Below, one piece after another: positions 1 through 37,494 of a DNA stretch of 37,494 nt; position 1 is the stretch's first letter, and every line of letters begins with the position of its first letter. The position numbers and the translations under genes are program-made. A model generated the notes under the pieces. It was not told the origin of the DNA. It saw only the letters and a list, made by a program, of their open reading frames with translations, and did not search any database. The stretch covers positions 1 through 37,494 of the forward strand of contig CANRZB010000040.1 in NCBI GenBank assembly GCA_947644195.1. The letters are read 5' to 3'. The DNA is from an uncultured Clostridium sp. (GTDB lineage: Bacteria; Bacillota; Clostridia; Lachnospirales; Lachnospiraceae).

Positions 1-38
1 TCAAGACCGCCTCGTTATGACCACTTCGATACCTCTCC
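1..38 (-). tRNA. tRNA-Ser(UGA), partial (5' half, cut by window edge)
   Basis: Read on the minus strand from 38 down to 1, the sequence starts with a GGAGAGG acceptor arm, then TA, a D arm with TCG/CGA stem and AGTGGTCATAA loop, G26, an anticodon stem GCGGT, and the loop start CT followed by TGA. This is the first half of a bacterial serine tRNA reading UCA codons. The rest, including the long variable arm, lies outside the window. A matched promoter lies about 60-90 bases upstream (99-127). Confidence 0.88.
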
Positions 39-98
39 ATGAATCTGAACCAAACAGATTTACAATATTAAATTGTCTGCCTCAAATACTGCTTGATT

Positions 99-127
99 AA
101 TATAACATTCATTTTTCATCCCGTCAA
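99..127 (-). promoter_or_regulatory. Promoter of the tRNA-Ser gene
   Basis: On the minus strand a TTGACG -35 box (122-127) and a TATATT -10 box (99-104) are separated by exactly 17 bases. Transcription would start near 92 and run leftward into the tRNA at 38. The near-consensus quality suits a stable-RNA promoter. Confidence 0.7.
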
Positions 128-339
128 GGTTTTTTTTACTTTTTTTGTAAAACGGTAGAACTCGTTATCATTTCAGGCAATCAAAAATAATCTGCTGATG
201 GTCATTCCATCCCTTTTTTCCTGCTGTTTGCCCTAATCTTACATGTAATACATCCGAATAGAAAGCTACGGATCCTGCCCAAGCCATCCGCATTGCATAA
301 ATGGTGCCCTCCACTAATTATAACACCTACCACTAGTTC
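128..339. other. Non-coding spacer between divergent transcripts
   Basis: This AT-rich stretch separates the divergent promoters of the tRNA-Ser and of the kinase operon. I see no credible reading frame, tRNA, riboswitch core or terminator hairpin in it. Confidence 0.5.
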
Positions 340-368
340 TTGACATAGGCAGGGAATTGTAATATTGT
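340..368 (+). promoter_or_regulatory. Promoter of the kinase-REC-CheX-REC operon
   Basis: TTGACA (340-345) is followed after 17 bases by TATTGT (363-368), a strong sigma-A -35 and a 4/6 -10. It lies about 40 bases upstream of the kinase start codon, so the leader is short. Confidence 0.65.
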
Positions 369-409
369 AATTCTAGTATTATTAAGTTGTAAAAAAGGTG
401 GGAAGAAGT

Positions 410-3253
410 ATGGTGAATTTTGTCATTGCATTGGAATGTTTTGGCATATGTTTGACAGCGATCGCTCTATTTCTCCTGCTTAATGGGGATGGAGCTAAAG
501 AGCAGAAACTACTGATCATCATTATGTGTGGTTCCCTGGTACAAAATGTAGGTTACTTATTGGAACTGACTGCACCTACATTAGAGGCCGCATTAACTGC
601 AATCACGGTGGAGAAAGTAGGCTGCGCCTTTACACCACTATGCTATTGTTGGTTTATTTATATCTATTGTTACGTTACTCCGCCAAAGGCGCTATTAAGA
701 ATACTTTTTTTCATTAGTTTCTTATCGCTGCCTGCTGTAGCTTTCAACTGGTATGGTTTATTCTATCGAGAAGTCCAGTGGATAGCAACTACAGATGGCT
801 TTTATCACGTAAGCCTTAACTACGGCCCTCTTTATGTGTTTTTTACGATCGGCCATATTATCATACCCTATGTCCTATGTATCTACACTTTGACAAGTGC
901 GATCCGTGAACGCTCGGATCAACATGTCAACCGACAATATTGGACGATCCTCGTAATTTCTTCTCTGCCCGTTATGGTACTGATCGCTTATGTCTGCAAA
1001 TTCGTGAAAGTATTTGATTTTACCCCACTGACACTGACGATCTCCATGTCTATGGTAGTCATTGTAATATGGAGCCGCCGTAATTATGACTTCCGCCACC
1101 TGGCTGCAGTGAAAGTTCTGGAAAACATGGGGGACGGTGTCATTACCCTGGATGACCACGACCGGCTTGTAAGCTATAATCGGGCGGCAGCGAATATCTT
1201 TACCCATCTGCCCGCCCATAAATGTGGAGAAGACATCCGGGTAGTGGAAGGTTTCCGAGAGGAAATGCTCAACGAGAATATTCCTCAGAGTTTTTCCATC
1301 AATGAGCAACATTATGAAAGCCACAGTAAACATATCGTAGATGAAAACGGCAGAATACAGGGTTGTGTTATTTTAATCCTCGATATGACCGATATAAAAG
1401 CATATATCAAGGAGATCAAACGGGTCAGACATCAGGCAGAAAATGCCAGCATTGCGAAAAGTGAATTTCTCGCAAATATGTCCCACGAAATACGAACTCC
1501 GATGAATGCCATCATTGGTTTGAATGATATCATTATGGAAGAATGTGCAGACACTGAAATCTATGCCCATGCTAAAGATGTACAGTCTGCCGCAAAAAAT
1601 CTGTTGACACTCATCAATGATATTTTGGATCTGTCCAAGGTAGAGGCGGGTAAAATGGAGTTGATCAATGTAAATTATTACATAAAAGTCATGGCAGATG
1701 AAATTATAGGAATGATGGATATGGCTGCTTCTCAACGGGGGCTGGTCCTAAAATATGAATGTGATGAGACCATTCCCTGCCGCTATCATGGCGATGATGG
1801 CAGAATCAAACAGATTCTGATCAATATACTTAGCAATGCAATAAAGTTTACAAAGAAAGGATATGTTCGTGCATATATTACCGGAAAACCTGGAAAAAAA
1901 GCCAATGAAGAACTGCTTACTTTCTGTGTGGAAGATACGGGCTGCGGCATCCGCGAAGAAGACTTAGAGAAAATCTTTGAAGATTTCCGTCAAGTGGATT
2001 CCAAGCGAAACCGGAGCGTTGAAGGCACGGGGCTGGGGCTTGCCATTGTGAAACATCTGGTGGAATTAATGAATGGCAGCATTAATGTAGAAAGTACCTA
2101 TGGAAAAGGCACTACCGTTACCATTACGATTCCCCAGAAAATTGTGGATAAACGCTCTGTTTCCGAGATGCCTGAAATTCCACAGATGGAACAGAAATTT
2201 ACTGATATGTTTACTGCACCTGGCGTGAAAGTGCTGATTGTAGATGATAATGTGATCAACCGTAAAGTGGCAAGGAGTTTTTTGAAAAGTTATTCCTTTG
2301 ACCTTGCGGAAGCAGAAAGCGGGCCAGAGGCAATTGAACTTGTTCATGGCACACGATATGATATCATCTTTATGGATCACATGATGCCTGGCATGGACGG
2401 CATCGAAGCCGCCGAGATCATCCGCAGGGACTGCGGTGAAAATGGAATTGCTCCTGTCATCATTGCATTGACCGCCAACGCCATGGAAGGCATGCGGGAA
2501 CATTTTCTGAACCATGGTTTCCAGGACTTTATTTCAAAACCCCTGGACAGAAAAGAACTAAACCAACTTTTAATTCGCTGGATACCAGAGAAATACAGGC
2601 AAGCAGAAGGCTGGACAGAAGAATCTACCCCATTCAATCCTGAAATCTTCCAGATTGACGGAGTGGATATGGATGCTGCGATGCAATACTATTCCGGAGA
2701 TGAAGAAGGTTTTGTTGATTTGCTGGATCTATACTGTATTGATGGCAAACGTAAAATAAACCTTCTGCGTGAGCTTGTAGATTCTGATATTTTACGCTAC
2801 CAGATAGAGGCACATGGATTAAAAAGCGCATCGGCACATATCGGAGCAATGAATGTGTCCGACATGGCACGTGAACAGGAAAATGCCGCTGCACAGGGCG
2901 ACCGGGAGTTGATCTCAGAGAAATTCCCATTACTATTAGCAGAATATGAAACTCTTATGACAAATATCAGACAGTTTCTGAAACAATACCGGAAGGAACA
3001 TGACGAAATTCAGAAACTTCCCTGCCCGCCGATGCAGGAATTGAAGGAACAAACCGAAGCAGCCCTGGAAAGATTGAAACATTTTCGATCACAGGAATGT
3101 GCAGAAAGAATAGACAAAATGCTGACCTATGAACTGCCAGAAGATGTGGAAAAACAGCTTTTGCAGACACGGGAACAGTTAAAATTATATGAAGATGATG
3201 ATGCTGAGGAGTTGCTGAGCCAACTTCTGGACATTCTAGAAAAGGAGGAATAA
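410..3253 (+). CDS. Membrane hybrid sensor histidine kinase (7TM-PAS-HisKA-HATPase-REC-Hpt)
   Basis: A 947-residue hybrid kinase carrying a complete internal phosphorelay. Residues 1-225 hold about seven membrane segments resembling the histidine-kinase N-terminal 7TM module. A PAS-like segment (about 230-335) follows. Next come HisKA with the SHEIRTPMN H-box (His near 359), HATPase with N-box (Asn near 476) and G boxes (DTGCG, GTGLGL), a receiver domain (acceptor Asp near 656, Lys in SKPLD), and a C-terminal Hpt domain with His near 802 in AHGLKSASA. The last 90 residues are acidic and helical. The frame opens at a GTG at 398, but ATG 410 is preferred because AAGGTGG (396-402) sits at the right distance from it. 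The next gene starts 5 bases after the stop. The signal sensed cannot be read from sequence. Confidence 0.9.
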   Translation: MVNFVIALECFGICLTAIALFLLLNGDGAKEQKLLIIIMCGSLVQNVGYLLELTAPTLEAALTAITVEKVGCAFTPLCYCWFIYIYCYVTPPKALLRILFFISFLSLPAVAFNWYGLFYREVQWIATTDGFYHVSLNYGPLYVFFTIGHIIIPYVLCIYTLTSAIRERSDQHVNRQYWTILVISSLPVMVLIAYVCKFVKVFDFTPLTLTISMSMVVIVIWSRRNYDFRHLAAVKVLENMGDGVITLDDHDRLVSYNRAAANIFTHLPAHKCGEDIRVVEGFREEMLNENIPQSFSINEQHYESHSKHIVDENGRIQGCVILILDMTDIKAYIKEIKRVRHQAENASIAKSEFLANMSHEIRTPMNAIIGLNDIIMEECADTEIYAHAKDVQSAAKNLLTLINDILDLSKVEAGKMELINVNYYIKVMADEIIGMMDMAASQRGLVLKYECDETIPCRYHGDDGRIKQILINILSNAIKFTKKGYVRAYITGKPGKKANEELLTFCVEDTGCGIREEDLEKIFEDFRQVDSKRNRSVEGTGLGLAIVKHLVELMNGSINVESTYGKGTTVTITIPQKIVDKRSVSEMPEIPQMEQKFTDMFTAPGVKVLIVDDNVINRKVARSFLKSYSFDLAEAESGPEAIELVHGTRYDIIFMDHMMPGMDGIEAAEIIRRDCGENGIAPVIIALTANAMEGMREHFLNHGFQDFISKPLDRKELNQLLIRWIPEKYRQAEGWTEESTPFNPEIFQIDGVDMDAAMQYYSGDEEGFVDLLDLYCIDGKRKINLLRELVDSDILRYQIEAHGLKSASAHIGAMNVSDMAREQENAAAQGDRELISEKFPLLLAEYETLMTNIRQFLKQYRKEHDEIQKLPCPPMQELKEQTEAALERLKHFRSQECAERIDKMLTYELPEDVEKQLLQTREQLKLYEDDDAEELLSQLLDILEKEE

Positions 3254-3258
3254 CGTAA

Positions 3259-3672
3259 ATGACGCAAACAGAAGAAACTAATTCCCGAAAACGCATTTTA
3301 GCAGTAGACGATACCGCCGTTGTCTTAACACGAATTTCAGATACTTTACAGAATTATTATGAAGTGATTACTGTTAATTCAGGGGCACGGGCTTTAAGCT
3401 ATCTGAAGGAGGAGAAACCTGACCTGATTCTGTTGGATATCCGAATGGCACAAAAGGACGGCATTACAACGCTGCGGGAAATACGCGCAATGAAAGATTG
3501 TGCAGAGATCCCGGTCATTATGCTTACCGGTGTTGAAGATAAGGACACTGTTCTTGAAAGCGCCAGACTAGGGATCTGCGATTATATACTTAAACCTTTT
3601 ACTTCTGATAATTTATTAAAAAGAATCCACAAAGTATTCATACAGGAAGAACAAAAGAACAATCGTTTGTAA
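3259..3672 (+). CDS. Single-domain response regulator (REC only)
   Basis: A 137-residue stand-alone receiver. It has the acidic pair in AVDDT, phospho-acceptor Asp60 in LILLDIRM, Thr90 in MLTG and Lys112 in LKPF, the full set for Asp phosphorylation. No output domain is present, so it must act by protein contact or as a phosphate shuttle or sink. The AAAGGAGG site lies inside the end of the kinase gene, and spacing to the next gene is 18 bases. The kinase Hpt domain just upstream is the obvious donor, by inference from operon position. Confidence 0.88.
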   Translation: MTQTEETNSRKRILAVDDTAVVLTRISDTLQNYYEVITVNSGARALSYLKEEKPDLILLDIRMAQKDGITTLREIRAMKDCAEIPVIMLTGVEDKDTVLESARLGICDYILKPFTSDNLLKRIHKVFIQEEQKNNRL

Positions 3673-3690
3673 TGAAAGGGGGCGCCTGGA

Positions 3691-4182
3691 ATGAACACAG
3701 CTATGGGACAGGAAGAGCTTGAACACCTATTAGATCAGGCAGTCCAGGATGTAACGGAGCGTACTGCGGGTGTCCGTCTGTACCAGGGACAGAATATCCC
3801 GGGAGATGATTTGTGTACCGTTCAGATCAACTTTGATAAAGGATTCCGCACCAGCCTTACCCTCTGTGCTGATACCGGGCTGCTGTACCGTATGGCATGC
3901 AACTCTTTTCATGAAGAATCCGTCAGTTCCGAAGATGTGGAAGAATTTAGCAAAGAGTATTTTAATGTGCTTTGTGGCAGAATAGTTGGTGCAATGTTCC
4001 GTGCGACACAGATTCCGGCCCATTTTGGACCACCTGTGTTTTATCATGGACGATATGAACCCGAAGGACGTGAAGTGCAATTTGTCCTTACCTATTCCGA
4101 TAAACACTGTGGGGGCGGCGTACAGTTGATCCACCACATACCTAGCTCCAATAAAAAGGAAACTGCTTTCAACAAAACCTGA
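3691..4182 (+). CDS. CheX/CheC-family phosphatase-like protein
   Basis: 163 residues. The central helix carries E-Y-F-N followed by a proline exactly 23 residues after the Asn, matching the E-x2-N-x22-P core of the CheX/CheC phosphatases that dephosphorylate CheY-type receivers. The acidic/Ser position four residues before the Glu is itself Glu, a mild deviation. A GGGGGCG-like site precedes ATG 3691. It lies between two single-domain receivers in one operon, which points to receiver dephosphorylation. No chemotaxis or flagellar gene is visible in the window. Function is inferred from the motif; overall similarity is moderate. Confidence 0.75.
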   Translation: MNTAMGQEELEHLLDQAVQDVTERTAGVRLYQGQNIPGDDLCTVQINFDKGFRTSLTLCADTGLLYRMACNSFHEESVSSEDVEEFSKEYFNVLCGRIVGAMFRATQIPAHFGPPVFYHGRYEPEGREVQFVLTYSDKHCGGGVQLIHHIPSSNKKETAFNKT

Positions 4183-4200
4183 TAGAAAGGAAAATATCAC

Positions 4201-4563
4201 ATGAGCAAACGAATTATGGTAGTAGATGATTCCCGGCTGGTTCGGGTTCAGTTAGGCGATGTTTTGGAAGGTACAGATTATGAGATCGTAGCTCACTGCC
4301 GCAGTGGAGAGGATGCAATTGCACAATATAATGATGTGAAACCAGATCTGGTAACCATGGATATTATTATGCAGGGCATGGACGGCCTGGATGCCTCTGA
4401 ACTTATTTTGAAAGAACATCCAGAGGCAAGAATTGTTATCATTTCTTCCCTGGCATATGATGATACTTTTGAAAAGGCAAAAGCAATTGGTGCAAGAGGT
4501 TTCGTGGATAAACCTTTTCATCAGGAACAACTTCTTAAGGTCTTTGCAGAAGCACTTGCATAA
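4201..4563 (+). CDS. CheY-like single-domain response regulator
   Basis: 120 residues, receiver only. VVDDS acidic pocket, acceptor Asp54 in LVTMDIIM, ISS (Ser at the switch position) and Lys104 in VDKPF are all present. It is the last gene of the operon: the CheX-like gene stops 18 bases upstream, a GAAAGGA site precedes the ATG, and a hairpin terminator follows at 4649. Together with the first receiver it gives two possible phosphate acceptors for one kinase and one phosphatase. Confidence 0.88.
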   Translation: MSKRIMVVDDSRLVRVQLGDVLEGTDYEIVAHCRSGEDAIAQYNDVKPDLVTMDIIMQGMDGLDASELILKEHPEARIVIISSLAYDDTFEKAKAIGARGFVDKPFHQEQLLKVFAEALA

Positions 4564-4648
4564 GAAGATCTATGCCTATGTCAGAAAAGATACGATATTT
4601 AAAGTCACTCTATTGATCTGAAAGCATAACGATCCATACTGCAATAAG

Positions 4649-4685
4649 AAAGCTGCCATAAATTTTATATGACAGCTTTTTTGTT
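4649..4685 (+). terminator. Rho-independent terminator of the kinase operon
   Basis: AAAGCTGCCATA (4649-4660) pairs with TATGACAGCTTT (4668-4679) with one internal mismatch and a 7-base loop, followed by a T-rich tail. It also sits close to the 3' end of the convergent ABC operon. Confidence 0.7.
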
Positions 4686-4745
4686 GTATTACATTGTGTA
4701 AACTTAAAACACTTCCCTTTTTTACCCCAAAACCTTATTTCAAAA

Positions 4746-5543
4746 TCACTCTAAATTTAGATGGTGGTTCAACCATCGGACTGACAGAACATAACATAGG
4801 ATTGACAATACTGTATATATGGAATTTATTGATATAAATAATGTCTGAACTGCCTGTAACGGAACTTCGGCTAGGTCCAGATTAGCATGCCCAGTGCAAG
4901 CAAAGAAAAGAACCACTACCAATTCTCCGCCCTTCCCAATCATCAAAAACAGCATGATTACTGCTACAATTGCAATCGGACGTAATTTCCCGCTAACAGT
5001 ATATCCAATATTGATTGACAGATATCCTAACAAGATACAGAACGATAGATAAATAATGACATACAATCCTATATTGACACAGAGGAAAAGAGCCTTTGTT
5101 GGATTCATGTGTACCATCATAATATCGGTATATATCTTCTGGTACCAGCGAATATTGCCAAAATCCAGAGCCAGGATAAAATAACATACCACGGCCGAAC
5201 AAATAATATACCACAGGAACGATAGAAGTTTACTCAGCACCAACTGATAGGCTTTTACCGGAAGCGTGTGCATCAGATATCCCTGATCACGCATGATATT
5301 GTCTTTATAATAATTGACTCCAATGACCAATACCATGATAAACAAGCCAAACAACCCAATCATAAGAAAAATATGCGTAAAATTAGCAATAAAATCCATT
5401 GCCCTGATCTTGGAGAAAGCATCCGATTTCTGTAAATAATAAATCACTCTGTCAAATACAGCAAAGATAAACAGGCATAGATACATGGGAATTATCGTAG
5501 ATCTCATTCTCTTAAAATCATATTTTAATAAATTAACTAACAT
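4746..5543 (-). CDS. ABC-2 type transporter permease
   Basis: 265 residues with about six hydrophobic segments spread over the whole chain and a short basic N-terminus (KYDFKRMRS), as in ABC-2 family permeases paired with BcrA/YtrB-like ATPases. Its ATG (5541-5543) overlaps the last codons of the ATPase gene, and GGGAGGTG lies 7 bases upstream inside that gene, so the two are translationally coupled. The substrate is unknown; GntR/YtrA-linked exporters of this type often respond to cell-envelope stress or peptides. Confidence 0.8.
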   Translation of the reverse strand: MLVNLLKYDFKRMRSTIIPMYLCLFIFAVFDRVIYYLQKSDAFSKIRAMDFIANFTHIFLMIGLFGLFIMVLVIGVNYYKDNIMRDQGYLMHTLPVKAYQLVLSKLLSFLWYIICSAVVCYFILALDFGNIRWYQKIYTDIMMVHMNPTKALFLCVNIGLYVIIYLSFCILLGYLSINIGYTVSGKLRPIAIVAVIMLFLMIGKGGELVVVLFFACTGHANLDLAEVPLQAVQTLFISINSIYTVLSILCYVLSVRWLNHHLNLE

Positions 5544-6235
5544 GCAAACACCTCCCGAAATACTTGGTCCACAGATTTCTTGTATTCCATACGCAATTCA
5601 TCTGCCTTTTGATGCAGAATCACATTGCCTTCCCTGATAAACACAATATCATCCAATATTTTTTCAATGTCACTGATGAGATGAGTGGAGATGATAATGC
5701 CTGCATCCTCCTGATAATTACTAAGGATTGTCTTCATAATATAATCCCTTGCCGCCGGATCTACACCGCCAATCGGTTCATCTAACAGATACAGCTTCGC
5801 CTCTCTGCTCATTACCAGAACCAACTGTAGTTTCTCCCTGGTTCCCTTGGACATATTGCGAAACCTGGTATCAAAGTCAATCCCCAGGTCAGTAAGCATC
5901 TTCTCCGCCCGCTCCCGCCTAAAATCTTCATAGAAATCCTCAAACAGATTAATGGCTTCTCTCACTCGGATCTGATGGGAAAAGTATGTCCGTTCTGGCA
6001 GATAGGAGACAATTTTTTTACTCTCCACTCCCACCGGATGCCCGCCCAGCAAAATCTCTCCCTCATCTCTGCTCAATAGTCCATTCAACAGTTTTATCAA
6101 CGTAGTTTTTCCACTGCCGTTAGGACCTAATAATCCAACAATTTGACCAGATTCAATTTCCAAAGAAATATGATCCAGTGCCTGTTTCTTTCCATATTTT
6201 TTAGAAAGATTTTCACATTTCACTAATTGGCTCAT
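5537..6235 (-). CDS. ABC transporter ATP-binding protein
   Basis: 232 residues. Walker A GPNGSGKT (37-44), a signature loop degenerate to MSKGTREK (128-135) rather than LSGGQ, Walker B LYLLDEP (148-154), D-loop GGVD and switch His185 in ISTH. The degenerate signature is common in the BcrA/YtrB exporter group. GAGGAGG precedes the ATG. It is the second gene of the GntR-ATPase-permease operon and powers the adjacent ABC-2 permease. Confidence 0.88.
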   Translation of the reverse strand: MSQLVKCENLSKKYGKKQALDHISLEIESGQIVGLLGPNGSGKTTLIKLLNGLLSRDEGEILLGGHPVGVESKKIVSYLPERTYFSHQIRVREAINLFEDFYEDFRRERAEKMLTDLGIDFDTRFRNMSKGTREKLQLVLVMSREAKLYLLDEPIGGVDPAARDYIMKTILSNYQEDAGIIISTHLISDIEKILDDIVFIREGNVILHQKADELRMEYKKSVDQVFREVFAC

Positions 6236-6357
6236 CGTTTCGCCTCCTCATTCTTTCAAAATTTCCCATACTATCTTTCAAGTTGTCTTCTTATACTATC
6301 TTGCCCCACAATCCTCCTGACAATTTACCTCATATATTCTTCGTCAGATTTGTCTTA

Positions 6358-6720
6358 TTACGGCTTGACATACTGCTGCAATTTATTCACGGCCTGCGAC
6401 TTGTCATAACCCAATTGCTGCATAGCATCAAGATAAGCATCCATCCTTTCCTGTGCCATCCTTTCCTGTAACGCCACTGTTCTGCTTTCACTGTCTGCGA
6501 CAAAGCGTCCAGCCGTCCGTTTCGAATACAACACCCCTTCCCTCTCCAACTCTGCAAGTGCTTTTTGCATGGTATTGGGATTAACCCCTGCCTCCATGGC
6601 AAGCTCCCTCACAGGCGCTATTTTTTCTCCCGGTTTCAAAATTCCTGCTGCAATCTGAGCCTTTACCTGATTCATAATCTGCAGATAAATCGGAATATCA
6701 TCCGAGAAAATCCAATGCAT
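6358..6720 (-). CDS. GntR-family transcriptional regulator, YtrA type
   Basis: 120 residues: an N-terminal winged helix (about 10-75) with the GntR pattern PVRELAMEAGVNPNTMQKAL, then only a short helical dimerisation tail, as in the YtrA subfamily, which lacks a large ligand domain. AAAGGAGGTGG directly precedes ATG 6720. It is the first gene of its operon and 122 bases separate it from the ATPase gene. The palindrome overlapping its own promoter suggests autorepression of the whole operon, released by an unknown inducer. Confidence 0.87.
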   Translation of the reverse strand: MHWIFSDDIPIYLQIMNQVKAQIAAGILKPGEKIAPVRELAMEAGVNPNTMQKALAELEREGVLYSKRTAGRFVADSESRTVALQERMAQERMDAYLDAMQQLGYDKSQAVNKLQQYVKP

Positions 6721-6737
6721 AGCACCACCTCCTTTGC

Positions 6738-6788
6738 ACTATTGTACTATCTGAATAATACAATAGTACAGTTTTTCAGATTTGTCAA
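6738..6788 (-). promoter_or_regulatory. Promoter with palindromic operator upstream of the GntR gene
   Basis: On the minus strand TTGACA (6783-6788), a 17-base spacer and TATTGT (6760-6765) form a promoter. Perfect 9-base inverted repeats ACTATTGTA (6738-6746) and TACAATAGT (6759-6767), centred 12 bases apart, overlap the -10 box and the start of transcription. This layout fits GntR/YtrA autorepression. Confidence 0.72.
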
Positions 6789-6800
6789 TAGGTAATAGGT

Positions 6801-6843
6801 AAAAAACAAGGCGACAGGATCATAATAAATCTCCTGCCGCCTT
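6801..6843 (-). terminator. Strong terminator of the cyclase/TIR/GGDEF operon
   Basis: On the minus strand a 12-base stem formed by 6832-6843 and 6808-6819, with one G-T wobble, a 12-base loop and a six-T tail (6801-6806). It lies about 70 bases after the cyclase stop codon and closes the four-gene operon. Confidence 0.85.
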
Positions 6844-6915
6844 GCTGCTTCCTAAAGAGCCGTCAACCTTCCTCCATATTTTTACTATTCTCATCCCAGT
6901 TACCGGGCAAAAATT

Positions 6916-9420
6916 TCAGTCTCGTTTTTCATAGGTCTGTCCAAAGATATCTTTTTGAATAATATAGATATCCTGTAAGTCATCTTCTCTCACTGCCAGA
7001 TAGTCCCCCGGACGTCCAATAAAATAATCCTGGCTATAGTTGACCGGAAAAACCTTTGTCCTCCTATCCAATGGGCAGGCATAGATCCCTAGTTGATTCT
7101 TGGGATAGCATAGATGGGCAATTTCATCTATACTAATATACTCTTCTTCCGGCAAAGTTTCTATCGTGGGAATAAAATCCAGCATCTGGTCCAGAATATT
7201 TAGACTTTCTTCCGTTGCTTCATATGTTTTATGAAATTTCTCTGCCTTGATATCATATACTTCCCCACGACATCCAATCATAATATAGATATTTTCAGAG
7301 GCGGTAATCGTCATTCCCGATTCATTTTCTAACGACTTGACAAAAAATTTCTTTCCTGCCGGAACGGCATCCGTAGAACGCACATAAGCCCAGGGAATTT
7401 TAATTTTCTGATACTGCTCCATCTGATCCAGGGCATCTTTGTGTTTTCGAATATATTCTGCCGCATAAATACAGGCGCAATCCGAAAAATAGTCCTGACA
7501 CCTCTGTAGAATATAATCGGTGCTCTGCTGCATATTCTGATCTGCCATCTGCACCCGCAAAATCGCTAGAGACATTCGCCCGCCCGCAATGCTGGCATCT
7601 CCTTTGATCAGACTGTACTCCGGAAGAATAAAATCCAAAAATTCCAACGCACGGATCTCCCTGGTATTGCTAAAGAAATTCAGAATCATTTCATCCGATG
7701 ATTCATATACCGTCAACACAAAAGGATAACCCGTATTTTTATGTAAATTCATAGAGATCAATTCAATCAGAGGCAGATTTTCCGTCAACCACAGAATCAT
7801 ACATTTATTTTTCTGATCCCGGAAACATTGTCCGGTAAATGGGATCGATACCGTAAACTCTGCCGGCGTAAAACCATACTTTTCAACTTTTATTATCTCG
7901 CTCAACCTAATATCCTCCCGTAAATCAGACACTTTTTTTGCAAATTCAGAAAAACTCTGGTTAATATGAGTAAAATGCAGGGTAAGAAAATGCTCCCCCT
8001 TTTCCATTATTTTGGCGTAAACATTGGTAAACAGTGCACACCCACTTTCCTGTGCCGCAAAAATCTCCACATCCTGATATTCCTGTAACTCCGTTATCTT
8101 TTCTGCATCCACTGATACTTTGGCCCGTTTGGGAGAAAAATGCGTCAGTTTAGCCATAATGGGATGTTCTGTAATCATTTTTCCAGCCAGAGGATATAGA
8201 TTAAAGATAATGGATGACTTTACAGGAACTAATTTATTGAATTCCACATTTTCCAAATGACATTGATAATTTCCGTCGATCCCGGTTACCTCACAGATCC
8301 GTATCGGTTTTTTGATTCCTTTGGTAATGATATTTCGATGATTATGGGTTTCCAGCGGGCAGTCAATAAATTGCAGGGTATGATGAGAAACCAAAATTTG
8401 CCCACCTACCGTATAGCTTTCGATACGGGAACATTCATTTACCGCATGTCCAATCACATTATAACGCATCATTTTCTGGGACCCAATATTCCCAACAAAC
8501 ATTTCTCCCCGATGAATCCCTATCCCCATTTCCAACTGGGGATATCCCTTAGAACGGTTATATTCATTTACATCTCCCATGCGGTTCTGCATAGTGATCG
8601 CAGCTGCAATGGCGTCCGCTGTCTGGGTTTCCGTATCTAGCGGCGCCCCAAAGACTGCTAGAATCGCATCGCCCAAATATTCCAGCACCATCCCCTGGTA
8701 TTTATTAATGACATGAAGCATTTTCCCAAAAAAGAAATTTAACATATCCGATACAATGTCAGGCTCCAATTGTTCCGATAGAGAGGTAAATCCCCTTAAA
8801 TCAGCCATCAAAACCGTTAATTCCCGCTTCTTACCGCCAATAGCAGCATCTTCCGGATGTTCCAAAATTAGATTTAATAGTTTATCCGAGAAATACTGTC
8901 CAAAAATCCGACGCAACAGTTCATTGCGGGACTGCAACTGTGCATTCAAATGTAAAATCTCCTGGGCAGCCTGCAAATCTACCGCCTGCTCCTGTAATTT
9001 CTTTTCATAGTTTTTGGTTACTTCGTATTGCCATGCAATACGCTCCATGCGTAGAATATTTGACTCTGAAAACGGCTTAGAAAGAATAATAATCGCTCCC
9101 AGGGAATAGCAATATTCATCCAATTCCTCCGATCTTTCAGACATCATAAAAGCAATAGGAACCCCTGCCAGTCCCTGCTGCGCCTTCAGATAAGAAAGGG
9201 TCTGAAAATCCTGTATTCTCTCACTCTCATAATCCAGAATCAGCAGGGCGGGTGTTGTAATGCGGGAAGGGTTCTGACGAAACCGTTCCTCCACCGTTTT
9301 ACATACAGCATCAAAAGAAAGCATGCACAAAGTCCGCATACTGCCGTTTGCATTGATACGCCGCTGCGCTTCAATTATTTCCGCCTTGTTACTGCCGATA
9401 ACCCATATGACTTTTTCCAT
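6916..9420 (-). CDS. Receiver-class III nucleotide cyclase with long C-terminal extension
   Basis: 834 residues. Residues 1-130 are receiver-like (Asp63 in LILDYE, Lys115 in LSKPF). A coiled coil (about 135-175) links to a class III cyclase domain (about 195-380). Metal aspartates Asp207 (MADLRGF) and Asp251 (YLGDAI) and the transition-state pair Asn328/Arg332 (VNECSR) are all present, so catalysis is plausible. The base-selecting positions are Glu247 and Asn321 rather than the usual Lys and Asp/Thr of adenylyl cyclases. Residues 385-510 resemble the beta-rich module that often follows bacterial cyclases. The last 260 residues are unrecognised except for a PGDYLAV...IFGQTYE tail like that of small PGD-type domains. 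It starts 6 bases after the TIR gene; AAAGGA precedes the ATG. The product could be cAMP, cGMP or another cyclic nucleotide. Confidence 0.85.
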   Translation of the reverse strand: MEKVIWVIGSNKAEIIEAQRRINANGSMRTLCMLSFDAVCKTVEERFRQNPSRITTPALLILDYESERIQDFQTLSYLKAQQGLAGVPIAFMMSERSEELDEYCYSLGAIIILSKPFSESNILRMERIAWQYEVTKNYEKKLQEQAVDLQAAQEILHLNAQLQSRNELLRRIFGQYFSDKLLNLILEHPEDAAIGGKKRELTVLMADLRGFTSLSEQLEPDIVSDMLNFFFGKMLHVINKYQGMVLEYLGDAILAVFGAPLDTETQTADAIAAAITMQNRMGDVNEYNRSKGYPQLEMGIGIHRGEMFVGNIGSQKMMRYNVIGHAVNECSRIESYTVGGQILVSHHTLQFIDCPLETHNHRNIITKGIKKPIRICEVTGIDGNYQCHLENVEFNKLVPVKSSIIFNLYPLAGKMITEHPIMAKLTHFSPKRAKVSVDAEKITELQEYQDVEIFAAQESGCALFTNVYAKIMEKGEHFLTLHFTHINQSFSEFAKKVSDLREDIRLSEIIKVEKYGFTPAEFTVSIPFTGQCFRDQKNKCMILWLTENLPLIELISMNLHKNTGYPFVLTVYESSDEMILNFFSNTREIRALEFLDFILPEYSLIKGDASIAGGRMSLAILRVQMADQNMQQSTDYILQRCQDYFSDCACIYAAEYIRKHKDALDQMEQYQKIKIPWAYVRSTDAVPAGKKFFVKSLENESGMTITASENIYIMIGCRGEVYDIKAEKFHKTYEATEESLNILDQMLDFIPTIETLPEEEYISIDEIAHLCYPKNQLGIYACPLDRRTKVFPVNYSQDYFIGRPGDYLAVREDDLQDIYIIQKDIFGQTYEKRD

Positions 9421-9426
9421 GGTAAC

Positions 9427-10365
9427 TCAATTCCTTTTTCCTGTACGCCAAACTCCACTGGAAGTTCGCCTGGTAATTCCTGTTGGCTCTTTGCGTTTGC
9501 ATAATTCACATAGATAACCGGTACGGATAGGAGAACCACACCGTTCACAGGAAATCCGAAAATTACACAGTTTTGGAATTTCCAAATATTCCTCCCGCAA
9601 AAAATATTCTATATTCTTTAACGGGACCCCTGTATCTGCTTCAATCGTTAATGCTGGGGTAGCACCAGCCTTGTCCAAATAGTTTCGTATCGTTTTAAAG
9701 TCATCATAGGTCTCCTTACCACATTCGACACACTGATAAACTCCGCTGGAAATCTTCTTTAATCCCTTGCCACAATATCTACAGCGGTAGGGAATACGGT
9801 TCATGGTTAGCGTCGCACGCGATCCCCGATAAGGATCAAAGCGGGGAGATCCCTTTTTCGCCTGCTCCGGTACTTCTGCAGGTTGATCCTGCGTATTGGT
9901 AGGTTTTTTCTGTTTTTCTATGTTTTTTGCCGATGATTGAGTAACGTCTGTCTCCGTTTGTTCAGGCAATAGATATTCCAGTCGTTTTTGTAAAGCCTGA
10001 AATGCCGCTGCCGCATCATTGTGATAGAAAATCGCCTGCACATTATTCAAGTAAAAATAAAACATGTCATTCATTGGTTCATCATCAATTTTCAACGGCA
10101 GTATCGTCCTGCGATAATGAATGGCAGTATCAATCTCTTTCTCGACCCAGACAGAATCCTGGGATGCCTGTGAGACAATTAACAAAAAAATCTTGCAATC
10201 CCGAATTGCCTGTGGAATTTCTCTGGCATAGCTAGAACCAGCCGGTATCATTTCAGGGGCTTTCCAGTAAGAAATCTTCATTTGCTCCAACAAACGAATA
10301 ACCCTGTCAACCGTCTGAGAGTCCAGAGAACTATAACTAATAAAAACAGTTTTAGCCTTTGCCAT
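9427..10365 (-). CDS. TIR-domain protein with zinc ribbon-HTH-zinc ribbon C-terminus
   Basis: 312 residues. Residues 1-135 form a TIR domain (VFISYSSLD start; SVWVEKE with Glu77 four residues after Trp73, the position of the NADase glutamate in catalytic TIRs; TILPLKID strand). A charged low-complexity linker (136-190) follows. The C-terminus has CxxC pairs Cys195/198 and Cys212/215, a helix-turn-helix-like segment (about 222-262, ALTIEADTGVPLKNIEYFLRE) and a second set Cys273/276, Cys286/289. This half resembles the YvyF-type flagellar-operon proteins of Bacillota. No cyclic-nucleotide-binding, WD40 or STING domain is visible. AGGAGG overlaps the GGDEF gene stop; the gap is 12 bases upstream and 6 downstream. 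It may be an NAD-cleaving effector or a scaffold. Confidence 0.83.
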   Translation of the reverse strand: MAKAKTVFISYSSLDSQTVDRVIRLLEQMKISYWKAPEMIPAGSSYAREIPQAIRDCKIFLLIVSQASQDSVWVEKEIDTAIHYRRTILPLKIDDEPMNDMFYFYLNNVQAIFYHNDAAAAFQALQKRLEYLLPEQTETDVTQSSAKNIEKQKKPTNTQDQPAEVPEQAKKGSPRFDPYRGSRATLTMNRIPYRCRYCGKGLKKISSGVYQCVECGKETYDDFKTIRNYLDKAGATPALTIEADTGVPLKNIEYFLREEYLEIPKLCNFRISCERCGSPIRTGYLCELCKRKEPTGITRRTSSGVWRTGKRN

Positions 10366-10377
10366 ACCCTTTGCCTC

Positions 10378-11550
10378 CTACTGACTAACCACTCGATTAC
10401 GACCCGAAGTTTTCGCTTGGTATAACCTATCATCAACCTGTCCTATATTAACGGCAGCTGTTTTTTCGCTGTCCCATTGCTTTACCCCAAAGGACATGGT
10501 AATATGGATATCCTGCTTGTCAAACGTACAAACGGACTTCTCGATCTTCTGTCTGATCTTTTCTGCATGGTCTGCTGCCTGTTCCAAATTCATATTCTCT
10601 AAAAGTAACACAAATTCCTCTCCACCCCAACGAACCGCATGGCATTGTGGCGGAAGCGTATTCCGAAGAGTATCCGCCACATGGACTAACACAGCATCTC
10701 CGGCATTATGTCCATACGTGTCGTTCACTTTCTTGAAAAAATCAATGTCACACATAATCAGTGATACCGAAGACATACTGTCTCCCACCTCTTCCTGCTC
10801 AAAATGCTCCCAACAGTAATCAAAAAATCCCCGTCTGTTCTGCAGCCCGGTCAAAGCATCCATGTGACTTTCCGTGTATAGGATATGGGACTCCAATGCT
10901 TTACCACAATACACTGCTGCCAAAGTCAGGCGTAAGAGATCCCTGTCGTCAAAGTTACCAGCATTTCCCTCCTCATCAATCTTATTCAAAGCCTGATAAG
11001 CGCCGATTACCCTACCCTTAGAATCTGTTACCGGCATACACAGCATGGATTGCACAGGATAGTTCGCCATTTCACTGGTATTCACATCAAAACGGGGATC
11101 GTTTTTCGGATCATTTAATAAAATAGTTTCGTTACCACTGATGGAAGCTCCTACAATACCACTGCCTTCTGGTACGGTAATCCGGTCACTGCCTAAAGCA
11201 GCAATGGTCCAATATTGCTTCCTCTGGGTATCCCAATACCAAAAAGACGCCCGATCTGCATTCACTAAAGTCTGTCCCAGTTCTGTCAATAGACGGATCA
11301 TGTTGTAGAAATCCTTCTCCCCAGCTAATTGATTCATATAGTAAAATATTTTCTGTAACAAATCTTCTGCAGCTGTTATTTTTTTCATCTCCATAGTAAT
11401 CTCCAATCTGATATCATTCACTAACGTTTGTCCCAGTTCTGTCAATAGATGGATCGTGTTATCGTGTTCTTTCTCTGCAACTAATTGTTCCATATAATTA
11501 AATAATTTCTGTAACAAGTCTTCTGCAGTTGTTAATTTTTTCATCTCCAT
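10378..11550 (-). CDS. GAF-GGDEF diguanylate cyclase with duplicated N-terminal segment
   Basis: 390 residues. Residues 1-52 and 53-104 are tandem copies of one helical segment (both begin MEMKK and run to LTELGQTLVN). A GAF-like domain (about 85-220) is followed by a GGDEF domain (about 228-390) with GGEEF at 309-313 and metal-site CDIDFFKKVND near 267-277, so an active diguanylate cyclase is expected. The RxxD inhibitory site before GGEEF is missing (PPQC), so product inhibition through that site is not expected. An internal ATG at 11394 with its own GGAG site could give a 338-residue form. It is the second gene of the operon, 24 bases after the TIM-barrel gene. Confidence 0.87.
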   Translation of the reverse strand: MEMKKLTTAEDLLQKLFNYMEQLVAEKEHDNTIHLLTELGQTLVNDIRLEITMEMKKITAAEDLLQKIFYYMNQLAGEKDFYNMIRLLTELGQTLVNADRASFWYWDTQRKQYWTIAALGSDRITVPEGSGIVGASISGNETILLNDPKNDPRFDVNTSEMANYPVQSMLCMPVTDSKGRVIGAYQALNKIDEEGNAGNFDDRDLLRLTLAAVYCGKALESHILYTESHMDALTGLQNRRGFFDYCWEHFEQEEVGDSMSSVSLIMCDIDFFKKVNDTYGHNAGDAVLVHVADTLRNTLPPQCHAVRWGGEEFVLLLENMNLEQAADHAEKIRQKIEKSVCTFDKQDIHITMSFGVKQWDSEKTAAVNIGQVDDRLYQAKTSGRNRVVSQ

Positions 11551-11557
11551 AGTAATC
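11260..11557 (-). repeat. 156-bp tandem duplication at the 5' end of the GGDEF gene
   Basis: 11416-11557 and 11260-11401 align without gaps at a period of 156 bases and differ at only about 20 to 25 positions by eye. The block CATCTCCATAGTAATC ends at both 11401 and 11557. The repeated unit includes bases just upstream of the start codon, so the duplication captured the translation start region. Confidence 0.85.
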
Positions 11558-11574
11558 CCCCATACGATATATTT

Positions 11575-12342
11575 CTATAGTAATTGTTTTAAGTATTGCA
11601 GCGAACGGATCTGCTGCTCCGGCTGCTCCGTTTCGATTAAAGTGCTACAGGAAGAAAAATACTTCCGATAATAACATGCGAACTGCTTCCAGTCGATCTC
11701 TCCGTCCCCTACCGCCAGATGCAGATCCCGCTTGAGATCGTTATCATTAATATGTAAATGCCTGACATATTGCGCCAAAGAATCCACCCACACCTCCATT
11801 GCTGTACCGGAAATGACAGCATGGGCATAATCCAGACAAATACCAAATCCCGGGTATGGCTCCAGTTTTTTTGCAATCCTTGCCAATAAATTGGGATTTG
11901 CATCAAACATATTTTCCAAATAGATCTCTATTCCAGGATAATTCTCTAACAGCCGAGCAACATAGTCAGAAACCATCTCCACAACTCGGCAGTCATAGTA
12001 ATCCCCCGATAGTATCGGATTCGAATTGGTATGAAAGATAACTCCTTTCACACCCGCCCTCTTTGCAATGTCCATACTCTGTGCCATGCGCAATTCAGAG
12101 ATACGGCGTATCTGAGGATCTTCACTAAACAACACCACATCCAAAAAAGCTCCATGCATCGTACTGCCTGGCGGCAACCCGACACAACCATACTGGTCTA
12201 ACAGCTCCTGCTGCCGGCAGGAATCCTCCAGAACAGAAGGGACATAGAAATCATTCAGCTCAAACCCCAGATGGTACTCGTCTGCAATTTTCCTATATTC
12301 CTGTATCCGTTCCACTTTAGATACAATTAAAAAATTACCCAT
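11575..12342 (-). CDS. Sugar phosphate isomerase/epimerase-like TIM barrel (AP endonuclease 2 family)
   Basis: 255 residues. The fold pattern is that of xylose-isomerase-like TIM barrels, with the metal-ligand series Glu (IYLENM), Asp/His (ICLDYAHA), His (HLHINDND) and Glu (TLIETEQ). Such proteins isomerise or epimerise sugars or polyols, or cut abasic DNA; the length and loops fit the sugar enzymes better, and the substrate is unknown. The frame can be extended to a TTG at 12417, but ATG 12342 is preferred because GGGAGGA lies 9 bases upstream and the first beta strand starts there. It is the first gene of the operon leading into GGDEF-TIR-cyclase. Confidence 0.75.
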   Translation of the reverse strand: MGNFLIVSKVERIQEYRKIADEYHLGFELNDFYVPSVLEDSCRQQELLDQYGCVGLPPGSTMHGAFLDVVLFSEDPQIRRISELRMAQSMDIAKRAGVKGVIFHTNSNPILSGDYYDCRVVEMVSDYVARLLENYPGIEIYLENMFDANPNLLARIAKKLEPYPGFGICLDYAHAVISGTAMEVWVDSLAQYVRHLHINDNDLKRDLHLAVGDGEIDWKQFACYYRKYFSSCSTLIETEQPEQQIRSLQYLKQLL

Positions 12343-12388
12343 CCACTGGTATCCTCCCACTGTAAAATAATTGCAAACATTTTTAAAT

Positions 12389-12417
12389 AGTGTAACATGA
12401 TTTCCAAGGAATTCCAA
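12389..12417 (-). promoter_or_regulatory. Promoter of the TIM barrel-GGDEF-TIR-cyclase operon
   Basis: On the minus strand TTGGAA (12412-12417), 17 bases, then TACACT (12389-12394) preceded by TG at the extended -10 position. Two direct TTCCAAG copies (12402-12408 and 12412-12418, plus strand) flank a GGAATTCC palindrome and overlap the -35 region, a possible regulator site. Confidence 0.5.
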
Positions 12418-12431
12418 GAGAAATCCCTAAT

Positions 12432-12480
12432 AAAAAATCCCCCCGTATCAGACTGCTATTCTGTCCAATAAAAGGGGGTT
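12432..12480 (-). terminator. Terminator after tsaD
   Basis: On the minus strand CCCCC (12474-12478) pairs with GGGGGG (12439-12444), enclosing a second 7-base stem ATTGGAC/GTCTGAT with wobbles, followed by a T6 tail (12432-12437). It separates tsaD from the signalling operon downstream. Confidence 0.78.
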
Positions 12481-12510
12481 CCTTCCTTTTGTTCCTTATA
12501 TTTTATCCTG

Positions 12511-13542
12511 TCAATTCTGAACCCGTTCTCCGATTTTCAAATTTGGCACAGCATTCAAATCCAACCCGCTGCGGGTTCCCGCCATATACTCATAATATCC
12601 CTGTACGGCAATCATTGCTGCATTATCTGTGCAATAGATTGGAGAGGGATAAAGCAACTCCAGACCAGCCGCATCACATCCCTTTTGCATCTCCGTGCGT
12701 AATGCTGAATTAGAAGCAACGCCACCAGCTACTGCAATACGGCTTTCCCCCAACTGCCTGGCGGCTGCCACTGCCCGCTCCACTAACACATCAACCACTG
12801 CCTGTTGAAAAGATGCCGCAACGTCAGCACGATTCACTTCCGTTCCTTTCATCTCACAAACATTTAGATAATTCAGTACAGCAGATTTCACACCGGAAAA
12901 ACTAAAATCAAAGGCAGATCCCTCTATTTTAGCACGAGGAAATTCGATAGCATGAGGATTTCCTTCTCTGGCAAGCTTATCAATCTTGGGCCCTCCCGGA
13001 TAACCTAATCCAATGGCACGCGCCACTTTATCAAAAGCTTCGCCTGCTGCATCGTCATGAGTACGCCCAATGATCTCAAAGTGATTATAATCCTGTACCT
13101 GCACCAGATGCGTATGTCCCCCGGACACTACCAGACATAGAAATGGCGGCTCCAAATCCGGATGTTCAATATAATTGGCAGCAATATGCCCTTCAATATG
13201 GTGCACTCCCACCAGAGGTTTCCCCGCAGCATAGGCTATCGCTTTTGCTTCACCGACCCCCACCAATAGCGCTCCCACCAAACCGGGGCCATAGGTAACG
13301 CTGACAGCGTCTATTTGCTCTAACGTAAGTTCTGCCGTTTGCAGTGCCTCCGTAATAACCTGATTTATTTTTTCAATATGTTTCCGTGATGCAATTTCCG
13401 GCACTACCCCTCCGTACATGGTATGAATGGCAATTTGAGAAGAAATTACATTCGATAACACTTCTCTGCCGTTTCGTACCACGGCTGCCGCCGTCTCATC
13501 ACAGGAACTCTCTATTCCCAGCACCAATACATCCTGCTTCAT
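12511..13542 (-). CDS. tsaD: tRNA N6-adenosine threonylcarbamoyltransferase TsaD
   Basis: 343 residues, the usual length. TsaD transfers the threonylcarbamoyl group to A37 of ANN-decoding tRNAs, working with TsaB and TsaE. Recognised from [14 protein letters not shown] at the N-terminus, the HHIEGH metal motif, VSGGHTHL and the VAGGVASNS nucleotide-binding loop. ATG 13542 lies 3 bases after the stop of the upstream gene, with AGGAGA inside that gene's last codons. Its partners tsaB and tsaE are in a separate minus-strand cluster 3 kb upstream (16107-17279). Confidence 0.96.
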
Positions 13543-13545
13543 GAA

Positions 13546-14163
13546 TTATTTATCTCCTAAATATGCTATATCATTGGCATCTTTTGTCTGTTTCCAACCC
13601 AAAATACGCCATTTCCCATCCTGGTCTTTCCTGCAGACAAATTTTTCATAGACCTGGCTGCGTTTGGATTTTTCTTTCGTCAGAACGCCTGACATTACCG
13701 TAGCACCCTCTTTTCCATCTAAATCTGCATATGGTACCGTAGAATTCGGCTGCACAACATAGGTGGAAATCGTCCGCTTCTTTTTTTTATATTCCTTCTG
13801 CTCTTTTTGCACTTGTTTCAGCATTTCCTCCCAGGAATTCCCTTCCCCTTCCAAAAGCTCTGTATCGTAAAACTTGCGAATTTGTTTTAACAGACCCTTG
13901 GTATTTTTTTCGTTGCCTGCCGCCTTATTATAAATGCATTTATTGTATCGCCAATAGAGTTTCACCACCTCGGCCGGTGTCTCCGGGTACGATGTATCCA
14001 AATCTTTCTCCAGAAGCTTCTGCACCTCTGACTCATCTGCGGCAGTGTTTCCCGATGATTCCAGCTTTCCCTCAGAGATTAAATAATACAACACGACAAC
14101 ACAAACTGCTGCAACAATAATTCCAACTAGTGAAAATACAATCTTTTTCGTCCCTTTTCCCAT
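13546..14163 (-). CDS. Membrane-anchored protein of unknown function
   Basis: 205 residues. An N-terminal membrane anchor (about 8-30) after a basic start (MGKGTKK) is followed by a short acidic linker and a lysine-rich extracytoplasmic domain. The C-terminal part (YEKFVCRKDQDGKWRILGW) has the look of a small NTF2-like or cystatin-like beta sheet. I do not recognise the family securely; similar proteins occur in Lachnospiraceae. GGAGGTGTGCC precedes ATG 14163, and tsaD starts 3 bases after its stop, so they are co-transcribed; no functional link to t6A is evident. Confidence 0.7.
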   Translation of the reverse strand: MGKGTKKIVFSLVGIIVAAVCVVVLYYLISEGKLESSGNTAADESEVQKLLEKDLDTSYPETPAEVVKLYWRYNKCIYNKAAGNEKNTKGLLKQIRKFYDTELLEGEGNSWEEMLKQVQKEQKEYKKKKRTISTYVVQPNSTVPYADLDGKEGATVMSGVLTKEKSKRSQVYEKFVCRKDQDGKWRILGWKQTKDANDIAYLGDK

Positions 14164-14197
14164 GGCACACCTCCATTTCTATGCCTGTCACACATCT

Positions 14198-14226
14198 ATT
14201 CCAGATTGATACCAGATCCCTGTCAA
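14198..14226 (-). promoter_or_regulatory. Promoter of the membrane protein-tsaD operon
   Basis: TTGACA (14221-14226) and TGGAAT (14198-14203) on the minus strand are 17 bases apart, about 35 bases upstream of ATG 14163. The -35 is consensus and the -10 is weak. Confidence 0.45.
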
Positions 14227-14282
14227 CCGACAGATCCGTACCATTTGTTCACTCTCGTATTCTATATTAATATCGGCATTGT

Positions 14283-15194
14283 TTATTCATCCCTAAACTC
14301 TAAAGTACAACTCATCCGGTCTTTTCCTGCCAGGGAATTCGGAAATATTTTTTTGGTCTCTTTCATATAATTTTCCGGATATAACAGCGACGGACTATAA
14401 TGCGTCAGCCACATTTCCTCCACCTGTGCTTCCGCAGCTATCTTCGCTGCCTCCGCAAACATCATATGTTTATTCTCAACCGCATTCTTCTGCTTCTCTT
14501 TTTCCCCATACATCCCTTCACAGATCAACAGATCTGCATTTTCAGCGTTATGTACCAACCGCTCCGTCGGCCTCGTATCCGTGCAGTAGACCAGTTTAAT
14601 TCCCCGTCTGGGCGGTCCCAGAACCAGATCCGGTGTAATGCATTTCCCCTCGATTTCTATAGTTTCCCCCTGCTGCAAACGTCCCCACAGTTGTACCGGA
14701 ATATTATGCTTCTGGGCAAGTTCCGGGAAAAATCTCCCGCCACGGGGCACAGAAATGGAATATCCATAGCAGGTCACATTATGATTCACACGGAACGCTT
14801 TCAGATGATATCCATTGATTTCCAGCGCTTCCTCCGGTTCAGAAAGTTCCATAAACCGCAGGGCAAAAGGAAGTCCCGGTGCAATGACACATAAGGAATT
14901 TACCACCTTTTCCAATCCCTTCGGCCCAATTAGCGTCACCGGTTCGGTTCGGTCAGAATTCCCCATCGACAATAATAGTCCCGGTAACCCACTGATATGA
15001 TCTCCATGATAGTGGGTAAAGCAAATCGTATCAATGGCATGGACGCTCCAACCTTTTTCGCGGATTGCTACCTGTGTCCCCTCACCGCAGTCAATTAAAA
15101 GACTACTTCCCTCCAGACGGGTCATCAAAGCAGTAAGCCACCTTCCAGGCAAAGGCATCATTCCACTCGTTCCCAGCAAACAAACATCCAGCAT
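14283..15194 (-). CDS. rnz: Ribonuclease Z
   Basis: 303 residues, a typical short-form RNase Z that cuts the 3' trailer from tRNA precursors lacking encoded CCA. The metallo-beta-lactamase zinc motif THYHGDHISGL, the upstream GTSGMMPLPGR segment, the HNVTCYGY histidine, CTDTRP and the final LTHYSPSL histidine are all in order. AAAGGAG lies 7 bases before ATG 15194. The gene upstream ends in its own terminator (15222-15253), so rnz has a separate start or relies on read-through. Confidence 0.95.
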   Translation of the reverse strand: MLDVCLLGTSGMMPLPGRWLTALMTRLEGSSLLIDCGEGTQVAIREKGWSVHAIDTICFTHYHGDHISGLPGLLLSMGNSDRTEPVTLIGPKGLEKVVNSLCVIAPGLPFALRFMELSEPEEALEINGYHLKAFRVNHNVTCYGYSISVPRGGRFFPELAQKHNIPVQLWGRLQQGETIEIEGKCITPDLVLGPPRRGIKLVYCTDTRPTERLVHNAENADLLICEGMYGEKEKQKNAVENKHMMFAEAAKIAAEAQVEEMWLTHYSPSLLYPENYMKETKKIFPNSLAGKDRMSCTLEFRDE

Positions 15195-15221
15195 ATGCCT
15201 GCTCCTTTCCTAAATTCAAAC

Positions 15222-15253
15222 AAAAAAATGACAGTGTCCCAAACAGACACTGC
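15222..15253 (-). terminator. Terminator between the zinc-ribbon gene and rnz
   Basis: On the minus strand CAGTGTC (15246-15252) and GACACTG (15232-15238) form a perfect 7-base stem with a 7-base loop, followed by TCA and seven T (15222-15228). Confidence 0.85.
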
Positions 15254-15289
15254 CGTATAGTATAGCATAATTCGGAAAACGGGTCAAAA

Positions 15290-15505
15290 TTATAATTCCG
15301 TCACTTCGGAAATTTCAGGCGGATACACAAAATTTTCAATCATCTGGTCATAGCATTTTTCACACAATACAAAAGAATGCATCTGCATATCCTTAGAAGA
15401 AAAATATCCCCATTGTTTCTTTGCTTCAAAAACATCTTCCACGGGTATCCCATGCTCCATCTTGATCACTCTGCCACAGGCATTACAATACATCTCTTTC
15501 ATCAT
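15290..15505 (-). CDS. Small zinc-ribbon-like protein
   Basis: 71 residues with two CxxC pairs (YCNACG near residues 6-9 and CEKCY near 49-52) that could bind one zinc. GGAGG lies 6 bases before the first of two adjacent ATG codons. It appears to be monocistronic: a terminator follows and about 140 bases separate it from rimI upstream. I do not recognise a function; the last third is acidic. Confidence 0.72.
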   Translation of the reverse strand: MMKEMYCNACGRVIKMEHGIPVEDVFEAKKQWGYFSSKDMQMHSFVLCEKCYDQMIENFVYPPEISEVTEL

Positions 15506-15642
15506 CTCCTGCCTCCATTCTTCTGTACCTATTTTTCAGATCATTTTTCTTTTTCCGTAATATGTAATCAGTATAGAATCATTTGACCAAAATGTATAGT
15601 GGGAATGTCTGGCAGAGCCCAACCCCTTGTTACACTGGTGTA

Positions 15643-16107
15643 CTAAAGCAGACGCTCCATCATCAGAGCATCCTCCAGGGGATCACTGTAATACTGTTTC
15701 CGCACACCAATCGACTGAAATCCATGCTGCTCGTACAGTTTTCTGGCAGGCAGGTTGGATTCCCTGACTTCCAATAAGATTCTCTGCATCCCCTGTTTCC
15801 TGCAACTATCCATCCCTTGCAACAAAAGTCCAGAAGCAACCCCCGAACAGCGGACATTCTGCGCCACCGCCATATTACACAAATCTCCGTCTTCTGCCGT
15901 ACACCAGATGCCCAGATATCCCTGTACCACACCGTTCTCCTCTGCTACCAGGTAAATGGTATCCTGCTGTTTCAGGGCAGATAGAAAGCTCTGTTCACTC
16001 CATGGCCGGGAAAAAATCTGCTGTTCCAAAATCACAACCTGCTTCAAATCTTCCAACCTCATTCTACGAATCATTTTCTTCCCCTGTTTTTCTGTTTTTT
16101 CAGCCAT
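15643..16107 (-). CDS. rimI: Ribosomal protein alanine acetyltransferase-like GNAT (RimI family)
   Basis: 154 residues of GNAT fold. The N-terminal IRRMRLEDLKQV segment, the acetyl-CoA loop near NVRCSGVASG and the ARKLYEQHGF motif typical of RimI are visible. RimI acetylates the N-terminus of ribosomal protein S18, and in Bacillota the gene is regularly linked to tsaB. Its ATG overlaps the tsaB stop (TAATG), implying coupling. An alternative start at 16074 has a better GGGGAAG site and would fit the family N-terminus. Confidence 0.9.
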   Translation of the reverse strand: MAEKTEKQGKKMIRRMRLEDLKQVVILEQQIFSRPWSEQSFLSALKQQDTIYLVAEENGVVQGYLGIWCTAEDGDLCNMAVAQNVRCSGVASGLLLQGMDSCRKQGMQRILLEVRESNLPARKLYEQHGFQSIGVRKQYYSDPLEDALMMERLL

Positions 16108-16832
16108 TACTTAAATTCCGAATCTTCCCGCTGCAGGCGTTCCTCACGCTCACGTTCAGCCTGGGATTTTCGCAGATAGATGGGATGGTGTTCCTCTGCC
16201 GTCTGGATTTTACCCTGCTGGTAATAAATTTCTCCCAGCGCAGCCACAGAAGCAGCACTCTGTCTGCATAGATGCAGTGGGGCCACCTGGAAATCTAAGT
16301 CTGCAACCTGTGAGATCGTTTCTTGATATGTCGTGACTCCATCACCCAACAGCATAACAGATTCCTGATATTCGGCTAACTCCTCCAGAATTTCCTCAAT
16401 GCCCACAGCTTTCTGCTCTGCCACAATCTCTATGCAGTTTGGCGCCACACGATAAATCCCTGTATAGACCTGGTTTCTTCTGGCGTCCATCATCGGACAG
16501 ACCAAACCAGGGCTCCCCGCCAGCCGATACGCCATCCCCTCCAAGGTTGGCACCGGGACAATTGGCTTCTCCAACGCCAGCCCCAATCCCTTTACCGTTG
16601 ATGCACCAATCCGCAGCCCGGTAAAAGATCCCGGTCCGGCTGCCACCGCGATAGCATCCACTTCTTTCAGGGTAATCCCGGACATTTGCACAACCTGATC
16701 AATCATTGGCAGTAACGTCTGCGAATGGGTCAGCTTATTATTCACTGTAAACTCAGCAACCAGAACACCATCTGCGGTCATTGCAGCAGATGCCACCGTT
16801 CCAGAACTGTCAATCCCTAATATCTTCATCAT
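16107..16832 (-). CDS. tsaB: tRNA threonylcarbamoyladenosine biosynthesis protein TsaB
   Basis: 241 residues. TsaB is the inactive TsaD paralogue that dimerises with TsaD in t6A synthesis. The start ILGIDSSGTVASAA, the VAAGPGSFTGLRIG motif and PVPTLEGMA are characteristic. It lies between tsaE (15 bases upstream) and rimI (overlapping). The C-terminal 40 residues are rich in Glu and Arg. Confidence 0.95.
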   Translation of the reverse strand: MMKILGIDSSGTVASAAMTADGVLVAEFTVNNKLTHSQTLLPMIDQVVQMSGITLKEVDAIAVAAGPGSFTGLRIGASTVKGLGLALEKPIVPVPTLEGMAYRLAGSPGLVCPMMDARRNQVYTGIYRVAPNCIEIVAEQKAVGIEEILEELAEYQESVMLLGDGVTTYQETISQVADLDFQVAPLHLCRQSAASVAALGEIYYQQGKIQTAEEHHPIYLRKSQAEREREERLQREDSEFK

Positions 16833-16847
16833 TCTCCTTGTTCTCCA

Positions 16848-17279
16848 TCATCTAGCAATACAAATCTTCCGGTAATCTAATCCCTGTGCAGGATCTTTGG
16901 TAATGGTTACATTAATACAATGATCTGGTAAAATTTCGGAAACCAGCTCCGCCCATTCTACCAGACAGACCCCATCCCCAAAGAAATAATCCTCATAACC
17001 AACTTCTTCCATTTCTTCCACATCGGCAATCCGGTAAACATCAAAATGGTACAGGGGCATCCGCCCCGATTCGTAAATCTGAACAATCGTAAATGTAGGG
17101 CTGCTAACCGGTTCCTCGATACCCATTCCTTCCGCAAAACCTTTGGTGAAGACCGTCTTACCCACTCCCAGATCTCCATGCAGCAAAACAATTTCCCCTG
17201 ACCTGCAGGAAAGCCCTAGCTGCCTTCCAACCTCCCTGGTTTCCTCTGCGGAATAGCTCTCCATCCACTCTTTATTCAT
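16848..17279 (-). CDS. tsaE: tRNA threonylcarbamoyladenosine biosynthesis ATPase TsaE
   Basis: 143 residues, normal for this P-loop ATPase that drives TsaB-TsaD turnover. Walker A GDLGVGKT, SSPTFTIVQIYE and the FDVYRI motif are present, with LVEWAE near the end. The ATG lies inside the end of the upstream YcxB-like gene (8-base overlap). Confidence 0.95.
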   Translation of the reverse strand: MNKEWMESYSAEETREVGRQLGLSCRSGEIVLLHGDLGVGKTVFTKGFAEGMGIEEPVSSPTFTIVQIYESGRMPLYHFDVYRIADVEEMEEVGYEDYFFGDGVCLVEWAELVSEILPDHCINVTITKDPAQGLDYRKICIAR

Positions 17280-17859
17280 GATCGGTATCTCCTTCTATGT
17301 CCGAAACCGAAATTCCATCCCCAGAACCTGTCTCCAGTTCCTCCTTGTTTTCCTGGGATTCAGGTTCATAATCTTTATATTTCTCTAACATATTCCGAAT
17401 CAATGTAAGCAACTCCTCGTAACGGGCACCACATTGTTTCCTTGGAAAAATAAAAGCCCGGACTGGAGACATGTATAAATAGACTGCATTTTTGCTCTGT
17501 ACCATTTTACGGACATCATACCAGGGAATCTGCACCTGCTGCTCCCCTTGGGAAACCTCTATCCCTTCTTCCCCCACACAATATTGAAGCGGTGCGTTGA
17601 TATCCTGATTCCGCAACCGCTGCATAAACGCCTTGCCATAAAGCATGATCGGCTGCACCACCGTAAACAATAGCCCAATAATTACCAAAGCCAGTTTCGC
17701 GCTTCCATCCAATACTTCATAGCGGGCTGCGCAAACTGCCAGGCAGCCAATACTAAGCAATAGGCCAAACACACCGGATGCACTGCAATACGTATGCCTC
17801 ATGGAAAACACATATAATTCAGATACCGATAAATCTACCTGAAAACGAATATCCTCCAT
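17272..17859 (-). CDS. YcxB-like membrane protein
   Basis: 195 residues. Two adjacent membrane segments (about 25-75) are followed by a cytoplasmic domain with the pattern of YcxB-like proteins (GIEVSQGEQQVQIPWYDVRKM, then YMSPVRAFIFPRK), and an acidic disordered tail. Function is unknown in this family. The frame could begin at 17955, but ATG 17859 is preferred because GGGAGGTG lies a few bases upstream. It leads the tsaE-tsaB-rimI operon and overlaps tsaE by 8 bases. Confidence 0.78.
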   Translation of the reverse strand: MEDIRFQVDLSVSELYVFSMRHTYCSASGVFGLLLSIGCLAVCAARYEVLDGSAKLALVIIGLLFTVVQPIMLYGKAFMQRLRNQDINAPLQYCVGEEGIEVSQGEQQVQIPWYDVRKMVQSKNAVYLYMSPVRAFIFPRKQCGARYEELLTLIRNMLEKYKDYEPESQENKEELETGSGDGISVSDIEGDTDHE

Positions 17860-18011
17860 ATCACACCTCCCTAATTCCTTCCTTTGTTCCTTCCAACTCC
17901 ACAAACAGGCTGGACTCTCTGCCATTCCCTGCTTTCCTATTGCGCCATTCCACATTCCTACACATTATACCAAACCACATCAAAAAAACAATACACTCCT
18001 GACCTTATTTA

Positions 18012-18020
18012 TGATATACT
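18012..18020 (+). promoter_or_regulatory. Extended -10 promoter of the RelA/SpoT-domain gene
   Basis: TGATATACT is an extended -10 element (TG, one base, TATACT at 18015-18020) without a convincing -35 box. It lies about 37 bases upstream of ATG 18057, and GGAGGGGG precedes that ATG. Confidence 0.5.
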
Positions 18021-18056
18021 AACAGAAAATGGGGGAATCATAGGAGGGGGCTGCTT

Positions 18057-19922
18057 ATGAAAAAACAAAATAATGACACCGCATTGCAAGAGCGGATTCA
18101 ACAAGAAATTGACTTTGATAAATTAAACGATTTTTGCGATCATCTAACCGAAGCGATCCAGGAAATCTTTCGTTCCAGCGGATTATATTTCCGCATTTTT
18201 TCCCGCGTTAAATCTATTGAATCCATCGCAGAAAAAATTACCCGCAGACAGTATGGCACGGAGCAAAATCCCAAAAAGCTCCAAGATCTGGTAGGCATCC
18301 GCGTGGTTCTTTACTACTATGACGATCTCAGTATTTGCCGGGATATCATGGAAAGCACGTTTCAGATGATTGATGAATGGTCACGCACCAATCGAACAGC
18401 AAATGAATTTAAAGCTACAAAAATCAACGGTGTCTTCCGTTTTCCATCGGAATACTTCGGATTATACAAAAAAGAGCTCTGGGAACTGCCGATTGACACG
18501 ACCTTTGAAGTCCAATTTCGCACGATATTTTTTGAGGGCTGGCATGAAATTGAACATGATATGCGTTATAAAAGCCTGCTCTCTGATGAACAATTCTGGA
18601 AAGGTAGTGAGGAACTGTCCCGCATCCTGAACTGTGTCCTGGCAAATCTGGAATTAAGCGACTGGTCCCTGGTACAATTATTTGACCAGCTTTCCTATAA
18701 TCATTATAAAAATGGCAATTGGGAACTGATGCTCAAGAGTAAATTCCGTATTCGAATTGATGATAACAGCACAATGCATCCAGAGATCTCTGCTCTGTTT
18801 GACCGTGAACATGAGACGGCCCTCCAATTTCTGGAATGTTCCCGCAAAGACCTGATCCGGGAATTACTAAAACTGGACGCTGCAAACCTGAATTATAATC
18901 TTATTGTCAAACTGTTAAATAACTGTTTTATCCACAACGAAGAACTCGAAGCTATTTTTACTAAGTTGCCAGAAATACGAGAAGAACGGAACTATCAGAA
19001 AACCGTATTTCAGCGGTTGGATTCCTCCGTATTATTCCATCTGGAACTCCCACTGCTACACAAAGAAACCCGAACACTGGAATCAGAATTTAACAATGGA
19101 GCCAGTATTTTGTTCAAATGGGCCAGATTTAAATTTAATTCGGTATTTGAAGATATGCCTGCAACCTTGTGCAGTTACCGGAACAAACTTCCCGGATACC
19201 GAATTTACTTTGACTATCAACCAGATAAACTAGCGTTCTCCATGAAGATTGATTATATCGACAGCAAGTCCATCGGAACTCTCTGGCATATACATTCCTA
19301 TATTACACAGTTAGAGGATAGAAAACTACATTTTTATCACATGACTTCCCGGGACATGCCAAATGAAATCTCCCAACATTCCACTTTTGTAAAACCATCA
19401 TTTTTGACCGATCTCTCCACGAAAGTAGGGCTGATGGATATCGCACGACTCAGTACCAAGGCACGTTTTATCGTAACGGAAAATGATTTTGTACAATTCC
19501 ATAACCTGATAGAAGATCCCGCACGGAAACTTCCCGTGATCGCTCTTCTACAGCAACAGAAAGAAAACTCCGACGAACAAGGAAAGGAATCATTTGGCGG
19601 TTATGACATGAATACCTTCACGATAAACGGAGTTCGTCTGGCGAAAGTGACTGGATTGTACAGCCATATCTATATGTTGGACCAGGAACGGATCTCCGAT
19701 TTTGCAGAACGGTTTTCCTGCGATGCCTGCCAAATGCCGGGTGCTGTCTGTATCTTCTGGCCACATGATCAGCAGCTGCCTATGGAAGTCTATACACAGG
19801 AAATGATCTGTGCCGCTGATTTTGACTTTAACCATTCGGTATTCCACGACCAAAATATTTCCGAAAAAGCATTTCGCCATAAACTGGTACAGATGATGAA
19901 GGATGATAATGTAATGCATTAG
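18057..19922 (+). CDS. Large RelA/SpoT-domain protein, atypical synthetase motif
   Basis: 621 residues. Residues 25-175 match the RelA/SpoT nucleotidyltransferase domain: RVKSIESIAEK (50-60), the metal Asp77 in DLVGIRV, Glu151 in EVQFRT and GWHEIEHDMRYK. The NGYxSLH segment that stacks the substrate base in canonical (p)ppGpp synthetases is replaced by NGVFRFP (124-130), losing the Tyr and His. No HD hydrolase, TGS or ACT domain is present. Residues 190-320 are helical; 330-621 are an unrecognised mixed domain. It differs from RelP/RelQ in both length and this motif. It may make a different nucleotide or be inactive. Monocistronic, converging on the HtrA-like gene. Confidence 0.78.
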   Translation: MKKQNNDTALQERIQQEIDFDKLNDFCDHLTEAIQEIFRSSGLYFRIFSRVKSIESIAEKITRRQYGTEQNPKKLQDLVGIRVVLYYYDDLSICRDIMESTFQMIDEWSRTNRTANEFKATKINGVFRFPSEYFGLYKKELWELPIDTTFEVQFRTIFFEGWHEIEHDMRYKSLLSDEQFWKGSEELSRILNCVLANLELSDWSLVQLFDQLSYNHYKNGNWELMLKSKFRIRIDDNSTMHPEISALFDREHETALQFLECSRKDLIRELLKLDAANLNYNLIVKLLNNCFIHNEELEAIFTKLPEIREERNYQKTVFQRLDSSVLFHLELPLLHKETRTLESEFNNGASILFKWARFKFNSVFEDMPATLCSYRNKLPGYRIYFDYQPDKLAFSMKIDYIDSKSIGTLWHIHSYITQLEDRKLHFYHMTSRDMPNEISQHSTFVKPSFLTDLSTKVGLMDIARLSTKARFIVTENDFVQFHNLIEDPARKLPVIALLQQQKENSDEQGKESFGGYDMNTFTINGVRLAKVTGLYSHIYMLDQERISDFAERFSCDACQMPGAVCIFWPHDQQLPMEVYTQEMICAADFDFNHSVFHDQNISEKAFRHKLVQMMKDDNVMH

Positions 19923-19981
19923 GATGGAAACCAACTTTTTCGATCGCTCAAAACCTTCCAAGGAAAGAATCTCTGACCAGA

Positions 19982-21259
19982 TTACCGGACCGTCACCTTG
20001 AGCTTCTTTTTCTTGCTCTGGGAATCGTCCAGACGGTAAACGGTAACCGTAATCTCCTGGCCAGACTGACAATCTGCAAGATACCGATGCAACTCATCCA
20101 TGCTCTGCACCGCCTGTCCGTCCACCTCAGTTATCACATCTGCTACACGCAGCTTTCCGTCATAGGCAGGGGATTTCAATGCAATCTCCTGAATATAGAT
20201 CCCCGGAATTCCTAGCGTCTTAAAATCCTCCTGCCGAACACGGATGCCATAAATTCCCAGATGCGGAGTCTCCCTGCCCTGTATCATCCGGTTCAGATCC
20301 TCCGTCAGATCCGACAAGCTGAAAAATGCCGTATCAATTTCCCCGGTTTCTTTGGTATGTTTGGCAGACAACATGCCCACCAACTGGCCCTGTGTATTTA
20401 ATACAAAGCCCCTGCGGTCTTTTTGATAGGATAAATCCATCGTAAATAATTGTATCTCATGATCCAGAACCGGAACCGGAATGATTTCGCTCGTAATTAA
20501 GCCGGAACTCACAGAATAAATTCGGCCATTTGGTTTTCCCACAACCAATGCCGCCCTGCCTAACGACAGCGTCGAATAATCTCCCAGTTCCGCAATTACC
20601 ATTTCCGCCTGCTCCTGTTTCGTAAGCTGGGATTTCTCGACACATACCACTGCCAAGCCCAACCTTTCATTTGCTCCACTCACTTTTGCCGTAACCGTCT
20701 TTCCAAATATAAACTTTACTGCAACGGAAAGGGAATCGGCATAATCAGCCAAAGAATATTCTGTCAAAATGAAATACGATTTCTCACTCTCATGAAACAA
20801 TATGCCGCAATACGGCATAGAACCAGAGACATCCCTGGCTGCAAATACACTGGAAAATGTTGTGTCTGATTTATCCAATTGCACGATGGCCTCATTCGCA
20901 CGTCCCCCTATTTTGGCTAAATGACTGGACACTTTATCAAAATTCTCCAGATTGGATAACGTTTCCTGATCCACCCCATCAGCGACAGTCTGAACATCCA
21001 TCAACTGACTGGCGGTGGGACGAGCAGGAACCGCCACTACATTTTCATCCAAATCCTGCCAAGGAAAATACATTTGCATCACGGTAAAAGAAAGCGCAGA
21101 GATTCCTCCAAACAGAACGGCAGCACATAGAACCAATATGCTATAATGTAGCAATCGTATGACATTTTTGCGGCGCTGTGGTTTGATTTGCTCCCGGATA
21201 AAACGTTTTTTCATCTGATTGTGATCTCTGATTTCCTGCTCTTCTTTCTGTTCTTCCAT
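19982..21259 (-). CDS. HtrA-like membrane-anchored PDZ protein, apparent pseudoprotease
   Basis: 425 residues. A basic cytoplasmic stretch and one membrane helix (about 38-62) precede a trypsin-like domain (about 115-325) and a PDZ domain (about 332-415, IQEIALKSPAYDGKLRVADVITEVDGQ). The protease scaffold is clear from LSLGRAALVVGKPNGRIYSVSSGLI, but the three catalytic positions are replaced: Ser169 for His (ILTEYSLA), Gly201 for Asp (GLAVV) and an Arg pair (282-283) for the GNSGG serine. HtrA/DegP proteins normally degrade misfolded envelope proteins; this one would be a binding or scaffold form. GGGAGATGG precedes ATG 21259. It is divergent from mutS2. Confidence 0.82.
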   Translation of the reverse strand: MEEQKEEQEIRDHNQMKKRFIREQIKPQRRKNVIRLLHYSILVLCAAVLFGGISALSFTVMQMYFPWQDLDENVVAVPARPTASQLMDVQTVADGVDQETLSNLENFDKVSSHLAKIGGRANEAIVQLDKSDTTFSSVFAARDVSGSMPYCGILFHESEKSYFILTEYSLADYADSLSVAVKFIFGKTVTAKVSGANERLGLAVVCVEKSQLTKQEQAEMVIAELGDYSTLSLGRAALVVGKPNGRIYSVSSGLITSEIIPVPVLDHEIQLFTMDLSYQKDRRGFVLNTQGQLVGMLSAKHTKETGEIDTAFFSLSDLTEDLNRMIQGRETPHLGIYGIRVRQEDFKTLGIPGIYIQEIALKSPAYDGKLRVADVITEVDGQAVQSMDELHRYLADCQSGQEITVTVYRLDDSQSKKKKLKVTVR

Positions 21260-21335
21260 ATCACCATCTCCCTACATGGTACTGTTATTTCATAATTTTA
21301 ATATAACACAAACTTATGAATACGGTATGAATAAC

Positions 21336-21364
21336 TTGTTAAATGAGCCAGAAATGTGTATGAT
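21336..21364 (+). promoter_or_regulatory. Promoter of mutS2
   Basis: TTGTTA (21336-21341), 17 bases, TATGAT (21359-21364) with TG at the extended -10 position, about 55 bases upstream of the mutS2 ATG. AGGAGC lies just before that ATG. Confidence 0.6.
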
Positions 21365-21419
21365 AGACAAAAGCGCATGACAGAATAATAGAAATGAACG
21401 AAACTATAGGAGCAACATC

Positions 21420-23801
21420 ATGAATCAAAAGGTATTAAAAACATTAGAATACGATAAAATTATTCTGCAGTTGCAGGAGCATGCCGGATCAGCCGGGGGC
21501 CGGGAACTCTGTGCCAATCTGCTGCCGCAAACTGACAAGGATACCATAGAACTGGCACAACGGGAGACCTCAGACGCTCTGACCCACATAATGACGCAGG
21601 GCGGAGTCTCTTTTGGCGGGATCCGTGACATCCGGGAACACTTAAAACGCATGGACATCGGCGCCATATTGGGAATCGGAGATCTGTTAGATATTGCTGG
21701 ACTGTTAGCCACGGCCGGACAGGTCAAAGCTTTCTTTCGAAAAAGCCTGAACGAACACGATGAAACCGGAGATTCCCTCAACGAGAGATATCAATTGATT
21801 GAGCCCCTTTCTCCCCTGATGCAGGAAATCCGGCGCTGCATCCCGGAGCCGGAGGAAATTGCTGACGATGCAAGCCCGGGCCTTTCCCAGGTACGTCGCA
21901 AACTGAAATCTGCGGGCGCACGCATCCATGAACAGATGAACACCGTCCTCAACACCCACCGGAATATGCTGCAAGATCCTATTATCACGATGAGAAACGG
22001 TAGATATTGCCTGCCTGTCAAGGCGGAATACCGTACCTCTTTTCCCGGTATGCTGCACGACCAGTCATCTACCGGCTCTACCCTGTTTATTGAACCATCC
22101 TCGGTGGTAAAGATGAATAATGAAATCCGGGAACTGGAAGGACAGGAGCAGGAAGAAATCGAAAAAATACTGGCAGATTTAACAAATCAAGCGGCGGAGC
22201 AAAGCTTCTATCTGGAACAAAATTACCGGATCTTGACAGAGTTAGACTTTATCTTTGCCAAAGCTGCTCTGTCAAAAAAAATGAAAGCGACCCAGCCAAA
22301 ATTTCCACCGGAACAATATATAGAGATAAAACAGGGCAGGCATCCCCTGATCCCGGCAGATAAAGTCGTACCGATTCACATCCATTTGGGAAAAGATTTT
22401 TCTTTGTTGGTCGTAACCGGGCCAAACACCGGCGGTAAGACCGTTTCCCTGAAGACCATCGGCCTCTTTTCCCTCATGGGACAGGCGGGATTGCACATTC
22501 CTGCTTTCGACGGTTCCTGCCTGCGGATCTTTCAGGAAATTTATGCGGATATCGGGGACGAGCAAAGCATCGAGCAAAGCCTGAGTACCTTTTCCTCCCA
22601 TATGGTAAATACGGTCTCTATCCTGGAACAGGCAGACGACCAGAGCCTGGTTCTGTTTGACGAACTGGGAGCCGGCACAGATCCCGTGGAGGGTGCGGCA
22701 CTGGCAACCGCCATCCTGTCACATCTACACCAGCGAGGATGCATGGTAATGGCAACAACACATTACAGTGAATTAAAATTATATGCCCTGCAGACACCCG
22801 AGGTCGAAAACGCCTGCTGTGAGTTTGATGTTTCTACCCTGCGGCCTACCTACCGGCTTCTGATTGGGGTTCCGGGCAAGAGTAATGCATTTGCTATTTC
22901 CAGCAAATTAGGACTGTCCGATGAAATCATCGAAGACGCAAAAAAACATGTCGCTTCGGATGCAACCCAATTGGAGGATGTTCTGACAGATCTAGAAAAT
23001 ACAAGAACAAAACTGGAGCAGGAACATCAGACCACCGCAGAAAACCGAAAGGAGATCTCAAGGCTCAAAAAGGCATTGCAGGAGAAAAACGAGCGCATTG
23101 ACCAATCCAAAGAACGGATTTTACAGAATGCCAATGCAGAGGCGAGCCAGATCCTGGCAGAAGCCAAGGCATATGCAGATGAAACCATACGCAAATACCA
23201 GAAATGGGCGCAGAGTGACCAGCATATCCGGGAAATGGAAGCGGAGCGAAGCAAACTGAGAGAACAGATCTCCAAAAACCAGAGCAGCATAAAAACAAAA
23301 ACGCCGAAAAAACAATCCTCACGCCTCAAGGCATCAGACCTGTTTGTCGGTGCAGACGTACGAATCCTGTCGCTGAATTCCGCTGGTACCGTCAGCACCT
23401 TACCGAATGAAAAAGGCGAATTATTTGTTCAGGCAGGCCTGCTGCGCACCAAGGTTCATCTTAGAGATTTGGAACTGATAAAGCCAACAGCCCCTGAAAA
23501 ACCACAGCGGAGCAAATCAGGAAAAGGCAGTATTGGTATCGGCAAAGCCGCCTCCATCCACCAGGAAGTCAATCTGATCGGAATGACCGTAGACCAGGCA
23601 ATGCCAATCCTCGAAAAATACTTGGACGACGCTTATTTAGCGCATATGGCTCAGGTTACCATCATTCACGGAAGAGGGACTGGGGCGCTTCGCAATGCCG
23701 TCCACAATAAATTAAAGAAAATGAAGTATGTCAGCTCGTACCGGTTAGGAGAATTTGGCGAGGGGGATATGGGGGTAACCATTGTGACATTCCGCTCCTA
23801 A
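21420..23801 (+). CDS. mutS2: Endonuclease/ATPase MutS2
   Basis: 793 residues, full length for MutS2. It has the MutS core without the mismatch-recognition domain: Walker A GPNTGGKT (334-341), Walker B VLFDELGAGTD (about 412-422), a long coiled coil (about 515-630) and a C-terminal Smr domain (about 718-793) with the HGRGTGALR motif. MutS2 acts on branched DNA and on stalled or collided ribosomes. The Smr DLRG-type motif reads NLIG here, which may weaken nuclease activity. It has its own promoter; the two-component genes begin 80 bases later on the same strand. Confidence 0.95.
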   Translation: MNQKVLKTLEYDKIILQLQEHAGSAGGRELCANLLPQTDKDTIELAQRETSDALTHIMTQGGVSFGGIRDIREHLKRMDIGAILGIGDLLDIAGLLATAGQVKAFFRKSLNEHDETGDSLNERYQLIEPLSPLMQEIRRCIPEPEEIADDASPGLSQVRRKLKSAGARIHEQMNTVLNTHRNMLQDPIITMRNGRYCLPVKAEYRTSFPGMLHDQSSTGSTLFIEPSSVVKMNNEIRELEGQEQEEIEKILADLTNQAAEQSFYLEQNYRILTELDFIFAKAALSKKMKATQPKFPPEQYIEIKQGRHPLIPADKVVPIHIHLGKDFSLLVVTGPNTGGKTVSLKTIGLFSLMGQAGLHIPAFDGSCLRIFQEIYADIGDEQSIEQSLSTFSSHMVNTVSILEQADDQSLVLFDELGAGTDPVEGAALATAILSHLHQRGCMVMATTHYSELKLYALQTPEVENACCEFDVSTLRPTYRLLIGVPGKSNAFAISSKLGLSDEIIEDAKKHVASDATQLEDVLTDLENTRTKLEQEHQTTAENRKEISRLKKALQEKNERIDQSKERILQNANAEASQILAEAKAYADETIRKYQKWAQSDQHIREMEAERSKLREQISKNQSSIKTKTPKKQSSRLKASDLFVGADVRILSLNSAGTVSTLPNEKGELFVQAGLLRTKVHLRDLELIKPTAPEKPQRSKSGKGSIGIGKAASIHQEVNLIGMTVDQAMPILEKYLDDAYLAHMAQVTIIHGRGTGALRNAVHNKLKKMKYVSSYRLGEFGEGDMGVTIVTFRS

Positions 23802-23881
23802 CGAATGGCTTCCCCGCAAAATTATCAGTGATGTTATTTGTTACACCAGGAGATCAGATCGGAAAGATTGGGAGGTTCCAT

Positions 23882-24601
23882 ATGAAAGACAAACAAAAAA
23901 TATTAATAGTAGATGATGACGGGAACATTGCGGAATTAATCCAATTATACCTGACTAAGGAATGTTATGACACGACCATCGCAACGGATGGGGAAGCAGC
24001 TTTAACCATACTCAGACACTATCAGCCTGACCTGGTGCTGTTAGATATCATGCTGCCGGGAATCGACGGTTATGAGGTTCTACGGGAAATCCGCAAATCC
24101 TCTAATATCCCGGTAATCATGCTGTCAGCAAAGGGGGAAACCTTTGATAAAGTTCTGGGTTTGGAATTAGGTGCCGATGATTATATTATGAAACCCTTTG
24201 ATTCCAAAGAAATGGTTGCCCGCATTAAAGCAGTTCTGCGCCGGATATCGACATCCGACGAACAAACGGAAACTCAAAAAACCAAGGACCAAAAAGAATG
24301 TGTCACAATTACTGATCTGAGCGTCAACCTAGCAGACTACACGGTCATTTATCAGGACAAGCAGATTGAAATGCCGCCTAAGGAACTGGAATTGTTATAT
24401 TTTCTTGCCTCTCATGCCAATCAGGTATTTACCAGAGAACAGCTTCTGGATCATATCTGGAGCTATGATTATGCCGGAGATACCCGCACCGTTGATGTAC
24501 ATATCAAACGCCTTCGGGAGAAATTTCCTTATTCATCGGACTGGAAGATCAAGACAGTATGGGGGATTGGATACAAATTTGAATTAAAGCAAGGGGGCTG
24601 A
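23882..24601 (+). CDS. OmpR/PhoB-family response regulator
   Basis: 239 residues. Receiver domain (ILIVDDDG, acceptor Asp55 in LVLLDIM, Lys in MKPFD) and a winged-helix output domain with PPKELELLYFLASH, DHIWSYDYAGDTRTVDVHIKRLR and GIGYKFE, all typical of OmpR/PhoB. The frame extends to 23828, but ATG 23882 has GGGAGG six bases upstream and starts the receiver fold. The partner kinase begins 6 bases after the stop. Regulated genes cannot be read from here. Confidence 0.93.
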   Translation: MKDKQKILIVDDDGNIAELIQLYLTKECYDTTIATDGEAALTILRHYQPDLVLLDIMLPGIDGYEVLREIRKSSNIPVIMLSAKGETFDKVLGLELGADDYIMKPFDSKEMVARIKAVLRRISTSDEQTETQKTKDQKECVTITDLSVNLADYTVIYQDKQIEMPPKELELLYFLASHANQVFTREQLLDHIWSYDYAGDTRTVDVHIKRLREKFPYSSDWKIKTVWGIGYKFELKQGG

Positions 24602-24607
24602 TATTAC

Positions 24608-26020
24608 ATGAAGATCTTTTCACTGGGATTTCAATTTATTGTCTCCTATCTGGTATTAGCCATCTCCATCCTGCTTCTACTCAATACCTATGGAAACTCT
24701 GTGATCTATGGGCATCTGATTGACAGCAAGGAGGCACGTCTGTACAAAGAAGCTTCGCATATTGCGTCCTCCTATATCCCAAAGTCTGCCAGCCTGGATC
24801 TAAGCGGAGAGGCGCTGAAACGACAGTTTGAATCGTTCCAGGAATTAAACAACATGCGTATCTGGATTGCTGACTCCAACGGTACGATCCTAATTGATTC
24901 CGACACGGCAAAGAACCAGACCGGCAAAAATATTCGCAACTATGAGAAAACCTTTCTGAATCAGCAAAGCATCAGCGGCAGGCATCCCAAACAGCTCATC
25001 CATCAACCGATGCTATCCGTCATTTATCCGATTACCCGTTCCATGCAAATGAATGGATATATCATCCTGATGGCGCCCATTCAGGCCATTGAGGAACAGA
25101 CAACTCAGATATTAAATACAATTATTATCTGTTATATCATTACGCTCTGCCTGACGGCATTAGTTTTTGTCTATCTCAACCATCAATCGGTGCGCCCTCT
25201 GAAAAAAATGACCGCCGCAGCACGTCAGTATGCAGACGGACATTTTGACTACCCAATGGTAAAGTTTAATGGGCAGGATCAGGCAGCTCTGGCTTCTGCA
25301 ATTCAATATCTGGCTGAAAAAATGCAGACGATGAACGAATATCAGAAACAATTTTTAGCCAATGTCTCCCATGATTTCCGTTCCCCATTAACCTCAATTA
25401 AAGGGTATACTGAGGCGATCTCCGACGGTACCATCCCCCCCGAAATGCAGGAAAAATATCTCGATATTATTTTATTTGAAGTGGATCGTCTTCATAAATT
25501 GACAAACCAGTTACTGGAATTAAATCAGATAGAAAGTAATGGAATTCTTCTGGAAATTACCTCATTTGATATTAATGCCGTCATTAAAGAAACCGTGGAA
25601 ACTTTTGAAACGCAATGTGATAAAAAACAAATTACCGTTGATCTGATCCTGGATACCCCGGCAGTTCTGGTCGATGCCGATCTGCCTAAAATACAACGTG
25701 TGTTGCAAAATTTATTGGACAATGCCATTAAATTCAGCAAAACCGGATCAACCATAGAAATCCATACCACAGAAAAACAGCAGAAATGCTTTATCTCAAT
25801 AAAAGATCATGGAATCGGTATTCCCCGGGAGGACCTTCACAAAATCTGGACCCGATTTTATAAAGGGGATCTCTCCCGCGGCAGAAATAAAACGGGTACA
25901 GGACTGGGGTTATCTATCACGAAAGAAATCATTGAGGCACATAATGAAAATATTAATGTGATCAGTACCGAAGGGGCTGGCACGGAATTTTTATTCTCCC
26001 TGCCGGTAACTTCCCCTTAA
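24608..26020 (+). CDS. Sensor histidine kinase, HAMP-HisKA-HATPase
   Basis: 470 residues. Two membrane helices (about 7-28 and 169-190) enclose an extracytoplasmic sensor domain of about 140 residues (RIWIADSNGTILIDSD, a PAS/CACHE-like strand pattern). HAMP, HisKA with His255 in NVSHDFRSPLTSI, and HATPase with LLDNAIKF, DHGIGIP and GTGLGLSI follow. AAGGGGG precedes ATG 24608. It is the cognate kinase for the OmpR-type regulator just upstream, by operon position. Confidence 0.93.
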   Translation: MKIFSLGFQFIVSYLVLAISILLLLNTYGNSVIYGHLIDSKEARLYKEASHIASSYIPKSASLDLSGEALKRQFESFQELNNMRIWIADSNGTILIDSDTAKNQTGKNIRNYEKTFLNQQSISGRHPKQLIHQPMLSVIYPITRSMQMNGYIILMAPIQAIEEQTTQILNTIIICYIITLCLTALVFVYLNHQSVRPLKKMTAAARQYADGHFDYPMVKFNGQDQAALASAIQYLAEKMQTMNEYQKQFLANVSHDFRSPLTSIKGYTEAISDGTIPPEMQEKYLDIILFEVDRLHKLTNQLLELNQIESNGILLEITSFDINAVIKETVETFETQCDKKQITVDLILDTPAVLVDADLPKIQRVLQNLLDNAIKFSKTGSTIEIHTTEKQQKCFISIKDHGIGIPREDLHKIWTRFYKGDLSRGRNKTGTGLGLSITKEIIEAHNENINVISTEGAGTEFLFSLPVTSP

Positions 26021-26104
26021 AAGCATAGCCCGATCCAACATAAAATGATTTCCACGGATTATTTTTGCCAGATTGGACAACCGTATTGCGAATTTAGAGA
26101 TACA

Positions 26105-26138
26105 AAATATCCGGCGCCCAAGAGCAAACCGGATATTT
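26105..26138. terminator. Bidirectional hairpin between the kinase gene and pfkA
   Basis: AAATATCCGG (26105-26114) and CCGGATATTT (26129-26138) form a perfect 10-base stem with a 14-base loop between two convergent genes. The tail is T-rich for the minus strand and weaker for the plus strand, so it most clearly ends pfkA transcription. Confidence 0.72.
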
Positions 26139-26164
26139 CTATGCTTTATTTTCTTGATATGATA

Positions 26165-27151
26165 CTAAATTTCAAAATTCGTTCCCAAAATACCTGCCAC
26201 CTCGTACTCATAATCATTGATGTCCTTCTGCATTGCAAAAGCCTCCTCCACATCAATATCATATACGTGGCCGTCCTTGTATCCAATCAGGCGATTCCTG
26301 CGGCCCTGGTCAATGACATCAATTGCATAAGCCCCCATCACGGAAGCATAGACACGATCTCGGGCTGTCGGACTTCCACCACGCTGTAAATGTCCCAGAA
26401 TAGTTGCACGGGTCTCAATGCCAGTTGCTCCCTCAATCAGCTTTGCCAGAGAGTTGGAATGTCCGATTCCCTCTGCATTGACAATAACCTGATGGGTCAT
26501 TCCTGCCTTACGGTTCTTCTTAATCTGTTCAATCAGCTTATTGTAATCGCCATTAAATTTCTCCTGAATCAAAATCTGTTCCGCACCATTGGCAATACCG
26601 CACCATAGAGCAATATAGCCAGCCGAACGTCCCATTACCTCTACCACGCTGCAACGCTCATGGGAATTGGAGGTCTCGCGCAGGCGGTCAATCGCTTCCA
26701 TCGCCGTATTGACTGCAGTATCGAATCCAATCGTATACTCGGTGTAGGCGATATCTAAATCAATCGTCCCCGGTATTCCGATAATATTAACCCCATACTT
26801 AGAAAGATCCCTGGCTCCCTTAAAAGATCCATCTCCTCCAATCACAATCAGGGTTTCAATGCCCATTTCTTCACAGATCTTTGCCGCTTTCTGCTTTCCG
26901 GCATCTTCGCCAAACTCGGCACTGCGCGCTGTAAACAGAAAGGTACCACCATGTTGTAATTTCTCAGACACATCATGGAACGTCATTTTATCAATTTCTC
27001 TTTTTAATAACCCGTTATAACCCCTACGGATTCCATAGACTTCGTATCCCCTGGCTATACCAGTACGGACAACCGCACGAATTGCTGCATTCATGCCCGG
27101 AGCATACCCACCACTGGTCAATACTGCGATTTTTCCCTTACACTCGCTCAT
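26165..27151 (-). CDS. pfkA: ATP-dependent 6-phosphofructokinase-like protein
   Basis: 328 residues, the usual bacterial PfkA length. It phosphorylates fructose 6-phosphate in glycolysis. GGDGS (105-109, Gly as in ATP-using enzymes), the catalytic TID (Asp131), Asp133, EVMGR (Arg175) and the TARSAEF arginine are kept. Unusual are Tyr16 in GGYAPGMN (normally GGD), Leu132 in TIDLD (normally TIDND) and GYIALW where Asp is common. ATG 27151 is chosen over 27169 because GGAGG sits 5 bases upstream. It could be a secondary PFK paralogue. It has its own promoter and terminator. Confidence 0.9.
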   Translation of the reverse strand: MSECKGKIAVLTSGGYAPGMNAAIRAVVRTGIARGYEVYGIRRGYNGLLKREIDKMTFHDVSEKLQHGGTFLFTARSAEFGEDAGKQKAAKICEEMGIETLIVIGGDGSFKGARDLSKYGVNIIGIPGTIDLDIAYTEYTIGFDTAVNTAMEAIDRLRETSNSHERCSVVEVMGRSAGYIALWCGIANGAEQILIQEKFNGDYNKLIEQIKKNRKAGMTHQVIVNAEGIGHSNSLAKLIEGATGIETRATILGHLQRGGSPTARDRVYASVMGAYAIDVIDQGRRNRLIGYKDGHVYDIDVEEAFAMQKDINDYEYEVAGILGTNFEI

Positions 27152-27213
27152 AACTTCCTCCATTTCCACTTTCGTTCTGCCCTTGGCCAGAACCTGATTT
27201 TCTATTTATTCTT

Positions 27214-27239
27214 AACATATCTGTCTGACCGGATATGTT
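27214..27239 (-). promoter_or_regulatory. Inverted repeat in the pfkA leader
   Basis: AACATATC (27214-27221) and GATATGTT (27232-27239) are perfect 8-base inverted repeats separated by 10 bases, between the predicted pfkA promoter and ATG 27151. No T-run follows, so it is not an intrinsic terminator. It may be an operator or a leader hairpin. Confidence 0.4.
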
Positions 27240-27262
27240 GGTTTCTGAACCACAACACCCCT

Positions 27263-27291
27263 ATTCTATTATATTTATCCCTATTTTTCAA
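27263..27291 (-). promoter_or_regulatory. Probable pfkA promoter
   Basis: On the minus strand TTGAAA (27286-27291), 17 bases, TAGAAT (27263-27268), about 110 bases upstream of the chosen pfkA start and just beyond the trmL stop codon. Confidence 0.5.
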
Positions 27292-27308
27292 CATTTTTTC
27301 CTAACTTT

Positions 27309-27815
27309 CTACATTTTTTCCCAATGCAGGCGGTGCAATTCTCCCTCTAACTGCATATTCTGAAATTGATTCTGCCGCAATGCCTCATATAATACAATCG
27401 CAACAGAATTAGAAAGGTTCAGGGAACGAATCTCCTGGTTCATTGGAATCCGTATCGCTGTTTCCTCGGACTGCACCAAAATTTCCTCTGGAATACCGGC
27501 GCTTTCCTTTCCAAACATAATATATGCATCCGGCTCATAACTGACATCTGTATAATTCCGACGGGACTTCGTCGTTGCCAGATACATCTTTTCCCTGGCA
27601 TTCGGATTTTTTTCCAAAAAATCCTCGTAGCAGTCATAAATGACCACGTCCAGCTTGTCCCAGTAATCTAACCCAGCCCGTTTGAGTGTTTTATCATTGA
27701 TGCGAAACCCCATGGGTTCAATCAAATGCAGCCTGGTTCCGGTCGCACAGCAGGTACGACCTATGTTTCCGGTATTTGCCGGCATCTCCGGCTCTAACAA
27801 AACAATATTTAACAT
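27309..27815 (-). CDS. trmL: tRNA (cytidine/uridine-34-2'-O)-methyltransferase TrmL
   Basis: 168 residues, a minimal SPOUT methyltransferase that 2'-O-methylates the wobble base of tRNA-Leu isoacceptors. Recognised from IVLLEPEMPANTGNIGR, RAGLDYWD, the knot segment MFGKESAGIPEE and IPMNQEIRSLNLSNSVA. ATG 27815 is chosen over 27836 because GGGAGG lies 6 bases upstream and the conserved fold begins there. About 73 bases separate it from the aminotransferase gene on the same strand. Confidence 0.94.
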   Translation of the reverse strand: MLNIVLLEPEMPANTGNIGRTCCATGTRLHLIEPMGFRINDKTLKRAGLDYWDKLDVVIYDCYEDFLEKNPNAREKMYLATTKSRRNYTDVSYEPDAYIMFGKESAGIPEEILVQSEETAIRIPMNQEIRSLNLSNSVAIVLYEALRQNQFQNMQLEGELHRLHWEKM

Positions 27816-27888
27816 CACAATCCTCCCTGTCATCAAACAGGTTTTTTCTATTGCCAGATCATATTGACAATCTTATCGCTGCCGCTTT

Positions 27889-29055
27889 TTATGCTGTGCG
27901 CAAACGATCAATAAAAGCCTTTAAGCGACCTAACGCTACCTTTAGATCTTCAATGGAATACGCATAGGAAATTCTCAAAAAGCCCTCCCCACTGCTGCCA
28001 AAAGCTGTTCCCGGCACAACGGCAACCTTCTCTTCCTGCAGCAGGCGGTTTGCAAATTCTTCTGAACTCAGTCCAAATTCCTGGATACTTGGAAAGACAT
28101 AAAAAGCGCCAAATGGTTCAAAACACTGCAATCCCATATCCCACAATTCTTTCATGAGAAAACTACGCCTTTGATTATAGGAACTCCTCATACGCTCTAC
28201 ATCGTCATCACCATGCCGCAGTGCCTCCACCGCAGCATACTGGCTGGTGGTCGGTGCACACATAATGACATACTGATGTATCTTTAAGATTTCCTGCATG
28301 ATCCGTTTCGGTCCACAGGCATACCCCAGCCGCCATCCTGTCATGGCATAGGATTTTGAAAATCCATTAATGACAATAGTCCTCTCTAACATTCCCGGAA
28401 AAGAGGCAATCGATACATGATCCCCACAATAAGTCAGTTCCGAATAGATTTCATCAGAAATCACATAGAGGTCATGCTCTAGAATGACTGGAACAATCTC
28501 CGCCAAATCTTCTCTTGTCATCACTGCCCCGGTAGGATTATTTGGAAATGGCAGTATGACGATCTTGGTTCGGTCAGTAATTGCCGCTTCTAGCTGCTCT
28601 CTGGTCAACTTAAAATCATCCCGTTCCTGCAATTCGATTACCACAGGAACTCCTCCTGCCAAGGTAATACAAGGCTCATAGGAAACATAGCTCGGCTGTG
28701 GCAAGAGTACCTCATCGCCCGGATCTAACATAGCACGAAGTGAGCCATCAATGGCCTCACTGCCTCCTACGGTAATGATAACTTCCCGTTTTCGGTCATA
28801 TTTCAATCCAAACCGCCGCTCCTGATACCGGGCAACCTCATCTTTTAACTCCTGCAGGCCAGCATTGGAGGTATAGAATGTCCTGCCCCGTTCCAGAGAA
28901 TAGATGCCCTCTTCACGGATGTGCCAGGGCGTATCAAAATCCGGCTCGCCAACTCCGAGAGAAATTGCATCTTCCATCTCACTGACAATATCAAAGAATT
29001 TGCGGATTCCTGACGGCTGTATCTGTTGTACTTTTTTTGCTAATGGGTCTCTCAC
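27889..29055 (-). CDS. Class I/II aminotransferase (AlaT/AspC-like)
   Basis: 388 residues, fold type I PLP enzyme. FPNNPTGAV, SDEIYSEL, the PLP-lysine motif NGFSKSYAMTGWRLGY and the late FLRISYA arginine motif are all present. Starts with GTG 29055, overlapping the stop of the Lrp-family gene by 4 bases (GTGA). Pairing with an Lrp/AsnC regulator matches the alaR-alaT arrangement of Bacillus subtilis, so alanine or a related amino acid is a likely substrate, but specificity cannot be fixed from sequence. Confidence 0.9.
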   Translation of the reverse strand: MRDPLAKKVQQIQPSGIRKFFDIVSEMEDAISLGVGEPDFDTPWHIREEGIYSLERGRTFYTSNAGLQELKDEVARYQERRFGLKYDRKREVIITVGGSEAIDGSLRAMLDPGDEVLLPQPSYVSYEPCITLAGGVPVVIELQERDDFKLTREQLEAAITDRTKIVILPFPNNPTGAVMTREDLAEIVPVILEHDLYVISDEIYSELTYCGDHVSIASFPGMLERTIVINGFSKSYAMTGWRLGYACGPKRIMQEILKIHQYVIMCAPTTSQYAAVEALRHGDDDVERMRSSYNQRRSFLMKELWDMGLQCFEPFGAFYVFPSIQEFGLSSEEFANRLLQEEKVAVVPGTAFGSSGEGFLRISYAYSIEDLKVALGRLKAFIDRLRTA

Positions 29056-29537
29056 GGTGTAATCAACATCCTTTCTGCTTCATGCTTCTCTCCGGTCATC
29101 GGCAGACCATGCTCCTTATACTTCTTTAACACATAATAAGTGGCTGTACTGGTAACAGATTCTAACGTTGACAGCTTCTGGGTCACAAAGCGGGATACCT
29201 CTTTCATGCTCTTTCCTTCAATAATAACCATCAAATCAAAATTCCCGGACATCAGATATACGCTTTCCACTTCTTCAAATTTATAGATTCTTTTCGCTAC
29301 CTTATCAAATCCCATATCACGCTGTGGTGTTACTTTCACTTCAATCAATGCGGTTACTTTCTCACAATCCGTCTGGTCCCAGTTAATCAGGGTCGGATAG
29401 CCACAGATTACTTTTCCCTCTTCCAACTCCTTGATTTCCTGCTCTATCGTCTCCTGATCCGTTCCGGTCATTGCCGCCAGATCTGCTGTAGAATAACGGC
29501 TGTTCCTGCTAATCGCATCTAATATTTGTTTTTTCAT
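29052..29537 (-). CDS. Lrp/AsnC-family transcriptional regulator
   Basis: 161 residues. N-terminal helix-turn-helix (about 1-55, ILDAISRNSRYSTADLAAMTG) and a C-terminal RAM/AsnC ligand domain (about 65-145, VYLMSGNFDLMVIIEGKSMKEV). ATG 29537 is chosen over 29582 because GGAGG lies 5 bases upstream and the helix-turn-helix begins there. Its stop overlaps the aminotransferase start, so it probably senses the amino acid that this enzyme makes or uses. Confidence 0.9.
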   Translation of the reverse strand: MKKQILDAISRNSRYSTADLAAMTGTDQETIEQEIKELEEGKVICGYPTLINWDQTDCEKVTALIEVKVTPQRDMGFDKVAKRIYKFEEVESVYLMSGNFDLMVIIEGKSMKEVSRFVTQKLSTLESVTSTATYYVLKKYKEHGLPMTGEKHEAERMLITP

Positions 29538-29623
29538 GCTTTCCTCCAATCTGAAGCGATTTCCATTACAATATCCGTCCATCCGTGACGCTTCGGCACA
29601 AAAAATGGATTTATGATCTATCT

Positions 29624-30610
29624 TTATGCGTTGACCTTGTATAATTCATCGCTGGCGGCTGGCTCGAGAAAACGTTTTTCCTCCCCATGTAGTACAATGC
29701 GGTCGTTACCCTCTACCGCCCTGCCAATCACGGCGGCTGGAATTCCTGCCTGCTGTAGATTCTCCACCAGTAAATTCCCCTGCGGACTTCCTATCAGCAT
29801 ACTGCCGCTGGATAGAAGCTGATAGGGATTAATTCCGTAAAACTCACAGATCTCCACGGTTTCCTGACGGATCGGAATTTTCTGAATGTCGGCGAGGATT
29901 CCCACACCGGATGCCTCTCCCATTTCCCACAAGGCACCAAAAATACCGCCCTCCGTGACATCATGCATCGCAGTAATTTTGGTCTTCTTCGCGACTGCCG
30001 CATCCGGCACTACCGAAAGATAACGTATCAGATCTGCTGCCGTCGTAACTAATTCCTCCGGTAACTTTTGTACCAGTTCTGCCCGATGTTCCGCAGCCAG
30101 GATCGCCGTTCCCTCCATGCCTGCCCATTTCGTCATTACCAATTCATCTCCCGGCTGCAACCCCGCTGTGGAGACCAACTCCGTCCGTTTCACTTTCCCG
30201 ACACCGGTTACCGTAATCACAGGCTTGTTGACTACATCCGTAATTTCAGTATGACCGCCCATTACCTCGATCTGTAATTCCCCGCAGGCTGTCTCAATCT
30301 CCTCCATCATCCGCCGGAGTTTTATTTCTCTGGTACCCGGCGGCAATAAAATACTGGTTAGAATTCCTACCGGTTCCGCCCCTGCCGACGCCAGGTCGTT
30401 CGCTGTAATATGTACGGCAAATGTCCCCATCCCCTGGTTTGCACCTGTAATAGGGTCTGTAGAGAACACAAATACTTCATCTTCTCCCAACGCAGCTGCA
30501 GCACAATCTTCTCCCACACCAGGACGCAGAATTACCTCCGGTCTCCGATGGTGCACCTGCTTAAACACCGCTCGTTTTAACACATTCTCCGGAACTTTTC
30601 CTATTTTCAT
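29624..30610 (-). CDS. AIR synthase-related protein (HypE-like)
   Basis: 328 residues with the N- and C-terminal AIR-synthase fold shared by PurM, ThiL, SelD and HypE: GVGEDCAAAAL, FSTDPITG, ITANDLASAGAEPVGIL, VMGGHTEI and HDVTEGGIFGALWEM. It resembles HypE, but the C-terminal Pro-x-x-Cys tail that HypE carbamoylates is absent (it ends YKVNA) and no hyp or hydrogenase gene is nearby. A distinct ATP-dependent role is likely but unknown. It is followed by the Lrp/aminotransferase pair after an 86-base gap. A purine-rich AAGGGA site precedes ATG 30610. Confidence 0.82.
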   Translation of the reverse strand: MKIGKVPENVLKRAVFKQVHHRRPEVILRPGVGEDCAAAALGEDEVFVFSTDPITGANQGMGTFAVHITANDLASAGAEPVGILTSILLPPGTREIKLRRMMEEIETACGELQIEVMGGHTEITDVVNKPVITVTGVGKVKRTELVSTAGLQPGDELVMTKWAGMEGTAILAAEHRAELVQKLPEELVTTAADLIRYLSVVPDAAVAKKTKITAMHDVTEGGIFGALWEMGEASGVGILADIQKIPIRQETVEICEFYGINPYQLLSSGSMLIGSPQGNLLVENLQQAGIPAAVIGRAVEGNDRIVLHGEEKRFLEPAASDELYKVNA

Positions 30611-30704
30611 GTGATCCCTTCTCTCCTGGCGCCCTACAAATGCAACGCCATTCTATCCTTTATGGTATATCCATCTAGTTTATAACACAATCTGCCTGAT
30701 TGGA

Positions 30705-32258
30705 TCATCCGACAGTATCTCCTGTCTGCGGCGCTTCCGTTACAGCCTGCGTTGGTTCCGGTTCTGCCTGCCTACTGGATCCCTCTGGTTCATCCGTATT
30801 TTTCGGCTTCCTGGTTGGCTTGGCATCTTTTGGTTTCTTGCTGGCTTTTGGCGACGGTTTTGGGGATGGCGTAGCCTTCGATGCCCCCACCGTAATATGC
30901 TCTGGCTCTGCCTGATAGGAACTGGAATTGAGTTGTATTTTCTCGGTTTGTTTCCCATCCACATACACAATCTTCCATAATTTTGCTTTGTATCCCACAT
31001 GGGCAGACTGTGTGACCGACCGATAGGATGCCGGCTTAGTTTTATCCACAGTCTCCACCGGTGCCCCCGGCTGAATCGTCTCCAACGTTTCCGATTCAAA
31101 TTCAATCCGGCGGTTTTTCGGCCTGGTCTCCTCTCCATAGATTCGGAACGATAAAGTCCCTCCCTCTGCGGAAGATGCAATATAGACCGGAGTACGAGTG
31201 TTATTCTTAAATTTAAAATCCTTGTAATCTCCAGAAATAGCTGCGTCCCTGGAAACATCTACATAGCTGACGACCATCGAATGGGGGGAACGCTCTACGA
31301 TTTCCAACTCCGCATTGATGACTGCATTGTACAATGTCGTTGATACCTGACAGACCCCGCCGCCAATACCATCCACCACATTTCCACTGGAATACTCCGG
31401 TGCGGCCTGATATCCATTTTCCTCTGTCCGGTCTTTGATTACCCGGATCGTTGAGAAAGTTTCTCCCGGATACAAAACAGTACCATTGATATACCCCGCC
31501 GCCGTCTTGACATTGTTGGCGCGCGGCGCCGCCGATGTAGCAAAAGAAGTGGAATAGGATCCCAAAAGGCTCTCACAGCGGGAAACCTGCTCCTGCGTGT
31601 ACTTAGGCTCCGTATCCTCTACCACCGCAGTAATACGCAAAGGCTCCGAGGTCCCCTTTTTCAGAACCTGGTTCAGCGCCTCATGGATCTTTTTCACTGT
31701 TTTCGTAACCTGCACTTCATGGCCGGTTCGATCTTTGGTAGCCTTTAATTTTCCATTCTTAAATTTTAGTTTGGAATTTTTCATCGAAACATCAAATGGT
31801 TTACACTGTTCCTCAACATAATCCTGAATCGTATCTTCTGATATTTTATAAGGAAGAGAAAACTGTTTGCCAGACTCTTTCATCTGCCTTTTGATCTTAA
31901 ACTGCTGTAACAGGTTTCCTTCTTTTCCAAACCGGTATGCTTTGGCAACCGTATCCTGCCAATCACATGCAACCCCCAGCTCTTTTACCGTTGTCTGTAC
32001 TTCCTGGTCTGAAACCTGGATGGTTATCGGAACATTCAGAATCTTATCAATATATTTTTCTACTGCTGTAGTTGCCTCTTCTTCTGTCATCCCGCCCACA
32101 TTGATCGTATCAATCTGAACCCCTTCACAAATCTGGTCTGTATCAGAAAAAAAGCCGGCGGCAATGATCTCTGCGCCAAAACCCACCAACAGAGCCAGAA
32201 TACATCCTAATACAAAAAAGAGTGTCAGCAATTTATTCTTTTTCTTCATCCGACCCAA
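30705..32258 (-). CDS. VanW-family cell-envelope protein with G5-like domain
   Basis: 517 residues. One membrane anchor (about 8-33), two helical/beta repeats like the peptidoglycan-binding domains found before VanW (about 45-215), the VanW domain (about 245-370, GGGVCQVSTTLYNAVI and RSPHSMVVSYV), a G5-like module (about 375-455), and a disordered tail rich in Lys, Pro and Glu. It is an extracytoplasmic cell-wall-associated protein; VanW itself has no proven reaction. The start used is a TTG with GGGAG 4 bases upstream; ATG 32249 is an alternative. A TATAAT (32318-32323, minus) lies upstream without a clear -35. Confidence 0.88.
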   Translation of the reverse strand: MGRMKKKNKLLTLFFVLGCILALLVGFGAEIIAAGFFSDTDQICEGVQIDTINVGGMTEEEATTAVEKYIDKILNVPITIQVSDQEVQTTVKELGVACDWQDTVAKAYRFGKEGNLLQQFKIKRQMKESGKQFSLPYKISEDTIQDYVEEQCKPFDVSMKNSKLKFKNGKLKATKDRTGHEVQVTKTVKKIHEALNQVLKKGTSEPLRITAVVEDTEPKYTQEQVSRCESLLGSYSTSFATSAAPRANNVKTAAGYINGTVLYPGETFSTIRVIKDRTEENGYQAAPEYSSGNVVDGIGGGVCQVSTTLYNAVINAELEIVERSPHSMVVSYVDVSRDAAISGDYKDFKFKNNTRTPVYIASSAEGGTLSFRIYGEETRPKNRRIEFESETLETIQPGAPVETVDKTKPASYRSVTQSAHVGYKAKLWKIVYVDGKQTEKIQLNSSSYQAEPEHITVGASKATPSPKPSPKASKKPKDAKPTRKPKNTDEPEGSSRQAEPEPTQAVTEAPQTGDTVG

Positions 32259-32372
32259 AGCACTCCCTTCTGTGAAAACTACCTATTTTGTGATCCCTAC
32301 AATTCTTATAAAACCTCATTATATATGATACCCAATTACCATTAATTTGCAAGCCAAAGATTATGTAGAAAT

Positions 32373-32401
32373 TTGACTTTTTTTCAGTTATTATGTATAG
32401 T
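32373..32401 (+). promoter_or_regulatory. Promoter of a candidate small RNA
   Basis: TTGACT (32373-32378), exactly 17 bases, TATAGT (32396-32401). Each box differs from consensus at one position. The predicted start (about 32408) coincides with the left arm of the structured element, and no plus-strand gene starts within 330 bases. Confidence 0.65.
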
Positions 32402-32407
32402 CAAACA

Positions 32408-32526
32408 AAGCAGATATCTTACACTGTCCAGTAAGCACCACACATGTTGCTGCGGCACATTCCAGACGGGATTCCAGATGCTTGCGCCTCTGGTCCCAAC
32501 GAATAAAATATCTGCTTTCCGTTTTT
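32408..32526 (+). ncRNA. Candidate structured small RNA, about 119 nt
   Basis: The two ends form a long closing stem: AAAGCAGATATCTTA (32407-32421) and TAAAATATCTGCTTT (32504-32518) are inverted repeats with one mismatch in 15. An internal hairpin at 32468-32497 has GGGA/TCCC and CCAGA/TCTGG stems. TTTCCGTTTTT follows the closing stem. A strong promoter directs transcription from the first base of the left arm. No homology to 6S, SRP, tmRNA or RNase P is evident. Some internal pairings are better with the opposite strand because of G-U pairs, so strand and identity remain open. Confidence 0.5.
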
Positions 32527-32542
32527 GAAACTTTTCATTCCA

Positions 32543-32650
32543 TTAATGTACCAGATATTCCAGTAGCATAGGAACTACCATGGCAATTGCCACGATGATA
32601 CATATCGCTGCTGCAATTCTTTTCTGTGTTTTACGATTAAAGAAATTCAT
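32543..32650 (-). CDS. 35-residue single-pass membrane protein
   Basis: A short frame with a basic start (MNFFNRKTQKR) and one hydrophobic helix (IAAAICIIVAIAMVVPMLL) ending LEYLVH. AGGAGG lies 7 bases before the ATG (32648-32650), which marks it as a real gene. Its basic-then-helix layout resembles the tiny membrane proteins of the Prli42/DUF4044 kind in Bacillota, without clear sequence identity. It is divergent from the membrane protein gene at 32741 and ends 17 bases from the candidate RNA element. Confidence 0.7.
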   Translation of the reverse strand: MNFFNRKTQKRIAAAICIIVAIAMVVPMLLEYLVH

Positions 32651-32740
32651 CTGCCTGCCTCCTGTCTGCTTGTACTGGCATCATTTACATGGGGGAACGG
32701 ATTGCAACATTTGCCGTTTCTTTATAGAAAGGAACTATCC

Positions 32741-33346
32741 ATGCCCATTTTTTTTATCTGTTTTATTGTATTCATAATATGGCTTCGCGTCAAGACCAAA
32801 CAAGGGGAGAAAATTTCCACCTGGAACGAAGAATACTGGAAAAAAGAAAAAGATGCAAACTTCGCCCGCAAAAAAGATCTGACCGACCTGGAATATATTA
32901 CCATAGACCAGACCAGATTGCCATTTCGCGAAGATTGTTCTGAAGAAGAGCAGGATATCTGTGCCGACTTAAGACAAATCCTGGAACAACCGGTTCTCAA
33001 CCTAAGCCATATGTCCAATGCAGACATCAAACTGACCTATGGCATCGCCAATTTTGAAACGCTGTCTGCCTATGACCAGAACTATACCCGGCTTATTCGC
33101 ACTTTAAACCGCTGGGGAACGTATTGCTTTGAACAAGAAAACACCGCCTATGCGAAACAGATCCTGGAATACGCCATCGAATTAGGCAGCGATATCTCCA
33201 CGACCTACACGACGCTTGCCAAAATCTACCTACAGGAGGATTTGATTGAAAAAATACAAGCTCTGGTCAATCAGATCGAACAGACGGATTCCTTTATGAA
33301 GGAATCCATCAAAAACAAGCTTTTAGAGATCATCCGATCCTATTAA
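32741..33346 (+). CDS. Membrane-anchored protein with TPR-like C-terminus
   Basis: 201 residues. An N-terminal membrane helix (about 2-17, PIFFICFIVFIIWLRV) is followed by a charged cytoplasmic region and a helical repeat segment (about 115-200; YAKQILEYAIELGSDISTTYTTLAKIYLQ is a tetratricopeptide-like pair). The frame can begin at 32702, but ATG 32741 has AAAGGA 7 bases upstream. Its last 24 bases overlap tail to tail with the hypothetical gene on the other strand. Function is unknown; it may be a protein-contact adaptor. Confidence 0.75.
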   Translation: MPIFFICFIVFIIWLRVKTKQGEKISTWNEEYWKKEKDANFARKKDLTDLEYITIDQTRLPFREDCSEEEQDICADLRQILEQPVLNLSHMSNADIKLTYGIANFETLSAYDQNYTRLIRTLNRWGTYCFEQENTAYAKQILEYAIELGSDISTTYTTLAKIYLQEDLIEKIQALVNQIEQTDSFMKESIKNKLLEIIRSY

Positions 33347-33646
33347 CCGAACTGACTGTTCCCAGTATTCCTGATCCTGTTCATAACGCTCACACAACCA
33401 GGTATAGATCTGATCCAGGCTCTCCTCCTCATTGGGAAACTCCCTGGCTTCTCTTTTATCTTCTGCCGTTTTTTCATAGCAATACGGCTCCGGCCAGACC
33501 GTTGCCACAAGGCAATCGCTTGTCTGCTCCCCCTCCCCTTTTGTCACACGGCGAACCTGATAACGCATCCCCCGATAACTGGCATTTAGTATTGCATTTT
33601 TGCGGTAAAACTCTGCTATATCATACAATGACTTCCGACTGTTCAA
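33323..33646 (-). CDS. Hypothetical protein
   Basis: 107 residues, acidic, cytoplasmic. The central strand pattern GMRYQVRRVTKGEG...LVATVWPEPYCYEKT and the acidic helical end (DQIYTWLCERYEQDQEYWEQ) do not match a family I recognise. The start is a TTG at 33646 with AAGGGGA about 7 bases upstream, 18 bases after the nucleotidase stop, so it is probably the last gene of that transcript. The 3' end overlaps the convergent gene by 24 bases. Confidence 0.65.
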   Translation of the reverse strand: MNSRKSLYDIAEFYRKNAILNASYRGMRYQVRRVTKGEGEQTSDCLVATVWPEPYCYEKTAEDKREAREFPNEEESLDQIYTWLCERYEQDQEYWEQSVRLIGSDDL

Positions 33647-33664
33647 AACAAAATCCCCTTTTAT

Positions 33665-36600
33665 TTATGCCTTGCGGCGTATTATGGTTGCTTTCGCACT
33701 ATTTCCTTTTTTGTTTCTGAGATAACAAACAATCGTCTGGGCCGCAGCTGCTTTCGGCAGCTTGACCGTGTAGACATAGGACTTCTTTCCTTTGCTGTAG
33801 TAATCTTTGGAAACCTTACTGGTTTTACTCCCGATTTTAACGACCAGGGTTGCATCTTCTTTCGACAGAATCTTCATCTCTTTGGATTTGGTGGTAACAG
33901 CAGAAGATAGCTGCGGCTTTAATGGTTTTACCGCTTTGACTTTGATCTGCCTTACTGCCAAAATAGAGCCATCTTTATGACGGTCTACAAAATATACCGG
34001 CTCCGAGGATTTGATTGCCCGAGGTAACTGATAGGAAAACTTACCTTTCTTGTCTAAATCTAATTTGGTATAAGAGCTGCCATAGTTCAAATATAAATCG
34101 GTACCTTTTTTTGCTTTTCCTTTTAAGGTTACTGTCCTCGAAGTAATCTTACCGACAGAAATGTTCTTCTTTGCCTTGGCAACAAACTGTTTTTTGGAAG
34201 TAACCTTGCAGGACGCGGAAGCGCTCTTTCTGGTTTTCCCTTTACTCTTATCGCTGGCATACACCGAAACCAGCATACCAGACTTCAGCCTAGGTGTCTC
34301 CACTTCAAACTTGCCGTTTTTCGCTGATTTTGCAGTATATTTCTTCCCAGATATCTTAACAATGACTTTACAAGCTTTCTTTGTTGACGGAACTTTACCG
34401 GTTATGGCATTTTCTGCATCACATACAATATTGATCGCCGGTTTGTTTGGCGCCGCTTTTCTAACGGTACGGGCCGCCACAATACTAACCCGGTTCTTGA
34501 GATCAATGGCAAACACCCGAACACTGACGCCCGCATTGACCACCGGAATCGGAATCCGGTATCTGTCGTTTGAAAGTCTGGTATCGACCTCTATAATCTG
34601 GCGCTTTGGATCATATTTCCGGCTGGCACGATACCTTGCAGTACCTCCCCGCGATACGTACGCATATTTGCTTCCCACATAGGCTACCATCGTAACACAG
34701 GTTTCACCGATCTTGCCCTCGATCCGGGTCGCTTTGTTCGTTACGGGATCCATGGTAGGCGGGTTTGGACCAGTTCGGTCAAACACAACCTTAACTGTCT
34801 TGCTCTTGCGTCCCTGCCCATCCTGGACATAGACATAAACCGCAATCCCAGCACGATGTTTTCCTACCTCACAGCTAAATGTGCCATTAGACTTTGCCGT
34901 CGTCGTATAGGTTTTCCCTGCTACTGTAATGAAGACCGTCAATCCTGCCCTGGCATAACCGGTAACCACCGTCTTCTTGTTCACAGGAACCATAACTTCT
35001 GGCGCTGGAAGCGTATTCGGATCTATGTTACTGATATTGATATGCCGGATAGTCGTATTCCCCAAGGTATCGGTTGCCCGGAAGGTATATTCTCCGTTAT
35101 TCATTACTTTCACTTTGCCACCGGATACCGCAACTGCCTGTTTCCATTTTTCATCTTCTTCCGCCACATTGCCAGCAAGATATTGACAAGAGGCTACTCC
35201 AGAAGAATCCTCGGTACGGACAGAAATCACGACTCCCTCATTGGTAGGCTCCGTGGTAGACGGTGCCAGTACTAACAAAGGTCCGTATTCATCCTTGCTT
35301 TCCTTGGACAGATCTGCCAGATAATATCCATTGTTCTCTGTCATCTTCAATGTCTTCTGATACCATGGCCTGTCTGGAGCCAACGATTCAGACAATGCAC
35401 TGGTACGCAGAATACGCTCTCCCGCATTGGTTAGAATCTGCCAGTTATGGTCCGGTTGATCGGCAATCGGCGCATAACGGTTCATTTCCTGGATATAATC
35501 TTTGAGATAGTCTACGGTGTTTTTCTCAGATTTTTTGACCAACCGCTGCTTGGTCAGATCAGACAAAACCAAATTAAAGGTGGTAATTTCATTGCTGACC
35601 ATCAGAAATCTGCTACTGTTTGTGACTGCTGCCCCTTGACAGGTCAGCTTTTTAATCCGGTTCGCCTGCGCATGGATCACATGCCCTGCTGAGTCATATT
35701 TCGGCGGCCCGGTAATATCAATTTCATAATGAATCCCATCAAAAAGGGCATACTGGTTATAACTTCCATTCCATCCGTTTGATAACAGACTGGTCGGATT
35801 CCCGGCATCGGAAAGATGCTCCAGAACCGAATCATTGGTAAAACGCTCCCCTGTCTGGGCATAGATACTGGCTGACCACTCAAGCCATTCCTTGAGCTGT
35901 GCACCGGTAATCCAGTAGATATAATTCCAGTTATGTTCATAACGCTGTACATTGAGCAAATCTCCCCAGGTAATCTCCCCCGACACATCAAAGAAATCCT
36001 TTTTCCCCTCTGAGCCATCCATATAGATACGTGTCGTCGAAATCACCGGATAGCCTGCATATGGCTGTCCTTCCCGTGTCGCCTGGTACTGCATGCCAAA
36101 ACGAATCTTCGCCTCATTATTGAGCTGGAGCAGGGTGTTATCCTCTAACAGTGTAAAATATCCGGTAACCCGGTCTCCAGAACGCAGATGTGCCAGATCA
36201 GCCTGATACTGCTTCTGGATGCCGTCATCATACTTATCCGTAATCGCTTCAATCTCCGGATCCGGCTTCACATACTGCGAAGTGCGGCGGATCATTGGCT
36301 TTGCCCCAGCCACGCTGACCTTGTTCCCCTGGATACTCAGAGTCAGATCACAGATTCCAAGCGATCTGCCGTGATCTGCCGAAATCAGCACCGGTTTGCC
36401 ATTAACTAATCCGGTACTTCGGTTTACTCCTGGTAGATCATAATAGATCTGTACGTTTCCATCTTCCGATGGAAAATTACGGTGGGCATGTCCCGCCATG
36501 ATACAATCGACATCCGCCACTTTCGATAGCGCATACGCTACATCTTTATCGCTGTCTGTCGACTTATCGTCCCCCATCCCGGCATGCACAATCGCTATGA

Positions 36601-37291
36601 CAACATCGGCACCTGCCCGTTTCAAAGCCGCTGCATGATCCCGGACACTGGAAATGATCCCGGAAGTAACCAAGGTTCCGTCATAGTCATACATATTCGA
36701 CAGGCTTGGCCTGGTTGCCCCCACAATCCCAATCCGAATCTGCGCCTGCTTTCCCTGCGCCGTTTTCACGGTACGGGTAATCATCTTAGTGGATGCCCAC
36801 GGCGCCCTGCCGTCGGAATTGCGGATCACATTGGAAACCAGACAAATCCGGGAGAGCCCGGAGCGTTCCAACTGTTGATAAATATAATCAAAACCATAGT
36901 CAAAGTCGTGATTCCCCAAAACAATCGCATCATAACCAATCTTTCCCATTCCTTCATAGATCGGCTGAACCGCAGCGCCATTCTGCGCCTTGACGTATTC
37001 TGCAGCATATCCATAAATGGAGTCTCCGGTATCCACGGTGATACAAGTCCCCTCCGTGATCTCTTCTTTTGCACTCTCTATCATAGTGCTCAGTTTCGCC
37101 AAGCTGCCACCAGAAGATTCTCCTGCGGATTCATAATCTTTACTGCTGACCTGGCTATGTAAATCTGCTGTGGATATCACACGAACCGTAGCGGTATCCG
37201 ATGCCGATACAGATACGGCTGGCAGAATTGCTCCACATATGCCTATCCCTATTATGATTTTCCATTGAGACACTGCTTTTCTCCACAACAT
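33665..37291 (-). CDS. Secreted 5'-nucleotidase/metallophosphatase with C-terminal Ig-like repeats
   Basis: 1208 residues. A signal peptide (about 1-32, cleavage near SVSA-SD) leads into a calcineurin-like phosphatase domain with all metal motifs: STADLHSQ (Asp43, His45), DTGDS, GNHDFDYGFDY (Asn127/His128) and AGHAHRNF. The 5'-nucleotidase C-terminal domain follows (ITWGDLLNVQRYEHN, YWITGAQLKEWLEWSA). The last 500 residues hold several Ig-like beta repeats (pattern VTGYARAGLTVFITVAGKTYTT). It would release phosphate and nucleosides from extracellular nucleotides. No LPXTG or terminal membrane anchor is seen; the tail is very basic. ATG 37291 is chosen over a TTG at 37312 because GGGAGG precedes it. 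The 200 bases upstream show no other feature. Confidence 0.88.
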   Translation of the reverse strand: MLWRKAVSQWKIIIGIGICGAILPAVSVSASDTATVRVISTADLHSQVSSKDYESAGESSGGSLAKLSTMIESAKEEITEGTCITVDTGDSIYGYAAEYVKAQNGAAVQPIYEGMGKIGYDAIVLGNHDFDYGFDYIYQQLERSGLSRICLVSNVIRNSDGRAPWASTKMITRTVKTAQGKQAQIRIGIVGATRPSLSNMYDYDGTLVTSGIISSVRDHAAALKRAGADVVIAIVHAGMGDDKSTDSDKDVAYALSKVADVDCIMAGHAHRNFPSEDGNVQIYYDLPGVNRSTGLVNGKPVLISADHGRSLGICDLTLSIQGNKVSVAGAKPMIRRTSQYVKPDPEIEAITDKYDDGIQKQYQADLAHLRSGDRVTGYFTLLEDNTLLQLNNEAKIRFGMQYQATREGQPYAGYPVISTTRIYMDGSEGKKDFFDVSGEITWGDLLNVQRYEHNWNYIYWITGAQLKEWLEWSASIYAQTGERFTNDSVLEHLSDAGNPTSLLSNGWNGSYNQYALFDGIHYEIDITGPPKYDSAGHVIHAQANRIKKLTCQGAAVTNSSRFLMVSNEITTFNLVLSDLTKQRLVKKSEKNTVDYLKDYIQEMNRYAPIADQPDHNWQILTNAGERILRTSALSESLAPDRPWYQKTLKMTENNGYYLADLSKESKDEYGPLLVLAPSTTEPTNEGVVISVRTEDSSGVASCQYLAGNVAEEDEKWKQAVAVSGGKVKVMNNGEYTFRATDTLGNTTIRHINISNIDPNTLPAPEVMVPVNKKTVVTGYARAGLTVFITVAGKTYTTTAKSNGTFSCEVGKHRAGIAVYVYVQDGQGRKSKTVKVVFDRTGPNPPTMDPVTNKATRIEGKIGETCVTMVAYVGSKYAYVSRGGTARYRASRKYDPKRQIIEVDTRLSNDRYRIPIPVVNAGVSVRVFAIDLKNRVSIVAARTVRKAAPNKPAINIVCDAENAITGKVPSTKKACKVIVKISGKKYTAKSAKNGKFEVETPRLKSGMLVSVYASDKSKGKTRKSASASCKVTSKKQFVAKAKKNISVGKITSRTVTLKGKAKKGTDLYLNYGSSYTKLDLDKKGKFSYQLPRAIKSSEPVYFVDRHKDGSILAVRQIKVKAVKPLKPQLSSAVTTKSKEMKILSKEDATLVVKIGSKTSKVSKDYYSKGKKSYVYTVKLPKAAAAQTIVCYLRNKKGNSAKATIIRRKA

Positions 37292-37494
37292 ATTCTTCGT
37301 TCCTCCCGGCAAATGTGATCTCTATCAAATGACATACACTGTTAATTATGACTAAGAGTTATGACAAGAGTATGCCAAAATACACCATCCTTATTTTAAC
37401 AACCATACGAAGAAATGTAAATATCAAAAAATTCGACGTCACGGAAATCAATTTTCAAATGTAATCATTTACCGATCATTTCTGACAGGTAATT

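Follow-up and report, generated by a model that had tools for sequence, protein, structure and literature searches.

Gene content of the operon

The operon lies between positions 6801 and 12417 of the window, by which we mean the whole 37,494-nucleotide stretch of DNA analysed here. It comprises four minus-strand open reading frames (11575–12417, 10378–11550, 9427–10365 and 6916–9420) separated by gaps of 24, 12 and 6 bases, spacings that agree with those of an earlier sequence-only reading. The strong terminator proposed by that reading at 6801–6843 on the minus strand is also supported: a stem of 15 pairs and the U run after it give a fold of −25.8 kcal/mol (z −5.9) that was equalled by 0 of 200 shuffles, as the intrinsic terminator of the operon. 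The proposed promoter (12389–12417; TTGGAA-17-TACACT) is only partly sustained: 8 of its 12 consensus bases are present when counted by hand, but it is absent from the list of the promoter scan, for which the minimum is 9 consensus bases. Between TsaD and the operon, a hairpin with a T run (12432–12485, minus strand; z −3.3, 1 of 200 shuffles being as good) may act as a terminator or an attenuator. No riboswitch, for c-di-GMP or any other ligand, reached the gathering score of an Rfam family anywhere in the window.

The first gene encodes a TIM-barrel protein of the AP endonuclease 2 superfamily (Pfam AP_endonuc_2, 1.5e-19). Its start was set at about 12342, where it matches the orthologues (MGxFLIVSK), instead of at the listed TTG at 12417; the gene thus spans 11575–12342 on the minus strand. 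Profile matches were obtained with MJ1311 (3.7e-28), TTHB071 (4.3e-16) and endonuclease IV entries (down to 9.3e-11), and the protein scored below the curated cut-offs of both Nfo (27.6 bits for a cut-off of 129.65) and CbiR. Nine ligand-type residues, which we take to be the metal ligands of endonuclease IV-type enzymes, are invariant in 33 of 33 rows; eight align with the endonuclease IV entries 8edd and 8axy, H63 aligning only with MJ1311 and TTHB071. The protein is predicted to be a three-metal phosphodiesterase. The second gene (10378–11550, minus strand) encodes a GAF-GGDEF diguanylate cyclase (Pfam GAF 4e-11, GGDEF 3e-41), in which GGEEF, D216, N224 and D233, numbered from the trimmed start, are present in 29 of 29 rows. 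Its first 52 codons belong to a 156-bp tandem duplication (11259–11570; copies 84% identical), and the conserved start is therefore close to codon 53.

The third gene (9427–10365, minus strand) encodes a protein that Pfam, NCBIfam and AlphaFold2 divide into a TIR domain (aa about 5–135), a disordered linker and a YvyF-like zinc ribbon-HTH-zinc ribbon region (aa about 189–292). The TIR domain is matched by Pfam TIR_2 (2.9e-20), which scores far better than ThsB_TIR (25.7 bits, cut-off 21.2), and is modelled with a pLDDT mostly above 90; by fold comparison of aa 2–137 (VIA-align) its nearest relative is the SPARTA TIR. E77, the catalytic Glu of the W-x-x-x-E motif as aligned to AbTir, is kept in 48 of 48 rows, and the NADase-type residues W73, E75, K76, E77 and D79 are invariant in 46 of 46; the protein is predicted to be an NAD-cutting enzyme. 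The C-terminal half, the cysteines of which are zinc-ribbon-like, is matched by NCBIfam YvyF at 5.2e-16 (58.9 bits, below the equivalog cut-off of 124.15), and its second zinc ribbon is missing from 9 of 48 rows. No cNMP_binding domain or CNBD was found in any of the four operon proteins by Pfam at E 1, in line with the claim that the TIR protein has no cyclic-nucleotide-binding domain.

The fourth gene (6916–9420, minus strand) encodes a receiver (REC) domain (aa 1–125), a signal helix, a class III cyclase (aa 193–391), a beta-rich domain (aa about 395–485) and a C-terminal domain (CTD; aa about 509–834). The receiver is matched by Pfam at 0.0055, under the cut-off; its phosphoacceptor Asp, D63, is present in 43 of 45 rows and the conserved Lys, K115, in 41 of 45, whereas the acidic pair is not conserved. 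Apart from this weak receiver score, the domain content read from the sequence (TIM barrel, GAF-GGDEF, TIR-zinc ribbon-HTH, REC-class III cyclase) was borne out by Pfam and by the YvyF model. The cyclase domain (Pfam Guanylate_cyc, 5.5e-26) retains its catalytic residues in 45 of 45 cases, and in all 45 a Glu replaces the purine-contact Lys, as in guanylyl cyclases. At the second base contact, 43 of 45 rows have N and 2 have S; N lies outside the residues published for guanylyl cyclases at this position, C/S/T/H/A/G (PMC4215837). By fold (VIA-align, aa 148–391) the nearest structure is Cya2. The enzyme looks guanylyl-type and not pyrimidine-type, with cGMP as its predicted product. PilZ, suspected by eye for aa 395–510, found no Pfam support among the 8 members scanned. 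The CTD is usually encoded by a separate gene and is fused to the cyclase in 7 of 45 cases, the window included. It is conserved (mean column identity 51%), recurs on DHH-DHHA1 phosphoesterases, and a sequence search of the PDB at E 1 gave no match to it. Weak matches to PGDYG (0.0056, 0.11 and 0.15) and the alignment of its two halves with each other (hhalign probability 76.5%, E 2.2e-5) suggest a possible tandem PGDYG-like repeat.

A conserved core with accessory genes

The order TIR protein, REC-class III cyclase and CTD is consecutive in 44 of the 47 loci fetched; of the other three, two run into contig ends and the third has decayed. One of the loci, L061, comes from a cultured carrier, Kineothrix sp. 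MSJ-39. The TIR gene, which abuts or overlaps the cyclase gene, precedes it in every intact locus. Among 250 Lachnospiraceae genomes, the TIR protein and this REC-class III cyclase subtype co-occur in the same 7 (the source genome being counted). A further search gave a tally of 2 of 348, both of the same family, with G493 among its hits. The two collections are not independent because six genomes (G188, G177, G200, G014, G212 and G125) contribute loci to the 47 and are also part of the genome survey. Co-conservation in related Lachnospiraceae was a check that the sequence-only reading had named as able to refute it, and the reading came through. These data confirm that the operon is real and conserved, and they establish its gene order, its domain content and the conservation of active-site residues in the TIR, cyclase and GGDEF proteins.

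The TIR-YvyF protein, the REC-cyclase and the CTD form the invariant core, the TIM and GGDEF genes being accessory: both are present in 24 of 44 loci, fused to each other in 5, and neither is found in 13. A GGDEF gene is present in 28 of 44 loci and was not seen upstream in 16, in some of which the upstream sequence is short. The suggested two-messenger character is therefore at best optional. It is extremely improbable that the four genes share a location but no function: TIM and GGDEF do vary among loci, but the core order, the co-occurrence in the same genomes and the TIM-GGDEF fusions speak against it, and a chance neighbourhood was rejected on the conserved order and co-occurrence. Within the set, pairwise distances correlate with those of the cyclase at a Spearman coefficient of 0.87 for the CTD, 0.82 for GGDEF and 0.61 for TIR, which makes TIR the loosest member.

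The TIM gene lies near class III cyclases in 24 of 38 fetched places, or 25 of 39 with the window, and this linkage is also seen outside the TIR operon. It suggests that the gene may encode a phosphodiesterase of a new class acting on cyclic nucleotides, a candidate that can be tested directly.

Proposed signalling role and its alternatives

We favour, at a little below an even chance, a dedicated Lachnospiraceae signalling operon in which a kinase-gated REC-guanylyl cyclase controls a TIR NADase, with GGDEF and TIM as accessories. The activities of all the enzymes, the involvement of a kinase and the regulation of the TIR domain are inferred, as follows. A kinase would phosphorylate the receiver domain and thereby gate the cyclase, which would make cGMP; the TIR protein would be restrained or activated by means of the cyclase, the nucleotide that the cyclase makes, or the CTD and, once released, would cleave NAD+ or produce cyclic ADP-ribose as a signal. 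Where present, the accessory GAF-GGDEF protein may contribute c-di-GMP, and the TIM barrel, as a three-metal phosphodiesterase, may terminate one of the signals. No part of the TIR protein could be recognised as a receptor for nucleotides, and control of this effector by cyclase products, as first proposed, is therefore something that we only infer. A fuller version, a signalling system of new composition, is doubtful: in it, the REC-gated guanylyl cyclase has as its direct output a TIR NADase in which a zinc-HTH-zinc domain of the YvyF type takes the place of a CNBD. The TIM proteins would then form a new family of cyclic-nucleotide phosphodiesterases on the three-metal TIM barrel of endonuclease IV, and throughout Lachnospiraceae this family would also work with class III cyclases of the adenylyl type (K-T) and with others of the guanylyl type (E-G).

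In the window, the kinase may be the 7TM hybrid histidine kinase encoded outside the operon at 398–3253 on the plus strand (HisKA_7TM, HisKA, HATPase and REC), a candidate partner of the receiver domain. It is the sole HisKA_7TM protein found in its genome, precedes two stand-alone receiver genes, and shares 32% identity over 890 columns, the Hpt region covered, with the kinase whose gene in G200 lies immediately upstream of TIR; Pfam reported no Hpt domain in it at 1e-5. HisKA_7TM occurs in 52 of 100 genomes, compared with all 6 other TIR-carrying genomes and that of the window (7 of 7 carriers), a weak association. Several features count against the signalling model. The receiver falls below the Pfam cut-off and lacks a conserved acidic pair, the N at the second base contact is outside the residues published for guanylyl cyclases, and no domain known to bind cGMP turned up among the operon proteins. 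The candidate kinase is encoded at a distance of 3.7 kb on the opposite strand and belongs to a common type, and TIR is the loosest member.

The YvyF homology could instead point to a switch of lifestyle or motility that involves no killing through NAD+, in which the YvyF-like half is the output and binds DNA, RNA or a partner in flagella or chemotaxis, the TIR domain serves assembly, and cGMP and c-di-GMP set the state. The frequent GGDEF partner and the receiver genes after the window kinase would suit such a switch, as would the stand-alone YvyF of the source genome, which lies beside genes judged by eye to be ComFC-like, CheX-like and CheY-like. It is nevertheless doubtful: every row retains the NADase-type residues, for which a domain used purely as a scaffold would have no need, and the second zinc ribbon is dispensed with in some rows. 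Moreover, the carriers G177, G125, G212 and G014 showed no stand-alone YvyF at E 1e-10, so flagella do not stand out as a trait that the carriers share. The position of the TIR gene before the cyclase gene could also mean that TIR acts upstream, making a cyclic ADP-ribose variant sensed by the CTD or the beta-rich domain, as in Thoeris. The conserved CTD, which has no known function and recurs on phosphoesterases, would fit, but Pfam detects no SLOG or other known ADP-ribose sensor in the operon, and we consider this very unlikely.

The flanking genes bear on whether the operon serves defence. The PADLOC scan covered 113 of 156 flanking ORFs (33 exceeded 480 aa and were set aside, as were, by hand, 10 of the 123 others); 46 models were matched, none by more than 4 genes and with no control set, and the Pfam tally of the same genes was mostly ordinary. 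Genes of NAD+ metabolism were too few to be retained as neighbours, with NadA once among the 113 and nicotinamidase and NAMPT-like genes in L070, judged by eye. The defence-island proximity raised by the sequence-only reading has so far found no support among these genes; of the undescribed signalling or defence system that it proposed, what stands is co-conservation, the missing CNBD, the usual GGDEF gene and the retained active-site residues. A Pycsar-like anti-phage system, in which the cyclase senses infection and makes a cyclic mononucleotide so that TIR kills the cell by NAD+ depletion, is unlikely. Its patchy presence in the surveyed genomes, the match of PADLOC PycC models to the cyclase (best 6.6e-23) and the SPARTA-like TIR fold are in its favour; so are a second TIR protein (TIR-DUF6273) and an AAA helicase-DUF2726 upstream in L036/L075, and a TIR remnant adjoining what by eye is a restriction-modification set in L087. 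Against it are the absence of a CNBD throughout the operon, the guanylyl-type residue and Cya2 fold, the mostly ordinary flanks and the sensory or regulatory partners (REC, GAF, hybrid kinases). In addition, no relative was found in viral contigs and no phage or plasmid copy of the TIR protein was found, phage and plasmid records matching the YvyF-like half only.

On the signalling reading, ordinary sensory inputs (phosphorelay, GAF) would feed a bacterial circuit based on a cyclic mononucleotide, this circuit would control a TIR enzyme devoid of a cyclic-nucleotide-binding domain, and cGMP signalling would be joined to TIR/NAD+ biology in common gut bacteria. Some gut bacteria carry a conserved gene set that pairs a predicted cyclic-GMP-making enzyme with a TIR protein predicted to cut NAD; its optional partners would make or probably degrade signals.

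Comparison with known systems

The operon does not fit any of the known systems compared. As in Pycsar (PycC and PycTIR), a class III cyclase gene adjoins a TIR protein gene. However, the CNBD of PycTIR is N-terminal (PMC11224242), whereas here the TIR domain is N-terminal, the C-terminal half is YvyF-like, and the cyclase carries a REC domain and the guanylyl-type Glu; because there is no CNBD, the operon is not Pycsar. The XC_0250/XC_0249 pathway of Xanthomonas, from cGMP to c-di-GMP, likewise ties a class III guanylyl cyclase to a GGDEF protein, but that protein bears a cNMP domain (PMC3770947), whereas the GGDEF protein of the operon bears GAF and the constant partner is the TIR protein. 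With Thoeris and other TIR NADase systems (ThsB, SPARTA, AbTir), the operon shares the TIR fold and the catalytic Glu; it differs in having the cyclase as constant partner and no ThsA, Argonaute or STING. Neither Pfam nor PADLOC found a ThsA-type effector domain in the operon proteins, Pfam found no CD-NTase domain of CBASS in them, and the PADLOC oligonucleotide-cyclase model matched the GGDEF protein at only 2.3e-4.

The individual proteins also differ from their closest relatives. The TIM protein resembles the endonuclease IV, CbiR and MJ1311 group in its superfamily and ligand-type residues, but its gene is linked to class III cyclases and it falls below the curated Nfo and CbiR cut-offs; members of this superfamily can act on non-DNA phosphoesters, as CbiR shows (PMC7733943). 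The zinc ribbon-HTH domain of YvyF (TIGR03826) is fused here to TIR and scores well under the cut-off of that family. Finally, the cyclase domain shares its fold, 43% identity and the Glu at the base-contact position with Cya2 of Synechocystis, but has N instead of G at the second base contact and adds REC and CTD, in an operon with TIR.

Conservation and core of the operon

The layout read from sequence alone, in which genes for a TIM-barrel protein, a GAF-GGDEF protein, a TIR protein and a REC-class III cyclase follow one another on the minus strand with gaps of 24, 12 and 6 bases, was confirmed, as was the strong terminator at the operon end (z -5.9). The proposed promoter proved to be a weak match (8/12 by our count) and is absent from the promoter scan list, which required at least 9. 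Comparison with orthologues placed the TIM gene start at ~12342. The start of the GGDEF gene bears a 156-bp tandem duplication (window 11259-11570, copies 84% identical), not present in the orthologues viewed.

A protein search of 250 Lachnospiraceae genomes, among them that of the window, recovered the two-part TIR protein in seven; the cyclase subtype (E 1e-135 or better) was confined to the same seven, the next-ranked cyclase being far weaker (4.4e-72). In a phylum-wide sample, 2/348 genomes matched at 1e-40, both in this family. Scanning of named genome contigs yielded 47 loci, the majority titled Lachnospiraceae and others uncultured Clostridia; one bears a Bacteroidales title, and its contig is identical with that of G188. 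The sequence-only reading had proposed a GGDEF-TIR-cyclase order. Its latter part held: the TIR gene, the cyclase and a C-terminal domain (CTD), usually a separate gene, succeed one another in 44/47 loci, the exceptions being L053 and L081, whose sequence ends too early, and the decayed L087, a truncated TIR remnant without cyclase. However, GGDEF lies upstream in 28 of these 44 loci: TIM and GGDEF in 24 (fused into a single gene in five), GGDEF alone in 4, TIM alone in 3 and neither in 13, some loci, such as L068, having little upstream sequence. In L082, a related GGDEF gene sits downstream on the opposite strand. As this upstream content varies, the core of the operon is TIR-cyclase-CTD and GGDEF is accessory. 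Pairwise distances correlate between cyclase and CTD (Spearman 0.87), GGDEF (0.82), TIM (0.71) and TIR (0.61), and between TIR and GGDEF (0.42); these correlations speak for an operon inherited as one unit, with TIR its loosest member.

CTD relatives were found in 45/250 genomes, including as the C-terminal domain of DHH phosphoesterases (L035 11834-13333, L128 4896-6428, L129 5606-7117).

The TIM protein and class III cyclases

The TIM protein alignment has 19 invariant columns among 33 rows, with identity down to 28%. Nine of them form the pattern H, H, E, D, H, H, D, H, E, which we take to be that of the zinc ligands in endonuclease IV. Entries for that enzyme align at eight of these positions, and MJ1311 and TTHB071 at the ninth, H63. 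TIM genes occur in 38/250 genomes, at 39 places. At 24/38 fetched places, and in the window, there is a class III cyclase no more than 6 kb away, with such proximity seen for 23/27 closer and 2/12 weaker relatives. Outside the TIR operon this proximity holds at 22/36 places; TIM therefore accompanies cyclases independently of that operon, and is most simply read as a predicted phosphodiesterase. Among its partners there are CHASE2-cyclases, cNMP-binding proteins (SpoIIE being present in one) and GGDEF or GAF-HD proteins. These TIM-cyclase loci are a broad Lachnospiraceae signalling neighbourhood.

TIM genes stand near class III cyclases in loci L160-L166, L168, L169, L172-L175, L179 and L182-L186, and several loci in this range also carry cNMP-binding proteins, SpoIIE, GGDEF or GAF-HD proteins. 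In L124, L125 and L126, E-G type cyclases are adjoined by cNMP-binding genes; L124 and L125 are arranged as a CNBD (cyclic-nucleotide-binding domain)-TIM-cyclase operon, and, leaving the TIR operon aside, their cyclases come closest to that of the window.

Genomic surroundings and a possible role in defence

The suggested proximity to defence islands did not emerge from the flanking genes, which were mostly ordinary: among the 113 of 156 flanking ORFs scanned, with no control set, PADLOC matched 46 models, each by at most four genes, and Pfam returned an ordinary mixture. PycC models match the cyclase (6.6e-23), a result that any class III cyclase might give. None of the viral contigs encodes a relative, and four phage records and one plasmid record match the YvyF half of the TIR protein only. 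L075 (the same locus as L036) carries, upstream, an AAA helicase and another TIR protein. Defence is a less likely reading, with nothing pointing strongly to it.

The YvyF-like phage proteins come from four unannotated phage records (H1-H4) from human faeces. The truncated TIR-YvyF remnant of L087 (9959-10660) has neighbours resembling, by eye, a DNA methyltransferase/restriction-modification set.

In L065, L066, L071 and L073 the TIR gene is preceded, at a distance of 16-23 bp, by the gene for a 7TM hybrid kinase that has receiver and Hpt domains. A relative in the window, matching at 32% over 890 columns and situated 3.7 kb away from the operon, is the only HisKA_7TM in its genome; since this domain is present in 52/100 genomes, its link to the operon as an input is suggestive only. 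Two stand-alone receivers come after the window kinase, together with a protein that looks CheX-like by eye (window 398-4563). Elsewhere in the window, 18057-19922 encodes a 621-aa protein with a RelA_SpoT domain. Genes of NAD+ metabolism follow the operon on its downstream side in two loci: NadA in L050 (13741-14655, by Pfam) and, in L070 from 14500 onwards, nicotinamidase and NAMPT-like genes (by eye).

Proposed signalling and known systems

The operon is real and conserved, and apparently an undescribed signalling operon; no published description was found in the literature searched, which took in few subscription papers or preprints. In the best-supported reading, which we hold tentatively and somewhat short of probable, the REC domain would gate cGMP synthesis by the class III cyclase, which would in turn control a predicted TIR NADase, with GGDEF as an optional c-di-GMP arm and TIM as the predicted phosphodiesterase. 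The weakest step of this mechanism is the link from messenger to TIR.

The likeness to Pycsar drawn from sequence alone does not extend to membership, because PycTIR consists of a CNBD and a TIR domain (PMC11224242), whereas the operon's TIR protein has no CNBD. In Xanthomonas, XC_0250/XC_0249 connect cGMP to c-di-GMP via a cNMP-GGDEF protein (PMC3770947); in the operon's GGDEF protein, by contrast, a GAF domain stands where the cNMP domain is found there.
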